From positions 1-64,000 of the forward strand of contig JANWXD010000009.1 in NCBI GenBank assembly GCA_025055455.1: a stretch of 64,000 bases of DNA. The letters run 5' to 3'. Positions 1 through 64,000 of the stretch are shown piece by piece. The stretch comes from Bryobacteraceae bacterium. Its GTDB lineage: Bacteria > Acidobacteriota > Terriglobia > Bryobacterales > Bryobacteraceae. Each line of letters begins with the position of its first letter. Position 1 is the first letter of the stretch. The position numbers and the translations under genes were made by a program. Below the pieces are notes generated by a model. It did not search any database. It was given only the letters and a program-made list of their open reading frames with translations, and was not told the origin of the DNA.

Positions 1-2
1 CC

Positions 3-3000
3 TTTCCCGAGGCCTCGATCGAGCTGCGGTATTCCAAAACCGAGATCACAGCCATCGCCCGAAAGTTTCTCGAAAGCCGCGGATTCTCCTTGCATGGCTT
101 CCGGCAGATCACGTTGTTCGATCCCGACGAGGAGGCTCAGATTTACCTGGAGCGCGAGCTCGGACTGGCAGAGGCCAACCGGCTGATGCGCGATGTGGCG
201 CCGGTGTGGCGCTGGCGGGCACGTTGGTTCCGTCCACCTGAGGAGGAGGAATGGGTCGTTTTTCTGTCTCCGGATGGTAGGCAGGGGGGGTTACCCCACC
301 TCATAACGGAACGGCAGGCCGGCGCCCGGTTTGAACGCGCGGAGGCGCTCCGTCGGGCCGAGTCGTTCCTGCGAGAGCAGAGCGGAACTGCGCACGCGCT
401 CGTGGAGGAGCGGCGGGAGGAACGTCCGAACCGGCTGGACTACGTCTTCACGTGGGAACAGCAAGGGTTCCGAGCCAAGGACGCCACGTTGCGCCGCCGG
501 GTAGTGGTGCAGGGTGCGGAGGTCGGCCGTTACGAGGTTTTTCTCCACGTGCCGGAGGCGTGGAAGCGGGAGTTCGCCGGCCTGCGGTCACGCAACGAGC
601 TGTACGCGCAGGCGGCGCAGTTTTTCTACCTGCCGCTCGTGCTGGCAGCGGTGGGGGTGCTGCTTCGATCGTTCCGCGGCCGCTCGATTCCGTGGCGGCC
701 GCTGCTGGCTGTGGCGGGCCTCGTGGGTGTCTTGATGGTCGTCACGCAGTGGAACTCGCTGCCCTTCTTCATCGACAGCATGCCTACGAGTTCGCCGTTC
801 GGCGAGACGGTGGCGTGGGGCCTGCTGCAAGGCCTCGGGGCGGGCGTCGCCGCGTTCTTCTACGTCATTTTGGCGGCGGCCGCGGGTGAGCCTCTTTACC
901 GGCAGTTGCGGCCCCAGCATCTTTCCCTGACGAACCTGCTCGAACCGCGAATCCTGCGAACCAAGCAGTTCTTTCTAGCCACGCTCGCCGGATACGGATT
1001 CGCGGCGGTGCATATCGCCTTCGTGGTGGGGTTTTACCTCGTCGGCCGCCGATTCGGCGTGTGGACGCCACAGGAGATCAACTACTCGGACTTCCTCTCC
1101 ACGCGGCTGCCGTGGATCTACCCGCTCACCATCTCGCTACTCGCAGCGACCTCGGAGGAGTTCTGGTTCCGGCTGTTCGCCATCCCCTGGCTGAAACGCT
1201 GGCTGCGCGCCACATGGCCGGCGGTGGTGATCCCGGCCCTGATCTGGGGTTTTCTTCACGCGAACTACCCACAACAGCCTCCCTACATTCGAGGGATCGA
1301 AGTCGGGCTGATCGGCATCGCCGCCGGCTGGCTCATGCTGCGCTTCGGCATCCTGGCGGCCCTGATCTGGCACTACGCCGTGGATGCGGTGCTGATCGGG
1401 ATGTTCCTGATCCGGGCCGAGAGCTGGTATTTCAAGATGAGCGGCTGGCTGGTGGGCGGCGTGCTGCTGTTGCCGCTGCTATATTCCATCGTCTGCTACC
1501 GGCGTCACGGAGGCTTCTTCAGCGCGGCGCCGTTGGTGAATAGCGCCTCGTCGGTGGTGCGCGCCGAGGGCCTGCCGGCGCCGGCGCGGGTGTGCGGCGA
1601 GCCTTTGCCGCCGTCGTGGAACGCCAGGAGGCTTTACTGGGTGGCGGCCGTCGTCGGCGCGGGCGTTCTCTTGCGACCGGTGAAATTCGGCGACTTCGTC
1701 CAGGTCCGCCATTCGCCCGCCGAGGCCGAGGCGATCGCGGACCAGGAATTGCGCAGGCGGGGACTGGACCCGGCGAGTTGGCGGCGCGCTGCCACGTTCG
1801 TGGCGAATCTGGACGTGGCCCAATTCGAGTATCTGCGCCGCGCGGTAGGCGCCAAGGCGGCGAATGCAATCGTACGGGATCGCACGCAAACGGGCCTCTG
1901 GATGGTCCGTTACTTCCGGCCGTTGCAAAAGGAGGAGTGGCGAGTTTTCGTGGACCACAACGGCCGGGTAGTGCGCAGCGATCATATCTTGGACGAGCGC
2001 GCCCCCGGCCCCAATTTGACGCCCGAAGAAGCCAGGGCGGTGGCCGCCAGGTATCTGGAAAGCCGGCATGGGATCACGGCAGGCCGACTCCGCCTCGTCG
2101 AGTCGAGGAGCGAGAAGCGGGACAAGCGCACGGATCACTTTTTCGTTTGGGAAGATCCGGCCTGGCAAGCGGGGCAGGCTCGGGCGCGCGTCTCGGTGGC
2201 GGTTGTCGGCGACGAACCGTCCGAGTACCGGCGCTACCTGAAGCTTCCTGAGGAATGGTTGCGCCAGTTCGAACGGCCCCGTTTGACCTCGGTGGTGCTT
2301 CCTGGGACGATCGGGGCGGCGGCGCTTTGGCTGCTGGTGGTTTTCGTGCGGCGCCTGGGAGAGCGTTCGCCGGAGGCGATCCCCGTGCACCACTACCACT
2401 GGCGGGCCTACGTGGGCGGTGGTGTGCTGGCGGCCGCCGCGGCAGCGTGCTCCGCTCTGAACCAGTGGCCGGAGCGGCTCGCAGGATACGACACCGCGCA
2501 GCCGTTTGAAAACTACCAGGTGGAATGGCTGCTCGGGCGTCTGTCCACGGTCGCGCTGATGGGTTTCGGGGTTTTCGTGGCGCTCCTGGCCGCTGACGTG
2601 TTTCTCCAACGGGCGTTGGGGGACCGCCGCTTGCCGCCGTTCTCCTTCCGGCGTGCGCTGGCTTTGTGCCTGTTGATGGTGGGCGGCGGCTCCGCGGTGG
2701 GCTGGCTCTGGGAGCACGTGCCGGGCCCGAGGCGGTTTCTCCCGCTATGGGAATTGCCGGCCCCCGCCTCGCTGATTCCGGGGGTCACGGCTCTGGCGCA
2801 GTCCTTGCTGAGCGCGATATGGCTGGTTTGTGCGCTGACCGTAGCGGTCTCGGCCTTTGTGCGCATCGAGCGGCCGCACGCGCGAAAGATGGTGCTGACG
2901 CTGGCGCCCCTCATCGTGGCCGCCAGTCGATCGGAGACCTGGACGCAGGGGGCGTTCTGGGCGGCAGTGGCTGCCGCGGCGCTCTGGGTGGTGGCGGTCG

Positions 3001-3209
3001 TCGTTCGGACGTGCGCCGCGGATCTGGTCACTTTCGGTGTTGCGCTCTTCTGGGCACAGGCGGGGGCGGTTGCCGCAACCCTGCTGTCGCAGCCGTCCGG
3101 TTGGTTCCGCCTCAACGGGGCTTTGTGCCTAGCCGGGGCGGCCGCGCTCGGGTTCTGTGCGGCGCGCTTGGGGCGGGGCCGCGCCGCGGCGGCGGTGGCC
3201 GCTCAGTAA
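3..3209 (+). CDS. CPBP (CAAX/Abi) family intramembrane protease with duplicated ectodomain, 5'-truncated by window
   Basis: The reading frame is open from base 3, so the true start lies before the window; the first start-like codon inside (TTG at 90) is not the real one. The protein is built as two similar halves. Each half has a soluble PepSY-like segment (a ..RYFRP/RWFRP..EEW.VF..G motif) followed by membrane helices. The first membrane half carries the CPBP signature: SEEFWFR (paired Glu and Arg, DNA near 1152), FLHANY (His near 1257) and HYAVDA (near 1372). These are the presumed metal or catalytic residues of the family, which cleaves or modifies membrane proteins. The second half, from about 1680, has the ectodomain and helices but I see no EExxxR motif, so it is probably structural. 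It ends by a 7-bp convergent overlap with the aldolase gene. The substrate is unknown. Confidence 0.85.
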   Translation, partial: FPEASIELRYSKTEITAIARKFLESRGFSLHGFRQITLFDPDEEAQIYLERELGLAEANRLMRDVAPVWRWRARWFRPPEEEEWVVFLSPDGRQGGLPHLITERQAGARFERAEALRRAESFLREQSGTAHALVEERREERPNRLDYVFTWEQQGFRAKDATLRRRVVVQGAEVGRYEVFLHVPEAWKREFAGLRSRNELYAQAAQFFYLPLVLAAVGVLLRSFRGRSIPWRPLLAVAGLVGVLMVVTQWNSLPFFIDSMPTSSPFGETVAWGLLQGLGAGVAAFFYVILAAAAGEPLYRQLRPQHLSLTNLLEPRILRTKQFFLATLAGYGFAAVHIAFVVGFYLVGRRFGVWTPQEINYSDFLSTRLPWIYPLTISLLAATSEEFWFRLFAIPWLKRWLRATWPAVVIPALIWGFLHANYPQQPPYIRGIEVGLIGIAAGWLMLRFGILAALIWHYAVDAVLIGMFLIRAESWYFKMSGWLVGGVLLLPLLYSIVCYRRHGGFFSAAPLVNSASSVVRAEGLPAPARVCGEPLPPSWNARRLYWVAAVVGAGVLLRPVKFGDFVQVRHSPAEAEAIADQELRRRGLDPASWRRAATFVANLDVAQFEYLRRAVGAKAANAIVRDRTQTGLWMVRYFRPLQKEEWRVFVDHNGRVVRSDHILDERAPGPNLTPEEARAVAARYLESRHGITAGRLRLVESRSEKRDKRTDHFFVWEDPAWQAGQARARVSVAVVGDEPSEYRRYLKLPEEWLRQFERPRLTSVVLPGTIGAAALWLLVVFVRRLGERSPEAIPVHHYHWRAYVGGGVLAAAAAACSALNQWPERLAGYDTAQPFENYQVEWLLGRLSTVALMGFGVFVALLAADVFLQRALGDRRLPPFSFRRALALCLLMVGGGSAVGWLWEHVPGPRRFLPLWELPAPASLIPGVTALAQSLLSAIWLVCALTVAVSAFVRIERPHARKMVLTLAPLIVAASRSETWTQGAFWAAVAAAALWVVAVVVRTCAADLVTFGVALFWAQAGAVAATLLSQPSGWFRLNGALCLAGAAALGFCAARLGRGRAAAAVAAQ

Positions 3210-3997
3210 AGCGTCCTGGTCTCCGGCCGCGGCGTGAACTTCCCGAGGGGTTCGAGAAAGCGGCGCATGCCGCTGGCCATGAAGCCGAGGTCGGTCGTGC
3301 ATTGGAAAAAGCGGAAGCCTTGCTTGAGGAACTCCTTGACTTGGTCCGGGTTGCCTGCAGGCCGGCCGAGGACTTTGTGGTGGCGTTGCCCGGCTTCGAC
3401 GATTCGGGCCACGGCCTCGCGGTGTTTAGGGTGCTGCTGATCGCCCCGCAGTCCCAAGGAAAAGGAAAGGTCCGAGGTGCCGATGAACAGCACATCCACG
3501 CCGGGCGTGGCGGCAATGGCTTCGATGTTTTCGACGGCGCGGGCCTCTTCGATGATGATCACCACCATGACGTTGCGGTCTGCGGAGTCGTAGTAAGACT
3601 CGGGCTCCGGCCATGTGCGCATGGCGAGGCCGGCGCCGGAGCCGCGGCGCCCGAGGGGCGGGTACTTGCAAGCGTGAACCGCCTGGGCGGCCAGCTCGGG
3701 CGTGCTCGTAAACGGAAAGATCACCCCGTGGACGCCGGCGTCGAGCACGCGTTTGGCGGTCCAGAGTTCGTTCACGGGGACGCGTGCGAAGGGCACAGCG
3801 CGGAGGCCGCGAGTGGCGAGCACGATGTTGCGCAGACTCTCCAGCGTGAGCGGGGCGTGCTCCATCTCGATCCACAAGAAGTCGAAGCCCACTGTGGCGG
3901 CTTGCAACGCCACGTCGGGGCTGGAAACGGTGATCGTAGCACCGACCACGGGTTTGTCCTCGCGCAGGAGTTGCTTAACGGGGTTTTCCCAAGGCAT
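3203..3997 (-). CDS. HpcH/HpaI family class II aldolase (2-oxo acid aldolase)
   Basis: A 264-residue protein starting at the ATG at 3997 (MPWENPVK); an upstream in-frame ATG at 4057 would add a basic stretch that looks non-coding. It has the HpaI/GarL fold markers in order: MEHAPLT with the catalytic-type His, ARVPVNE with the substrate Arg, IIEEARAVEN with a metal Glu, and DVLFIGTSDLS with the metal Asp. The family performs reversible, metal-dependent retro-aldol cleavage to pyruvate plus an aldehyde, for example from 2-keto-3-deoxyglucarate or 4-hydroxy-2-oxoheptanedioate. The substrate cannot be fixed from sequence. A glucarate-dehydratase-like gene at 22319-23638 would supply a suitable substrate, but the two are 18 kb apart, so this link is only inference. 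Confidence 0.85.
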   Translation of the reverse strand: MPWENPVKQLLREDKPVVGATITVSSPDVALQAATVGFDFLWIEMEHAPLTLESLRNIVLATRGLRAVPFARVPVNELWTAKRVLDAGVHGVIFPFTSTPELAAQAVHACKYPPLGRRGSGAGLAMRTWPEPESYYDSADRNVMVVIIIEEARAVENIEAIAATPGVDVLFIGTSDLSFSLGLRGDQQHPKHREAVARIVEAGQRHHKVLGRPAGNPDQVKEFLKQGFRFFQCTTDLGFMASGMRRFLEPLGKFTPRPETRTLY

Positions 3998-4087
3998 ATG
4001 CCGACATTCTACGGCGAGACGCCTGAGGCGGCTCCTGGAGCCGCACCGCTCCCGCACGGACGGACTGGCCCTTGCCGTTTTCTTTGG

Positions 4088-4093
4088 TACAAT
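4088..4093 (+). promoter_or_regulatory. candidate -10 element (TACAAT) for glpF
   Basis: TACAAT lies 11 bases before the ATG at 4105, with no recognisable -35 and no Shine-Dalgarno sequence. It is one of several such elements in this window placed so close to the start that the message would be leaderless or nearly so. Confidence 0.5.
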
Positions 4094-4104
4094 GCCCCGG
4101 TCTT

Positions 4105-4878
4105 ATGCAAAGCCAGAGCCTGATTGCGGAGGTTGTGGCCGAGTTCCTCGGCACCATGGTGTTGATCCTGTTCGGCTGCGGGGTGGTGGCGATGGTCACG
4201 CTGTTCGGCTCTGGGGCGCCCGGGGAGGTCGTCAAAGGCGGTTACACCAATGTGACGCTGGCGTGGGGATTGGGCGTGACCATGGGGTTGTACGTGGCGG
4301 GGCGCGTCAGCGGGGCACATATCAACCCGGCGGTGACGCTCGCGCTGGCGGTGTTTCGCGGATTTCCGTGGAAAAAGGTGTTGCCGTACTGGGTCGCTCA
4401 GACGGCGGGTGCCTTCGCAGGAGCAGCCGTAGTGTTTTGGAACTACCGTCCCGCGTTTTTCAAGGCGGACCCGTTGCTCGAACGCACGGCCGTCGTGTTC
4501 ACGACATTTCCGGCGTTTCCGGAAGCGCCGATGGCCGGCTTGTTCGACCAGGTGCTGGGCACGGCGCTGTTGATGCTGCTCGTGCTGGCGATCGTGGACG
4601 AACGCAACCAGCCTTTGGGTTCGGGCTTGACGCCGGTGGCGATCGGGTTGGTGGTGGTGGCGATCGGCATGTCATTCGGAGGCATGCACGGCTACGCCAT
4701 CAACCCGGCGCGCGATTTCGGCCCGCGGCTGTTTGCGGCGCTGGCTGGGTTTCGCCACAACGGGCTCACGGACGGCAGCGGGGTGTTTTGGGTGCCGATC
4801 GTCGGGCCGCTGGCGGGCGGGTTGCTCGGCGCTTGGGTGTACGACCACCTCGTGCGGCGCTACTTACCCGCGCGATAG
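4105..4878 (+). CDS. glpF: MIP family glycerol facilitator/aquaporin
   Basis: A 257-residue six-helix channel. Both half-helix motifs are visible: SGAHINPAVT and GYAINPARDFGPR. The Asp directly after the second NPAR is the usual mark of glyceroporins (GlpF type) rather than strict water channels, so I favour glycerol and small polyol uptake. The start is set at the ATG at 4105; the longer frame from a TTG at 4072 gives residues unlike the family. There is no Shine-Dalgarno sequence; a TACAAT element ends 11 bases before the start, suggesting an almost leaderless transcript. It is followed 48 bp later by glpX, so the pair may serve glycerol entry and gluconeogenesis. Confidence 0.9.
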   Translation: MQSQSLIAEVVAEFLGTMVLILFGCGVVAMVTLFGSGAPGEVVKGGYTNVTLAWGLGVTMGLYVAGRVSGAHINPAVTLALAVFRGFPWKKVLPYWVAQTAGAFAGAAVVFWNYRPAFFKADPLLERTAVVFTTFPAFPEAPMAGLFDQVLGTALLMLLVLAIVDERNQPLGSGLTPVAIGLVVVAIGMSFGGMHGYAINPARDFGPRLFAALAGFRHNGLTDGSGVFWVPIVGPLAGGLLGAWVYDHLVRRYLPAR

Positions 4879-4926
4879 CGACGCAGGGGTTCTCTGGGCC
4901 ATCATGGGAGCCAGTGGGAGGGCAAC

Positions 4927-5967
4927 ATGAACTCAGACTCGCGGTCTGTTGCGGAGAATCCTGCGATCGCGGACGCCATCGGGGAATCCCACCTGGCGTT
5001 GTCCCTGGTGGGGGTAGTGGAGGAGGCGGCGATCGCCGCGGCACGCACCATGGGGCGCGGCAACCCAGAGCTGGCGGACCGGGCCGCGGTCGAGGCCATG
5101 CGCGCGGCGTTCGAGAAAGTTCCGATCAACGGCACGATCGTGATCGGCGAGGGGGAGCGGGATGAGGCGCCGATGCTGTACATCGGCGAACAGGTCGGAG
5201 CGCCGGCGCCGTCCGGGTTCGCCTATCCCAGCTATGACGTGGCGGTGGACCCGCTCGAAGGGACGAATCTGTGCGCCACGGGCGGGCCCGGCTCGATCGC
5301 TGTGCTGGCCGCCTCGGAACCCGGCGGGCTGCTGCATGCACCGGATTGCTACATGGAGAAGATCATCGCCGGACCGGCGTGCCGGGGCGCCTTGGACCTG
5401 GAGGCACCCGTGGCGGAAAATCTCCGCACCATCGCCCGCTGCCTGGACCGCGACGTGGAGGATCTGGTGGTGATCGTGTTGGACCGGCCGCGGCATCGGA
5501 AGCTGATCGAAGAAATTCGCCAGGCGGGGGCGCGCATCCGGCTGATCAGCGACGGGGATCTCTCTGCGGGAATCGCCGTGGCGGTGCGCGGCGCGGGCGT
5601 ACATGCGGTCATGGGAATCGGCGGCGCGCCGGAGGGCGTGTTGACGGCGGCGGCGCTGCGTTGTCTGGGCGGGGCGATGGTGGCGCGGCTGGTGATCGAT
5701 ACGCCGGAGCTCGAGGAGCGCATCCAGATGATGGGGATCCGCGACCCGCGGCGCGTGTACACGGCGCGCGATCTGGCGCCCGGCAAACGGCTCATCTTTG
5801 CCGCCTGCGGCGTCACGGACGGTGCGCTACTGCACGGCGTGCGCTTTTTCGGCGACGGGTGCCGCACGCACTCTTTGGTGATGACTCTGGCGTCGCACAC
5901 AGTGCGTTTCGTGGATTCCGTGCGCCTGGAGGGCCCGCCGGGACCGCGGGGGGTGCGGCTGTATTGA
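4927..5967 (+). CDS. glpX: class II fructose-1,6-bisphosphatase GlpX
   Basis: A 346-residue enzyme that hydrolyses fructose 1,6-bisphosphate to fructose 6-phosphate in gluconeogenesis (some homologues also take sedoheptulose bisphosphate). Family motifs are intact: [15 protein letters not shown] and DPLEGT, which bind metal and phosphate, then ISDGDLSAG and [10 protein letters not shown]. The length is typical. The start at 4927 has a good ribosome site (GGGAGGG at 4915-4921). It lies just downstream of the glycerol facilitator in the same direction, which fits growth on glycerol or other gluconeogenic substrates. Confidence 0.93.
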
Positions 5968-5979
5968 GGCGCCCGCGGC

Positions 5980-6363
5980 CTAGCGCGGTTTGTAGGCGAT
6001 ACAGTCGATTTCGACCTTCATCTCCGGAACGGCGAATTTGGCCTCCACCGTGGTGCGGGCCGGCTTCTGATCTCCGAAGAACTCCGCGTAGACTTCGTTC
6101 ATCGCGGCGAAGTCGCGCCCATCGGCCAAAAAGACGGAGCACTTGACCACGTCCCGTAAGGACGCGCCGCAGGCTTCCAGGATCCGCTGGATGTTGGTCA
6201 GCACCAGGCGCGTTTCGTGGCGGATGTCGCCGAAGGAGAAGCGATTCGTGGCCGGGTCGATGGGTCCCTGACCGGAGACGAAGATGAAATCGCCGGCGCG
6301 GACGGCCGGGGAGTACGGTCCGCGGGGCGTAGGCACACCTTCCGGAACGATGCGTTCGATCAT
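5980..6363 (-). CDS. ridA: RidA family reactive intermediate/imine deaminase
   Basis: A 127-residue protein of the YjgF/YER057c/UK114 family, normally a homotrimer that hydrolyses reactive enamines and imines released by PLP enzymes. Family marks include the N-terminal GPYSPAVRAG, the VSGQ strand, the central DVVKCSVFL, and the C-terminal PARTTVEA segment with the catalytic-type Arg; VEIDCIA closes the fold. It follows the NYN gene by 21 bp on the same strand, so the two are probably co-transcribed. Confidence 0.92.
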   Translation of the reverse strand: MIERIVPEGVPTPRGPYSPAVRAGDFIFVSGQGPIDPATNRFSFGDIRHETRLVLTNIQRILEACGASLRDVVKCSVFLADGRDFAAMNEVYAEFFGDQKPARTTVEAKFAVPEMKVEIDCIAYKPR

Positions 6364-6384
6364 GCTGCCAGCTCCCGAATCCGG

Positions 6385-7584
6385 CTATTGTACTGTTTCT
6401 GGGGCGGACTCGCGCCGTCGCCGGGGGCGCGCAGGAGCGGTTGCCGCAACGGACTCCGGCTGGCCCGTGCGTTTGCGCCGGGAGGTGCGGCGCTTCTTCG
6501 GCACCTCGGCGGGCTCGGGGGCGACGACAGGGACCTTGAAGTCCGCCGGCGGATAGAACTCCGCTCCCAGATAGACGAGCAGGCCCTTTTCCTCGTGCGG
6601 CTCGACGCGCACCACGAGCTTGTCCTGGGCGTAGTTGAGGAACTCGGCGAACTCGCGGAAGCCGTAAGCCGCCGGATTGAAGTCGGGATGCTCCTCGCGG
6701 AACCAGGCCTCCACCTCTTCGGCGGGCCGGCCGTTTTCGAGCTCGAGCCGGTGGGTTTCCAAGACGTCGCGCAGCAGCGGCAGCGCCTCCTCGGGATCGA
6801 GGAGGGGGGCCGGCGGCGCCGCCTCGGTCTTGCGTTCGATGACGTAACGTCCCTCGCTGCCGGAAAGCTCCACGTAGCCGGCGTTGCGCAGCTTCTCGAC
6901 GAATTCGGAGAAGCTGCCGGCGCCGTAGTCTTTTTCGCTGAAGGCGGGGTCGAGCTGGAGCATGGTGGACTTGAGCAGGCCGAGCTGCGGCTGCACACCG
7001 CGGCGCTCGAGCACTTGCAGGGCGCGCTCTACCAGTGGCATGGCGTGCGCAGGGTCCAGCGCGGGCTGGCGCCGCTTCGGCGCTCGCTGGTTCGACTGCC
7101 GGGAGGTCTTCTGGGCTTCATCGAGCAGCGACTCGTAGCTGATGAACTCGTGGCAGTTCTGCTGGAGGATGGTGCTCGTGAAGGCCTTGCCGCCCAGCAC
7201 GTACACAGTCTTGCCGTACTCGCGCAGCTTGTTGACCAAAGGGATGAAGTCGCTGTCGCCGCTGACGATGGCGAAGGCGTTGATGTGGTCGTGAGTGACG
7301 GCCATCTCCCGGGCGTCCAGGGCGTGGTTGATATCGGCGCCGTTTTTGTCGCCGCGCGGCGACGGGATGCGCTGCACCATTTGCACGGCATTCTCCGCCA
7401 TCTTGCGCGTGGCGCCCTCCTGACGGCCCCAGTTGGCGTAGGCGAACTTGGCCACCACGTCGCCTCGCTCTTTGAGCGCATTGAGGGCGAGCGCGACGTC
7501 GAATTCGCGGCCGAGCGTGGATTTCACGCCGATTTCGATGTTGTCGTAGTCGATGAAGACTGCGATGTTGGGTCTTTCTTGCAT
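6385..7584 (-). CDS. NYN (PIN-like) nuclease-fold protein with LOTUS/OST-HTH domains
   Basis: A 399-residue protein. Residues 1-150 form a NYN/LabA-type PIN-like domain: FIDYDNIEIG with the first acidic residues, NGADINHALD, and IVSGDSDFIPLV with the last Asp pair, all consistent with a metal-dependent RNase fold. Residues about 170-250 form an OST-HTH/LOTUS RNA-binding domain (ALQVLERRGVQPQLGLLKSTML..FSEFVEKLRNAGYVEL). A second weaker copy follows at about 280-370 (FREFAEFLNYAQDKLVVRV). The tail is strongly basic (RKRRTSRRKRTG), suiting nucleic acid contact. The biological target in bacteria is not established; RNA turnover or processing is the reasonable inference. Confidence 0.85.
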   Translation of the reverse strand: MQERPNIAVFIDYDNIEIGVKSTLGREFDVALALNALKERGDVVAKFAYANWGRQEGATRKMAENAVQMVQRIPSPRGDKNGADINHALDAREMAVTHDHINAFAIVSGDSDFIPLVNKLREYGKTVYVLGGKAFTSTILQQNCHEFISYESLLDEAQKTSRQSNQRAPKRRQPALDPAHAMPLVERALQVLERRGVQPQLGLLKSTMLQLDPAFSEKDYGAGSFSEFVEKLRNAGYVELSGSEGRYVIERKTEAAPPAPLLDPEEALPLLRDVLETHRLELENGRPAEEVEAWFREEHPDFNPAAYGFREFAEFLNYAQDKLVVRVEPHEEKGLLVYLGAEFYPPADFKVPVVAPEPAEVPKKRRTSRRKRTGQPESVAATAPARPRRRRESAPETVQ

Positions 7585-7605
7585 GGTGGCTGTTTCGTCA
7601 CGGGC

Positions 7606-8019
7606 CTAGAGCCCGGGTGAGGCGGCCTGCTGGACCGAGGATCGGATGAAGTTCACGATCTGCTCTAGCGAGGCCCCCGGCTGAAATACGGCGGCCACTC
7701 CCAGCTTCTTCAAGTGCGCGACGTCCTCGTCGGGAATGATGCCGCCGACGATCACGAGGACGTCGTCCATGCCCTTCTCTTTGAGCAATTCCATGACGCG
7801 GGGCACGATCGCGTTGTGGGCGCCGGAGAGGATGGACAAGCCGATGACCTGCACGTCCTCCTGAAGCGCCGCGTTCACGATCATCTCCGGGGTCTGCCGC
7901 AGACCCGTGTAGATGACCTCCATGCCGGCGTCGCGCAAGGCGCGGGCGATGACTTTGACGCCCCGGTCGTGGCCGTCGAGCCCCGGCTTGGCGACCAGCA
8001 CTCGAATCGGACGTTCCAT
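7606..8019 (-). CDS. icmB: cobalamin-binding small subunit of acyl-CoA mutase (IcmB-like)
   Basis: A 137-residue B12-binding Rossmann domain with the mutase signature: [14 protein letters not shown] (the DxHxxG lower-ligand loop, here D-G-H-D-R-G), then [10 protein letters not shown] (SxL) and [10 protein letters not shown] (GG). It is the stand-alone C-terminal domain of a split adenosylcobalamin mutase. The ATG at 8019 is chosen over the adjacent GTG at 8022. It lies 7 bp after the large subunit gene, so it is translationally coupled. The length matches the small subunit of Streptomyces isobutyryl-CoA mutase; see the large subunit for why this specificity is preferred over methylmalonyl-CoA. 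Confidence 0.85.
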
Positions 8020-8026
8020 CACGCGG

Positions 8027-9643
<1,617 letters not shown>

Positions 9644-9824
9644 CCGCCCCCATTGTCGAATTTCGGGGACAGGCGACGCAACCCCCGGATTCGGCTTGAG
9701 TCGCGTGTCCACAGCCCCAGCCGTGACAGCGGTCTTGGGCGATTTGGCCCACCGGGCCTTCCGCGAGAGCCGCTACGGCGCAGCCGGACCGCCCCCAAGC
9801 CTTTTTCGGACAAATATATCTGAT

Positions 9825-9841
9825 TTGGCACGACGCTTGCT
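9825..9841 (+). promoter_or_regulatory. sigma-54 (RpoN) promoter of the molybdoenzyme operon
   Basis: The sequence TTGGCACGACGCTTGCT matches the sigma-54 consensus YTGGCACGrNNNTTGCW at every defined position, with GG (9827-9828) and GC (9839-9840) separated by the required 10 bases. Transcription would start about base 9852, leaving a 32-base leader to the ATG at 9884. Sigma-54 promoters need an enhancer-binding activator; no such gene lies in the window. The AT-rich stretch just before (9809-9826) could be a melting or factor site. Confidence 0.85.
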
Positions 9842-9883
9842 GTTTGGCCGGGCGGAGCAGCCACCGAGCTGCGGGGAGGCGAT

Positions 9884-10429
9884 ATGGCTGCATACGGGTG
9901 GTTGTTCGACCCCAAGCGTTGCATCGAATGCCGCGCTTGCGAGGCGGCTTGCAAGCAATGGAATCAGGTGGAGACCGGCGCCGGGGTCCGCTGGCGCCAA
10001 GTTCACGTATACGAAAAAGGCATCTTCCCTCAAGTGGTTACGCAGGCGCTGTCTGTGGCCTGCAACCACTGCGACCGGCCGCTTTGCCTGATGGCCTGTC
10101 CGGTGAAGGCCTACTATCGCCGGGCCGACGGCATCGTGATTTTGGATTCGAACAAGTGTGTCGGCTGCCGTTACTGCCTGAAGTGGTGCCCCTACGGGGC
10201 GCCGCAATTCAACCAGCGCACGCGCAAGATGGAGAAGTGCACCATGTGCGCCGACCGTGTGGACGCCGGCCTTCCGCCAGCGTGCGCGGCCTCTTGTCCG
10301 ACGGGCGCGCTGCGCTGGGGCAAGTGGGAGGAAATCGTCTCCCAAGGAACGGACCAAGTGGAGAACTTCCCGACGCCCGTGACGACGCGGCCCGCCATCC
10401 GTTTCGTCACGGCGCCGTGGGGACGCTGA
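9884..10429 (+). CDS. four-cluster ferredoxin subunit of molybdopterin oxidoreductase (DmsB/NrfC-like)
   Basis: A 181-residue electron-transfer subunit with four cysteine groups for four [4Fe-4S] clusters: CIECRACEAACK at the start, CNHCDRPLCLMACP, CVGCRYCLKWCP, and CTMCADRV..CAASCP. Length and order match the B subunits of DMSO-reductase-type enzymes. It has no Tat signal of its own, as usual for B subunits exported with the A subunit. The ribosome site GGGGAGG (9873-9879) is strong. First gene of a three-gene operon behind the sigma-54 promoter; the catalytic subunit follows after 19 bp. Confidence 0.9.
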   Translation: MAAYGWLFDPKRCIECRACEAACKQWNQVETGAGVRWRQVHVYEKGIFPQVVTQALSVACNHCDRPLCLMACPVKAYYRRADGIVILDSNKCVGCRYCLKWCPYGAPQFNQRTRKMEKCTMCADRVDAGLPPACAASCPTGALRWGKWEEIVSQGTDQVENFPTPVTTRPAIRFVTAPWGR

Positions 10430-10448
10430 GGCAAGGAGGCGGAACGCC

Positions 10449-12686
10449 ATGGCACTGACCAGAAGAAGCTTCCTGCAAATCACCGGAGCCGCGGGAGCCG
10501 GGCCGGTACTGGCTTCGTTCGGCGACGTATTTCGTCCCGCGCAGCCAGCGCCGCTGGCCGAGCGCACCTTGATTACGGCCTGCGGTCTTTGCGACTCCGC
10601 CTGCGGCATCCGGGCCACCGTGCGGGACGGCGTGTTGCGCTTTCTCGAGGGTCTGCCGGAAGACCTACAAGGGCGCGGGCATCTGTGCGGCAAAGGCGCC
10701 GCCGGCGCGGCTCTGCTGTACGACCCGGACCGGCTGAAGTACCCCATGAAGCGCACCAATCCCGCAAAGGGTCTGGATGAGGATCCCGGTTGGGTGAGGA
10801 TCACGTGGACCGAGGCGCTGGACACCATCGCGGCGCGCTTCCAGGAGGTGCTGGACAAGCACGGTCCGGAAGCCTTGCTGTTCATCAGCCGTCCTTCGCC
10901 CGACATCTGGGTCCGATTCCTGCGTGCCATCGGGGTGGTGAACCGCGTGGATCACATCGACGTGTGCTACACGGCCGACCGCGTGGTGCAGCGCTACATG
11001 ATCGGCGGGCGCACCTGGTGCACGGACTTCGACAACTCCCGTTACATCGTGCTCTTCGGATGGGACCTGGTGGCCCGGAACAAACTCGTGTTCACGCATG
11101 GCATCGTGGCGGCCAAGGAGAAGGGCGCCAAGGTGGTCTGCTTCAACCCTCAGTATTCGATCACCGCGCGCTTTGCCGACGAGTGGCATCCGATCCGGCC
11201 CGGCTCGGATCTGGCGGTGGTGCTGGCCATGATCCACGTGATCCTGGCGGAGAACCTCTTCGACCGGGATTTCGTGACGAACTACACCAACTTCCCGCAG
11301 TACGAGGCGCAGATCCGCCAGCACTTTGCCCAGTACACGCCGGAGTGGGCGGAACGGGAAAGCGACATTCCCGCGGCGACGATCCGGCGCATCGCCCGGG
11401 AATTCGCCACGATCCGACCCTCCGTGGCGCCGTCTTACAAGAAGACGCTCACGGCCAACTACGCCAACTCCGGGCAATTCTCCCAGGCGGTCTGCATCCT
11501 GAACATCCTGGTGGGCAACATCGACCGTCCAGGTGGCCCGTTCTTCGCGCGCACGATCTCGATTCCGGGCGTGGATGCGATCGTGCCGCCGCCCCGCTAC
11601 CCGACGCCGCGAGGGCGGCGGGTCGACGGACGGGATAAGCTGCCCTTCGTGCAGGAGGATGACAGCGGGTTGTTCAGCACGCTCGCCGACGGCATGCTGA
11701 ACCGGTATCCGGGGATGATTCGGGCGGCCTTCATCAACTCCTACAGTCTGCTGTCATTCCCAAATCCGCGGCGAATGGAAGAGGCGTTGAAAACCGTGCC
11801 GTTCGTGGTGGTGATGGACACTTTGCCGGCGGACGGCACGGCGCTGGCCGACATCGTGCTGCCCTCGACCATGTACTTGGAGAGCTCGGATCTGGTCTCC
11901 CGGGACCGCTACGCGCCGCGGCCGCAGGTGGTGGCCCGGCAGCCAGTGGTGTCACCAATGTTCGAAGCGCGGTCCATCAGCTTCGTCGCCATCGAGCTCG
12001 GCAAGCGTCTGGCGCCGGACTATTTCAAGAACCCGGACGGATCCTGGATCAGCACGTCGGCGGTGCTCGACGAACGGACGCGACGCGCAGGCTTAGGCGC
12101 CAGCTTCGCCGAGTTCGCTGCCCGCGGCATCGAGACGCGGGACCAACCATTCGTGCCGCGCACCACTTTTGCCACGCCCGGCGGCACGGGCAAGTGCCAG
12201 ATCTACGTGCCGCAGTTTGCCGAACGCGGCGCTGAGCCGTTGCCGACCTGGAAACCGCGCCGCGACGTGCCCTCGGCCGAATACCCGTACTACTACTTGA
12301 CCTACATCCCGGCCGTGCATCGCCGCAACAGCACGGAGAACAATGCCATTCTCCACGAGATGATGCCGACCAATACCGCCATGATCAACCCGGCCCTGGC
12401 GGCGAAGCTGGGCGTTCGCGAAGGCGACCTCGTACGGATTCGCTCGCGCGTCGGATCCATCGAACTCCCCGCTCACCTGACCGAGACGCTGCGGCCGGAC
12501 TGCGTGCTGGTAGCTCACGGCTTCGGACACCGTTCCCGGTTCCTCCGTCTGGCGTCCGGAAAAGGAGTGCGGGATGGGGATGTCATTCCCGACTGGTCCG
12601 TCGACGAGATGCTCCAGGCCGGGGACTGGTTCGGATCGGGCGCGATCATGGATGCAGTGGTCCGTATCGAACGGGTGGCGGTATGA
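10449..12686 (+). CDS. Tat-exported molybdopterin oxidoreductase catalytic subunit (Psr/Phs-like branch of DMSO reductase family)
   Basis: A 745-residue bis-MGD enzyme. It begins with a twin-arginine signal (TRRSFLQITGAAGAG), so the enzyme works outside the cytoplasmic membrane. A [4Fe-4S] site follows (CGLCDSACGI then HLCGKG). HIDVCYTADR places a Cys at the expected molybdenum-ligand position, as in polysulfide, thiosulfate and nitrate-type members. LPADGTALADIVLPSTMYLES and the C-terminal molydopterin-binding domain (MINPALAAKLGVREGDLVRI) are intact. Ribosome site AAGGAGG at 10433-10439. The B subunit precedes and a TorD chaperone follows with a 4-bp overlap. No NrfD/PsrC membrane anchor is encoded. 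The electron acceptor or donor cannot be told; sulfur compounds or an organic oxide are the usual options for this branch. Confidence 0.87.
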   Translation: MALTRRSFLQITGAAGAGPVLASFGDVFRPAQPAPLAERTLITACGLCDSACGIRATVRDGVLRFLEGLPEDLQGRGHLCGKGAAGAALLYDPDRLKYPMKRTNPAKGLDEDPGWVRITWTEALDTIAARFQEVLDKHGPEALLFISRPSPDIWVRFLRAIGVVNRVDHIDVCYTADRVVQRYMIGGRTWCTDFDNSRYIVLFGWDLVARNKLVFTHGIVAAKEKGAKVVCFNPQYSITARFADEWHPIRPGSDLAVVLAMIHVILAENLFDRDFVTNYTNFPQYEAQIRQHFAQYTPEWAERESDIPAATIRRIAREFATIRPSVAPSYKKTLTANYANSGQFSQAVCILNILVGNIDRPGGPFFARTISIPGVDAIVPPPRYPTPRGRRVDGRDKLPFVQEDDSGLFSTLADGMLNRYPGMIRAAFINSYSLLSFPNPRRMEEALKTVPFVVVMDTLPADGTALADIVLPSTMYLESSDLVSRDRYAPRPQVVARQPVVSPMFEARSISFVAIELGKRLAPDYFKNPDGSWISTSAVLDERTRRAGLGASFAEFAARGIETRDQPFVPRTTFATPGGTGKCQIYVPQFAERGAEPLPTWKPRRDVPSAEYPYYYLTYIPAVHRRNSTENNAILHEMMPTNTAMINPALAAKLGVREGDLVRIRSRVGSIELPAHLTETLRPDCVLVAHGFGHRSRFLRLASGKGVRDGDVIPDWSVDEMLQAGDWFGSGAIMDAVVRIERVAV

Positions 12687-13219
12687 GCACGGGATCGCGC
12701 GAGCAGCTTGCCGCGCGTTGCGCGTTTCTGGCCCGCGGATTTCTCTCCACGGACCCGGAGGCTGTGCGCCAAGCCGCGACGCTTCTGGCCGCGCAAGAGC
12801 GCCAAGCGGCGGAAAATGCTCTCGCGGGTGATGCTGCGGAGCTCGAGAAGGAATATGTCCGGCTCTTCTTGAGTCCGTCTGGCGCGCCGTGCCCGCCGTG
12901 GCAGTCGGCCTACAGCGAGGAGGGCACACTCATGGGCGAGCCGCACGCCAGCGCCCTCGAGTGGTACCGGTCCAAAGGCGTCGAGCCGGTTCGAGAGAGC
13001 GAACCGGCCGATCACGCCGGCATGCTGCTGGCCTTCTACGCGCACCTATTGGAAAGTCAAGCGCCACCCGAGGAACTCGCCGCCTTCCGCCAACAACACC
13101 TCATGTGGCTAAGGCAGCTCTCGGAGCTTGTGGGCGAACATGCACGGCACCCTTTCTACCGGCTGGTCGCAGAAATGACCCGCCGGGTCGTGGACGATTC
13201 CCTTCCCGGCTCTGGATAA
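12683..13219 (+). CDS. TorD/DmsD family molybdoenzyme maturation chaperone
   Basis: A 178-residue all-helical chaperone that binds the Tat signal of the partner enzyme and holds it for cofactor loading. Family features: the central LEKEYVRLFLSPSGAPCPPW segment (the E-Y-x-R-L-F..P..PP..S pattern) and EPADHAGMLLAFYAHLLES (the E-x-x-D-H motif). The start ATG overlaps the stop of the catalytic gene as ATGA, so translation is coupled. Its presence supports Tat export of the preceding gene product. Confidence 0.88.
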   Translation: MSTGSREQLAARCAFLARGFLSTDPEAVRQAATLLAAQERQAAENALAGDAAELEKEYVRLFLSPSGAPCPPWQSAYSEEGTLMGEPHASALEWYRSKGVEPVRESEPADHAGMLLAFYAHLLESQAPPEELAAFRQQHLMWLRQLSELVGEHARHPFYRLVAEMTRRVVDDSLPGSG

Positions 13220-13288
13220 GCCCGGGCGGAGTTTGCAGCGAGGACAGCCCCGGTCGGCCCGCACCCACGACAAGCCGTTGATTCGCCG

Positions 13289-13320
13289 AAAAGCAAAAAC
13301 GCCGGCCCTTGCGGGCCGGC
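13289..13320 (-). terminator. intrinsic terminator of the fasciclin gene
   Basis: A perfect 8-bp GC stem (GCCGGCCC / GGGCCGGC, loop TTGC) lies at 13301-13320. Read on the minus strand it is followed by GTTTTTGCTTTT, 25 bp after the fasciclin stop codon. Confidence 0.8.
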
Positions 13321-13344
13321 CCGCGCAGCTTGAGGCAAGAAAGG

Positions 13345-13827
13345 TTACTGCGGCGGAAGAATCACTTTGTCAATGACATGGATGACCCCGTTGGAGGCGG
13401 CCACGTCTGCCTGGGTCACTTTGGCCTCGTTGACTCGTACCGTGCCGCCGGTGACCGAAATACGGATCTTCTTGCCGTTCAACGCAGTAGCTTCCCTCAG
13501 CTTGACCACCTGAGACGAAGTCACTTTGCCGGAGACCACGTGGTAGGTGAGGATATCCTTGAGCCGGTCGCGATTCGCCGGCTTCAACAGATCCTCGAGC
13601 GTGCCGGCCGGAAGCTGTGCAAAGGCTTCATCCGTCGGCGCGAACACGGTAAACGGCCCCGGCCCTTTGAGGGCCTGCACTAGATCGGCGGCCTGAAGGG
13701 CCTTCGCCAAGGTTTTAAACTGCCCCGCGGCCACGGCGGTTTCGACAATGTCCCCAGCCACCGCCGCGGCCGGAAGCCAACTTGCCCCAGCCAGTACGGC
13801 CAAGGCCAACGTATTCGAGATTCTCAT
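13345..13827 (-). CDS. secreted fasciclin (FAS1) domain protein
   Basis: A 160-residue protein with an N-terminal signal peptide (hydrophobic stretch about residues 5-24, AVAG cleavage region) and one FAS1 domain. The H1 box is seen as [17 protein letters not shown] and the H2 region as [13 protein letters not shown], with the intervening YHVVSGKV strand. FAS1 domains mediate adhesion or bind small ligands outside the cell. The start has a good ribosome site (AGGAGGA, minus strand, 9 bases upstream). It has a near-consensus promoter and an intrinsic terminator, so it is a single-gene transcript, divergent from a B12-type regulator that may control it. Confidence 0.93.
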
Positions 13828-13871
13828 CGGTTCATGTCCTCCTGATCGGAATGTTCAAAATCTACACACTG

Positions 13872-13901
13872 ATTGTACAGAGTATGCACCGGTTTTGTCA
13901 A
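13872..13901 (-). promoter_or_regulatory. sigma-70 promoter of the fasciclin gene with TGTACA-type candidate operator
   Basis: On the minus strand TTGACA (13896-13901) and TACAAT (13872-13877) are separated by 18 bp, a near-perfect housekeeping promoter. The -10 lies inside TGTACA (13874-13879), with TCTACA at 13861-13866 and another ATGTACA at the regulator's start codon (13968). CarH/LitR-type repressors bind TnTACA repeats over promoters, so this is a reasonable operator for the divergent gene. Confidence 0.7.
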
Positions 13902-13967
13902 GAGATGTGGCGAAAAATATGGACAAAATCTTCATATTCGGTTATCCTATTGGTAGCGTTGGCCAAA

Positions 13968-14873
13968 ATGTACAAGTTGGGGACGGTCTCGCGACTGACC
14001 GGCTTTTCGCCGTCGACGCTACGGGCTTGGGAGCGGCGCTACGGTCTGCTCCGGCCTGCCCGCAGTCACGGTGGCCAGCGCCTGTACTCAGAGGAGGATG
14101 TGCGGCTGTTGCTCCGCGTTCGGGAGCTGATGGATCAGGGCCATCGCATCGGCGAGATCGTCCTGCGGGATCCCAAGGAGCTCCTGGAGGGTTCCCATCC
14201 CGCGTGCTCGGAGGTGGCGGCGCTGGGGGATTTGGAAGAGATCCGGCGAGCGCTGGTGGAGGCGGCGCTCGCCTTTGACGCCGATCGTCTCGAGCAGATC
14301 TTCGACGAGACCTTTGCCCGCCTTTCTCCCCAGCTTGTTCTGGAAAGGGTCGTGGGACCGGTGGCCGAGCGGATTGGCGAGTTGTGGGCTTCCGGTCGGT
14401 GCACGGTGGCCAGTGAACATCTCTTCACCGAGGTGGCGAGCCGGCGCTTGCGGTCGCTGCAGGGGGCGATTCGCCCCGATCCGCCGCAGGTGCTCGCCGC
14501 ATGTTTTCCCGACGAGCGGCACGAGCTCGGTCTGCTGATGGCGACCTACGAGATCATGCGGCGCGGCATCGGCGTGCTGTACTTGGGCGCCGCCGTGCCC
14601 TTTGCTGATCTCGAGCACGCCTATTTGGTCCGGCATCCGGTGGCGGTGCTTTTGTCGGTGACGCTGCCATCGCTGTGGGCCGAGCATCGGGATGATCTGG
14701 CTGCTTTATTGAAGCGGCACGGGCGACAAGCGGTTTGGGCGATCGGAGGCCGGGGTTCGCCCGTGGAGGATCCCGAACTGAGCGAGGCGGGGGCGATCCT
14801 GTGGCCCGCCGGAAAATCCCCCGCCGAGTTGGCGGACAAGCTCAGGCAAGCGCTTCGGGGGCGACTCGTGTGA
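13968..14873 (+). CDS. MerR-family regulator with cobalamin-binding domain, CarH/LitR-like photoreceptor candidate
   Basis: A 301-residue protein. Residues 1-75 are a MerR DNA-binding domain (LGTVSRLTGFSPSTLRAWERRYGLL). Residues about 85-165 are the B12-binding four-helix cap with the motif W-x9-EH (W140, E150, H151) seen in CarH-type light sensors. Residues about 172-300 form a cobalamin Rossmann fold with E183-x-H185-x-x-G188, matching the lower-ligand loop. This set is known from AdoB12-dependent repressors that release DNA on illumination. One difference: the residue after W140 is Ala, whereas Thermus CarH has the His that becomes the upper ligand after photolysis. An upstream extension to 13782 is rejected as it crosses the divergent promoter. 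It is divergent from the fasciclin gene. Confidence 0.85.
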   Translation: MYKLGTVSRLTGFSPSTLRAWERRYGLLRPARSHGGQRLYSEEDVRLLLRVRELMDQGHRIGEIVLRDPKELLEGSHPACSEVAALGDLEEIRRALVEAALAFDADRLEQIFDETFARLSPQLVLERVVGPVAERIGELWASGRCTVASEHLFTEVASRRLRSLQGAIRPDPPQVLAACFPDERHELGLLMATYEIMRRGIGVLYLGAAVPFADLEHAYLVRHPVAVLLSVTLPSLWAEHRDDLAALLKRHGRQAVWAIGGRGSPVEDPELSEAGAILWPAGKSPAELADKLRQALRGRLV

Positions 14874-14886
14874 CCGCACGTGCGGT
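14873..14886. repeat. perfect 14-bp palindrome after the B12 regulator
   Basis: ACCGCACGTGCGGT begins at the last base of the regulator's stop codon. It has no following T-run, so it is either a transcript-end hairpin of weak type or a protein site; function unknown. Confidence 0.45.
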
Positions 14887-14927
14887 CCCCAGCCTCGAGT
14901 CGGGTCAGGCGTGCAGCGGCCGTATGC

Positions 14928-14933
14928 TAGAGT
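14928..14933 (+). promoter_or_regulatory. candidate extended -10 (TGCTAGAGT) upstream of mazG
   Basis: TG-C-TAGAGT fits the extended -10 pattern TGnTAnnnT and lies about 39 bases before the mazG ATG at 14973. No clear -35 is seen. It could drive the mazG to MFS operon. Confidence 0.4.
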
Positions 14934-14972
14934 GAAATCCTGAATTCGAAGTCTGGTCTCGCGGGACAGCAC

Positions 14973-15779
14973 ATGCGGTCAACCGCTGCAGCTACGGCCG
15001 GCGAAAAGTTTCAACGGCTCGTGGAGATTATGGCGCGGCTGCGTGCGCCCGACGGGTGTCCCTGGGATCGCCAGCAGACCTTCGACACGATCCAGGCGTA
15101 CTTGCTCGAGGAGACCTACGAAGTCCTGGAGGCGATCGATCAACGCAACTGGGATCAGTTGGCCGAGGAGCTGGGGGATCTGATGCTTCAAGCGGTCTTC
15201 TTCGCGCAGATGGCCGCCGAGCAGAATCTGTTTCGCATCGAAGACAGCCTGGAAGCGATCCATGACAAACTCGTGCGCCGGCATCCGCACGTTTTCGGAG
15301 ACGCCCGAGCGGAGACGGCCGCGGAGGTGAAGCGCCGCTGGGACGAAATCAAGGCCGCAGAAAAAAACGAAAAAGCGCCCGGGAATACATCGCTGCTCGC
15401 CGGGATTCCGCGGGCGCTGCCGGCGCTGGCCGAGGCCCAGCAGATCGGCCTCCGCGCCGGCCGGGCGGGCTTCGACTGGAGCAATGCCGACCAAGTGCGG
15501 CGCAAAGTGGAAGAAGAACTGCAGGAACTGGACGAGGCCAGAACCTCAGGTTCGCCCGAGCGACTCGAGCAAGAAATCGGTGATGTTCTATTTGCGATCG
15601 TGAATTTGGCGCGGTTTCTGCACGTGGATGCCGAGCAAGCGCTTCGCCGGGCCAACGCCCGCTTCCGGGCGCGCTTCGCTTACATCGAAGAGAAGCTCAA
15701 GGAGCGCGGACGGCCGCTGCCTGGAGCGACCCTCGAGGAGATGGAGGCGCTGTGGCAGGAAGCCAAGCAAGTCCGATGA
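14973..15779 (+). CDS. mazG: nucleoside triphosphate pyrophosphohydrolase MazG
   Basis: A 268-residue tandem-domain MazG that cleaves NTPs to NMP and pyrophosphate and so clears damaged nucleotides. The first domain has CPWDRQQTFDTIQAYLLEETYEV and the EELGD metal site; the second has AGFDWSNADQVRRKVEEELQEL and EIGDVLFAIVNLAR. Length and the two EExxD-type sites match the full-length bacterial enzyme. Its stop codon overlaps the next gene (ATGA), so it heads the operon. Confidence 0.93.
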   Translation: MRSTAAATAGEKFQRLVEIMARLRAPDGCPWDRQQTFDTIQAYLLEETYEVLEAIDQRNWDQLAEELGDLMLQAVFFAQMAAEQNLFRIEDSLEAIHDKLVRRHPHVFGDARAETAAEVKRRWDEIKAAEKNEKAPGNTSLLAGIPRALPALAEAQQIGLRAGRAGFDWSNADQVRRKVEEELQELDEARTSGSPERLEQEIGDVLFAIVNLARFLHVDAEQALRRANARFRARFAYIEEKLKERGRPLPGATLEEMEALWQEAKQVR

Positions 15780-16510
15780 TCGAGGTGCGCGCCCTGAAGG
15801 AAGTGGAAGAGTTTCGGGACGCCGTCGCCTTGCAGCGCACCATCTGGGGGTTCGAGGAACACGAGCTGCTGCCGGTGCGGCTGTTCGTGGTCGCCACCAA
15901 GGTGGGCGGTCAAGCTTTCGGCGCCTTCGACGGCGAGCGGATGGTGGGTTTCTGCCTGGCGATCCCGGGCCTCAAGCCCGGGGGTAAGCCGTACCTGCAC
16001 AGCCACATGCTGGGCGTGCTGCCCGAGTACAACAACCGTGGCATCGGACGGCTGCTGAAACTGGAACAGCGGCGGGACGCATTGAGCCGAGGATTGGATC
16101 TGGTGGAATGGACGTTCGACCCGCTGGAGCTGAAGAACGCTTATTTCAACATCGAGCGGCTGGGCGCGGTGGTGCGTCGCTACGTGCTCAACCAGTACGG
16201 CATCACCACGAGTCCGCTCCACGGGAGCCTGCCCACGGATCGCTGCGTGGCGGAGTGGTGGATCGCCAGTGACCGCGTTCGAAAGATTCTGGAGCGACAA
16301 CCCGTTGTGCGGCCGTCGCCGGCGGCCCGGATCCCCGTGCCGTCCGAGATCGCAATGCTGCGCAAACAAGACCCGGCTCGCGCCCGGGAGATTCAAAAGC
16401 GGGTGAGCGACGCGTTCCTGGAACACTTCGGCCGCGGATTGGCCGTCTACGGCTTCGAGCGATCCGACGCCGCTGGCGAATACCTCCTGGCGCCTTGGCC
16501 GTTCGATTGA
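15776..16510 (+). CDS. GNAT-superfamily acyltransferase (COG3375-like), probable amino-acid N-acyltransferase
   Basis: A 244-residue protein starting at the ATG that overlaps the mazG stop (ATGA). The N-terminal half is a GNAT fold: a long first helix with QRTIWGFEEHELLP, a strand with GFCLAIPG, and the acyl-CoA loop region LGVLPEYNNRGIGRLLKLEQR (the R/Q-x-x-G-x-G/A type loop). It continues with ERLGAVVRRYVLNQYG, typical of this subgroup. Such proteins occur beside N-acylamino-acid racemase/OSBS-type enolases, and in Geobacillus a GNAT succinyltransferase works with the racemase to convert D- to L-amino acids. The racemase-like gene follows by 55 bp here, supporting an N-succinyltransferase role; this is inference. 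Confidence 0.78.
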   Translation: MIEVRALKEVEEFRDAVALQRTIWGFEEHELLPVRLFVVATKVGGQAFGAFDGERMVGFCLAIPGLKPGGKPYLHSHMLGVLPEYNNRGIGRLLKLEQRRDALSRGLDLVEWTFDPLELKNAYFNIERLGAVVRRYVLNQYGITTSPLHGSLPTDRCVAEWWIASDRVRKILERQPVVRPSPAARIPVPSEIAMLRKQDPARAREIQKRVSDAFLEHFGRGLAVYGFERSDAAGEYLLAPWPFD

Positions 16511-16565
16511 TCCGCTCGTGGCGCAGCGATCTTTCCCAGAGGTGTCCGCGCAGGGGGCGTAACGC

Positions 16566-17681
16566 ATGGCCTTTCGAATCGAGCGCATCGTCTTGCGACG
16601 GCTCAAGATGCCGTTGCGGCACTTCTTCGAGACGAGCTTTGGCCGCACCACCGAGCGGCAGATCCTGCTGGTGGAAGCCGTCTCGGAGGGAATCTCCGGC
16701 TGGGGCGAGGTGACCGCCGGCGAGCATCCCTTTTACAACGAGGAGTGGACGGACTCGGCCTGGTTGATCCTCCGCGATTATGTCGCACCGGCCGTTCTGG
16801 GCCGGGGCCTCGATTCGGCGGCGCAGGCCGGCGCTATGTTTCCGCGCGTTCGGGGGCACCGGATGGCGTTGGGCGGCTTGGAGGCCGCGCTATGGGACCT
16901 GGAGGCGCGTCTTGCGGGAGAGCCGTTGTGGAAGCGGATCGGTGGCGGGGCGCGCCGCGAGATCCCGTGCGGAGTGTCTATCGGCATCCAGGACTCCGTG
17001 GCCCAGCTGTTGGAGAAGATCGCGGTGGAACTCGAGGCGGGCTACCAGCGAATCAAGATCAAGATCAAACCAGGATGGGATGTGGACGTCGTGCGAGAGG
17101 TTCGGGAGCGGTTTCCCACGATCAAATTGATGGCGGATGCCAACTCCGCCTATACGATCAACGATGCGGCACATCTCAAGCAGCTCGACGCCTACTATCT
17201 GATGATGCTCGAGCAGCCGCTGGCCCACGACGACATCCTCGACCATGCGGCGCTGCAACTCCAGCTCGACACGCCGATTTGCCTGGACGAGTCCATCCGC
17301 TCGGCCCGGCACGCGGAGCAGGCGATCCGGGCGGGCGCCTGCCGAATCATCAACATCAAGCTTGGGCGCGTGGGAGGGTTCGCCGAAGCGCGCCGCGTGC
17401 ACGATGTCGCTCAGGCGGCGGGCGTTCCGGTCTGGTGCGGGGGGATGCTGGAGTCGGGCGTGGGACGGGCGCACAACATCGCCCTGGCGACGCTGCCCAA
17501 CTTCGTGCTGCCGGGCGATGTTTCGGCCAGCAAGCGCTACTGGCAACGGGACATCATCGAGCCGCCCGTGGAAGTTACCCCGCGCGGGACCATCGAGATC
17601 CGCGAGGAACCGGGTTTCGGCTACGCGCTCGACCTGGACTATGTCCGGCACGTGACGGTTCAGGAGGAGACGCTTCGTTGA
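16566..17681 (+). CDS. N-succinylamino-acid racemase / o-succinylbenzoate synthase family enolase
   Basis: A 371-residue enolase-superfamily enzyme of the MLE subgroup, NSAR/OSBS family. Catalytic residues are in place: K164-x-K166 (second Lys the acid/base), metal ligands D191 (MADANS), E216 (LEQP) and D241 (LDES), and K265 (INIKLGRVGG) on the other face. The SASKRYWQRDIIEPP segment near the C-terminus is typical. Members either make o-succinylbenzoate for menaquinone or racemise N-succinylamino acids, often both. No other men gene lies nearby, while a GNAT acyltransferase precedes it and two exporters follow, so the racemase role is favoured. Confidence 0.85.
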   Translation: MAFRIERIVLRRLKMPLRHFFETSFGRTTERQILLVEAVSEGISGWGEVTAGEHPFYNEEWTDSAWLILRDYVAPAVLGRGLDSAAQAGAMFPRVRGHRMALGGLEAALWDLEARLAGEPLWKRIGGGARREIPCGVSIGIQDSVAQLLEKIAVELEAGYQRIKIKIKPGWDVDVVREVRERFPTIKLMADANSAYTINDAAHLKQLDAYYLMMLEQPLAHDDILDHAALQLQLDTPICLDESIRSARHAEQAIRAGACRIINIKLGRVGGFAEARRVHDVAQAAGVPVWCGGMLESGVGRAHNIALATLPNFVLPGDVSASKRYWQRDIIEPPVEVTPRGTIEIREEPGFGYALDLDYVRHVTVQEETLR

Positions 17682-18625
17682 GCCATCCAACGGTCGTTCC
17701 CGCACCGACCCGCGAGGCAACGCGTTGCAGCGGGGGCAGTCGGCGCGCGGCCACGGCCCGACTGTACGCCCTGATCCTGCTGATGGTCCTCTTCTGGACC
17801 GCCAATTTTCTCATCGGCAAGGTGGCGTTGCGCGAGTTTCCTATCCTGCTGCTGGCGGGGATGCGCACGGCGCTGGCGGCCGTGCTGCTGCTGCCCGTGT
17901 ATGTCTGGAGCCGCAGGGCTGCCGCGCGCGCTGTGCGGATCGAAGGTCCGGACCGGCGCCGGCTGTTGCTGCTCGGCGTCTTCGGCGTGACGCTGAACCA
18001 ACTGTTCTTCGTCGGCGGCCTGGCGCTGACCAGCGCCGCCCACGCTTCGGTTTTGATGAGCCTCACGCCGATCCTCGTGCTGGTGCTGGCGGCGGCCGCA
18101 GGTCAGGAACGGGTCACGGTCAAGAAGGCCGCCGGGATGAGTGTGGCGCTGTTGGGCGCCGCCTGGCTGAGCGGGTCTTCCTCGGAGAGCTCCGGGGCCA
18201 CGGTGACCGGCGATGTGTTGGTGTTGTTGGCCGCGCTAGCCTTTGCCGGCTTCACGGTCGGGGGCAAACAACCTTCGGCGCGCTATGGCAGCGTCACGGT
18301 CAACACCTTCGCCTATGGGAGCGGCGCGCTGATGCTCGCCCCGCTCACCGCGTGGCAGGCTTTCCGATTCGATTTTGCGACGGTGAGCGCCGCGGCGTGG
18401 GCGAGTTTCGCGTACATGGCCCTGTTTCCGTCGCTGGTCTGCTACCTGATTTTCTCCTACGCCCTAGCGCGGCTTCCCGCCTCGCGGCTGACTGCCTTCG
18501 GCTACTTACAACCGTTGCTGGCCACAACGGGAGCGGCCGTATTTCTCGGCGAGCCGGTGACCTTGGGGCTGGTGGCGGCGGGCGCGCTGGTGCTCGCCGG
18601 GGTGTATCTGGCCGAGCGGGCATGA
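17678..18625 (+). CDS. EamA/DMT-family transporter
   Basis: A 315-residue protein with ten predicted membrane segments in two EamA repeats: the first ends near VLAAAAG, the second begins near GDVLVLLAALAFAGFTVGGK. The start is taken as TTG at 17678, which overlaps the racemase stop (TTGA) and has a strong ribosome site (GGAGGAG, 17663-17669); the longer open frame upstream is a shadow of the racemase. DMT carriers usually export amino acids or related metabolites. Operon position suggests export or import of the amino-acid derivatives handled by the preceding two enzymes. Confidence 0.85.
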   Translation: MSHPTVVPAPTREATRCSGGSRRAATARLYALILLMVLFWTANFLIGKVALREFPILLLAGMRTALAAVLLLPVYVWSRRAAARAVRIEGPDRRRLLLLGVFGVTLNQLFFVGGLALTSAAHASVLMSLTPILVLVLAAAAGQERVTVKKAAGMSVALLGAAWLSGSSSESSGATVTGDVLVLLAALAFAGFTVGGKQPSARYGSVTVNTFAYGSGALMLAPLTAWQAFRFDFATVSAAAWASFAYMALFPSLVCYLIFSYALARLPASRLTAFGYLQPLLATTGAAVFLGEPVTLGLVAAGALVLAGVYLAERA

Positions 18626-19920
18626 AATCGGGGTTCCTCGAGCTACTGCGGTCCAACCGCAATTACCGCTACACCTGGATGGGGCAAGTGGTCAGCGAAA
18701 TCGGCGACCACTTCAACAACATCGCCGTATTCAGCCTGGCGGTGGAGCGCACCGGTTCCGGGCTCGTGGTGACCGGTATCATGCTCGCCCGGGGCTTGGC
18801 GGTGGTGCTCGCCGGTCCACTGGCTGGGGTGCTGCTCGACCGCATGGACCGCAAGCGGCTGATGATCGCCAGCGACCTCGTCCGGGCCGGGCTAGCGGCC
18901 TTGTTCCTGCTGACCGTGCGGCATCCGGAGCCATGGCTTCTGTATCTGCTGAGCGGACTGTTGATGTTCGCCTCGCCGTTTTTCACGAGCGGGCGCGCTG
19001 CGCTGTTACCCGTGATCGCCACGCGCGAGGAGCTCCATACGGCCAACGCGCTCACGCAAACGACCCAATGGGCGACGCTCACCATTGGAACGATGACCGC
19101 CGGCTGGAGCGCGGCGGCGCTGGGCTACCACTGGGCGTTCCTGATCAATGCGTTTTCCTTTGTGGTTTCGGCCTGCTGTATTGCGCGGCTGCGGGCGCCT
19201 CGAGGACGCTTCCGCGCCCGCAGCACCGCGCTGACGGAAACGGAGGTGCTGCGGCCCTGGCAGGAATACCGTGAGGGACTGCGGTACATGCGGGCCAGCC
19301 CCCTGATTTTCGGCATCGCCCTGCTGCACGTGGGCTGGGCCAGCGGCGGCGGCGCGGCGCAGATTCTCTTTTCGTTGTTCGGTGAAATCGTCTTTCGCCG
19401 CGGCGCGGCCGGCATCGGCGTGATCTGGGGCTTCGCCGGGCTCGGGTTGCTGGCCGGCGGCGCCATCGGCCATCGGCTCGGTAAACGCCTTTCGTTTGCC
19501 GGCTACAAGCGTACGGTGGCCCTCTGTTATCTGATCCACGGCGGCGCCTACGTGGTGTTCAGCTTGATGGAGCGCTTTTGGGCGGCGCTGCTGTTCATTG
19601 CGCTTTCGCGGGCGGCGGTGGGCGTAACGTCCGTGCTGAACTATTCCCAACTGCTGCGGCACGTCTCCGACGCCTTTCGGGGCCGCGTGTTCGCCACGAT
19701 CGAATCGCTTACCTGGGCCACGATGATGGCGTCCATGCTGGGAGCGGGCCTGGCCTCCACGCTCACGGACCCGCGGACCATCGGCGTCTGTTCGGGCCTG
19801 CTGAGTTCTTCGACCGCGTTATTCTGGCTGTGGGCCGACCGCACCGGCCGGTTGCCGGAACCACCCGAGGTGGGCGTCCAGCCGGAAGAGGTGGAGGTGC
19901 ACGGGGAGCCGACGGTGTAG
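18622..19920 (+). CDS. MFS transporter
   Basis: A 432-residue major facilitator protein with about twelve membrane segments. It starts MKSGFLELLRSNRNYRYTWMGQVVSEIGD, typical of the MFS_3/enterobactin-exporter-like group, and has the loop 2-3 motif GVLLDRMDRKRLMIASD. Its ATG overlaps the EamA stop (ATGA). The substrate is unknown; being last in an amino-acid derivative operon it may be a second efflux route. Confidence 0.85.
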   Translation: MKSGFLELLRSNRNYRYTWMGQVVSEIGDHFNNIAVFSLAVERTGSGLVVTGIMLARGLAVVLAGPLAGVLLDRMDRKRLMIASDLVRAGLAALFLLTVRHPEPWLLYLLSGLLMFASPFFTSGRAALLPVIATREELHTANALTQTTQWATLTIGTMTAGWSAAALGYHWAFLINAFSFVVSACCIARLRAPRGRFRARSTALTETEVLRPWQEYREGLRYMRASPLIFGIALLHVGWASGGGAAQILFSLFGEIVFRRGAAGIGVIWGFAGLGLLAGGAIGHRLGKRLSFAGYKRTVALCYLIHGGAYVVFSLMERFWAALLFIALSRAAVGVTSVLNYSQLLRHVSDAFRGRVFATIESLTWATMMASMLGAGLASTLTDPRTIGVCSGLLSSSTALFWLWADRTGRLPEPPEVGVQPEEVEVHGEPTV

Positions 19921-19967
19921 GGGCGGCTCGAAGCGGTCAAGAGGAATCGAGGCGCGCGCAGGACCGC

Positions 19968-20690
19968 ATGGCCAGCAAACTCCTGGGCAAAGTCGTGCTC
20001 GTCACGGGGGCGGCGAAGCGCATCGGCCGGGCGATCGCGCTGCGGCTGGCGCAGGAGGGCGCCCGCGTCGTCGTCCACTACCACACCTCGGAGGCCGAGG
20101 CGTACCAAACCGCTGCGGAGTGCGGCGGAGCGCTGCTTGTCCGCGCCAACCTCGAAGATGTCCGCCAGATCGAGCGCATGTTCCTCGAGGTGGAGCAGAA
20201 AGCGGGTGGCCTCTACGGTCTGGTCAACAATGCGGCACGCTTTGCTCGCCTGGATCCGATGGAGATCACCGAAGCGGACTGGGATTTCATCCACAGCGTC
20301 AACCTCAAGGCGGTGTTCTTCTGCTCGAAAGAGGCGGCGCGGCGGATGCGGCAGGCAGGCGGCGGGCGGATCGTCAATGTGAGCTCCTTGGGCGGAGTGC
20401 GGCCCTGGGCAGAGCATGCTCATTACTGCGCCTCCAAAGCCGGGGTCATCATGCTCACGCGAGCCCTCGCCAAGGCCTTCGCCCCGGAGATTACGGTGAA
20501 CTCCGTGGCACCGGGCGTGATTCCCTTCGAGGACATTGACGAGCGCGGTCTGGCTCTGATCCGGCGCACGCCGGCGGGCCGGGGGGGCAAACCCGAAGAA
20601 GTCGCCGATGCGGTGGCTTATTTCCTGAACGCCTCGGAGTTCATCACGGGTCAGTTGCTCATCGTCGGCGGCGGCTTGGAACTGGCCTAG
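19968..20690 (+). CDS. short-chain dehydrogenase/reductase (pteridine-reductase/FolM-like)
   Basis: A 240-residue classical SDR. NAD(P)-binding motif TGAAKRIGRAIA, then LVNNAA, the catalytic Ser (NVSSLGG), and Y-x-x-x-K (HYCASKAG). The A-K-R-I-G-R version of the glycine motif and short length resemble pteridine reductase/FolM-type enzymes, though 3-oxoacyl-ACP reductase cannot be excluded. The ATG at 19968 gives a normal N-terminus; the longer frame covers the MFS gene in another frame. It lies 47 bp after the MFS gene in the same direction. Confidence 0.85.
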   Translation: MASKLLGKVVLVTGAAKRIGRAIALRLAQEGARVVVHYHTSEAEAYQTAAECGGALLVRANLEDVRQIERMFLEVEQKAGGLYGLVNNAARFARLDPMEITEADWDFIHSVNLKAVFFCSKEAARRMRQAGGGRIVNVSSLGGVRPWAEHAHYCASKAGVIMLTRALAKAFAPEITVNSVAPGVIPFEDIDERGLALIRRTPAGRGGKPEEVADAVAYFLNASEFITGQLLIVGGGLELA

Positions 20691-20734
20691 CGGCGATCGC
20701 CCACGGGGATCTGACGAGCGGGCGGCAGCTCGCC

Positions 20735-20740
20735 TATACT
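20735..20740 (+). promoter_or_regulatory. candidate -10 (TATACT) of the selenoprotein gene
   Basis: TATACT lies 26 bases before the ATG at 20767; a strong ribosome site AGGAGGA sits at 20757-20763. No clear -35 was seen. Confidence 0.5.
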
Positions 20741-20766
20741 GCGAAAGGAACCACCCAGGAGGAAAC

Positions 20767-21456
20767 ATGCCCTTGCTTCGGGAACGCGATCGTCAGGAGC
20801 TCAAAGACCGGTTCGCGGAGAGACTCACCGGGCCGGTCAAGCTCGTCGTGTATACCCAGCGCCAGTCCCCGATCTGGGTTCCGGGCATGCCGACCTGCGA
20901 ATTCTGCGAGCAGACGGAACAGCTCGTCCGGGAGGTGGCGGAGCTTTCCGACAAGCTCGCCGTCGAGGTGTACGATTTCGTCAAGGACGAGGCGGGGGCC
21001 CGGGCTCAGGGCATCGACAAAATCCCCGCCATCGCGCTCATCGGCGCTCGGGATTATGGCATTCGGTTCTACGGGATTCCAAGCGGTTACGAATTCGGCA
21101 CGCTCGTCGAGGCGATCCTCGACGTTTCGCGCGGCGCCACGGACTTGAGCCCCGATGTCAAGCAGCAGCTGGCCAAGCTGAACCGCGACGTGCACATCCA
21201 GGTCTTCGCCACGCCGACTTGACCCTACTGCCCGCGGGCCGTGCGCACCGCACACCAGATGGCGATCGAGAGCGACCACGTCCGCGCCGACGCCGTCGAG
21301 ATCACGGAGTTCCCCCAGCTGGCCAGCCGCTACATGGTGCGGGGCGTTCCAAAGGTCGTGATCAATGAAGTGGGAAGCTTCGAGGGCGCCGTTCCGCCGA
21401 GCATCTTCGTCGCACATGTGCTGCGGGCGGCAGGCGTAGACGGGGAAACTTCCTGA
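20767..21456 (+). CDS. selenocysteine-containing protein disulfide oxidoreductase (glutaredoxin-like, two thioredoxin folds)
   Basis: A 229-residue protein if the in-frame TGA at 21220-21222 is read as selenocysteine (Sec152). The first thioredoxin fold carries C44-E-F-C47 (MPTCEFCEQT). The second reads ATPT-U-PYCPRAVRTAHQ, aligning with the CPYCP active site of archaeal PDO/glutaredoxin-like proteins; the TGA falls exactly on the first Cys, giving U-x-x-C. The frame continues after it with a normal fold (VEITEFPQLASRYMVRGVPKVVIN, including the cis-Pro GVPK) to a TGA stop at 21454-21456. Family members reduce disulfides, and the C-terminal site is the more reactive one. Ordinary annotation would split this into a 151-residue protein and an orphan fragment. 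A TGC to TGA mutation or a read error would mimic this, but placement at a redox Cys strongly favours Sec. Confidence 0.85.
21237..21256 (+). promoter_or_regulatory. candidate bacterial SECIS hairpin after the Sec TGA
   Basis: GTGC (21241-21244) pairs with GCAC (21250-21253), with an outer GG/CC pair across a small internal loop; the apical loop lies about 23 bases after the TGA. This distance suits a bacterial SelB-binding element, but the stem is short and loop bases are not clearly of the best-known type. Confidence 0.4.
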
Positions 21457-21494
21457 GCCGCCCCCGCGGAGGCAGCAGGTATTTCAGCGTCGCC

Positions 21495-22010
21495 TCAAAA
21501 CGGCTCCGCTGCACCCGACTCGAGCAGTGCCCGCCGCTGGAGCATTTGGTAGATGTGGTGCGCCTCGTGGTAGACCATGTACTCGACCTGAAACTGCACG
21601 TCGTAGTGGGGAAACTCCGGGTGCCGACCTGAGCGGCGCCACTGCTCCGGCGCAAGCTGCCGCAGCCGCCCTAACAGACGCTCCCGGCCGAGCAAGTAAT
21701 GTCCTAAGGCATGAGCCGTGGGCTTCGCGGCTAGGACGAAGAACTCCTCGTCGTGTTCCGGATCGTACGGGTCGATAAGCGGCTCCTCCTCGGCGAGCAT
21801 CGCCTCGATGCGTGTCTCGAAGATCTGTTGCACCCGGTGCAAATGACAGACCAGCTCCTTGAGTGACCACTGGTGGGGCGCCGGGCGCCGCGAGAGGAGC
21901 TCTTCGGACAGTCCTGAGGCCAAGCGCCGCACCTCCAGGGCCTGATCGCGCAGCCGGACGAGGAGCCGGAGATTTAGATCCGTCCTCTCCTGACCTTGGC
22001 CGGTGGACAC
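21495..22010 (-). CDS. DinB-like four-helix metalloprotein
   Basis: A 171-residue DinB/YfiT-superfamily protein: a helical bundle with the His triad pattern (HQWSLKELVCHLHRVQ for the first His and HEAHHIYQM for the last two). Members bind a divalent metal and include thiol-dependent transferases of unknown substrate. The start is set at GTG at 22010. A TAGAAT element (22018-22023) ends 7 bases upstream, exactly the spacing of another leaderless-looking gene at 41215. A longer GTG start at 22097 would run through this promoter and gives an unconvincing N-terminus. Confidence 0.8.
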   Translation of the reverse strand: MSTGQGQERTDLNLRLLVRLRDQALEVRRLASGLSEELLSRRPAPHQWSLKELVCHLHRVQQIFETRIEAMLAEEEPLIDPYDPEHDEEFFVLAAKPTAHALGHYLLGRERLLGRLRQLAPEQWRRSGRHPEFPHYDVQFQVEYMVYHEAHHIYQMLQRRALLESGAAEPF

Positions 22011-22318
22011 AGGTTCGATTCTACCCGAGGGCACTTTGTCGCCTGAGGGGGTGGAGGATATGGTCCCGCACCGTGCGGCGTAAAGTTCACCAGTCACAGG
22101 CCTGGGCCTCTCATTGCCGCCGTATTTTCAATCGGATACGTAGTGTATCCTTTTGCTGGGCGGATACGGTCCCTTACCCTGGAAGCGGATCAGGGAATCC
22201 GGTCCAGCCTGACTCGACCTCTACCTTGCACCTCGACGAGACCCACCCTGCGACCCTGCCAGCTCCTCGATCGGAGCTATCCTCACTCGTTCGGCCGGAT
22301 TCCCCACTTCTACCAGCT
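22011..22318. other. 308-bp intergenic region with GGATAC inverted repeat
   Basis: No credible gene. It holds the DinB promoter at one end. A perfect inverted repeat GGATAC-N5-GTATCC (22134-22150) and a further GGATAC (22162-22167) look like a dimeric regulator's site, about 110-140 bp before the DinB start. Confidence 0.5.
22018..22023 (-). promoter_or_regulatory. -10 element (TAGAAT) for a leaderless DinB-like gene
   Basis: TAGAAT on the minus strand, 7 bases before the GTG at 22010, so the transcript would begin at the start codon. Confidence 0.5.
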
Positions 22319-23638
22319 CTACCAGCGGGGCAACACGCGACGCCAGCTCGGATCCACGCGCTTTTGCATCTCCGCTTCGTCGTCCCGTTTGCGGTAGGGT
22401 AGTTTGCGGTAGCGCTCCACGCCGCGGGCGACTTGATCGTAGTCCAGCTCGATGCCGAGGCCGGGTCGCTCCGGGATGTGAACCTCGCCGTTCACGATGG
22501 GAACGCGTCCGCCCAGCACCACCTCGTCGGCGGCGTGCTGCCACGGATAGTGGGTGTCGCAGGCGTAGGTCAAATAAGGCGAGGCGGCCGCTGCGTGGGC
22601 CATGGCCATCAGGCTGATCCCCAGGTGGCTGTTCGAGTGCATGGAAACCCCCATGCCGAGGGCATGGCAGAGATAGGAGAGATGCTGCACGTGGCGGATG
22701 CCGCCCCAGTAGTGGGGATCGGACAGCACGATCTGGACCGCGTCGAGTCGATGCGCCTCGGCGACGTGCTCGAAGCACGTCACGGCGACGTTGCTCGCCA
22801 ACGGCGTGGCGACCCCTGCGACCAGGAGACGCCGCCTGACTTCCGCCATGGCTTCGAGAGTCGCGGTGGGATCCTCGAGGTAACCTCCGCCGTCGAGCTC
22901 CTCACGGAGCGCCAGTCCGACGCGCACCGACGTTTCCACGGACCAGGCGCAGTTGGGGTCAATGCGCAGCGGGACGGAGGGACCGAACTCTTCGCGCAGT
23001 GCGCGGATCGCGGCGATCTCCTGATCTGGATCGAACACGCCGCCTTTGAGTTTGATCTCGCGGAAACCGTACTGCGCCCTCATCTGCCGCGCTTCGCGCA
23101 CGATCGCCCGGGCATCGAGCACTTCCCCGTATTCGTCCTCGCGCGAGTCCATGCCCTCGCCGCCCCCGCCGGCGTGCTTGTAGAAGAGGTAGGCGGCGAA
23201 GGGAACGGCAGATCGGACGCGCCCGCCGAGCAGGTCACAAACGGGCTTGCCCAGCGCCTTACCGATCAGATCGAGGCACGCCATTTCGATGGCGGCGAAG
23301 CTCCGGGCGTGCCGGTCGAGGGGATTCTCGCCGGGTAGCAGCCAGGTTTGCGTCCGGTCCCCGTGTGCCTCGGCGCGATCGGGCTCGGCCTGTGCGGAAA
23401 GTTCCAGCCACAGCCGCGTAAGCTGAAACGGATCGGTGCCGACGACGCGATCCCGCAGCGACTCTAACGCCGCCAGCGGACCATCTCCGCCGTAAGTTTC
23501 GCTCACCCCTTCGATGCCGTCGGTAGATCGGACCACGACGATCGTGCGGAGCGCATAGGGAGCATGGAGCCCGTAGGAACTCCGTAGGGGTGGGTCGGCG
23601 ATGGCGATCGGATAGAGTCGCAGGTCGGAGATCCGCAT
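22319..23638 (-). CDS. glucarate dehydratase-like enolase superfamily enzyme
   Basis: A 439-residue enolase-superfamily protein of the glucarate dehydratase type. Visible residues: K-x-K in IKLKGGVF, metal ligands in RIDPNCAW and YLEDP, Asn in the following strand (LASNVAVT), and the His/Asp pair region SMHSNSHLGIS. Glucarate dehydratases convert D-glucarate or L-idarate to 5-keto-4-deoxyglucarate. The N-terminus (RISDLRLYPIAIADPPL) and a length near 440 agree with that family. A related acid-sugar dehydratase cannot be ruled out. It is transcribed alone. Confidence 0.85.
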   Translation of the reverse strand: MRISDLRLYPIAIADPPLRSSYGLHAPYALRTIVVVRSTDGIEGVSETYGGDGPLAALESLRDRVVGTDPFQLTRLWLELSAQAEPDRAEAHGDRTQTWLLPGENPLDRHARSFAAIEMACLDLIGKALGKPVCDLLGGRVRSAVPFAAYLFYKHAGGGGEGMDSREDEYGEVLDARAIVREARQMRAQYGFREIKLKGGVFDPDQEIAAIRALREEFGPSVPLRIDPNCAWSVETSVRVGLALREELDGGGYLEDPTATLEAMAEVRRRLLVAGVATPLASNVAVTCFEHVAEAHRLDAVQIVLSDPHYWGGIRHVQHLSYLCHALGMGVSMHSNSHLGISLMAMAHAAAASPYLTYACDTHYPWQHAADEVVLGGRVPIVNGEVHIPERPGLGIELDYDQVARGVERYRKLPYRKRDDEAEMQKRVDPSWRRVLPRW

Positions 23639-23651
23639 CGGCCGGCGGGGA

Positions 23652-23795
23652 CTACTTGCGCGCGCCCCGCTGCGGATTTTTCAGCCGTGACTGGCGCAAC
23701 TTTTTGCGATTGCGCTTGGGTTTGTGAATGATGAAGGTGCCGCTGCCGTGATATTCGGCGCGATAGGTCTTGTCGTCGGTGTTTTCGGGCGCCAA
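23652..23795 (-). CDS. small basic protein, 47 residues, unknown
   Basis: A short open frame starting at TTG (23795) and ending TAG at 23652-23654. It begins MAPENTDDKTYRAEYHG and ends in a strongly basic stretch (HKPKRNRKKLRQSRLKNPQR). A ribosome-like AGGAG lies 10 bases before the TTG. The acidic head and basic tail with no low-complexity look resemble small ribosome- or nucleic-acid-binding proteins, but I do not recognise it. Confidence 0.5.
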   Translation of the reverse strand: MAPENTDDKTYRAEYHGSGTFIIHKPKRNRKKLRQSRLKNPQRGARK

Positions 23796-23856
23796 GCGAG
23801 TATCGCTCCTCACACAAACGATGTGGATGAACTCCCATTGTATCAGTCCTTGCCGC

Positions 23857-24312
23857 TTACTCGCGGATGACCGTGACCTGGTCGAAGCCCTCTGCGACGC
23901 TCGGCGGCACCAACTTGACCGCCATGCGGTCCAGCACCTCGTCGGGCACCACGCGGTGGCGCCGCCGGTTGCGCTCGCGGCAGATCTCCAAGGGAACGTC
24001 GAAAAAGAGCGCCTCGACGCGACAACCGTAGAGCTGCGCCAGCCGGATGTAAGGTCGCCGCTCCCACGGGGTCAGGTGGGTGGCGTCGATATAGGTCACC
24101 GGCCGGCCGATTTCCAGCCGGTGCCGCAGAAGATAGCGCAGGACTGCGAAGACGCGCCGGTGGATGGTTTGATCCGTGGGATCGTCGGCGATCAGCCCCC
24201 GCACGGCGTCCGAGGACAGCGGCGTGACACCGAGTCGCTCCACATAGGTGGATTTCCCGGAACCGGGCAAGCCCACCAGCACGATCACTCGCGGGCGGGC
24301 ATTAGACGACAT
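23857..24312 (-). CDS. P-loop kinase/ATPase (AAA_33, zeta-toxin/PNK-like)
   Basis: A 151-residue protein with Walker A VGLPGSGKSTYVE, SSDAVRG after it, DATHLTPWERRPYI, and a lid segment CRERNRRRHRVVP. This is the layout of the small predicted kinases related to polynucleotide kinase and gluconate kinase. The ATG at 24312 is chosen (an earlier one at 24342 is possible); it overlaps the end of the acyl-CoA dehydrogenase gene by 11 bp. The substrate is unknown. Confidence 0.82.
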   Translation of the reverse strand: MSSNARPRVIVLVGLPGSGKSTYVERLGVTPLSSDAVRGLIADDPTDQTIHRRVFAVLRYLLRHRLEIGRPVTYIDATHLTPWERRPYIRLAQLYGCRVEALFFDVPLEICRERNRRRHRVVPDEVLDRMAVKLVPPSVAEGFDQVTVIRE

Positions 24313-26086
24313 AGCGGCCGGCATCGAGCAATCGTTGGGCAATCCGGCGCCGCAGCTCGATCAAGTTGGCGGGCTCGGTTCGCGCCAGACGGCGCAGCGC
24401 CGCCAGGGCCACGCGGAGCGAGTCCCCTTCGGCGCACGCCGCCAGGGCCTGCCGCGCGGCGGTTTCGGCCTGCTCTAGCGCTTCCCGAACGAAAACCGCG
24501 CACAGGTCTGCCGCCTGGTCGGCCCGGCCCCGGGTGGCGAGCTTGCGCGCCCGGAGCCACACCGACTCGGCAGCGAATGCTTGGATCGAAATGTCGGTAA
24601 TGGCTGCCAGAATTTCCTGCTGCTCCTCGAGCTGGTCCAAGTAGCGCTGCCAAGCGGCGCCCATCACTAGCAGAGCGATCTTCTTGGCGTTCGACGCCAG
24701 ATGTCCTTCCTCCTCGAGCGGTTCTCCTCGGGCTTCCGCGATCGCGGGAGGACTCAAGAGCTCCGACTGAAGCTTTTTGACGGCTTCCGCGAGGGACAAC
24801 TGCCCGCGCTGGGCCCGCTTGAGAAGCATACCCGTGGCCAGCAGGCGGTTGATCTCGTTGGTGCCTTCGAAAATACGGTTGATGCGCGCGTCGCGGTAAG
24901 CGCGTTCGACCAGATAATCCTGGTGATAGCCGTAGCCGCCGTGGATCTGCACACCTTCGTCGGCGACATAGTCGAGCATTTCCGAGGCGAACACCTTGAC
25001 GTAGGAGCACTCGGCGGCGAACTCCTCGACGGCCTTCAGCTTGACCTGCGCCGCGTCCGGCTGGTCCCAGGAAAACCCCTCGAGCAGGCTCTCGATCATG
25101 CCCGCGACGCGGTAGCTCATGGTTTCGGCGGCGAAAATCCGCACCGCCATTTCCGCCAGCTTGTGGCGGATCAGACCGAATTCGCAGATCGGTTTGCCGA
25201 AAGCCTTCCGCTCTTTGGAATAGCGGAGCGAGGCCGCCAGCACTTCTTTGGCCCCGCCGACGGCGAAAGGACCGAGCTTGAGCCGTCCCAGGTTCAGGAT
25301 GTTGAAGGCGATGACGTGGCCGCGGCCGATTTCTCCGAGCACGTTTTCGACCGGCACTCGCACGTTGTCGAAATACAGCGCCGTGGTCGAGCTGCCCTTG
25401 ATGCCCATCTTCTTTTCTTCGGCCCCGGAGGTGACGCCGCCGAAAGCGCGCTCGACGAGAAACGCCGTGAACTTTTCGCCCTCCACTTTAGCGAAGACGG
25501 TGAAAAGGTCCGCCGCGCCGCCGTTGGTGATCCACATCTTCTGGCCGTTGAGGATGTAGTGGGAGCCGTCCGGGCTCCGGTCGGCGCGCGTCTTTATGGC
25601 CAAGGCGTCGGATCCGGCGTGGGGCTCCGTCAGACAGTAGGCGCCGATCATCTCACCGCGAGCGAGTTTGGGCAGGTACTTCCGTTTCTGCTCCTCGGTG
25701 CCGAACAGCAAGACGGGCAACGTGCCGATGCCGCTGTGAGCGCCGTGCCAGGCGGCATAGGAGCCGTCGCGCGCCAAGCGCTCGGCCACGATCATGGACG
25801 AAATCAAGTCCATCTCCATGCCGCCGTAGCGCTCCGGGACGGTGACGGCCGTGAGGCCCAATTCCGCGGATTTGCGTAAGAGCTCCGGGCCCACGCCGGG
25901 TTCCTGGTGCTGGAGGGCTTCGAGCCGCGGCGCTACTTCCCGCTCCCAGAATTCGTCGGTGGCTCGGGCGATGGCGAGGTGTTCTTCGGTGAAGTCCTCG
26001 GGGGTGAAGATCTCCTCCGGAGTGCGTGTTTCGAGGAGAAACGCCCCGCCTTTGGTCTTCGGCAGGGGGCGCACCGTGGAAGCCAT
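24302..26086 (-). CDS. fadE: acyl-CoA dehydrogenase FadE
   Basis: A 594-residue FAD enzyme catalysing the first step of beta-oxidation. The acyl-CoA dehydrogenase core is clear: YCLTEPHAGSDA and MWITNGGAADLFTVFAKV for FAD and substrate, KMGIKGSSTTALYFDNVRVP, RKAFGKPI, QIHGGYGYHQDYLVERAYRDARI and the base region IFEGTNEINR. About 200 extra C-terminal residues match the long FadE form found in Bacillus fadNAE operons. The ATG at 26086 has a ribosome site (GGAGGA); the much longer open frame upstream is the antisense shadow of fadA. Third gene of the operon, 14 bp after fadA. Confidence 0.92.
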   Translation of the reverse strand: MASTVRPLPKTKGGAFLLETRTPEEIFTPEDFTEEHLAIARATDEFWEREVAPRLEALQHQEPGVGPELLRKSAELGLTAVTVPERYGGMEMDLISSMIVAERLARDGSYAAWHGAHSGIGTLPVLLFGTEEQKRKYLPKLARGEMIGAYCLTEPHAGSDALAIKTRADRSPDGSHYILNGQKMWITNGGAADLFTVFAKVEGEKFTAFLVERAFGGVTSGAEEKKMGIKGSSTTALYFDNVRVPVENVLGEIGRGHVIAFNILNLGRLKLGPFAVGGAKEVLAASLRYSKERKAFGKPICEFGLIRHKLAEMAVRIFAAETMSYRVAGMIESLLEGFSWDQPDAAQVKLKAVEEFAAECSYVKVFASEMLDYVADEGVQIHGGYGYHQDYLVERAYRDARINRIFEGTNEINRLLATGMLLKRAQRGQLSLAEAVKKLQSELLSPPAIAEARGEPLEEEGHLASNAKKIALLVMGAAWQRYLDQLEEQQEILAAITDISIQAFAAESVWLRARKLATRGRADQAADLCAVFVREALEQAETAARQALAACAEGDSLRVALAALRRLARTEPANLIELRRRIAQRLLDAGRYVV

Positions 26087-26100
26087 GGGACCGTCCTCCT

Positions 26101-27276
26101 TCAAAGCCGTTCGAAGATGCCCGCGGCGCCCTGACCTCCCCCGACGCACATCGTGACCATTCCGTAGCGGACTCGGCGGCGCTCCATCTCGCGGAGCAGA
26201 GTGGCGGTCAGTTTCGCGCCGGTGCAGCCGAGCGGGTGGCCCAGAGCGATAGCGCCGCCGTTGACGTTGACGCGCTCCAGATCCAGACCGGCGAGCCGAA
26301 TCACAGCCAAGGCCTGCACGGCGAAGGCCTCGTTGAGCTCGATCAACCCGATGTCGTCGAGCTTCAGTCCGGCCAGCGCCAGCGCCTTGGGGATCGCCAC
26401 CACCGGGCCGATGCCCATGATTTCCGGCGGAACGCCCGCCGTCGCATAACACACAAAGCGCGCTCGGGGCCGCAGGCCCAGTTCGCGCGCTTTCCGTTCC
26501 GCCATCACCAGAGCCGCCGCGGCGCCGTCGCTCGTCTGCGACGAGTTGCCCGCCGTGACCGTGCCGTGAACATCGAAAACGGGCTTCAGCTTCGCCAGGG
26601 CTTCGAGCGAAGTGTCCGCCCGGGGGCCTTCGTCTTTGGAAAACACGGTGGTGGAAGTCTTCGGGCGGCCGTTGTCGAGCGCGGTCGTCCTGATCTCGAA
26701 CGGGACGATCTCCTCGTCGAATTTTCCTTCCGCCTGCGCTTTGAGGGCGTTTTGGTGACTGCGCAGGGCGAACCTGTCTTGGTCTTCGCGCGAGATGCCG
26801 TATTTGCGCTGGAGTCGCTCGGCGGTCAAGCCCATGGCGAGGTAGATCTCGGGGCGGTGATCCACCAGCCAGGGATTGGGCGCGAAGTGGTGGCCGGCGC
26901 GCGGCAACAAACTCATGGACTCGCTGCCACCGGCGACGATGATTTGCGCCGCCCCGGAACGGATGCGCTCGGCGGCCAAGGCGATGGCTTGCAAGCCGGA
27001 AGCGCAAAAGCGGTTGATGGTCATGCCAGGCACCAAGTCCGGCAGCCCGGCTAGCAACGCCACGTTGCGCGCCATGTTCATCCCGGACTCAGCTTCCGGA
27101 AAGGCGCAGCCCAGAATGACGTCGTCCACCTCTTCTTGGGGCACCTGCGGGTAACGCTCGAGCAAGGCTCGGACGACGGCTGCGGCCAGATCGTCGGGGC
27201 GGCTGTTGCGGAGCGAACCGCGCGGAGCTTTGCCCACGGCAGTTCGCAAGCAGTCCACGATAACGGCTTCTTCCAT
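26101..27276 (-). CDS. fadA: acetyl-CoA acyltransferase (thiolase) FadA
   Basis: A 391-residue degradative thiolase. The nucleophile Cys is in [11 protein letters not shown], the second catalytic region in [12 protein letters not shown], the [10 protein letters not shown] loop carries the His, and the closing [13 protein letters not shown] holds the second Cys. It cleaves 3-ketoacyl-CoA to acetyl-CoA and the shortened acyl-CoA. It is the second gene of a fadN-fadA-fadE operon, between the multifunctional dehydrogenase and FadE, and has the normal length. Confidence 0.94.
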
Positions 27277-27287
27277 CGTGTTCCCTC

Positions 27288-27323
27288 TCAGTTACGGAGG
27301 GGTTTCCCCATCTTGAGCATTTG
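27288..27323 (-). pseudogene. duplicated C-terminal tail of fadN
   Basis: Between fadN and fadA the minus strand reads [11 protein letters not shown]-stop, the same last ten residues and stop as fadN itself (27361 on). All three differing bases within those codons are synonymous (AAA/AAG, CCC/CCG, CGT/CGG). It looks like the last piece of a deleted tandem copy of fadN. Confidence 0.7.
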
Positions 27324-27360
27324 GCTGTCCCTCACAACGTTCCGGGCGCGCGGGATCCTC

Positions 27361-29688
27361 TCAGTTCCGGAGCGGCTTCCCCATCTTGAGCATATACTGC
27401 ATGCGCTCCTGCGTTTTTGGGTTCCCGCAGAGACTCAAGAACGCTTCGCGTTCCAGATCGAGCAGATATTGCTCGGATACGGTTTGGGAACCGCTCAGAC
27501 GGCCGCCGCTCAATACCAGCGCGAGTTTGTCAGCGATGACCAGATCGTATTCCGTGATTTGATGGGCTTGGTAAGCCATCCACGCTCGAAGTTTGAGCGT
27601 TGCGTAACCGGCTTCGCCGGCCACGCGGATGGCGTCTTGCGGAACCGGGGGCAGGTAGGAGGGCGCCAGCGCCAGGGCCAGCGCCTTGGCGTCACCGATC
27701 AGCCGGTCCGGGTTCATCGAGATGCCGTCGGTTTCGCGCAACAAACCGAGCTGGCGGGCTTCCTCCGCGCTCGAGGAGATTTTCGCCAGTCCGATCAGTT
27801 CGAACGCCTTCTGTGGGTCCTCAAGCCGCAAGAGCATCTCTTTGGAGCCCCCGCCGGCGGGAATCAATCCGACGCCGGTCTCCACGAGTCCCATGTACAG
27901 CTCCGCCGAGGCTTGGACGCGGGCGCAGTGCAGGACAATCTCCGCGCCGCCGCCCAACGTCCGCCCGAAGGGCGCAGCCACGACGGGCTTGGGGCTGTAC
28001 TTGAGGGCGAGGTTGGCTTGCTGGAAGCGACGCACCGCCAGGTCCAAGGATTCCCAGTCGCCCTCCTGCACTGCCATCAGCACCAGCATCAAGTTGGCCC
28101 CGGCGCTGAACAGTTCCCCTTGATTGGCGATCACCAACGCCTGGAAGTTCCGTTCCGTCTCCTGAAGCGCGGCGTGGACCATGGCGATTTGATCCTCGCC
28201 GATCGTGTTCATCTTGCTGTGGAACTCCAGGCAGAGCACGCCGTCGCCGAGATCCACGAGCGAGGCGCCAGCGTTGCGTTTCACGACGCCGCGGGCGCGC
28301 TTGAGAGGCGCGAGTTCGATGACCCCGGGGCGCTCCTCGAGCAGCCGGTACGAGCCCCCGCAGAGGTCGAAATATGCGGTGCGGGGCGTCCCGTTGGTAT
28401 CCGCAGGACGGTAGAAACTCTTGGCTCCCGAGGCGAGCATCTTTTCGATCAGCGGGGGCAGAGGCAACCCCTCGTTGCGGATGCGCTCGGCGGTTTCTTC
28501 AAAGCCGAGGGCGTCCCAAAGCTCGAAGGGACCGAGCTTGTGGGCGTAACCCCAGCGCAGGGCGCGGTCGATTTCGACAATACGGTCGGAAATCTCCGGG
28601 ACGCGCTCGGCCGAGTACAGAAGCACGTCGCGGAACAGCTTCCACAGGAAGGAGCCGGCCCGGTCCGCGCTGCGCACGAGGAACCAAATGCGCGCCGGCA
28701 AGTCCTCGATGTTGCGGGCAGCCTCCACCGTCTCGAAGCTCACCTTCCGCACCGGGTGGTATTCCAGCGTCTTCCAATCCAGCACGTGGATCTCGCGTTC
28801 GGGCCCGCCTCCCACCCGCTTGTAGAAACCCTGCCCGCTTTTTTCGCCGAGCCAACCCCGCTCGAGCATCTGGGAGACGAATTCCGGAGGAAGAAACCGC
28901 TCGCGCCACGGATCGTGGGGAACCAGTTCGTAGAGGTTGCGGGCCACGAAGGTCCACACGTCGAGGCCGACGATGTCCAGCAGCCGAAAGCTGGCGCTGC
29001 TCGGCAAGCCGATTAACGGGCCCGTCAGGGCATCCACCTCCTCGATCGTGTAGTCATCCTCCAGCATGATCTTCTGGACGGTGGCCCCGAAGAAGGTGCC
29101 GATGCGGTTGGCGATGAAGTTGGGCGTATCTTTGCACGGGACCACGCCCTTACCGAGGCGGCGGTCACAAAAATCCGCGACGAAGGCGAGCAGGCTCGGA
29201 TCCGTTTCCGGACCTGGGATCAGCTCCACCAGATGCAGGTAACGGGGCGGATTGAAGAAGTGCGTGCCGAGGAAGTTGCGGCGGAACGAGCTCGGGAATC
29301 CCTCGCAGATGCGCTCCAAGGGGATGCCGCTCGTGTTGGTCGAAAGAATAGCATCCGGACGACGGCACAGATCGACTTTGCGCCAGATCTCCCGCTTGAC
29401 TTCCAGGTTTTCGACGACGGCCTCGATGATCCAGTCCGCCTCGCGGATCTTGGGCAGATCGTCTTCGAAGTTGCCCGGAGTCACCAGGGCCGTGCGGGCC
29501 TCGGTGAAGAAGGCGCCGGGCCGCTGTTTGAGGGCGTTCTCGATGCCCTTGCGGGCTGCGGCGTTGCGGTCCGGCTCGCCGGGAAGAACGAGGTCGAGCA
29601 AAAGGGAGGGAATGCCGGCATTGGCGAGATGAGCGGCGATCCGGGATCCCATCGTCCCGGCGCCCAGCACAGCGACACGGCGGATCAT
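27361..29688 (-). CDS. fadN: bifunctional 3-hydroxyacyl-CoA dehydrogenase/enoyl-CoA hydratase FadN
   Basis: A 775-residue fusion. Residues 1-310 form the NAD-dependent hydroxyacyl-CoA dehydrogenase (VLGAGTMGSRIAAHLANAG, STNTSGIPL, GTHFFNPPRYLHLVELI with the catalytic His, KDTPNFIANRIG). A second dehydrogenase C-terminal domain follows, and residues about 480-660 form a crotonase/enoyl-CoA hydratase domain (LCLEFHSKMN, ELFSAGANL, GRTLGGGAEIVLHC, PAGGGSKE). The order, opposite to E. coli FadB, matches Bacillus FadN. The ATG at 29688 is chosen; the extra 12 codons upstream are unlike the family. First gene of fadN-fadA-fadE. Confidence 0.92.
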   Translation of the reverse strand: MIRRVAVLGAGTMGSRIAAHLANAGIPSLLLDLVLPGEPDRNAAARKGIENALKQRPGAFFTEARTALVTPGNFEDDLPKIREADWIIEAVVENLEVKREIWRKVDLCRRPDAILSTNTSGIPLERICEGFPSSFRRNFLGTHFFNPPRYLHLVELIPGPETDPSLLAFVADFCDRRLGKGVVPCKDTPNFIANRIGTFFGATVQKIMLEDDYTIEEVDALTGPLIGLPSSASFRLLDIVGLDVWTFVARNLYELVPHDPWRERFLPPEFVSQMLERGWLGEKSGQGFYKRVGGGPEREIHVLDWKTLEYHPVRKVSFETVEAARNIEDLPARIWFLVRSADRAGSFLWKLFRDVLLYSAERVPEISDRIVEIDRALRWGYAHKLGPFELWDALGFEETAERIRNEGLPLPPLIEKMLASGAKSFYRPADTNGTPRTAYFDLCGGSYRLLEERPGVIELAPLKRARGVVKRNAGASLVDLGDGVLCLEFHSKMNTIGEDQIAMVHAALQETERNFQALVIANQGELFSAGANLMLVLMAVQEGDWESLDLAVRRFQQANLALKYSPKPVVAAPFGRTLGGGAEIVLHCARVQASAELYMGLVETGVGLIPAGGGSKEMLLRLEDPQKAFELIGLAKISSSAEEARQLGLLRETDGISMNPDRLIGDAKALALALAPSYLPPVPQDAIRVAGEAGYATLKLRAWMAYQAHQITEYDLVIADKLALVLSGGRLSGSQTVSEQYLLDLEREAFLSLCGNPKTQERMQYMLKMGKPLRN

Positions 29689-29767
29689 CCCCCTCAGTCT
29701 GCTATTTCCAGCTCGGAGGCGCAAGCGGCGCGCGCGAACCGGAACCGCGGCGTCCGGTTTGCGGTGC

Positions 29768-31066
29768 TCATTCCGACAGGAGTTCCAGCACCGCGGCGGT
29801 CATGGCCTTCACTCCGGTTTCGATGGTGGGGTGCCGTGCGGGCCAGAACTCGGGCGAGTGTAAGGACGGCTTGGTCAGCGGCATGCGCGGTGGGTCGATC
29901 ACCCCGAGCCGGAACAAGACAAGCGGGATCTTCGGTTCCAGGCGTCCGTAGCGAGAAAAATCCTCGCCGCCCATTTCCGGATCGCGCTCGACGACGTTCT
30001 GGTCGCCCAATTCCCGCTTCCAGACCGGCACGAGCCGCCGCACCAACGCCGGGTCATTGTAGGTGGCAGGCGTGTACGCATCCGGAGTGATCCGGGTGAT
30101 CGGCGCCCGATCGGGCGGCACCCCCGCAGCCTGGGCCATTTCCACGGTGATGCGCCGGATGGCGCTCAAAATTCGCTCGCGGGTCTCCTCTGAAAACGAG
30201 CGCACCGTGAGCTGGAGGTCCACTTGGTCGGGGATGATGTTGTGTTTCGTTCCTCCGTGGATAGAGCCGACGGTGACCACGGCGGGATCCAGCGGCCGGA
30301 CCTCGCGGCTGACGATGGTTTGCAGCGCCAGTATCACCTGCGCGGCGAGCACGATCGGGTCTTTGGTCAGGTGCGGGTAGGCGCCGTGGCCGCCGACTCC
30401 GTAAAGCGTGATGTCCACGGAGTCTACATTCGCAAAGACGAAGCCTTCCCGATAGCCGATTTTGCCGGCTTCGAGGGCGGCGTCTACGTGAAGGGCGAGC
30501 GCATAATCCGGCCGGGGAAAGCGAGTGAATAAACCATCGTTGAGCATGGCCGCGGCGCCGGAGCCCAGTTCTTCGGCCGGCTGGGCCACCAGGAGCACCG
30601 TGCCGCGCCAGCGGTCTTTCAAGCGTGCCAGCAGCCGCGCCGTACCGACAAATACGGTCATGTGCATGTCATGGCCGCAGGCGTGCATGACGCCGACCTC
30701 GCGTCCCGCCGCGTCGCGCGTGCGCACCGTGCTGGCATACGGCAGGCCCGTTTTTTCCGTCACGGGCAACGCGTCCATGTCGGTGCGGACCATGACGGTG
30801 GGGCCCCTGCCGTTGCGCATCACCCCGACGACGCCGTGGCCACCCACGCCGGTGGTCACTTCGAAGCCCGCCGCGCGCAACTCCGAAGCGATGCGCTCGG
30901 CGGTCCGTTTCTCCTCCAGGGAAAGTTCCGGGTTGCGATGCAGATGGATGTAGAGCGCCTCGAGGGAGGCCAAGTCGGCGTCCACGAGCGCGTCGGGAAC
31001 TCGCGGCGACTCGGCGTAGAGCCAGCCAGCAGCGCAGAGCGCCGTGAGCAGCCGTGAGCGCCTCAT
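29768..31066 (-). CDS. secreted M20 family amidohydrolase/peptidase
   Basis: A 432-residue M20D-type (IAA-Leu hydrolase/hippurate hydrolase-like) zinc enzyme with an N-terminal signal (LLTALCAAGWLYA). Metal and catalytic residues: DMDALP, HACGHDMH, PAEELGSG with the general-base Glu, and GGEDFSRYG. Such enzymes release an acyl group from N-acyl amino acids or related amides. The start overlaps the stop of the molybdenum hydroxylase large subunit by 4 bp, so the three genes form one operon. The export signal makes it an unlikely partner for the cytoplasmic racemase pathway at 16 kb. Confidence 0.88.
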   Translation of the reverse strand: MRRSRLLTALCAAGWLYAESPRVPDALVDADLASLEALYIHLHRNPELSLEEKRTAERIASELRAAGFEVTTGVGGHGVVGVMRNGRGPTVMVRTDMDALPVTEKTGLPYASTVRTRDAAGREVGVMHACGHDMHMTVFVGTARLLARLKDRWRGTVLLVAQPAEELGSGAAAMLNDGLFTRFPRPDYALALHVDAALEAGKIGYREGFVFANVDSVDITLYGVGGHGAYPHLTKDPIVLAAQVILALQTIVSREVRPLDPAVVTVGSIHGGTKHNIIPDQVDLQLTVRSFSEETRERILSAIRRITVEMAQAAGVPPDRAPITRITPDAYTPATYNDPALVRRLVPVWKRELGDQNVVERDPEMGGEDFSRYGRLEPKIPLVLFRLGVIDPPRMPLTKPSLHSPEFWPARHPTIETGVKAMTAAVLELLSE

Positions 31067-33156
31067 GTCTTCAGACCGTGAGGAACCAATGGCAGCGCCC
31101 GCAGGCGCACGCCCACGGCGCCAAAAACCGCGTTGCCCACGGCAGGGGCGATACCGACGATCGGCGTTTCGCCGCCGCCGGCAGGGGGCAGATCCTTCCG
31201 GTCGAGGAGCACGACTTCGATCTGCGGCAGATCGGAGAAGCGGGGCACTCGGTAATTGGAAAAGCGCGGGTTCAGGATACGGCCGTCTTCAAACTCGATG
31301 GCTTCGAACAGCGCCCCGCCCAGGCCCATGACGATGCAGCCCTCCACCTGACTCCGCAAATGATCGGGGTTGACGATGGCGCCGCATTCGAAGGCTTCTA
31401 CCACGCGCACGACGCGCACGGCGCCGCTCGTGCGGTCCACGGAAACTTCGGCGCAGGTGGCGACGTAGCCGCCCTTCTCGAAGCCGGCCGCCACGCCAAA
31501 GCCCGTGCCCGAGGCTTTCTGGCGGCGGCTCCAGCCGAATTTCTCGGCGGCGGCTGCCAGCACCGCCCTCAGACGGGGATCCTTGGAGTTCTTGAGGCGG
31601 AACTCCAACGGATCCATGCCCACCAGGGCAGCCAGCTCGTCCATGTGGGTCTCGCGAGCGAAATGATTCGCCGTGGCCGCCAGCGCGCGGTAAGACCCTT
31701 GGCGCAGCGGGGAACGCGCCGGGTGAAATTCGATGTGTTGGTGTTCGATCGCGTAGGGGGTCCGAATGGCGGCAGGGCCGGAGTTATAGTTATGAAATTC
31801 CCAAGCCGTGACGATGCCGTCGCGCCGAACTCCGCTCGTGACTTCGATCACGCCCGCGGGTCGAAAATACGCCCACGTGAATTCTTCCTCGCGCGTCCAG
31901 ACGACCTTGACCGGTTTGCCGGCGGCGCGCGCCAAGCGGGCCGCCTCGATGGCGGCGTCTCCGGCGTGTTTGCCGCCGTAGCCGGAGCCAGTGTCCGGCA
32001 CGATGACGCGCACCTGTGTCTCGGACACTCCAAAGGCCCGCGCGAGCTCGCTGCGGACCCCGAAGGGCCGCTGGGTTCCGGTCCACACCGTGAGCTTGCC
32101 GTTTTCCCAGTGGGCCACGGCAGCGCGCGGCTCCAGGGGTGCGTGAGCGATGTAGGCCACCGTGTAGCTCTGGCGGAGCTGGTGGTCCGCGGCGGCCAGG
32201 CCCTGTGACACGTCGCCGACCACGTGGCGCGAGGCGCCGCCGAAGCCCTCCATCGGAGCAGGGTTTTTCTTGAGGTAGTCGAAAAGCTCGGCGGCGCGAG
32301 GTTGGGGTGTGAGTTTCCATTCAGCGCGGATCGCCGCCACGGCCTGGGAAGCCGTCGCTTCGTCCGGCGCCGCCGCGCCGATGAAATTGCCCTCGCGAAC
32401 GACCGTCACGCCGGGGATGCGCTCGGCCTGGCTGGGGTCGGCGGAAACCAGCGTGGCGCCGAAGGCCGGCGGCCGCAAGACCTTCCCGTACAGCATGCCC
32501 GGCAGGCGGATGTCGGAGGGGAATTCATGCCGTCCGGTCACCAAGGCCACCCCGTTCGCCTTGGGCACGGACGAACCCAGGGTTTTCCAATGCTCCGGCC
32601 GCGCGAGCGGGGTGCTCTCGCCAATTTCCTTGAGGATGCGCTGACCCTTGGTGAGCTCGCTGAACGTCGCCGTCTTGCCGGCGGGCCCCTTGACCAAGCC
32701 GGCTTCGATCGTCACCGCCTCGGGCGAACAGCCCCAGCGTTCGGCCGCCAGTTCCGCGAGGACCTGGCGCATGGCCGCGGCGGCTCGGCGCAATTGCGGC
32801 GCCATGAAGGGAGTCGTGCGGCTGCCGAAGGTGCCCATGTCGAACGGCACACGATCGGTGTCACCCATCACCAAGCGGATGCTGGACACCGGAGCGTGCA
32901 ACTCTTCCGCCACGGCCTGGGCCAGCGAGGTGCGAATGTCTTGTCCCACCTCGACCTTGCCGGTGAAAACGGTCGTGACGTTATCCTCGCCGATGTGAAG
33001 CCAGGCGGCGATATCCCGGGGCGCCGCCTGCGAAGCGCCGCTTCCCTGCTGCGCCTCGAGCGGCTCCGCCGTGAGCAAAACCACCACGCCGCCGAGCGTT
33101 CGGAAAAACTCCCGGCGGTCCATTACCGCGTGCGACCACAGCCCGGCCGGCGTCAT
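31063..33156 (-). CDS. iorB: molybdenum hydroxylase large subunit (isoquinoline 1-oxidoreductase beta / aldehyde oxidase type)
   Basis: A 697-residue molybdopterin subunit of the xanthine-oxidase family, IorB branch. A twin-arginine-like export signal is seen (MDRREFFRTLGGVVVLL) after a short lead; an alternative ATG at 33123 would begin exactly there. Cofactor regions include FGSRTTPFMAPQLRRAA, HAPLEPRAAVAHW, the GSGYGGKHAGDAAIEAARLA loop, and the C-terminal GGGETPIVGIAPAVGNAV that ends near the catalytic Glu position. It partners the [2Fe-2S] subunit whose stop it overlaps. No FAD subunit is present, as in IorAB and membrane-linked aldehyde dehydrogenases that pass electrons to cytochromes. 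The substrate is unknown. Confidence 0.87.
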   Translation of the reverse strand: MTPAGLWSHAVMDRREFFRTLGGVVVLLTAEPLEAQQGSGASQAAPRDIAAWLHIGEDNVTTVFTGKVEVGQDIRTSLAQAVAEELHAPVSSIRLVMGDTDRVPFDMGTFGSRTTPFMAPQLRRAAAAMRQVLAELAAERWGCSPEAVTIEAGLVKGPAGKTATFSELTKGQRILKEIGESTPLARPEHWKTLGSSVPKANGVALVTGRHEFPSDIRLPGMLYGKVLRPPAFGATLVSADPSQAERIPGVTVVREGNFIGAAAPDEATASQAVAAIRAEWKLTPQPRAAELFDYLKKNPAPMEGFGGASRHVVGDVSQGLAAADHQLRQSYTVAYIAHAPLEPRAAVAHWENGKLTVWTGTQRPFGVRSELARAFGVSETQVRVIVPDTGSGYGGKHAGDAAIEAARLARAAGKPVKVVWTREEEFTWAYFRPAGVIEVTSGVRRDGIVTAWEFHNYNSGPAAIRTPYAIEHQHIEFHPARSPLRQGSYRALAATANHFARETHMDELAALVGMDPLEFRLKNSKDPRLRAVLAAAAEKFGWSRRQKASGTGFGVAAGFEKGGYVATCAEVSVDRTSGAVRVVRVVEAFECGAIVNPDHLRSQVEGCIVMGLGGALFEAIEFEDGRILNPRFSNYRVPRFSDLPQIEVVLLDRKDLPPAGGGETPIVGIAPAVGNAVFGAVGVRLRALPLVPHGLKT

Positions 33157-33623
33157 CACACCGTCCTCCTCATCTTGGCGGCAGCGCTGCGGATCGCGGC
33201 GATGATGCGGGAATAGACGCCGCAGCGGCAGATGTTGCCGTCCATGAAGCGCACGATCTCGGCGATCCCCGGATCGGGGTGGCGGGAGAGCAGGGCCACG
33301 GCCGAAAGGATCATCCCCGGGGTACAGTAGCCGCACTGCATCGCTCCGGCCTCGAGAAACGCCTCCTGTACCGGATGGAGGCGGTCCTTGGGCGCGAGAC
33401 CCTCGATGGTGGTGATCGCGCGCCCCACCACCGCGCGCAGGGGCGTAACGCAGGAGCGGACTGCGCGTCCGTCCACCAGCACGGTGCAGGCGCCGCAGAC
33501 CCCCTCGCCGCAACCGTATTTGGTTCCGGTCAGACCGAGCTCGTCCCGTAGCACACCGAGCAGCGGGCGTTCCGAGGGGGCGCCGGTCGTGTAGGTCTTG
33601 CCATTGACATGCAATTCGATCAC
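33156..33623 (-). CDS. iorA: [2Fe-2S] subunit of molybdenum hydroxylase (isoquinoline 1-oxidoreductase alpha type)
   Basis: A 155-residue subunit with two [2Fe-2S] sites: the plant-ferredoxin type CGEGVCGACTVLVDG..C and the helical type CGYCTPGM..CRCG. It moves electrons from the molybdenum site of the large subunit. The start is GTG at 33623 with a ribosome site (GGAGGAG). Its stop overlaps the next start by one base (TGATG). It lacks an export signal and probably travels with the Tat-exported large subunit. Confidence 0.93.
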   Translation of the reverse strand: MIELHVNGKTYTTGAPSERPLLGVLRDELGLTGTKYGCGEGVCGACTVLVDGRAVRSCVTPLRAVVGRAITTIEGLAPKDRLHPVQEAFLEAGAMQCGYCTPGMILSAVALLSRHPDPGIAEIVRFMDGNICRCGVYSRIIAAIRSAAAKMRRTV

Positions 33624-33681
33624 GGAGCTCTCCTCCCGCGAACGGCGAATCGCCTCAAGCCGTCTGAAGTATCATAACAAC

Positions 33682-34074
33682 ATGCGCTCTCCTAAAACGA
33701 TCCTTCGGGCCCTCTTGTTAGTCGGCTTGACGGCTCCTCTTTCAGCCTCTGACGTGGCGGGCAAGTGGACCGGGACCGCGGAGGTCAAGATGCCCGACGG
33801 CGAGGTCCGTACGTATCCGCTTCACCTGGAAGTGCAACAAAGCGGCGAGCGGGTTACGGGCACGATCGGACGGGAGCCCGAGGAAAAGCTGCCGCTCGAG
33901 AAAGCGAAGCTCGAAGGAGGCAAGCTTTCCTTCGAAGTGGTTCCCCCTGACGCTGGAGCTCCGGTGGCGTTTGAACTGGAAGTTACGGGAGGCCGGTTGG
34001 AAGGCACGTTAAAAGGCGACACGGACGCGGGCCCCATTTCGGGTAAGGTTACACTGGCCCGCGCCGCCGGCTAG
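33682..34074 (+). CDS. secreted lipocalin-like small protein, unknown function
   Basis: A 130-residue protein with a signal peptide (ILRALLLVGLTAPLSASD) and a predicted all-beta body of alternating strands (GKWTGTAEVKM, YPLHLEVQQSGERVTGTIG, GKLSFEVV, FELEVTGGRLEGTLKGD). Such short proteins testing W-x-G..G.I.G patterns are common in Acidobacteria and Planctomycetes with no known role. ATG at 33682 follows AT-rich sequence TATCATAACAAC that may hold a -10. It is divergent from the IorAB-M20 operon. Confidence 0.7.
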   Translation: MRSPKTILRALLLVGLTAPLSASDVAGKWTGTAEVKMPDGEVRTYPLHLEVQQSGERVTGTIGREPEEKLPLEKAKLEGGKLSFEVVPPDAGAPVAFELEVTGGRLEGTLKGDTDAGPISGKVTLARAAG

Positions 34075-34171
34075 GCGTTCGCAGGCTGTGGCCTGCGCCC
34101 TGCCGCCTCCCGGGGCGCGGGTGATGACCGGGGGCGGTGATCAGGGCGCAGACCACCTGGAGGTGAGGGTC

Positions 34172-35494
34172 TCAGACCTTCTGCGTTTCGGGAACCTCAC
34201 GGCCGGTCCGGTCCTTCATCGGAACGAAGTGCCGCAAGCCGTGGCCGATGTAAATCTGCCGGGGTCGCGCGATCTTCTGCTCGGGATCTTCCAGCATCTC
34301 CTGCCACTGGGCTAGCCAGCCGACCGTCCGCGGGATGGCGAACAGAACCGTGAACATGTCCGGAGTGAACCCCATGGCTTGATAAATAATGCCGGAGTAG
34401 AAGTCTACGTTCGGATAGAGCTTGCGCGAGACGAAATACTCGTCTTGGAGCGCGATGCGCTCGAGCTCCAAAGCGATGTCCAGCTTCGGGTTGCGGCCGG
34501 TCACCTTGAAGACCTCGTCGGCGGTTTGCTTGATGATGCGGGCCCGCGGGTCGTAGTTTTTGTAGATCCGGTGTCCGAAGCCCATGAGCCGGACGTGCCC
34601 CGCCTTCACCTTCTCGATATAGGCCGGCACGTTGTCCACCGAGCCGATCTCATCGAGCATGCGTAACACCGCCTCGTTGGCGCCGCCATGGAGCGGGCCG
34701 GAGAGGGCCGCCGCGGCAGCCGCCGTGGCCACGTAGGGATCGGCGTGCGCGCTGCCCACCGAGCGCATGGCGTTGGCGCTGCAATTCTGCTCGTGATCGG
34801 CATGCAGGATGAAAAGAATGTCCAGCGCTCGGGCGAGCACCGGATTGGGCTCGTACTTGGGCTCAGCCGGCATCTTCCAGAGCATGCTCATGAAGTTTTC
34901 CGTGTAGCTGAGGGAGTTATCCGGATAGACGTAGGGCAGGCCGAGGCTGTGGCGGTAGGCGTACGCCGCAATCGTGGGGACCTTGCCGACCAGCCGCAAA
35001 ATCTGTAGGTGCCGCGAGTGCCGGTCGTGAATGTTCTTGGCGTCGGGATAGAAGGTCGAAAGCGCGGCGATGGTGCTGACGAACATCCCCATGGGGTGGG
35101 CGTCATGGTGGAACCCATCCATGAACTTCTTGATGTTTTCGTGGATCATCGTGTGGTGGGTGACCTTGTCTACCCACTCTCTGAGTTCGCTTTCGGTGGG
35201 CAGCTCCCCGAACAGAATCAGGTAGGCCACTTCGAGGAAGGTGCACTTTTCGGCCAGCTCCTCGATCGGGTAGCCCCGGTAGCGCAGAATCCCTTTGTCG
35301 CCGTCGATGAAGGTGATCGCGCTCTGGCAGGAGGCGGTATTCATGAAGGCCGGATCGTAACTCATGACGCCGAAGTCGTCCGGCCCAGTCTTGATCTGGC
35401 GCAGATCCATGGCGCGCACGGCGCCCTTGAACAGCGGAACCGTGTAGGACTTACCGGTGCGATTGTCGGTGATGGTCAGGGTGTCCTCAGGCAT
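34172..35494 (-). CDS. gltA: citrate synthase
   Basis: A 440-residue type II citrate synthase condensing oxaloacetate and acetyl-CoA. Catalytic signatures: LILHADHEQNCSANAMRSVGS with the first His, GPLHGGANEAVLRML with the second, GFGHRIYKNYDPRA, and the C-terminal DFYSGIIYQAMGF with the Asp. The N-terminal GILRYRGYPIEELA is typical. ATG at 35494 with ribosome site AGGAGA. It is divergent from icd-mdh across a 516-bp gap. Confidence 0.95.
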   Translation of the reverse strand: MPEDTLTITDNRTGKSYTVPLFKGAVRAMDLRQIKTGPDDFGVMSYDPAFMNTASCQSAITFIDGDKGILRYRGYPIEELAEKCTFLEVAYLILFGELPTESELREWVDKVTHHTMIHENIKKFMDGFHHDAHPMGMFVSTIAALSTFYPDAKNIHDRHSRHLQILRLVGKVPTIAAYAYRHSLGLPYVYPDNSLSYTENFMSMLWKMPAEPKYEPNPVLARALDILFILHADHEQNCSANAMRSVGSAHADPYVATAAAAAALSGPLHGGANEAVLRMLDEIGSVDNVPAYIEKVKAGHVRLMGFGHRIYKNYDPRARIIKQTADEVFKVTGRNPKLDIALELERIALQDEYFVSRKLYPNVDFYSGIIYQAMGFTPDMFTVLFAIPRTVGWLAQWQEMLEDPEQKIARPRQIYIGHGLRHFVPMKDRTGREVPETQKV

Positions 35495-35843
35495 GCTGGC
35501 TTCTCCTTTTGGCTGCTCGCATTCTAGCTTGGCGCGGCCTCAGGAGGCCCGCGCCCAAAGGTTGCATTCGAGGGAACAGACGCCCCGGGTGAGGCCGAGG
35601 GCACAAGCAGGGAAAGGGATAGGTAAGGGGTCGAGGAGGGTGGCCGGCACGCCAAAGAGCACCCGCCCAGGATTGGCGATGCCAGCCTTGCGTGGCCATT
35701 TCGGCCTCCCCGGGGCGAACTGTCCCCGTTTGCGCCTTGCATTCGACGTGCCACAGGGGCGGATCCGCAGTGGCGGAGCTTACCGCAGCGGGGCCCTGCC
35801 GGCTTGGGGGCATTTGCCCCAGCGTGCTGGGAAGAATGGGAAA

Positions 35844-35865
35844 AATCAGACTATTGAGTCTGATT
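35844..35865. promoter_or_regulatory. perfect palindrome, candidate operator for TCA genes
   Basis: AATCAGACT-ATTG-AGTCTGATT, 9-bp perfect arms with a 4-base spacer. It overlaps the -35 of a candidate icd promoter and sits between divergent gltA and icd. On the minus strand it is followed by TTTTTCCC, so a weak terminator is the alternative reading. Confidence 0.55.
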
Positions 35866-35882
35866 ATGCCCGTTGTTATAGT
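35854..35882 (+). promoter_or_regulatory. candidate sigma-70 promoter for icd-mdh
   Basis: TTGAGT (35854-35859) and TATAGT (35877-35882) with a 17-base spacer. The -35 lies inside the palindrome, as expected for a repressor-controlled promoter. A second, closer TACAAT at 35944-35949 may be another start. Confidence 0.5.
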
Positions 35883-36010
35883 GGATGCCGGGGCAGGATT
35901 CGCCCTTGCCGAGCGCCCGGCACGTGTGCCCGAGAGCTTGGGCTACAATCCGTCCGACGGGGCCCGCGCCCCGGCGCAACGGCAGCACGAAAATTGCAGA
36001 GAGGAGCGCC

Positions 36011-37264
36011 ATGGATTCATACAACGGTATTCCGGTACCCTCCGAGGGCGCCTCGATCGAGGTGCGGGATGGTCGCTTCGTGGTTCCGGATAACCCCATC
36101 ATTCCCTTCATCGAAGGCGACGGCACGGGTCCGGACATTTGGCGCGCCGCGCGCCTGGTGTTCGACGCGGCGGTCGAGCGAGCCTACGGCGGCCGCCGGC
36201 GCGTGGTCTGGTACGAGGTCTTCGCCGGCGAGAAAGCCTACAACCGATTCAACACCTGGCTGCCCGAGGACACGCTGGCGGCGATTCAGCGCTTCCGCAT
36301 TGCCATCAAAGGGCCGCTGACCACGCCGGTAGGCGGCGGCATCCGGAGCCTAAACGTCGCCTTGCGGCAGTTGCTGACCCTGTATGTATGCATGCGCCCG
36401 GTGCGCTACTACCCGGGCGTGCCCTCCCCGATGAAGCACCCCGAGCTTCTGGACGTGGTGATTTTCCGGGAGAACACAGAGGACGTTTACGCCGGCATCG
36501 AGTGGCGCCAGGGCACACCCGAGGCCAGGAAAGTGATCGAGTGGCTGAACCGCGAGATGGGCTGCAAGATCCGCGAGGATTCGGGCCTCGGCGTCAAACC
36601 GATCAGCGTCACGGGCTCCAAGCGGCTGATCCGGCGCGCCATCCGCTACGCCCTCGACAACGGCCGCCGCAGCGTCACTCTGGTTCACAAAGGCAACATC
36701 ATGAAGTTCACTGAAGGCGCCTTCCGCGACTGGGGCTACGAGCTGGCCAAAGAGGAGTTCCCGGAGGTGTGCCTCACGGAGACCGAGGCCGGCGGCGCGC
36801 TGTCGATTCCCGGGAAGGTGATCATCAAAGACCGGATCGCGGACTCCATGTTCCAGCAGGTGCTGCTGCGGCCCGAAGAGTATGACGTCATCGCCACGCC
36901 CAACTTGAACGGCGACTACCTCTCGGATGCTTGCGCAGCGCAAGTGGGCGGCTTGGGTATGGCGCCGGGAGGCAACATCGGCGACGAACATGCCGTCTTC
37001 GAGGCCACCCACGGGACCGCGCCCAAGTACGCCGGGCAGGACGTCGTCAATCCTTCCAGTCTGATCCTTTCCGGCTCGCTCATGTTTCGCTTCATGGGTT
37101 GGAAAGAAGTCTCCGACCTCATCGAGGCGGGCATCACCGAGACCATCCGGCAGAAGCGCGTGACCTACGATTTGCACCGTTTGATGGAAGGCGCCACCAA
37201 GCTCAAAACGAGCGAGTTCGGCGCAGCGATCGTCGAGAATATGGCCGCTGTAGCGGCGGCCTGA
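36011..37264 (+). CDS. icd: NADP-type isocitrate dehydrogenase
   Basis: A 417-residue enzyme oxidising isocitrate to 2-oxoglutarate. Family marks: [14 protein letters not shown], the substrate loop [13 protein letters not shown] containing the Ser that is phosphorylated in E. coli [35 protein letters not shown], and [24 protein letters not shown]. The ATG at 36011 has GAGAGGAG just before it. The length is typical of the E. coli-like form. mdh follows after 39 bp, forming a two-gene TCA operon. Confidence 0.95.
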
Positions 37265-38266
<1,002 letters not shown>

Positions 38267-38391
38267 GCGGCACGGCCCGACTGGCTTCGGCGCCCAGGCT
38301 CGCTCGGGTTTGAGGGAGGGCAGCTCTCCGTCCAAGATCCGGAGATCGAACTCAACAGGGGCGGGCTCCCAGCGGCGGGACAGCCGCCAAC

Positions 38392-40059
38392 TTACCGTTC
38401 CCGTTTTGCCTCGATCTGCCATTCCGTAAACGGCGACCGCACCCCGCGAATGTTTACGTTGACTAGGTAAGGTTTCTCGGAGGCCAAGGCGCGCGCAATG
38501 GCACCGGCCAACTCCCGCAGCGTATCCACGTTTTCTCCTTCCCCGCCAAAGCCCTTCATGATCAGGTCGTACCGCGTCGGCCGCAACTCGCAGGCCACAG
38601 TCGGCAGCCCGGGGTGGAGTTCGCGTTGGAGCTCTCGCTCGAGCCCCCATCCGGCGTCGTTGCCTACGACGATAATCACAGGCAGTCCCAGACGCACCAG
38701 CGTGTCCAGCTCGGCTAAGTAAAACCCTAAGGCGCCGTCGCCTGTGAGGGCCACCACGCGTTTTCCGGGATTCGCTAGCTGGAGAGCGGTGGCGTTCGGC
38801 AGCGACGCGCCGATGGCGCCGAGCGGCCCCAAACGCACCCAGCCGCCGGGCTGAAGCGCCGGCAACATCGCCCGCCCCCAGTGCGTGAAGTCTCCCCCGT
38901 CCCAGGCATAGAGCACATCGCGGGGCAGGAGCTCGCGGAGCGTGCGGAAAACTGCGGCCGGATGCAGTGGCGTGCCTTCGTCACGGGCGAGCTGATCGAG
39001 TTGTTCCCGCCAGTGGCGGTCCAGTTGCCTCAACTGCTCGAGCCAGGGCCGCTGGGGCCACCTCTCCCTGCCGAGCGCCTGGAGAAACGCCCGCAACGTC
39101 TCCCGTACATCCGCGCACAGCCCCACTGCCACCGGGCGGTTCTTGCCGAGTTCAGGTGCGTGAATGTCCACCTGAATGAATTGCGCCTCCGGCGAGAACA
39201 GGCGCGGGCCCCCGAGCGCCAGCCGGTAGTCCACCCGCTTGCCCAGCACCAGCACGACGTCGGCCTGGTGGAACGCAGCGGCGGCGGCGCGGTTCAGCGC
39301 CGGGTCCGCATAGCCCATGGCCAGCGCGTGGTCATCGGGCAGGGTCCCGCGGGCCAGGGTGACCGTGTAAACCGGCAGCGAGGTCCGTTCCGCGAACTGC
39401 CGCAATTCGGCTTCGGCGTGGGCCCACCAAACGCCGCTGCCTGCGATCACCACTGGCCGCTGGGCGCTCCGCAGCAGCGACAGGGCTCGCTCGACGTCTG
39501 GAGGGTGCGGTGGGCTTGCCTCCGGCCGGCACGGACGGGGAAGCGGAGGAGGACGATCCACGGGCGCCGAGAACAGATCCACGGGAATCGTCAGATGAAC
39601 GGCGCCCATCCGCCCGGACAGAGCTTCCCTACAAGCGAGTTCCAACATCCTGGGGATTTCCGCGCCGCTCGCCGGCTGCCCGGCCCACTTCACCAGCGGC
39701 TGCGCACAGGCGACTTGATCGATCTCCTGGAAGCCCTGACGGCCTCTCGATCCGGTGGCGATTGCTCCGCTCACCGCCAGTAACGGGCTGCCCGCCAGTT
39801 GCGCCGTGGCGATGCCGGTCAACGCGTTCGTGTGTCCCGGTCCGCCCGTCACCAAGGCCAGCGCCGGCCGCCGGTGCAGCCTCGCCCAGACTTCGGCTGC
39901 GTGCGCCGCCCCGGACTCATGCCGGAAGTCGAAAAGGCGAAAGGCCCGGCGCGCGGCTTCGATCAGCGCGTCGTTGAGGTGGTCGCCCACCAGTGTGAAG
40001 ATCTCGCGTATTCCAAGGTTGTCCAGCGCCGAGACGAACAGTTCGGCTCCCGTGGGCAT
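38392..40059 (-). CDS. TPP-dependent enzyme, acetolactate synthase/2-hydroxyacyl-CoA lyase-like
   Basis: A 555-residue three-domain TPP enzyme. The activating Glu is in FRHESGAAHAAEVWARL, followed by ALVTGGPGHTNALTG; the TPP/Mg site is GDGALGFYLAELDTLVRLGLPVIIVVGNDAGWG. The middle domain (RPVVIAGSGVWW) is present. It resembles the IlvB/oxalyl-CoA decarboxylase/HACL group. There is no regulatory IlvN subunit next to it, and the gene stands alone, so branched-chain amino acid synthesis is unlikely to be its main job. Substrate unknown. Confidence 0.8.
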   Translation of the reverse strand: MPTGAELFVSALDNLGIREIFTLVGDHLNDALIEAARRAFRLFDFRHESGAAHAAEVWARLHRRPALALVTGGPGHTNALTGIATAQLAGSPLLAVSGAIATGSRGRQGFQEIDQVACAQPLVKWAGQPASGAEIPRMLELACREALSGRMGAVHLTIPVDLFSAPVDRPPPLPRPCRPEASPPHPPDVERALSLLRSAQRPVVIAGSGVWWAHAEAELRQFAERTSLPVYTVTLARGTLPDDHALAMGYADPALNRAAAAAFHQADVVLVLGKRVDYRLALGGPRLFSPEAQFIQVDIHAPELGKNRPVAVGLCADVRETLRAFLQALGRERWPQRPWLEQLRQLDRHWREQLDQLARDEGTPLHPAAVFRTLRELLPRDVLYAWDGGDFTHWGRAMLPALQPGGWVRLGPLGAIGASLPNATALQLANPGKRVVALTGDGALGFYLAELDTLVRLGLPVIIVVGNDAGWGLERELQRELHPGLPTVACELRPTRYDLIMKGFGGEGENVDTLRELAGAIARALASEKPYLVNVNIRGVRSPFTEWQIEAKRER

Positions 40060-40202
40060 TCCGGCGCCATGCTACTACAGTCCCGCTCGCGGTCGGCGCA
40101 GTGGTCCGGGCCGCGCCCGACGATCCGTGTGCTGTGCCCGGCTGTCGGCGGTCCGGGTTGGTCCTGCGGGATCCCCCACACCAGACCGGCCTCGCGGGCC
40201 GC

Positions 40203-40208
40203 TACAAT
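40203..40208 (+). promoter_or_regulatory. -10 element (TACAAT) for near-leaderless galE
   Basis: TACAAT ends 11 bases before the galE ATG; the start has no Shine-Dalgarno sequence. Confidence 0.5.
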
Positions 40209-40219
40209 TGCCTTTCGCC

Positions 40220-41209
40220 ATGCCGAGGATCCTGGTCACCGGCGGCGCCGGCTACATCGGCTCGCACACCGTTCATCTGCTCCTGCGCCGTGGCTACGAC
40301 GTCGTCGTCGTGGACAACCTCTGCCGCGGCCATGCCCATAACGTGCCACCGGAACGGCTTCGGCGCCTCTCGTTGCAGGATACGGACGCGCTGACCGGGC
40401 TGCTGCGCGATCCGCCTTGCGCGGCGGTGATTCACTTTGCCGCCTACATCGCCGTGGGCGAATCCATGGAGAAGCCCGAGCTCTATTTCGCCAACAATGT
40501 CGGCGGCTCGCTCTCGCTCGTGTCGGCCATGCTGGCCGCGGGCGTGGACAAGCTCGTGTTCTCCTCCACGGCAGCCGTCTACGGCATGCCGGAGCGCGTG
40601 CCGGTCACCGAGGAGGCGCCGTTTGCCCCGGTGAGTCCGTACGGCGAATCCAAAGTCATGGTGGAGAAGATGCTGGGCTGGCTCGACCAATGCCGGGGCC
40701 TCCGCAGCGTCTCGTTGCGTTATTTCAACGCCTGCGGCGCGGATCCGGAGGCCGGGCTCGGCGAGGAGCACGATCCGGAAACGCACCTCGTTCCGCTCCT
40801 GTTGCGCGCCGTGCGCACCGGCGAACCGGTGACGATCTTCGGCGACGATTATGACACCCCGGACGGAACGTGCATCCGGGACTACATTCACGTCTCCGAC
40901 CTGGCCGAGGCGCACGCGATAGCGCTCGAGTCGCTGCTGGCGGGAGCCCCGTCGGCGGCATACAACGCCGGCACGGGCCAGGGCCATTCGGTCCTCGAGG
41001 TCGTGCGCGCCGTGGAGGAGGTCACCGGCCGGACCGTCCCGCGCCGGATCGGTCCTCGTCGGCCCGGCGATGCCCCCGTGCTGGTGGCCGACCCGAGCCG
41101 CCTCCGGGCGGCCCTGGGCTGGCGCCCGGGCTATACCGATCTGCGGGACATCGTCGCCACGGCCTGGGAGTTCGAATGTCGGCGGGCCGCGTGCCGTCCG
41201 GTAGAATAG
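40220..41209 (+). CDS. galE: UDP-glucose 4-epimerase
   Basis: A 329-residue extended SDR. NAD motif LVTGGAGYIGSHT, then HFAAYIAVGESMEKPELYFANN, SSTAAVYG with the catalytic Ser/Thr, Y-x-x-x-K in YGESKVM, and the UDP-sugar region RYFNACGADPEAGLGEEH..THLVPLLL typical of GalE. The ATG at 40220 gives the normal N-terminus. It interconverts UDP-glucose and UDP-galactose for surface polysaccharides. Confidence 0.92.
   Translation: MPRILVTGGAGYIGSHTVHLLLRRGYDVVVVDNLCRGHAHNVPPERLRRLSLQDTDALTGLLRDPPCAAVIHFAAYIAVGESMEKPELYFANNVGGSLSLVSAMLAAGVDKLVFSSTAAVYGMPERVPVTEEAPFAPVSPYGESKVMVEKMLGWLDQCRGLRSVSLRYFNACGADPEAGLGEEHDPETHLVPLLLRAVRTGEPVTIFGDDYDTPDGTCIRDYIHVSDLAEAHAIALESLLAGAPSAAYNAGTGQGHSVLEVVRAVEEVTGRTVPRRIGPRRPGDAPVLVADPSRLRAALGWRPGYTDLRDIVATAWEFECRRAACRPVE
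41202..41207 (+). promoter_or_regulatory. -10 element (TAGAAT) for a leaderless amidohydrolase gene
   Basis: TAGAAT, overlapping the end of galE, lies 7 bases before the ATG at 41215; the transcript would start at or beside the start codon. Confidence 0.5.
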
Positions 41210-41214
41210 CCCTC

Positions 41215-42492
41215 ATGAAGCTTGTCGTCGTCTTGATTGCTGCCTCTTGGCTGCTGGCACAAGCCGATTACGATCTTCTGCTCAAGGGCGGCCAGGTCAT
41301 TGACCCCAAAAACCGGGTGAACGCCCGCCGGGACGTCGCCATCAAGGACGGTCGCATCGCCGAGGTGGCGGCGGACATCCCGCCCGCGCGCGCCCACAAG
41401 GTCGTCGACGTCTCGGGCCTGTTTGTCACTCCGGGGCTGGTGGACATCCACGTGCACGTGTTCGCAGGCGAAGGTCCCGCCTACACCGGACGCAACAGCG
41501 TGTTCCCTGACGATCACAGCTTCCGCAGCGGCGTCACCACGGTCGTGGACGCGGGCAGTTCCGGCTGGAAGAATTTTGCCGACTTCAAGCGGCGCGTCGT
41601 TGACCGTTCGCGCACGCGCGTGCTGGCCCTGCTGAACATCGTGGGCGCCGGCATGGCGGGGCCGCCCGAGCAAGACACCTCCGACATGGATCCGAAGGCG
41701 ACGGCCGAGCAGATTTTGCGGCATCGCGACATCCTGGTCGGCGTAAAGACCGCCCACTATCAGGCGCCGGACTGGATTGCGGTGGAGCGTGCCGTCGAGG
41801 CGGGACGCTTGGCCAACGTGCCCGTCATGGTAGATTTCGGCGCCTTTCGTCCCGAGCGACCTTTCCAGGATTTGGTGCTCAAGAAGCTCCGCCCGGGCGA
41901 CATCTACACCCACGCGTATCTGGCCTGGGTGCCGATGCTGGACGACAACGGTCGGGTGCAACCCTATTTGTTCGAGGCGCGCAAGCGGGGCATCATCTTC
42001 GATGTCGGCCACGGCGGCGGTAGCTTCGTCTTCCGTCACGCCGTGCCCGCGGTGCGCCAGGGTTTCTTCCCGGACTCTATCTCCACGGACTTGCATATCG
42101 GCAGCATGAACGCCGGCATGAAGGACATGCTCAACGTGATGTCGAAGTTCCTCAACATGGGGATGTCGCTCGAGGAGGTCATTCTGCGCTCGACGTGGAA
42201 TCCGGCCCGCTTCATCCGGCGCGAGGAACTTGGCCACCTTACGGTCGGGGCCGTGGCCGACGTGGCGGTGCTTCGGCTTCTCAAAGGGGACTTCGGCTTC
42301 GTGGACGTCTACGGGGCGCGCCTGCGCGGCACGCAGAAGCTCGCGGCCGAACTCACGGTCAAAGACGGGCTCGTCGTCTGGGATCTCAACGGCATCACGC
42401 GCCAGGACTGGGACAAGCTGGGCCAGTACGGGCCGCAGGGCGATGCCCGCTGGGACGGCACCATCGGTCACGCTGGGCGCCAGCGCAAATGA
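41215..42492 (+). CDS. secreted amidohydrolase (dihydroorotase/enamidase-like)
   Basis: A 425-residue amidohydrolase-superfamily protein with an N-terminal signal (LVVVLIAASWLLAQA). Metal ligands: VDIHVHVF (H-x-H), the carbamylated-Lys-type position in GVKTAHYQ, a His in YTHAYL, another in VGHGGGSF, and the last Asp in STDLHIGSM. The N-terminal and C-terminal beta-sandwich (DYDLLLKGGQVIDPKN; VGAVADVAVL) are complete. Secreted relatives in Acidobacteria act on unknown cyclic amides or peptides. It follows galE by 5 bp but has its own -10. Confidence 0.82.
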   Translation: MKLVVVLIAASWLLAQADYDLLLKGGQVIDPKNRVNARRDVAIKDGRIAEVAADIPPARAHKVVDVSGLFVTPGLVDIHVHVFAGEGPAYTGRNSVFPDDHSFRSGVTTVVDAGSSGWKNFADFKRRVVDRSRTRVLALLNIVGAGMAGPPEQDTSDMDPKATAEQILRHRDILVGVKTAHYQAPDWIAVERAVEAGRLANVPVMVDFGAFRPERPFQDLVLKKLRPGDIYTHAYLAWVPMLDDNGRVQPYLFEARKRGIIFDVGHGGGSFVFRHAVPAVRQGFFPDSISTDLHIGSMNAGMKDMLNVMSKFLNMGMSLEEVILRSTWNPARFIRREELGHLTVGAVADVAVLRLLKGDFGFVDVYGARLRGTQKLAAELTVKDGLVVWDLNGITRQDWDKLGQYGPQGDARWDGTIGHAGRQRK

Positions 42493-42501
42493 AGTTGCTG
42501 T

Positions 42502-42924
42502 TCAGGGGGCTTCCACCGGGTGGGTTCCCGTGACGGGCGCGGCGGCCAGCGGACCGGCTATCCACGGCGAAAAGAGCCGGTACGGATAGTTGGCGATGGA
42601 CACAGTGATCCGATCCGCACTTGTGCCTGGGTTGCTCCGGCTCACCAGCACCATGTCCGGGGTGAGCCCCAGGGTCCCCGGGGGCGAGCCCGGTGGTGCG
42701 GTTGTCTGCCCATACAAGACAATGTTCCGAATCCCCGTCTGGTCGTCCGGATAGACCGCTCCGTATCGCACTGCGCTTCGGACTCGCGCCACGAACGTCT
42801 GCCGTATGAGCAAAATCTGCGCCATGTCGAAAATTGCGATCAACACCGCCAGAAAGGCCAGCGCCACTAAGGCGCCCTCGACCATCGCCGACCCCCTGCG
42901 TCGGCTCCCACCTTTTCCCAGCAT
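42502..42924 (-). CDS. TadE-like pilus assembly protein
   Basis: A 140-residue pseudopilin-like protein: basic head (GGSRRRGSAMVEGALVALAFLAVLIAIFDMAQILLI pattern of one N-terminal membrane helix with the conserved Glu after the processing site) and a C-terminal extracellular body. TadE/TadF proteins are minor pseudopilins of Flp/Tad pili. Third gene of an operon after another TadE and a TadG. It ends 9 bp from the convergent amidohydrolase. Confidence 0.82.
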   Translation of the reverse strand: MLGKGGSRRRGSAMVEGALVALAFLAVLIAIFDMAQILLIRQTFVARVRSAVRYGAVYPDDQTGIRNIVLYGQTTAPPGSPPGTLGLTPDMVLVSRSNPGTSADRITVSIANYPYRLFSPWIAGPLAAAPVTGTHPVEAP

Positions 42925-42939
42925 CGTTCGGCTCCCGAT

Positions 42940-43368
42940 CTACGGCGCGAATCGCCCCATGTACGGCATCGTAACTTTGGGCTTCCCGTTCAGCGTGAAG
43001 GACCGGACAGCCGCGTCCACGGTGTAGCCTACAATGGCCACGCTCACCTCTTTGGGGACATTGCGGTCCATCGAGATTGTGACTTGGACCTGCTCCGGTC
43101 GGAGACCGGGCGCCCGCCTGGGACCTGTGCCGGCAGGATTCCCGTAGATCACCACATTGCGCACTTCCGCCAGATAGGCCGCCGACGGCGTGGACGTGCT
43201 GGAGTCGTACACCCGCAGCGAGGCGTAGCGCGCCCCGGCCCGCACCGCCGTTTGTAGATTGTTGTAGATCACGAACGTATAGCCGAATTGAAACACGCCC
43301 GCGAAAACGGAAAACAGCAATCCGAAGGAGAGAGCAAATTCGAGGATGGCATTGCCCCGCCGTGTCAT
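42940..43368 (-). CDS. TadE-like pilus assembly protein
   Basis: A 142-residue protein of the same type as its downstream neighbour: RRGNAILEFALSFGLLFSVFAGVFQFGY at the start with the conserved Glu, then an extracellular domain. Its ATG overlaps the stop of the TadG-like gene by 4 bp. No flp, cpaA or tadABC gene lies in the window, so the assembly machinery must be elsewhere. Confidence 0.82.
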   Translation of the reverse strand: MTRRGNAILEFALSFGLLFSVFAGVFQFGYTFVIYNNLQTAVRAGARYASLRVYDSSTSTPSAAYLAEVRNVVIYGNPAGTGPRRAPGLRPEQVQVTISMDRNVPKEVSVAIVGYTVDAAVRSFTLNGKPKVTMPYMGRFAP

Positions 43369-44439
43369 TGCACCAGCCTTACGACATAAGCGCCCGGGCC
43401 GCCTGCGCCCTTGCGCCGACTTCCCTGCACGAACGGGCCCACGTACTCCGCACAGAACGACTTGTTGCCCCCATGCGGATACTCAGAGGGAAGCAACAGG
43501 AAAAACGCCGCAAAACCGACAACGCGGTACTCGGGGTGCCAGGTATTGACGGGAACCACCACTAAGCGCCGGCCGTTACCCGCGTCGTTGGCCACATACT
43601 GGGCATACGTCGCCGAGTAGTTGTCCGTGTCTTGGTTGACCCGATTGATGAGGCTATCGCGCTGGGTTTGCTTGGTGCCTCCGGTCATATTCACGATGTC
43701 GCCCACCGCCAAAGGTCGCGATTGGTAATTTTGTTCGATCGCCATGCGGATGACGGCCGAACTGGTTTCTTCGATGTAGCCCCGTTCGGAGGCGTTCCCC
43801 GCCTCCGCCCGCGCGACCCAGGTTTGATGGTTGTCGCCCGGGCAGACGTTGGGGCCCAGCTTCGGCTTGGCGCCCCAGCGAAGGGTGTAGCGTTGACCTG
43901 GGGTGAATCCGAAGTTGGGGTCGCTGGCGTCGTGCGCCATTGGCGAGAATGGCAAGATCCCTTCGGTGAAATGAGTCTTGGGCACCTGCGCCGCGACCGC
44001 TAGGGCCCGGACCGTGGAATGCGTCTGCCCGGCCAGTGCGGGGATAAAGTACAGCGACGCCGTGGCGCTGGCACGCACGCGTACGAAGCGGTAGCTGTCA
44101 GCCGGGTTGGGCCGCCGCCACCCAGGGCCCAGCGGCACTCGTTGCGAATTCGACTTCCGTGCCGCTGAAGCGGGTCGTTCCAGAGTGCCAGCGGTTGGGG
44201 AAGTTCAGGGCCCGGTCCCGGGCGCGCGCGATCCCGACCGCCGTGCCGTCAAGTTCGAGAGCCGCCGCCAGCGCCGCTGCGTCCGCATAACTCTGAGCTT
44301 CGTTCCGGGCAATATAGAGGCGGCCGAGATCCACCGACAGCCCCAGCGCTCCGACCATCGCGATCAGTCCCGCTGCCGTGGCCAGCAGGACGAACCCGCG
44401 CCGTGTCCGTGCGCCCGCTCGCTCCGGCAGTTGTCTCAT
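43365..44439 (-). pseudogene. TadG-like pilus-associated gene with a +1 frameshift
   Basis: The N-terminal part (44439 to 44098) encodes a TadG-type start: GFVLLATAAGLIAMVGALGLSVDLGRLY, AQSYADAAALAAALELDG. It stops after GPWVAAAQPG. The rest (to 43365) continues in another frame as PNPADSYRFVRVRASATASLYFIPALAG, the natural continuation. Removing one G from the GGCGGCGG run at about 44109-44120 restores a single 357-residue protein. This is either a real mutation, a read error in a GC repeat, or, less likely, programmed slippage. The body binds the pilus or the wall in the Tad system. First gene of the operon. Confidence 0.75.
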
Positions 44440-44602
44440 GATGCAGCCTCCCTACAGGCAGTCTACGGTCTCCAGGCTTTTCACAAGCGGGGAAAAACGC
44501 CCGAACGCGCCACAAGAATTCACCGAGGCGACCTTAAGACCCCGAGCGGAGAGGTCGTGCCCAGCTTTGCTATTCTGAAACTTCCCCCGAAGCACTTCCG
44601 GT

Positions 44603-45835
44603 ATGGCCCAAGTCTTCCCGTTCCGCCCCTATCGCTACGCCCCGGCGGCTGGCCCGCTGGAGCGACTGGTAACGCAGCCCTACGACAAGATCACCCCAGA
44701 GATGCAAGCGCGATACCTGTCCCTGAGCCCCTACAACATCGTCCGCATCATCCTCGGCCCGCGCACGCCGGAGGATTCGCCGGCCGATAACGTCTACACG
44801 CGCGCCGCGCGCTATCTGGAAGATTGGATTCGCTCCGGAGTGCTGATCCAGGAGCCGGAGCCGTGTCTGCTGGCTTACTTTCAAACGTTTACCTTGCCGG
44901 ACACGGGGGAGCGCCTCACCCGCAAAGGGTTCATCGGACTCGGGGCCGTGGAGGACTACAGCGCCGGCACGGTCCACCGCCACGAGCACACGCTGTCGGG
45001 CCCGAAGCAAGATCGCCTCGAATTGTTGCGCTTCACCCGCGCCGATTGCGGCCCTATCTTCATGCTGTATCCCGATCCCGAGGGAGCGGTGGAGGCGGTT
45101 CTGGACGAAGCCGCCGCGGGACCTCCGGAAGTCGAAGTCTTCGACGAGTACGGCGCCGTGCATCGCCTCTGGACGATCCGCGGCCCGCGCGTCGCGCACA
45201 TCCAGCGGCTCATGGCGGACAAACCACTCGTCATCGCCGACGGCCATCACCGCTATGAAACCGCCCTGGCCTTCGCCCGTGAGCACCCGGAGCTCGAGGA
45301 CGCGCGCAAGGTCATGATGGCTTTCGTCAACCTGTACTCGCCCGGCCTCCGCATTCTCGCCACACACCGGCTCGTCCAAAACGGCGACCCGGCGCAGTTC
45401 CTCGAAGCGGCGCGGGCTCGCTTCCGGCTGACGGCTGTGACGTCGCTCGAAGCGTTGCGGCGCGACTGGGACGCGTCCCCCGACGAGTACGCGCGTCTCG
45501 GGGTGGCGGAGCCCCAGGGGCTGTGGCTGCTGGAGGCGCCCCGGGCGGAGGGCGAGCTCGATGTGTCGTTCCTGCACGGCCGCATTCTCGGGCCGCTGCT
45601 CGGCCTGGACGAGGATGCAGTGCGCCAAGAACGCGGGTTGCGCTACGTCCGGTCTGCCGCGGAGGCCCTCGAGAGCGTGCGCCACGGCCAAGCCGCCCTC
45701 GCCTTCCTGCTGAAGCCGGTGCGCGTGCAAGAGGTGGCCCGAGTGGCCTTCTCCGGCGGCGTCATGCCCCAGAAATCCACGGATTTCTACCCGAAACTGC
45801 TCTCGGGGCTCGCCATTTACAAGTTTGAGCGGTGA
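44603..45835 (+). CDS. DUF1015 family protein
   Basis: A 410-residue member of the DUF1015 (COG4198) family, cytoplasmic and of unknown function. Typical parts: QPYDKITPEMQARYL, the SPYNIVRII segment, GLGAVEDYSAGTVHRHEHTLSGPKQDRLEL, and IADGHHRYETALAF. The ADGHHRY motif with conserved His residues and the E-H-T/K-D-R pattern suggest a metal- or phosphate-binding site, but no reaction is established. Other members sit near serine-pathway and sugar genes; here its neighbours give no hint. Confidence 0.88.
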   Translation: MAQVFPFRPYRYAPAAGPLERLVTQPYDKITPEMQARYLSLSPYNIVRIILGPRTPEDSPADNVYTRAARYLEDWIRSGVLIQEPEPCLLAYFQTFTLPDTGERLTRKGFIGLGAVEDYSAGTVHRHEHTLSGPKQDRLELLRFTRADCGPIFMLYPDPEGAVEAVLDEAAAGPPEVEVFDEYGAVHRLWTIRGPRVAHIQRLMADKPLVIADGHHRYETALAFAREHPELEDARKVMMAFVNLYSPGLRILATHRLVQNGDPAQFLEAARARFRLTAVTSLEALRRDWDASPDEYARLGVAEPQGLWLLEAPRAEGELDVSFLHGRILGPLLGLDEDAVRQERGLRYVRSAAEALESVRHGQAALAFLLKPVRVQEVARVAFSGGVMPQKSTDFYPKLLSGLAIYKFER

Positions 45836-45858
45836 CCGGTTCGCTACGGCCGAGCCTT

Positions 45859-46266
45859 CAAGCAAGGTTCACAGAGCGTGCCAGCTCGCGGATCCGCAGG
45901 GCATCCTTGCAGGTCGAGGCCAGCGGCTTTTCAACAATGACGTGAATCTTGCGCGGCGCGCACGCCTGAACGATCTCCCCATGCCGGTTATTCTCCACGA
46001 AGGCCCAGACAATGTCCGGCTTGGCTTCCTAGAGCACGCGGTGGTAGTCGTCGAAGAACACCGCCGACGGCGCCGCGGCGCTTGGCCTCCGCGATCCAGT
46101 CCTGCCGGGTCTCGGCGATGCCCACCAGTCGCGCGGGCAGACCCTGGATCATCTTGTTCGAGTGTCCCCACACGTGGGAGTGAATCAGACCCACGACGGC
46201 GATTCTCGGTTCTTGGCCGGCGCCCGACCAGAACGCGAGCAAGGTCAGAAGAACCGTCCGCTTCAT
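45859..46266 (-). pseudogene. decayed Gfo/Idh/MocA-type oxidoreductase
   Basis: Starts at ATG 46266 with a signal-like leader, then RIAVVGLIHSHVWGHSNKM and LVGIAETRQDWIAEAKRRG, the N-terminal Rossmann fold of a Gfo/Idh/MocA protein. A frameshift occurs near 46065-46085 (continuing as VFFDDYHRVL), then an in-frame TAG at 46029-46031. The frame goes on with PDIVWAFVENNRHGEIV and HVIVEKPLAST (the EKP catalytic motif) to a stop at 45859. The C-terminal domain is missing. Two lesions plus truncation mark it as a true pseudogene. Confidence 0.85.
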
Positions 46267-46431
46267 GTGAGTGCCTCGGAGTCCGTTGTTTCCCGCCCGG
46301 GCCGAATTTACATCTGCTGCGTTGTGCCCGCGCCGCCCCTTGCCGTAGAATGTCCGCCGGGTTGCCCGTCTGAAAAAGTGGTACATTAAATAGCCAAAGA
46401 GAGCGAGACGGCGACCGAAAGAGGGCCAACC

Positions 46432-49400
46432 ATGAGGGTGACCGCGCTGGTTGTGTTCGGTGTCCTGGCTTCTTCCCTCCCCTTGCTTGGGCAGGATCTC
46501 CTGATCCAGGCGAGGGATTTGGAGCGAAAAGGAGAGAGCGCGGCGGCGCGGCAGTTGCTCCGCCGCGCCGCGGAGAACGCTCCGACCGATCCCGCCATTC
46601 TGTCGGCGTACGCCCAATTCCTCGACCGCTACCGCGATCCTGCGGCGCGCGAGGTTTATGACAAGCTGCTGGGCCTGCTCCATCGGCCAGCCGACCGCGA
46701 GGCCCGGGCCGCCACCGCCCGTCGCCTAGTGCTGCTTTCCCTGGCCGCGGGAGACCGGGCGGCCGCGGCACGCTATCTGGACGCCTACCGCGCTGCGGGC
46801 GGCGGTGACTGGCCCGCCAACCTACGCCTGGAGGCGCGGCCTGCCGAGGAGGGGCCCTACATCGAAATCCCAGGACCGTTCGAATCTTTCGCCCGGATGG
46901 CGGCGGTTTCCCAGGAAACCCCTTTGAACGAACTGCTCGGAGCTCTGGCCCGCAATGTCGTCACCAACGGGTATCAGGCTTCTTCTGGGAACGAGGCTCT
47001 GGAACCCACCGAGTACATGAAGCTGCTGGTGCGCTACATCTCCCAGGCACGCGAGCTGGAGCGGTTCGCGGGACCGGAGAAGATCATCCGGGTGGAGTCC
47101 TGCGAGTCGCCTCAAGCCGGCGAACTGCTGCGCATCCTCGGCTATCGCATGCGCGGTGCTTGCGGTAGCGAGGTCGTGCTGGAAACCGTCAATGCCACCC
47201 GCGCATTTCTCACGATCGATTCGGGGTTCCCGGTGGCCGAGCTGGAGCAAGCGCTCCGCACCAATCGCCCGTTCGTGTACGATTTCAAGCCCACGCGCGT
47301 TCCGATCTTGTATGGAGCGGAGTACTGGCTCGGCGCGCGGGAACGATCCGGCGGCGACTTCATCGACGCCTACCTGGCGGATCCTGCGCTCTGCCGCCTG
47401 TACCTCGGGCTGTCCAAGCTGGACCGGGAAACGGCCGATGAGTTGCGCAAGGCCGTGCCGGTGCAGCGTCTGCGGGCCTTCGCTCACGTGCTGGATTTCT
47501 ACGGCGGCATGTTCGAGATCCGCAATGGCAGGGCTTTAGTTCCGGGCGGGGCGCGTTCGGAAAAAGCCTGGGAGGAACTGGTCGGAGTGTCCCCGGCGAA
47601 GGGCGCCGAATTCTTCGAGCGCCTCATCGCCAAGGACGACGGCTGGCTGGCCAGTTTCTTTGACGCGCTGGCCCGCATCCACGGCCCGGTCAAGGACTAC
47701 CTGACCGAACCGGAGCGCATGAAGCGCTTCTACATGGCCGTCCGTGGCCGGGTCACCAGCCCCGGCCCGGCCCGGCCTGTCTTCCGCGCCAACACGGAGA
47801 TGCTCCTGCTCACGCACCGCCTCCGTTTGGATCCCGACGGCCGCCCCCATATCCCCGGCAACCTGGAGGTGTGGAAGAACCTGTTCATTAAACATCCGCA
47901 TGCCAAATACGATGGGCGCCTGACACGCTTGGCCACCACGTGGTCCCAGCCCGACGATCTGCTCGAAGCCTTGTTCGCCCTTTGCCGCAAGGCGGTCGAA
48001 AACGAACCCCTGAAGATTTTCATGTCTTTGAGCGATATCAACCGGTATCGGGCACGCCCCTTGGAGCCGGCCACCGTGGACCGGCTGGCGCGCAAATACC
48101 GCGACCTCGGTGCTCAATACCCGATATTTAACGACGCGCCGACGGTCACCGATAAGACCATCCTCCAGTTTGTCGACACGACCGAGAGCATCGACCGCAT
48201 CCGCAGCTCCTCCCTTCGCGCCGACACCGCCGGAACCATGCAAGCGCTCGTGGGGATTTGGCAGATTCTCTGCCGCTTGGGCGCCATTCCGCCCGCGGAG
48301 GCCGACGCCGCCCTCTCCGCCATTCTGAGCCCGTTCGCCGAGATCAACGACGCGAAAGAGCTTTTCGACGCCGGGCGGAGCGGTGTGGCCACGCTGCTCA
48401 AAGCGGCCGGCTTCCCAGGGGAACCGCGGCCCCAGGATCGCCTGCTCGACTTGCTGGCCGGCACGGCCCAGCCTTCCGACGCCGAAACGCATAGCCGTCT
48501 GGTCGAGGAGATGGTCCGGATCCTGGAGGCCCAGAAGCTCATCCCGTTGAACACATTGTTCGAGCTCGCCGACCACCTTGACGCGCTGGCCCGCGGCGAG
48601 AAGCTCAACACGGCGCTGATCAACCGCATCGCGTCGCGCATCGCAGAGATCCAACTGCCGCGGACGTTCCTCAGCAGCGTCGAGCGCAATGCATTCGCCT
48701 TCGGCTACTGGACCGAACGGCACATCGAGAACCAGCGCCGGCTCAACTTGCAGGCCGCCATCGAGCGCGCCGGAACCGATGCGGACCGGCTGGCGGAGGT
48801 GCGCGGCTCTTTGGCGCCCCTGCTGCGTGACACGTTGGTGGGACTGAATTACGCTCACTATGCTCCTCCGGGAGCCCAAGTACTCTACACCAACCCGCAA
48901 TTCGTCCGCAGCCATGATTTTCTTGGCATGCAGGGGACCAACCAGACCTGGCGCGCTACCGACGTCTTCGGTACGGGTTGGCCTTCCAATGCGGGCGGCC
49001 GTCTCGTAGGGTCCCTTTCCGGTCTGGCCTACGCCCTTGCTGAAGCCGAACAGAATTTCATGGTGCCTTCGCGCGAGCAAGCTCTCATCTGGGGCGACTT
49101 GGTGCCGCAGATGATCCTGAGCGCCAAGATCCCGCGCTGGTGGAATGTCAGTCCCGCCCAGATGCACTGGGTCGGCCTGCATATGCGCTATGCCGAATCG
49201 CTGGTGGCGGAAGCGTCTCTCGACGCGGAGCTGCGCCGCCGTGTGCTCGACAGTTTGAGCCGCCTGGCCCTGCCCGCGCGCGTCCGGCGCGTGGCCTCGG
49301 CGCTTGAGACCTTCGATGTTCCGGAGGCCTGGAACCATATCACGCCGCTCGAGGCTTTCGCTCTGGCCCGGGAGGCTCTGGAAGCCGGCTTCGGCCCGCA

Positions 49401-49824
49401 GAACTTTCTAGCGGTCGAAATTCGCCGCATGACCGCGGAGGCGCCGGATCGCATCAATTACCAAGTTATTTCCCGCACGTTCGGCACCCCCAAGCCGACG
49501 CTGACCAACTCTTACCAGCCCGAGCTTCTGTACCTGCGTACGCTGCCGACGCTCATGGGATACTCCAGCCGCATCATGGCCGAAAGCTGGGAGTCCAACA
49601 CCTTGTATTGGGCCGCGCTCGCTGACGAGATGCACCTGCCCCCTGGACAGTTGAACGTCTTGATCCCGGAATGGACGCGGCAAACCGTCGAACGGATCTT
49701 CGCCACGCATCTGGAGGACTGGCCCGCCGTGCTGCGTTCGCTGCGGAATGTCGGCGAGGACATCCGCGTGCGGGCCAGAAAGGAGATGTTCGCGGATCAA
49801 AAAGCTTCATTGCAAGACGAATGA
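46432..49824 (+). CDS. large secreted protein with TPR-like N-terminus, unknown function
   Basis: An 1130-residue protein with a signal peptide (VTALVVFGVLASSLPLLGQ). Residues about 22-130 look like TPR-type helical pairs (RKGESAAARQLLRRAAENAPTDPAILSAYAQFLDR). The remainder is mixed, with no domain I can name; ARARY, W-rich and FGTGWPSNAGGRLVGSLSGLAYALAEAEQ segments are prominent and no catalytic motif is evident. It is followed 10 bp later by a secreted VWFA-related protein, the pair being probably one transcript. An AT-rich TACATTAAAT near 46381 may hold the promoter. Probably an envelope or extracellular structural protein of Acidobacteria. Confidence 0.75.
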   Translation: MRVTALVVFGVLASSLPLLGQDLLIQARDLERKGESAAARQLLRRAAENAPTDPAILSAYAQFLDRYRDPAAREVYDKLLGLLHRPADREARAATARRLVLLSLAAGDRAAAARYLDAYRAAGGGDWPANLRLEARPAEEGPYIEIPGPFESFARMAAVSQETPLNELLGALARNVVTNGYQASSGNEALEPTEYMKLLVRYISQARELERFAGPEKIIRVESCESPQAGELLRILGYRMRGACGSEVVLETVNATRAFLTIDSGFPVAELEQALRTNRPFVYDFKPTRVPILYGAEYWLGARERSGGDFIDAYLADPALCRLYLGLSKLDRETADELRKAVPVQRLRAFAHVLDFYGGMFEIRNGRALVPGGARSEKAWEELVGVSPAKGAEFFERLIAKDDGWLASFFDALARIHGPVKDYLTEPERMKRFYMAVRGRVTSPGPARPVFRANTEMLLLTHRLRLDPDGRPHIPGNLEVWKNLFIKHPHAKYDGRLTRLATTWSQPDDLLEALFALCRKAVENEPLKIFMSLSDINRYRARPLEPATVDRLARKYRDLGAQYPIFNDAPTVTDKTILQFVDTTESIDRIRSSSLRADTAGTMQALVGIWQILCRLGAIPPAEADAALSAILSPFAEINDAKELFDAGRSGVATLLKAAGFPGEPRPQDRLLDLLAGTAQPSDAETHSRLVEEMVRILEAQKLIPLNTLFELADHLDALARGEKLNTALINRIASRIAEIQLPRTFLSSVERNAFAFGYWTERHIENQRRLNLQAAIERAGTDADRLAEVRGSLAPLLRDTLVGLNYAHYAPPGAQVLYTNPQFVRSHDFLGMQGTNQTWRATDVFGTGWPSNAGGRLVGSLSGLAYALAEAEQNFMVPSREQALIWGDLVPQMILSAKIPRWWNVSPAQMHWVGLHMRYAESLVAEASLDAELRRRVLDSLSRLALPARVRRVASALETFDVPEAWNHITPLEAFALAREALEAGFGPQNFLAVEIRRMTAEAPDRINYQVISRTFGTPKPTLTNSYQPELLYLRTLPTLMGYSSRIMAESWESNTLYWAALADEMHLPPGQLNVLIPEWTRQTVERIFATHLEDWPAVLRSLRNVGEDIRVRARKEMFADQKASLQDE

Positions 49825-49834
49825 GGAATCGGCT

Positions 49835-50842
49835 ATGACCAAACCCATGCCGTGTTTGCGCTACCCCTTGCTGGTGGCATTGGCCCTTCTGGCCGGAGCC
49901 CCGGTGCGATCCCAGGAGCGGCCGGTGTTCCGTGTCAAGGTGGACATGGTCGTGCTGACCTTTACGGTGACCGACAGCAAGGGTCGTTACGTCAACGGAC
50001 TCAAGCCCAGCGACTTCCGGATCCTCGAAGACGGCATCGTGCAGAGGATCGCGACCTTTGCCGAAGGCAACAAACCGGCCGTCCAAGTGTTGCCCGACGG
50101 CAGCACGCGTCCGTTGGTGGGCTCGGCGGGCGGCTCGGACGACCCGAAGGGCCTGGAAGGCCGCGCCGACGCCCTGGTCGGCACAAACGTGTTCATCCTG
50201 TTCGACACCAGCAACTACATGTACCGCGGCTTCGTCTACGCTTCCGACGCCATCGCGGATTTCATCCGCGGACTGGACCGGGCCGACTCGGTGGCCGTCT
50301 ACACCTTCAGCCGGAACCTGTCCCGCGTCGCCCCGCTGACGCGCGACCGCAACGAGGCCATCCTCGGCCTGCGCAAAGCCGTGGCCGGCGACGACGCCGC
50401 GCTCTACAACGCCCTCCTGCTCTGTCTCCGGGATGCTGCCAAAGTCCCGGGTCGAAAGGTGATCGTGGTCTTTTCCAATGGCCCCGACAACGCCAGTATG
50501 GTCGCGCCCGACGACGTGCGCGCCGTAGCTGAAGACGAAGGCATCCCGATTTACGTCATCTCCACCAACGAAGTGAACAAGGACCCGATTTCGAGCGCCG
50601 TGTTCCGGCGCATCACCGCGCGCACCGGTGGCCGCGCCTATTTCGCCAAGACGTGGCAGAAACAGGTCGAAGCCTTCGAGTCGGTCCGCGAAGACCTCGG
50701 CAACTCCTACACCGTGACCTACTATCCGGCGCCGAACCCGAACGAAGGCTTCCGCAAGATCACCGTCGAGATCGTCTCCGACGTGGCCAAGAAATACCGG
50801 ATCCGCGCCCGGCCCGGCTACCGTCCGCGCCCGGCGTTCTGA
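49835..50842 (+). CDS. secreted VWFA-related domain protein (acidobacterial type)
   Basis: A 335-residue protein with a signal peptide (LLVALALLAGAPVRSQ). It opens with FRVKVDMVVLTFTVTDSKGRYVNGLKPSDFRILEDG, the N-terminal beta domain seen ahead of acidobacterial VWFA-related domains. A VWA fold then follows with a partial metal site (FILFDTSNYMY, the D-x-S-x-x pattern with Tyr in place of the usual second Ser; ADSVAVYTFS; VVFSNGPDN). Such proteins mediate protein contacts outside the cell. The family itself is strong evidence for Acidobacteriota. Cotranscribed with the preceding 1130-residue protein. Confidence 0.88.
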   Translation: MTKPMPCLRYPLLVALALLAGAPVRSQERPVFRVKVDMVVLTFTVTDSKGRYVNGLKPSDFRILEDGIVQRIATFAEGNKPAVQVLPDGSTRPLVGSAGGSDDPKGLEGRADALVGTNVFILFDTSNYMYRGFVYASDAIADFIRGLDRADSVAVYTFSRNLSRVAPLTRDRNEAILGLRKAVAGDDAALYNALLLCLRDAAKVPGRKVIVVFSNGPDNASMVAPDDVRAVAEDEGIPIYVISTNEVNKDPISSAVFRRITARTGGRAYFAKTWQKQVEAFESVREDLGNSYTVTYYPAPNPNEGFRKITVEIVSDVAKKYRIRARPGYRPRPAF

Positions 50843-51099
50843 GCCGGGAGCCGAAAACTTCCCGGGAAGCGGCGGAGCGCAGCCAGCGCGCTCGTCCTGC
50901 AAGAATCCGACGTGCACCTCTTGCCGGGCAGACAACTCCGGTTTGTGTTGACTTTTTGCGGACTTACTGGCGCGAACCGTTCGCATGCCAGGCGCGATCG
51001 GTGCATGAAGACGATCTTCGGCTGTCCCGGAGGCGGCCTTCCGCCCGCAGATGCGAGAGACTGTAATTGCGGTTGGTCGGAGGCTATTGGAGGTGTCAC

Positions 51100-51987
51100 G
51101 TGACAGAAGTGATCTTGAAGCTTGCCGTGGTGGTTTCACTGGCGACTTCAGTAACTTGGGCGCAAAGCCACGTGCTCGGCACGATCGAGTGGGAGCCCCA
51201 ACACCGGAAGTTTGCGTGCGATTCGTCCGTGGTAGTGCAGGCTTCGCTGTCCCCCAATGCCGCTGACGAGCTGATCGTCGGCTTGGAGGGCGCCCCGGAG
51301 GCTGCGGGCGTGGAACTCGCGCTTGGCTCCGTCGTACCTGTCGCTGCGCATCCCACCCCGACGCGGCGAGTCTTCACGAATCGTTCAACCGCAATCCGGC
51401 AAACCGCGCCCTGCCTGTTTGAGTTTTCGGCGGAGCCGCCCGGCAGGGAACGGCTCGCGTTGCACGTCCGGGTCAGACCGAACACTCGAGTGACGTTGTT
51501 GGTCAACGGGGAAACGTCAGCCAGCCTCGTGGTGACACGCGGGGTTCTGCTGCACAACGGCCGAATCATAGCCGACGCCGGGGCGCTGTATGTCTTGCGG
51601 GCGGCCGCGGCTGGCGTGACTCGCGGTTTCTTCAAGGACGCCCCGGAACTGGTGCGCGATCCTCGAGGGCTACATATCATAACCGCCACAGGATTCCGCA
51701 ACCATTTGATCGAGACCCCCGGTCTCAAGTTCGCTAGCCGAAGTCGTCAGGAGGACGGATGTTGTGCCGGTGCGACGTTGGTCACGTTCAAAGTGGGCGT
51801 CGCCCCGAGCGGTGAGGTGGTGTCGGTCGAACCATTGCATGTTCCTCCGCAGCTTGCTCAGAAACTGACTCGCCTGCTCGAAGAGCTGCGGCTGAAGCCA
51901 TTTGAACAGGATGGGGTGGGCGTCTACGCCGAAGGCTTCCTGACGCTTCTGCTGGATCGGACCGGGCGCGTTTGGTATCCGTACTGA
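51100..51987 (+). CDS. secreted protein with TonB-C-like terminal domain, unknown function
   Basis: A 295-residue protein starting at GTG 51100 (ribosome site GGAGG at 51089-51093) with a signal-type leader (LKLAVVVSLATSVTWAQ). The middle is beta-rich and unrecognised. The end, VTFKVGVAPSGEVVSVEP..LRLKPFEQDG..VYAEGFLTLL, follows the TonB C-terminal pattern (V.V..dG.V....V..........W.F.P). It lacks a membrane anchor and Pro-rich linker, so it is not a working TonB. Function unknown. Confidence 0.65.
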   Translation: MTEVILKLAVVVSLATSVTWAQSHVLGTIEWEPQHRKFACDSSVVVQASLSPNAADELIVGLEGAPEAAGVELALGSVVPVAAHPTPTRRVFTNRSTAIRQTAPCLFEFSAEPPGRERLALHVRVRPNTRVTLLVNGETSASLVVTRGVLLHNGRIIADAGALYVLRAAAAGVTRGFFKDAPELVRDPRGLHIITATGFRNHLIETPGLKFASRSRQEDGCCAGATLVTFKVGVAPSGEVVSVEPLHVPPQLAQKLTRLLEELRLKPFEQDGVGVYAEGFLTLLLDRTGRVWYPY

Positions 51988-51995
51988 CGGGCACG

Positions 51996-52045
51996 GGGTG
52001 GGAGCGGCACTCCACCCGCGGGGACCCCCTATATCGAGTCCCCGC
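51996..52045 (+). terminator. two tandem hairpins after the TonB-C-like gene
   Basis: GGGTGG/CCACCC (51996-52017) followed by GCGGGGAC/GTCCCCGC (52018-52045), both with perfect arms and no T-run. Their position just after the stop codon suggests a transcript end separating it from the csm operon. Confidence 0.5.
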
Positions 52046-52217
52046 TTCTGCTCCTCGAACTGCGCCTATTGAGGGCGCCCACTTGGGCTATGCACGTTCT
52101 GGATTCACGGCCGGCACAGATCCGCGACCCGGCGGGCAAACGGGCGGCATCGAAGCAGCGTCCCTTCCGGCGTAGACGTGCCCGGCTCTGACGCCTCCCT
52201 TCAGGCCCGTGCCGTGC

Positions 52218-52223
52218 TACACT
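52218..52223 (+). promoter_or_regulatory. candidate -10 (TGC-TACACT) of the csm operon
   Basis: An extended -10 type TGCTACACT lies 28 bases before the cas10 ATG, which has no Shine-Dalgarno sequence. Confidence 0.4.
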
Positions 52224-52251
52224 GACGGCTTCCGGATAGTCTCAAGTCCCC

Positions 52252-53706
52252 ATGTCGCTTCAAATCTTCCTCTGCGGCAAGATTCTGGGCGTCGAGGATT
52301 TCATTTTGTCGCCGGTCCCCGCGGGGGTCGCGGAGGATCGGTTGTTGCTCGGCCGTTGCCGCTGGGTCAGTCTGTTGAGTGAAGTCTTGCCACGCGCTTT
52401 GTTGGCGGAACTCCGACTGGCCCGGATGTTGCTCGGTTCGAGCGGCGGGGGCCAGTTTTTGCTCGTGCTTCCCGACGAGACGCGACCCGCTGCCGAAACC
52501 TTTCTCGCCGCCGCAGCCGCGGACATCGCGCGCCTCAGCGGCGGATTTCTCCGGCTCATCTGGGGCATCACCGAGAATTTGGGGGATTGGAGCATCGTCC
52601 GGCGAAGGCTTTCGGAGGAGCTGGGCCGCAAGCGCGGCGCGCCTGTGGCTGGCGGCGATGCGGGTATCTTTGAACCCTTTGGGCAACTAACCGATCCGGC
52701 CGCTTGCGACTATTTTGTGCAGGACCTGGCTGGACGTCTCCAGGAAGCGCGGCACATCGGCTGGAGCCCCGCGGCGCCGGGCCGTGTGGCCGTGGAAGCC
52801 GGCGTCTACAGTTGGCCCGTCGGCTCGGCGGGGCCCGACAGCATTGCCTTCGCCCGCCAGGCGGCCCCCGAAGACGACACCAGCGGTCCCGCCACGCTGG
52901 CTACCTTGGCCGCCCGGGCCGAGGGCCGTAAGACGTGGGGCGTGCTTTGCGGCGACGTGGATCACTTCGAAATTCGTTTGCGGCGCCTGGACTCCATCGA
53001 AGAGCATGTACAGCTTTCGGTGATGTACAAGCAGTTCTTCCTTGGCGAGCTCGAACTGGTCTGCTCGCTGCCCGAGTACTGGCGCAAGGCCGTCATCTTG
53101 TACACGGGGGGAGACGACTTTGCAGTCTACGGCTCCTGGGATGTGCTCCTACCGCTCGCCCGTGAGATTCAGCGGTTGTTCCACCGCTTTACGGAGGAGA
53201 ACCTCAAAGAGTTTCCCGGGCCCGAGGGCAAGACCATCAGCATGGCGGTCTCGGTGGCGCCCGACCCAGCTGCCTCCTTCCTGTCGGTGTACGCCGAGGC
53301 CGTGCGCAATCTCCATGCGGCCAAGTCAGCGGGCAAGGACTCCCTGTGGATGGCGGGTCGCGCCCTGGATTGGCGTCAACTCGCCCTGGCCGCGGAACTT
53401 CAGGAAACCATGCGGCAGGCCGCCGAGGTGCTGCCATCGCCCAAGCCTTTGTTTCACGAGCTTGGCGCCTTCTACCGCCGCGAAACTGGGGACGAGGCAG
53501 GCCGTGGGGCCGACGGCTATCTGGACAAGCCCTGGCGCGTGCACCGCGGCCTGAGCCGCGCGTTCGCCGAGGGCCGCGGCCGCGAAGCGCAGAAACTCCG
53601 CACCCAGCTTTCCAACGAAATCCGGACCAAGACCGCGGGCCACGTGCGCCTGCGTCCGGCAGGCCGCCTGGCCCTTGAGTGGACGAGGTTATTGACCGAG
53701 GTGTGA
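52252..53706 (+). CDS. cas10: Cas10/Csm1, type III-A CRISPR large subunit lacking the HD domain
   Basis: A 484-residue Cas10, much shorter than usual Csm1 (about 750-850). It starts directly at the first Palm domain (ARMLLGSSGGGQFLLVLP, matching the SGGGHFYLLLP strand of Csm1). The second Palm follows (GVLCGDVDHFE) with the cyclase motif G286-G-D-D289 (ILYTGGDDFAVYG), expected to make cyclic oligoadenylate on target binding. A helical domain D closes the protein. The N-terminal HD DNase is absent; an in-frame TAG at 52237 shows it was not missed upstream. The four-Cys zinc site between the Palm domains is also not visible. First gene of cas10-csm2-csm3-csm4-csm5, with 2-bp spacing to csm2. 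Confidence 0.9.
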   Translation: MSLQIFLCGKILGVEDFILSPVPAGVAEDRLLLGRCRWVSLLSEVLPRALLAELRLARMLLGSSGGGQFLLVLPDETRPAAETFLAAAAADIARLSGGFLRLIWGITENLGDWSIVRRRLSEELGRKRGAPVAGGDAGIFEPFGQLTDPAACDYFVQDLAGRLQEARHIGWSPAAPGRVAVEAGVYSWPVGSAGPDSIAFARQAAPEDDTSGPATLATLAARAEGRKTWGVLCGDVDHFEIRLRRLDSIEEHVQLSVMYKQFFLGELELVCSLPEYWRKAVILYTGGDDFAVYGSWDVLLPLAREIQRLFHRFTEENLKEFPGPEGKTISMAVSVAPDPAASFLSVYAEAVRNLHAAKSAGKDSLWMAGRALDWRQLALAAELQETMRQAAEVLPSPKPLFHELGAFYRRETGDEAGRGADGYLDKPWRVHRGLSRAFAEGRGREAQKLRTQLSNEIRTKTAGHVRLRPAGRLALEWTRLLTEV

Positions 53707-53708
53707 CC

Positions 53709-54158
53709 ATGGCCGAAGTCCAGCAGGAAACCAAGACTCGCGAGTCACGTCCTGCTCGGGAAGGCAAACCCGCGCGGGCCGATGACCGGCGCGCCGACCG
53801 CACGCGCCCCGAGGGCCCCCCCGAGATCGATCTGGATCGCCTCATCAGCGACAGCCTGTACCTCGACAATCAAGCTCACAGTATCGTCAGCCGCATGCGC
53901 GATCTGGACTCCGGCACCAAGAGCCAGCTCCGCCGGCTCTACAACGCGGTTCGGCGCGCCTGCCGCGCACCGGAGGGCGAGCGCCAGCACCAGTTCGTTA
54001 TGCTCCGCGCCCGCTTGGCGTACACGATCGCGCGCCACTCTCTGCGAAGCTTGGACACGCTGGAACGATTGCTGCTCCAGGTGACCCGGAAGAACGACCC
54101 CCGGGGCTACGAGCGTTTCCGCGATCTGTTCGAGGCGATCGTGGCTTACAACGAATAA
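53709..54158 (+). CDS. csm2: Csm2, type III-A small subunit
   Basis: A 149-residue helical protein with an unusually charged 45-residue head (ETKTRESRPAREGKPARADD) before the Csm2 core: LDRLISDSLYLDNQAHSIVSRM, LRRLYNAVRRA, RLAYTIARHSLRSLDTLE and YERFRDLFEAIVAYNE, whose ending is typical of Csm2. In the Csm complex several copies line the crRNA-target duplex. It lies 2 bp after cas10 and 11 bp before csm3. Confidence 0.88.
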   Translation: MAEVQQETKTRESRPAREGKPARADDRRADRTRPEGPPEIDLDRLISDSLYLDNQAHSIVSRMRDLDSGTKSQLRRLYNAVRRACRAPEGERQHQFVMLRARLAYTIARHSLRSLDTLERLLLQVTRKNDPRGYERFRDLFEAIVAYNE

Positions 54159-54169
54159 ACCGAGGACTC

Positions 54170-55006
54170 ATGAGCGCACACACAGCTCACACCGAATTGC
54201 GACTGATCGGAAAGCTGATTCTGGAGGGGGAACTGCATTGCCAGACGGGCTTGCACATCGGGGCAGGCAAAGGGTCGCTGGAAATCGGCGGCGCCGATAA
54301 TCCCGTGGTCAAAGATGCTTTCGGGCGCCCTTACGTTCCCGGCAGCTCCTTGCGGGGGCGGCTGCGCGCCCTGCTCGAGCAAGCCTCCGGTCTGGCCGTG
54401 CCCTCGGAGCTGGTCTACCTGTCGCGGCGGAGAGGGCAGGAGGTCCGCATTCACCAAAGCGACCGTCCCGACGACGAAATCTGCCTCCTGTTCGGCCGCA
54501 GCGCGGGCCGCTTGGAACGGGTCGAGGGCGAACCGCTCGAGGGCGGCGTCGCGACACCCGCTCGCTTGACCGTCTACGACGCCCCGCTCGATCCCGACAG
54601 CATCACCCCCCAGATGCGGGAAAATCTCGATGACGAGCTCACCGAGGTGAAAAGCGAGAACGCAATCGACCGCATCACCTCTCAGGCCAACCCCCGCACT
54701 CTCGAGCGTGTACCTGCCGGCGCCCGGTTCAAAGTCCGCTTCGTCGTGGACATTCTCTGCGAAGAAGACAAGGCCCTCCCGGCGCGCTTGGCCGAAGGCC
54801 TTCGTTTGTTGGAAGATGACACCCTGGGAGGCGGAGGTTCTCGCGGCAGCGGACGCGTCTCGTTCGCCAATCTGCGCCTGGTCTGGCGCCCTCGTTCGTT
54901 CTACGCCGCCGGCGCTCCGGAGCAGGAGCTACTGGCTGGGGCCGATGTGGCCGCCCTCCAGGCAACCCTGAGCGCGCCCGACTTCCCCAGCCGGCTGACG
55001 GCGTAA
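54170..55006 (+). CDS. csm3: Csm3, type III-A backbone RAMP protein and target RNase
   Basis: A 278-residue RAMP (RRM-fold) protein. The segment LHIGAGKGSLEIGGADNPVVKD contains D43 in the position of the catalytic Asp that cuts target RNA every six bases, followed by PYVPGSSLRGRLR. The C-terminal glycine-rich loop LGGGGSRGSGRVSF is intact. Target RNA cleavage should be possible. It is spaced 2 bp from csm4. Confidence 0.94.
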   Translation: MSAHTAHTELRLIGKLILEGELHCQTGLHIGAGKGSLEIGGADNPVVKDAFGRPYVPGSSLRGRLRALLEQASGLAVPSELVYLSRRRGQEVRIHQSDRPDDEICLLFGRSAGRLERVEGEPLEGGVATPARLTVYDAPLDPDSITPQMRENLDDELTEVKSENAIDRITSQANPRTLERVPAGARFKVRFVVDILCEEDKALPARLAEGLRLLEDDTLGGGGSRGSGRVSFANLRLVWRPRSFYAAGAPEQELLAGADVAALQATLSAPDFPSRLTA

Positions 55007-55008
55007 CG

Positions 55009-56025
55009 ATGCCGGACGGGTTCAGCGTTCGTTTCTATCCGTGCGGGCCTTGGCGGATCGGTCCCCTTTCCGGGTCGCCGGATTGCGCGGAAGTCCTTCT
55101 GCACAGCGATGCCGTGTATTCGGCGGTGACCCACGCCATGAACCTTTTGGGTCTCTTACGGGACTGGCTCGATGCGGTCTTCGAAAACCCTCGTGGGCCC
55201 GCCGTACGCTTCTCCTCGTTGTTCCCGTTCCGGCGACGGACCCTCTTCGTTCCTCCCCCGCGGAGCCTCTGGCCTCCCGCCCCTTCGCCGAAGGTACGCT
55301 GGAAAGGGGCGCGGTTCGTGCCCTTGTCGTTCGCCCAATCCTTGATCGAGCAAAAGCCCCTCGAGGAGGACGCCTGGGTCGTGGAGGGGGAGAGCCAGTG
55401 CGTGGTGCCCGCAGAAGACCCGGTCGGCCCGTTCCGGTTGGCGCTTCGCTCGTTTGTGGCCGTGGATCGTTTGGGCGCCGGCGTGGAGCCGCACCGTGCC
55501 GCCTGCCTCGAGTTCCGTCCCGATGCGGGATTTTGGGGCGGCATCCGCTTCGCTTCCGAAGAGGCCAGCCAGCACTGGTCCGGGCCGGTCCAGGCCGCCT
55601 TGCGACTGCTCGGCGACAGCGGCATCGGCGGCAACCGCTCCCTCGGATGGGGCCATGCCTCGTCGGTGGAGTTTGACGCCGATCCGTTCGCCGGCTGGCC
55701 GAATCCTGAGGCCCAGTTTCACGAGGAGCGGACTCCGAGAAGCGAGTGCAACTGGTGGTTTCTGTCTGTCTTCAACCCGGCGCCGGAGGACACCGTGGCT
55801 TGGGACCGAGGCCGATACGACCTGCTCGTCCGATCCGGACGAGTCGCCAGTGCCGCCGCCCAGGGCGCTGTCAAAAGAGCGGCCCGGATGGTCTCCGAAG
55901 GTTCCGTGCTGGCCTGCGAGGATCCCCCTCGGGGCCGGGCCCTCAACGTAGCGCCCCCGGAGTGTCCGCATCCGGTGTACTGCGCCGGCTATGCGTACGC
56001 GCAGCCGTTACCGGTGAACCCGTGA
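55009..56025 (+). CDS. csm4: Csm4, type III-A RAMP protein (crRNA 5'-end cap)
   Basis: A 338-residue protein with two RAMP-like folds. It begins with the Csm4 pattern VRFYPCGPWRIGPLSG..LHSDAVYSAVTHA, has FSSLFPFRRRTLFVPPP and FVPLSFAQSLIE, and carries the glycine-rich loop LGDSGIGGNRSLGWGH. In the complex it holds the 5' tag of the crRNA and contacts Cas10. Its stop overlaps the csm5 GTG by 4 bp (GTGA). Confidence 0.9.
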   Translation: MPDGFSVRFYPCGPWRIGPLSGSPDCAEVLLHSDAVYSAVTHAMNLLGLLRDWLDAVFENPRGPAVRFSSLFPFRRRTLFVPPPRSLWPPAPSPKVRWKGARFVPLSFAQSLIEQKPLEEDAWVVEGESQCVVPAEDPVGPFRLALRSFVAVDRLGAGVEPHRAACLEFRPDAGFWGGIRFASEEASQHWSGPVQAALRLLGDSGIGGNRSLGWGHASSVEFDADPFAGWPNPEAQFHEERTPRSECNWWFLSVFNPAPEDTVAWDRGRYDLLVRSGRVASAAAQGAVKRAARMVSEGSVLACEDPPRGRALNVAPPECPHPVYCAGYAYAQPLPVNP

Positions 56026-57170
56026 ATTACCGTCTGACCTGCTTGACCCCGGTGCTGATTGGCGACGGCCAGAAGCTCTCGCCAGTGGATTATATGGTCT
56101 GGAAGGATCAGGTCAGCGTCCTCGATCAGCGCCGGATCTTTCGTCTGCTCGCCAAAGGCCCGCGGTTGGAGAATTATTTGGCCCAGATCAAGCGCGCCGA
56201 GCGGCTGGAGTTCGCCTCTTGGGGCGGCTTTGCCCAGAGCTACGCTGGCCGGCGGATCCCCTTCGAGAGCGCCGCCTGTGCCCGCTACTGGGAGCAGGCC
56301 CGCGGCGATAGTTTGCACATCCCGACGTTTGCCTCGGGTCCCTCGGGACCCTATTTGCCGGCCAGCGCCCTGAAAGGCGCGCTGCACACCGCCATGCTGG
56401 CGGCGTCCATGGACCGGAGCGTTCTAGACGCCGTGGCGGCGCAGTTCGACGCCGATCGCCCGCCGCGCCGACCCGCGGATGTGGCTGAAGAACGTACGAT
56501 GGGTCTTCCAGGCGCCAGCCGCATGCGCTGGTTCCGTCTGTCCGATTCGAAGCCCATTTCGCCCTCTTGTTTGAAAATTTACCTGTTGAGAGTGGCGACC
56601 GTGGTGCTCCGGGGTGGCAAACCGGAGCTCGGCTGGAAAATCAGTCCGCGTGGCGCCGCGGAAGGCAACCGGCCGGAAGAGGCAACTCCGTGGTTTGCCG
56701 AGATGGCAGTCCCGGGTACGGTCTTCGAGGGCCGCTGGCGGGAGGACGAGTTTCTCCGCAGCCCGGAAGTCGCCCGGGCCCTGCGCTGGGACCAGCCGCC
56801 GAATCGCGCCGCGATTCTGGGGGCGGCCAACGGCTTGGCCGCCCGGTTGCTCGCGCTCCACCGAACCTACGCCGAGTCCCTGGGTCTGGACGGGGTGGCC
56901 GCTAGCCTCCGGGAGCTAGAGCAAAAGCTGGCTGCTTGCCGCAACCGGGACGATGCCTGCCTGCTCACGCTCGGCTGGGGGGCCGGGTTGCTTGCCAAAA
57001 TCGCGTGGACGGATACGTCCGACGAAACCTACCGGCGCATCCTCCGCCGCTCGTCAGGATACGCGAGCGCCCCTTCGAGCGCGCTTCCGTTCCCCAAGAC
57101 CCGCCGGATCGTATTCGTGAACGATCGCCCCGCGGCTCTTCCCGGTTGGGCTCTCCTGGAGCTCTCTTGA
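56022..57170 (+). CDS. csm5: Csm5, type III-A RAMP protein (crRNA 3' side)
   Basis: A 382-residue protein from the GTG at 56022 overlapping the csm4 stop. It starts NYRLTCLTPVLIGDGQKLSPVDYM, the Csm5 opening, and has YLPASALKGALHTAML (the PGSSLKG-like loop) and ends RIVFVNDRPAALPGWALLEL. Csm5 caps the far end of the complex and recruits crRNA 3'-trimming nucleases. Upstream open sequence in this frame is a csm4 shadow. Last gene of the effector operon; no cas6, csm6 or cas1/2 follows. Confidence 0.9.
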   Translation: MNYRLTCLTPVLIGDGQKLSPVDYMVWKDQVSVLDQRRIFRLLAKGPRLENYLAQIKRAERLEFASWGGFAQSYAGRRIPFESAACARYWEQARGDSLHIPTFASGPSGPYLPASALKGALHTAMLAASMDRSVLDAVAAQFDADRPPRRPADVAEERTMGLPGASRMRWFRLSDSKPISPSCLKIYLLRVATVVLRGGKPELGWKISPRGAAEGNRPEEATPWFAEMAVPGTVFEGRWREDEFLRSPEVARALRWDQPPNRAAILGAANGLAARLLALHRTYAESLGLDGVAASLRELEQKLAACRNRDDACLLTLGWGAGLLAKIAWTDTSDETYRRILRRSSGYASAPSSALPFPKTRRIVFVNDRPAALPGWALLELS

Positions 57171-57245
57171 AGTGTCCTCCCCGGGAATTTCGGTGGACGC
57201 GGTCGTGATTCCGGCGGTTCCCCAAGCCCTCGCAGCCCCTCGTGC

Positions 57246-57302
57246 TAAGATGCGAGGATGAGGTTAGCGGCGGTGGGCACGCTGCTCTATCGCAATGTAT
57301 AA
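57246..57302 (+). promoter_or_regulatory. extended -10 (TGC-TAAGAT) and overlapping 14-codon leader ORF before the ATPase
   Basis: TGCTAAGAT (57243-57251 region) is placed so that transcription would start about 57258, where an ATG opens a 14-residue frame (MRLAAVGTLLYRNV) ending TAA at 57302, overlapping the ATPase start at 57295. This could give translational coupling; it may also be chance. Confidence 0.35.
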
Positions 57303-58158
57303 CGCCTTTTTCGGGTTCAAGGAGAACCCTTTCAATCTTAGCCCCGACCCGGCGTTCCTGTACCGCAGCGCTCAACACGAAGAAGCGCTGGCCAATCTCA
57401 TTTATGGCGTCGAGCAGCGCAAGGGGTTCATTGTGTTGACCGGCGAGGTCGGCACGGGCAAGACCACCCTGCTTGAGTGTCTTCGCGACACGCTGGACCG
57501 GGACGGCGTGGATTTCGCCTTTTTGTTCAATTCCCGCCTCACGGTGGAGCAGTTCTTCGAGATGGTGGCCTACGATTTCGAGCTGCCTTGCAACCGGGGA
57601 TCGAAAACCGAAGTGCTGTTTGCTTTGAACGAATTTCTGATCCGCAATGCGTCGCAGGGCCAAATCACCGCGTTGATCGTGGACGAGGCCCACGACCTCG
57701 GCTTCGACGTGCTCGAGGAGATTCGGATGCTGGGCAACCTGGAAGACCGCACCGGCAAGCTGCTCCAGATCGTGCTCTGCGGCCAGCCGGAACTGGACCG
57801 GAAGCTGGACGCCCCCAACTTGCGCCAGCTCAAGCAACGCGTTGTCCTGCGGTACACGCTGCAACCCTTCTCCGAGCGTGAGAGCATCGAGTACATTCGC
57901 TGGCGGCTGGCCAAGGCGGGCATGGAAGACCAAACGGTGTTCCCCCCGGCGGTGCTTGCGGAGATCCACCGCCGCGCCCAAGGCATCCCGCGCCTCATCA
58001 ACATCATCTGCGACAATCTCCTGCTCACCGCATTTGCCCTGGGGAGCAAGATCGTCACCTCGGCCATGCTCGACGAAGTCACTGCGGACATGCGCCTTCA
58101 ACCGCCCGGTCTCGCTCCAGCCCGCTCCCCGTACACCGTTTCCGACTCCCACAAATAG
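57295..58158 (+). CDS. ExeA/GspA-like AAA ATPase
   Basis: A 287-residue ATPase. It opens with the ExeA-type sequence YNAFFGFKENPFNLSPDPAFLYRSAQHEEALANL, has Walker A TGEVGTGKTTLL, Walker B LIVDEAHDLG, sensor residues in CGQPELDRKL and RVVLRYTLQPF, and a lid with GIPRLINIICDNLLL. Relatives work in type II secretion and polysaccharide export, or with transposition. It has no peptidoglycan-binding tail. It stands alone after the csm operon, so its role here is unclear. Confidence 0.88.
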   Translation: MYNAFFGFKENPFNLSPDPAFLYRSAQHEEALANLIYGVEQRKGFIVLTGEVGTGKTTLLECLRDTLDRDGVDFAFLFNSRLTVEQFFEMVAYDFELPCNRGSKTEVLFALNEFLIRNASQGQITALIVDEAHDLGFDVLEEIRMLGNLEDRTGKLLQIVLCGQPELDRKLDAPNLRQLKQRVVLRYTLQPFSERESIEYIRWRLAKAGMEDQTVFPPAVLAEIHRRAQGIPRLINIICDNLLLTAFALGSKIVTSAMLDEVTADMRLQPPGLAPARSPYTVSDSHK

Positions 58159-58263
58159 GGCCGGAGCTTCTGCGGCTTGGAAGCTTGGGGGAACGACACA
58201 ACGGGAGGCAGGGCCCGTATCCCTTGGTCTGACCGGTGCAGTCGCGAGGGCGTGCCGGGCCGG

Positions 58264-58731
58264 TCAGCGCTGCTCGGCAACCGAACGCTCCGCCAATTCG
58301 CCGAGGATGGGGAGCTTGTACACCTGATCCTGGCTGGTCTTAATGAGCATAAAGATCCAGACGGCGAAGAGGGCGGCCTTGAGCAGCCCGCCCAGGAAGA
58401 AGCTGTGTCGCATGGGATCGGGGAGCGGGGCGAGCGCGAACCGGAACATGGGGCCAATCACCCAGTCCACGATCAGCCAGACGACGAAGAGGTAGATGCC
58501 CTGGAAGGCGTGGAAGCGGACAGTGCGGTCGTCGCGGAAGCGCTCGGAGGCGAGCACCACGATAGCCGGGATCCAGCCGACGAGGGGCAGGTAGCAGAGC
58601 ATCGAAGCGGTGCGGGGGGTGATGCCCTCGAGCGCGGGGCGGCGCGCGGCGGCAGGCTGCGGCGCGCCGCAGTTGCGGCAGTAGACGTCGGACTCCCCGG
58701 TGGGGCTTCCGCACCGGCAGCAAAACGGCAT
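58264..58731 (-). CDS. zinc-ribbon plus DUF4870-like membrane protein
   Basis: A 155-residue protein. An N-terminal zinc ribbon (FCCRCGSPTG..CRNCGAPQP, two C-x-x-C) is followed by a membrane domain with about three or four helices (SMLCYLPLVGWIPAIVVLA; GIYLFVVWLIVDWVIG; GLLKAALFAVWIFMLIK) and the RFHAFQG motif typical of DUF4870/TM proteins. Function unknown; convergent with the ATPase gene. Confidence 0.8.
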   Translation of the reverse strand: MPFCCRCGSPTGESDVYCRNCGAPQPAAARRPALEGITPRTASMLCYLPLVGWIPAIVVLASERFRDDRTVRFHAFQGIYLFVVWLIVDWVIGPMFRFALAPLPDPMRHSFFLGGLLKAALFAVWIFMLIKTSQDQVYKLPILGELAERSVAEQR

Positions 58732-58842
58732 GGTTCGGTCCCGTAAGGTTCTACGTTACGCCGGGCAGCGAGGTTCGGGCCAAATGGGCGGCACTTGCAT
58801 CCAAGTGCAGCGGCGGCTCGAATTCTACATCATGTGGCCTTT

Positions 58843-61800
58843 CTAACCGCGCTCTAGGCCATCTGCGGATCGCTTACCGGTTTCGCCTCCCGGGTCGGTT
58901 TTCTCCTCCCCGACCGGTTCGATCCTTAGGTCGTTGCAAGCCTCGATGATGCGTTTGATGGCCCCTGTACGGTTCACGTAAAATTCCGATTCTCGAATCC
59001 GGACGAACTTCCATCCCACCCGCTCGAGTTGCCGCTGGCGATCCATGTCTTTTGCGAATTGCTCCGGTCCATGCCAGGCGTCCCCGTCGCATTCCACCGC
59101 GAGCCGGTTCGCCAGTCCCTCGACCACGAGGTCAATACGGTAGCCGGCGACCTCGACTTGTGGGCGGATGCGATACTTCCTTCGGAGCAGTTCCAGGGCT
59201 ACGTCGACCTCGAACCAGCTATCGTAAGGCTCGGGCTGTGACCCGGGCATCCGACGGACAGACTTAGCGGCCCGCTCCAAGCGATCCAAGTGCTCATAAA
59301 TATTCTCAAGCTCGAATCTTGAGGCATTCTCGAAAAACTGCAGCAAGCGCCGGCGCAAGTCATTCTGCCCAAGCTCATGCAGCTGCACACTGTGAAAAAG
59401 TACAACTTGGTCTCTGGCGCGACTCATGGCCACGTTGAAGCGGCGCTCGGCCTCGAGCTCGGTCAACGCTCGGTACGAATAATCCGGGGCGATGACTAGC
59501 GACAGGAAGATCACGTCCCGTTCGTCTCCCTGAAAGGTTGCGGGCACGCCGCATCGCAGTTTCCTCTCTTCACGGACTTTCGGCTCGAGGCACTCCGCCA
59601 GTCTGGCCTCGATATATTCTGCCTGGGCGTGGCCTTGCAAGGCGATCACTCCCATGGTCTTGTTCGCGTACTCGGACGTGTCGATACACTCTCGAATAAG
59701 AGTCACGATTGCTTCCGCTTCCGGCTTGTTGAGGAGGCGCTGCCCCTCGCCTTCGCAGTGCCCGTTCGGCACAAACTTGCGGAGCAGAGGCGGGAGGCGG
59801 TTCGGCGGGGGTTGACGCAACGGAATCAACGGTGCTTCACGGTAGCACAGCTCGTTGCTAAAACGGATGATTTCCGGCACGCAGCGGAAGTGTTCTCGCA
59901 AAAAGACCGGAGTACCGAAAGCACGCTCGGCGTGGTCGTAAAGGCTGCTGTCGGGCCGATATTCCTCTCGGAAGTGAAATTGTTGGAGGTGTTCTCGCGC
60001 TAGCCGGGCGATATCGTCTTCGTGCACGCCCACCGCCTCCGGGCTGTTCTGCTTGTCGTCGCCGACGACGATGATGCGTTTCGCCAACAAGAAGAGGACA
60101 AGAGCTTCCACGCCTGCCTGGGACGCCTCATCGATGATCACCGTATCGAACAACCCAGCGATCGGTTTGGTGGTCTCCCAAACCTTGTGAAGCGGCATGA
60201 TCCAAGCAGGGATTTTGGCAACGCACTCCGCGAGCCGCTGCTGAGCGGTCCTCCGGTGGCTATACGCGTACTTGCCCGTGCCCTTACCGATTCGCGCCAT
60301 CGCTTTTTGCCATGCGACCAAGTTTTGCCGAGTTCGGTCGTCCAGACGCTGCAAGAATGTGCCCCAGGCTTTCTGCGCCACCAGCTTTGCAAGGACGTTC
60401 TCGATCCGCAGTTGCAGCTGCTGACGGCGAGCAGCAAGACTCTCGTAATTCTGGGGATTCGCGAATTCGCGAAGGCATTGTCTTGCTTGACGCCAACGCC
60501 AGGCTGGGCCGAGCTCACGAAGGCGGTCGCTCCATTCCCGCTGTCCCTGCGTGCGCTCGATCAGCGCGGCCAAGTTGGGGCAGAGCGGCTCGAGCCGCTG
60601 CACTATCGACCGATAGAGCTGAACCTGCTGCTGTTTCTCCATCAATTGCTTCCGTCTCGCCCAGGCTTCGCTCCAAAGAGCGCGATCTCGTCGCTCGATC
60701 GCGTGCGCGAGCTGGCCCAGGCACGGGTGTGCCACGCCCGCGTCGGGCTGACGAAGCCGTCCGAGTAGCTCATCTAAACGCTGCTGCGCTGCCTGAACAC
60801 GACGGCGGGCGAGCTCGGCTTCGATCAGCCGCCGCCACCTGCCGCGCCCTGTCTCTTCCGCTAGGCCGATTCTTTGACTGATTGGGACGACTTGCAAGGC
60901 CGAGCCAGTGTGGTCTCTGAACAACGACAACAAGTCGTGAAGGCATGCGACCTGATCCTCAATCTCACCGACCACCAGTCCGCGCTCGGAGGACGAGCTG
61001 ATCACACCGCGAGGCCATAATTTGGAAAAGCGCAGCCGCAGATGCTCGAACTCTAGGAATGAGACCAACAGCTCCAAGGACTCTAAGTCGCGTGGGGGGC
61101 TCCCTCTGACTCGCGTCCACTCTTCGACGTAGCGAGTCTCCCGCACGACGCCGGGGGCGAACGGACCCCACCCGCGACGGCCTCCGTACCGGAAGTGTTC
61201 CAGTCGACGGGAGGCATCCTCCAGCAACTTCGTGTGGTCCGCATCGGGCGGTATCTGAACTTGGGCGTCCGCCAGCGTGCCCTGTGCGGCTCGGAGCCTC
61301 CTTGCGATGTCCTTCGCTTCTTGTGCCACGCGCTGCCAGCGGTCGGGTTCACCGACCAGCAGGTCCTTTAAGATGTCGTCCGTGCAGTCGCCCAGCAGAC
61401 GGGCCGCGCGCGCAGCTTGCCGCTCTAAGTGATCTAAGAACTGCTTGCATGACTCGAGGTCGACGTCGGAAAATTGGCACAAGCGCTCTAGCTCATCGCT
61501 ATCGACACCCCTGCGCAAGGCCTCTGCTACCTGCTCTTCCTGTTCGAGCTTCTCGAGTATTTGGGAAAACTCTTCAGGGTCAGGCAGAGGGAATGTGCCG
61601 AGACACTGACTGATTTCGGCCAAAGTTTCGGGCGTCAACGCGGTGTGCACTCGGGCGAGAAGCTGGATCTCCTCGGGCTGCAGAGGACACTCACAATTCG
61701 GACTGGGCAACTCCGGGAACCAGTCGTATCGGTTCCGGTGTGCCTCTAATTCCTGGGCCAGTTTTCCGGCAGTTCCCTGATATCCGCCAGGAAGGGTGAT

Positions 61801-63387
61801 GGTCTGAGTCTCGGCCTCGCGGCACTGCCGGAGCTGCGCCTCGACCTCCCACAGTTGCCGTTCGAACTGCTGCAACTCGCGCTCGAGTCGTTCCGTTTGT
61901 TCGCGGTGCTGCTCCGCTGTCCAAGCCCTGGAGCGCTCCAAGATGCCGTTGACGCTCTCTTGCAAAAGTCGCTGCTCTTCGCGCGAGCCTCCAAGCGAGG
62001 GGACGCAGAGCGAACGGATTTCTTCCGGCAACAGGTCCCTAAGGACCGCGAGTGCCTTCGGTGCTTGGGCAGTGACGAGCACATTTTCCCCGTCAGCCAG
62101 CAGGTGACAAATGAGGTTCGCGATGGTATGGCTCTTGCCGGTGCCCGGTGGGCCCTTCACGAGCACGTAGGGGCGGGCCTGGAGAGACGTAAGGATATTT
62201 CGCTGCTCGTCGTTTGTCGGCAAAGGAAAATACAATCGACCCGGCTGGAGCGCCCCGCGTCCATAGTTTTGAGCCGCCATGGCATCCGAGCCTGTAGGCG
62301 TTTGGCCTTCATACAAGAGACGAGTCCAGGGAGGCGTGGCAGCGAAGTTGGGCTTCGTGGTGGAATCGATCAGGCTTTCGATCAGTACGTCGTAAGCGTT
62401 CAGCTGTCGCTCTCGAAGGACCAGGGCCGGTGCATAAAATATCCGCGGAGTTTGCTCCGCCCGCTCGGGGGAATCCCATGTATCTTCGAGCACCTCGGCA
62501 ATAGGTTCCATACGATTAGCCACGATCCGTAGGATTCGGGCCACTGTCTTCCTGTCCCAGGCATGGATGTCCAGTTCCTCCAGTAACGGATTTAGCTTTT
62601 CGTTGTCTATCCGCGGGCGGCGTTCCAGTTCGAGCATGTCGAGTTCGATGTGAAATCCATCGAACGAAGTCGCCGGGGCAACTCGCAGGATTCCTCGAGC
62701 CGCGTCCAAGCTGATTTCCGCGCGAGTCGTTAGCACATGTCGTCGGATGATGGTGTTTTCCGGATTGCGCCAGACAAGGAGGCCGAGGCCGAGGATTAGC
62801 TCATAGCGTTCTTCCGCTTCCTCGAGACGTCGACGCATGAAATCGATGCGCTCGTAGATATCGTTTAGAGCTTTCCACTGTCGGTACTGTTGCCTCCACG
62901 GTTCCCAGTCGGATCTAAGATAGTTGTCCCACAGAGTTCGCAAATGAGGTTGCTCGTCGATTCGACGGAGCTTCACAGTGCGTGGTTTGCGGGAGGGATC
63001 GCCCCACGGCGATGGTTTCTCGACCGGCACATGGATTTCCTGGTTGAGCAGATCAAAAAGCTCCTCCAGATCGACGTCCAGGTAGCGTTCCGGGTGGTCT
63101 TGGAACTGTTGTGGAACCCAGTCGCGCAGCTCCGAAGGAACCGCTGGCGCGCGCGGTTGGCGCTCCTTTTGGATCTCTAGCCAGAGATCTGCGACTTCTT
63201 CCGGATTGTCCGAGTAGAAGACCGACTTGCACTTTTGTTTCCGGTTGGGCGGAAGGTCCCGCGGAAGCTCCGACAACCAGAGGAGTTTGTCTTCAGCTCG
63301 ATAGGCGGTGATGGGCTTTCGTCGGAGTGCCGCGACGTCTCTGAGAAACCGAAGAAGCGCTTGGGACTTTTCGAGCCAGATTGACAT
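58843..63387 (-). CDS. UPF1/DNA2-like SF1 helicase with C-terminal PD-(D/E)XK nuclease, putative defence protein
   Basis: A 1514-residue protein. Residues 1-400 are an unrecognised N-terminal region. Helicase motif I (VKGPPGTGKSHTIANL) is near residue 411; a coiled coil (EQTERLERELQQFERQLWEVEAQLRQ) and a 650-residue insertion follow; motif II (VIIDEASQAG) is near 1084, then VVGDDKQNSP, TFQGDERDVIFLSLV and RRFNVAMSRARDQ (motif VI). Residues about 1400-1490 form a Vsr/DUF559-like nuclease: EVDVALELL, GYRIDLVVEG, LAVECDGDAWH, then LERVGWKFVRIRESEFY. This layout is frequent in defence islands (large helicase-nuclease single-gene systems). The DNA looks richer in A+T than flanking genes. It is monocistronic. 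Confidence 0.88.
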   Translation of the reverse strand: MSIWLEKSQALLRFLRDVAALRRKPITAYRAEDKLLWLSELPRDLPPNRKQKCKSVFYSDNPEEVADLWLEIQKERQPRAPAVPSELRDWVPQQFQDHPERYLDVDLEELFDLLNQEIHVPVEKPSPWGDPSRKPRTVKLRRIDEQPHLRTLWDNYLRSDWEPWRQQYRQWKALNDIYERIDFMRRRLEEAEERYELILGLGLLVWRNPENTIIRRHVLTTRAEISLDAARGILRVAPATSFDGFHIELDMLELERRPRIDNEKLNPLLEELDIHAWDRKTVARILRIVANRMEPIAEVLEDTWDSPERAEQTPRIFYAPALVLRERQLNAYDVLIESLIDSTTKPNFAATPPWTRLLYEGQTPTGSDAMAAQNYGRGALQPGRLYFPLPTNDEQRNILTSLQARPYVLVKGPPGTGKSHTIANLICHLLADGENVLVTAQAPKALAVLRDLLPEEIRSLCVPSLGGSREEQRLLQESVNGILERSRAWTAEQHREQTERLERELQQFERQLWEVEAQLRQCREAETQTITLPGGYQGTAGKLAQELEAHRNRYDWFPELPSPNCECPLQPEEIQLLARVHTALTPETLAEISQCLGTFPLPDPEEFSQILEKLEQEEQVAEALRRGVDSDELERLCQFSDVDLESCKQFLDHLERQAARAARLLGDCTDDILKDLLVGEPDRWQRVAQEAKDIARRLRAAQGTLADAQVQIPPDADHTKLLEDASRRLEHFRYGGRRGWGPFAPGVVRETRYVEEWTRVRGSPPRDLESLELLVSFLEFEHLRLRFSKLWPRGVISSSSERGLVVGEIEDQVACLHDLLSLFRDHTGSALQVVPISQRIGLAEETGRGRWRRLIEAELARRRVQAAQQRLDELLGRLRQPDAGVAHPCLGQLAHAIERRDRALWSEAWARRKQLMEKQQQVQLYRSIVQRLEPLCPNLAALIERTQGQREWSDRLRELGPAWRWRQARQCLREFANPQNYESLAARRQQLQLRIENVLAKLVAQKAWGTFLQRLDDRTRQNLVAWQKAMARIGKGTGKYAYSHRRTAQQRLAECVAKIPAWIMPLHKVWETTKPIAGLFDTVIIDEASQAGVEALVLFLLAKRIIVVGDDKQNSPEAVGVHEDDIARLAREHLQQFHFREEYRPDSSLYDHAERAFGTPVFLREHFRCVPEIIRFSNELCYREAPLIPLRQPPPNRLPPLLRKFVPNGHCEGEGQRLLNKPEAEAIVTLIRECIDTSEYANKTMGVIALQGHAQAEYIEARLAECLEPKVREERKLRCGVPATFQGDERDVIFLSLVIAPDYSYRALTELEAERRFNVAMSRARDQVVLFHSVQLHELGQNDLRRRLLQFFENASRFELENIYEHLDRLERAAKSVRRMPGSQPEPYDSWFEVDVALELLRRKYRIRPQVEVAGYRIDLVVEGLANRLAVECDGDAWHGPEQFAKDMDRQRQLERVGWKFVRIRESEFYVNRTGAIKRIIEACNDLRIEPVGEEKTDPGGETGKRSADGLERG

Positions 63388-63510
63388 GGGTCAGAGTCTC
63401 TCAGCTCGAAAACAGCTGGAATTTTACGTCCGACGAAACCATTCGGTCAAGGAGCTGGCCGCCGGTGCAACCGGCGCGATCATATCGCTCAACCGGCGCG
63501 GCGCGATGAC

Positions 63511-64000
63511 TCACGCCACCGGGATCCCCAACGTCTGCTCCAAATACTCCCGGCTCATGCGCGCGCTTTCTTTGGGCGGGCGGAAGGGCGAAGAGTCCAG
63601 TTCCACCGTGAGCCAACCCCTCCAGGAGATCGAGTCCAGATGGGCTTTCAGGGCGGGGAAGTCCACGCCGCCGTGGCCGAGGGGGAAAAACGGCGGGTCT
63701 TTCATCAGATCGGGGCGTTCTAATCGTCGCTTGGCGCCGCCGCGGTGTTCGGGCGCGGTGTCCTTCAAGTGAAACTCGACGATGCGGTGACCCAGCTCCC
63801 GGGCAAGTGCGACGGGGTCGATGCCCGCCAACGTAATATGGCCGGTGTCCAGGACGAACCACACATGTTCGGGAGTAGTACGGCTCAGTACGAAGTCAAT
63901 TTCGCGGCGGTTTTCGAATTGGCTCCACATGTGGGCGTGAACCGCGAGCTGGACGCCAAGGGCGCGGGTGCGCCGGCCCAGCTCTTCGAGCACCGTCGTC
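63511..64000 (-). CDS. sugar phosphate isomerase/epimerase (TIM barrel), partial
   Basis: The C-terminal 160 residues of an AP-endonuclease-2/xylose-isomerase-like protein; the frame stays open to the window end, so the N-terminus is missing. Visible parts: VQLAVHAHMWSQFE, VWFVLDTGHITLAG with the metal Asp/His, VEFHLKDTA with a His-x-Lys-Asp motif, GHGGVDFPALKAHL and WLTVELDSS with the final metal Glu. Substrate unknown. Confidence 0.85.
   Translation of the reverse strand, partial: TTVLEELGRRTRALGVQLAVHAHMWSQFENRREIDFVLSRTTPEHVWFVLDTGHITLAGIDPVALARELGHRIVEFHLKDTAPEHRGGAKRRLERPDLMKDPPFFPLGHGGVDFPALKAHLDSISWRGWLTVELDSSPFRPPKESARMSREYLEQTLGIPVA

Follow-up and report, generated by a model that had tools for sequence, protein, structure and literature searches.

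An in-frame TGA predicted to encode selenocysteine in a protein disulfide oxidoreductase gene of a Bryobacteraceae bacterium

Introduction

The window analyzed here is a stretch of 64,000 nucleotides (contig JANWXD010000009.1, positions 1 to 64,000, forward strand) from the 3.95-Mb, 98.75% complete genome of a Bryobacteraceae bacterium of the Acidobacteriota (assembly GCA_025055455.1). One of its reading frames reaches a TGA after 151 codons and then stays open, which raises the question of whether this TGA terminates a short protein or is decoded as selenocysteine (Sec) within a longer one. The initial annotation had favored the latter and proposed a selenoprotein form of protein disulfide oxidoreductase (PDO) with a U-x-x-C active site. 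The distinction is of consequence for the gene catalog, as gene calling that does not support Sec would stop at residue 151 and miss the main catalytic domain of the enzyme.

Results

Direct reading of the sequence identified a 151-amino-acid open reading frame that starts at the ATG at 20767 and ends at the TGA at 21220 to 21222. The next stop in frame is a second TGA at 21454 to 21456, and position 21456, to which the frame had initially been reported to stay open, was found to be the last base of this second stop. Read-through of the first TGA would generate a product of 229 residues, with the TGA at residue 152 followed by PYCPRAVRTAHQ. The features of the locus are as follows.

20757 to 20766, + strand: ribosome-binding region, with AGGAGG a few bases 5′ of the ATG (direct sequence reading)
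20767 to 21456, + strand: Sec-PDO gene of 229 codons plus the TGA stop at 21454 to 21456, as predicted from the TIGR02187 match, phmmer, structural model, and superposition
20896 to 20907, + strand: N-terminal redox motif CEFC, C44-E-F-C47 (translation and alignment)
21220 to 21222, + strand: in-frame TGA, predicted Sec (residue 152), at the first position of the C-terminal UPYC (column is Cys or TGA in all homologs)
21223 to 21264, + strand: candidate bacterial SECIS hairpin directly 3′ of the UGA, weak alone (folding; family-level signal)
21349 to 21351, + strand: P195, the cis-Pro of the C-terminal thioredoxin fold (no variation in the alignment)

A redox motif was found in each domain, namely CEFC at residues 44 to 47, intact as first described, and UPYC at residues 152 to 155, together with the cis-Pro P195. 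Downstream and convergent with the PDO gene, a DinB_2 superfamily protein is encoded at 21495 to 22097 (− strand), with weaker matches to mycothiol-dependent families. No tRNA was found when the window was searched, and Rfam gave no match in the window, including around the UGA.

The read-through product was found to be a full-length match to NCBIfam TIGR02187 (PDO_seleno_TRX; residues 6 to 220, E-value 1.2e-79, 266.5 bits compared with a curated cut-off of 185), with its C-terminal half also matching the Pfam families Thioredoxin_3 and Glutaredoxin. The PDO/glutaredoxin-like structures of Pyrococcus were recovered by phmmer at an E-value of 2e-51. AlphaFold2 modeling, performed on the window and locus proteins with Sec written as Cys, gave a model of high confidence (pLDDT 95.3, pTM 0.92), which superposed on PDO crystal structures, including those of Pyrococcus and Aquifex, at TM scores of 0.87 to 0.90 for 1j08, 1a8l, 2ayt, and 2ywm and of about 0.85 to 0.90 when 2hls is included. 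Identity to the Pyrococcus PDO structures was 37 to 41% by structural alignment. In the model and its superpositions, two thioredoxin folds are predicted in the PDO arrangement, and the Cys/Sec position lies directly before the helix spanning residues 155 to 168, where the nucleophile of thioredoxins is canonically found. The gene product is a member of the PDO/TIGR02187 family with two predicted thioredoxin folds, and its activity is predicted to be that of a protein disulfide oxidoreductase. The proposal that the codons on both sides of the TGA belong to one two-domain protein, cis-Pro included, is upheld by the full-length family match, the residue-by-residue homology of the second domain, and P195.

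Homologs were then compared at the position of the TGA. A TIGR02187 search of 396 genomes of the phylum detected a PDO above cut-off in 72 of these, all of which were fetched; a contig scan using the window protein as the sole query found only eight distant loci, including one Sec form (L108). Across 81 PDO genes the residue-152 column was found to hold either Cys (TGC/TGT) or TGA, with no third state, in agreement with the view that the TGA takes the place of the initial Cys in a C-terminal CPYC motif. TGA was present in 30 genomes of the phylum including this one (31 PDO genes) and in one Chloroflexota gene (L108). The initial annotation had considered that close relatives might all end at this TGA; instead, all 32 TGA genes continue into the second domain.

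The genome was also found to encode the machinery for Sec decoding, which had been suggested as a check. A tRNA-Sec with anticodon UCA lies on the window's own contig, 8 kb past the window end (G000:C145:72063-72157), and selA (514 bits), selB (347 bits), and selD (378 bits) all scored above their curated cut-offs. The selD gene (L019, G000:C79:103471-104394) also contains an in-frame TGA, close to its start and with a strong hairpin 3′ of it, and is, by its sequence, a second selenoprotein gene of the same genome. A further candidate was sought in formate dehydrogenase, for which this genome has no gene above cut-off and no in-frame TGA. A selA gene exceeding its cut-off was found in 83 of 101 genomes sampled from this family, in which the Sec trait therefore appears to be old.

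These data bear directly on the possibility that a TGC or TGT was turned into TGA by faulty sequencing or assembly and that the gene encodes an ordinary Cys-Cys PDO. The assembly is fragmented (145 contigs), some relatives (L059 and L106) carry Cys at the residue-152 column, and the SECIS candidate of the window is weak, all of which would fit such an error. However, 29 other genomes of the phylum carry a TGA at the identical alignment position, and this genome has a complete Sec machinery together with a selD gene bearing an in-frame TGA. An error is considered very unlikely, given that 30 genomes of the phylum, this one included, share the TGA.

A slightly less probable alternative is that the TGA is a real stop, in which case the locus would be a pseudogene or encode a truncated protein with one domain; in the standard code TGA is a stop, and the upstream part alone would make a 151-residue protein. 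The coding signature was, however, found to run on past the TGA with the same pattern. When compared with the homolog at L062, nucleotide identity at codon positions 1, 2, and 3 was 0.65, 0.73, and 0.26 before the TGA and 0.67, 0.71, and 0.21 after it. Amino acid identity was 0.55 upstream and 0.59 downstream of the TGA, and GC3 was 0.83 on both sides. Protein-level conservation and codon signature are unchanged for 77 codons past the TGA, a truncated product would lack the main catalytic domain and with it cis-Pro 195, and in every other relative with the TGA the frame reads on into the second domain. Genome-wide recoding of UGA as another amino acid, such as Trp, has a negligible likelihood, as the window gene and its neighbors end on TGA as well as on other normal stops, selA, selB, and tRNA-Sec are present, and homologs have Cys rather than Trp at the site.

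Overall, the sel genes, the TGA column of the homologs, and the unchanged coding signature support the proposed selenoprotein PDO with a U-x-x-C site. We consider it highly probable that UGA 152 is decoded as Sec in a PDO whose C-terminal U-P-Y-C is catalytic; Sec insertion, the direction of the redox reaction, and the partners are inferred.

Sec insertion would be expected to involve an RNA hairpin downstream of the UGA. For 32 Sec and 48 Cys genes, the folding of 36-nt segments was compared with that of synonymous-codon shuffles matched to the GC3 of the gene concerned. The lowest mean z-score of the Sec genes (−1.09) was obtained for the 36 nt immediately after the UGA, to which the excess was confined, whereas the same segment in Cys genes had a mean z of −0.26 (−0.33 for high-GC3 Cys genes). 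Many Sec genes displayed a stem of 6 to 8 bp whose loop, GGUC or GGU, lies about 18 to 19 nt after the UGA; a loop G at this spacing is as expected for bacterial SECIS elements. In the window gene, an extended hairpin of about −13.8 kcal/mol was predicted, with an upper stem GUGC[GCACC]GCAC and a possible G-first loop, the G lying about 23 nt after the UGA. This hairpin was no more stable than its synonymous alternatives (z about 0), and the window gene does not retain the conserved stem of the main Sec clade. Thus, of the hairpin anticipated downstream of the TGA, the family-level folding excess was found, while the window's own structure is plausible but weak; a SECIS element is likely in the window gene, with this hairpin as the candidate.

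The presence of selB was compared between Sec and Cys forms. It was above cut-off in all 30 Sec-PDO genomes and in 15 of 42 Cys-PDO genomes (raw Fisher P-value 2e-9, kinship ignored). Because the genomes share kinship, this P-value is inflated and was discounted after a tree-based test, in which two to three independent pairs were for an association of Sec with selB and none against, which is the expected direction but too few pairs for significance.

On the best tree of 80 PDOs, 11 Cys/Sec changes were counted, of which at least 7 are forced by well-supported branches, and one genus was found to hold both states (L034, TGC; L049, TGA). The window gene does not fall within the main Sec clade but in a mixed region where the tree is poorly resolved. 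Among 150 sampled genomes of its family, no PDO was found besides this one, the single weak match covering only the C-terminal domain, within a longer open reading frame; this suggests that a lineage using Sec acquired the gene by transfer. We tentatively propose, at somewhat less than even likelihood, that the PDO was gained by gene transfer into a lineage already using Sec, and that Sec arose here separately from the main Sec-PDO clade. If so, repeated switching between Cys and Sec, even within a genus, would make the PDO a good system for asking why Sec is gained and lost.

The N-terminal CxxC was found to be lost in several lineages (f25, f40, and f86) that keep the C-terminal UxxC, suggesting that the functional core of the enzyme is the Sec site. 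Loci without the N-terminal CxxC (with, e.g., ADPES or GGSES) are L070, L074, L086, L091, and the f25 group (L078, L080, L081, L083, L087, L088, L090, L092, and L094); at the C-terminal site L086 keeps CxxC and the others UxxC.

Gene neighborhoods were also examined, and the window locus belongs to none of the recurrent neighbor-gene clusters of PDO. At 15 loci of the main Sec clade (L068, L073, L075, L078 to L081, L083, L084, L087, L088, L090, and L092 to L094), a small Cys-rich protein (CxxCG...CPKC...HACxQCxHFDPxARFEC) that is absent at the window is encoded directly 5′ of the PDO gene on the same strand. This protein has no Pfam match and only weak similarity to NCBIfam zinc-ribbon families, and is possibly a redox or zinc partner of the PDO. 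Two near-identical Sec-PDO copies (L092 and L094) were detected on different contigs of one genome (G538), representing either a duplication or an assembly artifact.

Discussion

Our results suggest a model in which SelA, SelB, SelC, and SelD would decode UGA 152 as Sec, aided by the RNA hairpin directly 3′ of the UGA. The C-terminal U-P-Y-C may then serve as the catalytic site of thiol/selenol-disulfide exchange, with the N-terminal CEFC helping in isomerase-type reactions. Sec as the C-terminal nucleophile would provide faster attack and more resistance to oxidative damage. In Sulfolobus, the PDO receives electrons from NADPH via thioredoxin reductase and passes these to peroxiredoxins (NADPH-TrxR-PDO-Bcp relay); thiol transfer depends mainly on its C-terminal site, and isomerase activity needs both sites (PMC7465337). 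By analogy, the window PDO would probably be kept reduced by NADPH via thioredoxin reductase, of which the genome has one above cut-off (G000:C53:39386-40285), and may deliver electrons to peroxiredoxins or protein disulfides; such an NADPH-TrxR-PDO-peroxiredoxin relay is its most likely role.

That this family has a Sec form is not in itself new, and the novelty implied by the initial annotation was overstated. A “homolog of AhpF N-terminal domain (Grx-like domain protein)” of TIGR02187 with a UxxC motif (ABB15282.1) appears as a predicted bacterial selenoprotein in the 2006 survey (PMC1794560) and in reviews that cite it (PMC9312934, PMC13188914). The family has been catalogued as such since the 2006 survey of Zhang et al., in which three selenoprotein families were counted in Acidobacteria (PMC1794560), and Sec forms also occur in Asgard archaea (2026 review, PMC13188914). 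Sec-PDO is a known kind, and the NCBI family name itself carries “seleno”. Our literature search found no paper describing Sec-PDOs in Acidobacteriota, which is weak evidence. What the present analysis reveals is that Sec-PDOs are widespread in the phylum sample, with frequent exchange of Cys and Sec, such that the advantage of Sec over Cys becomes testable in one small enzyme. PDOs have been described as exclusive to thermophiles (PMC7465337), which is doubtful because many members were found in the Acidobacteriota sample.

When compared with known systems, the window gene resembles the TIGR02187/PDO_seleno_TRX selenoproteins of Zhang et al. (2006) in family and UxxC motif; however, it is of a different lineage (Acidobacteriota) and lies outside the main Sec clade. 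The archaeal and Aquifex PDOs (1a8l, 1j08, 2ayt, and 2hls) share with the window protein two thioredoxin folds and two CxxC-type sites but have Cys as the C-terminal nucleophile, where the window protein is predicted to have Sec. The N-terminal domain of AhpF is homologous to the tandem thioredoxin folds of the window protein, which in contrast stands alone, without the flavoprotein part, and scores far below the AhpF equivalog cut-off.
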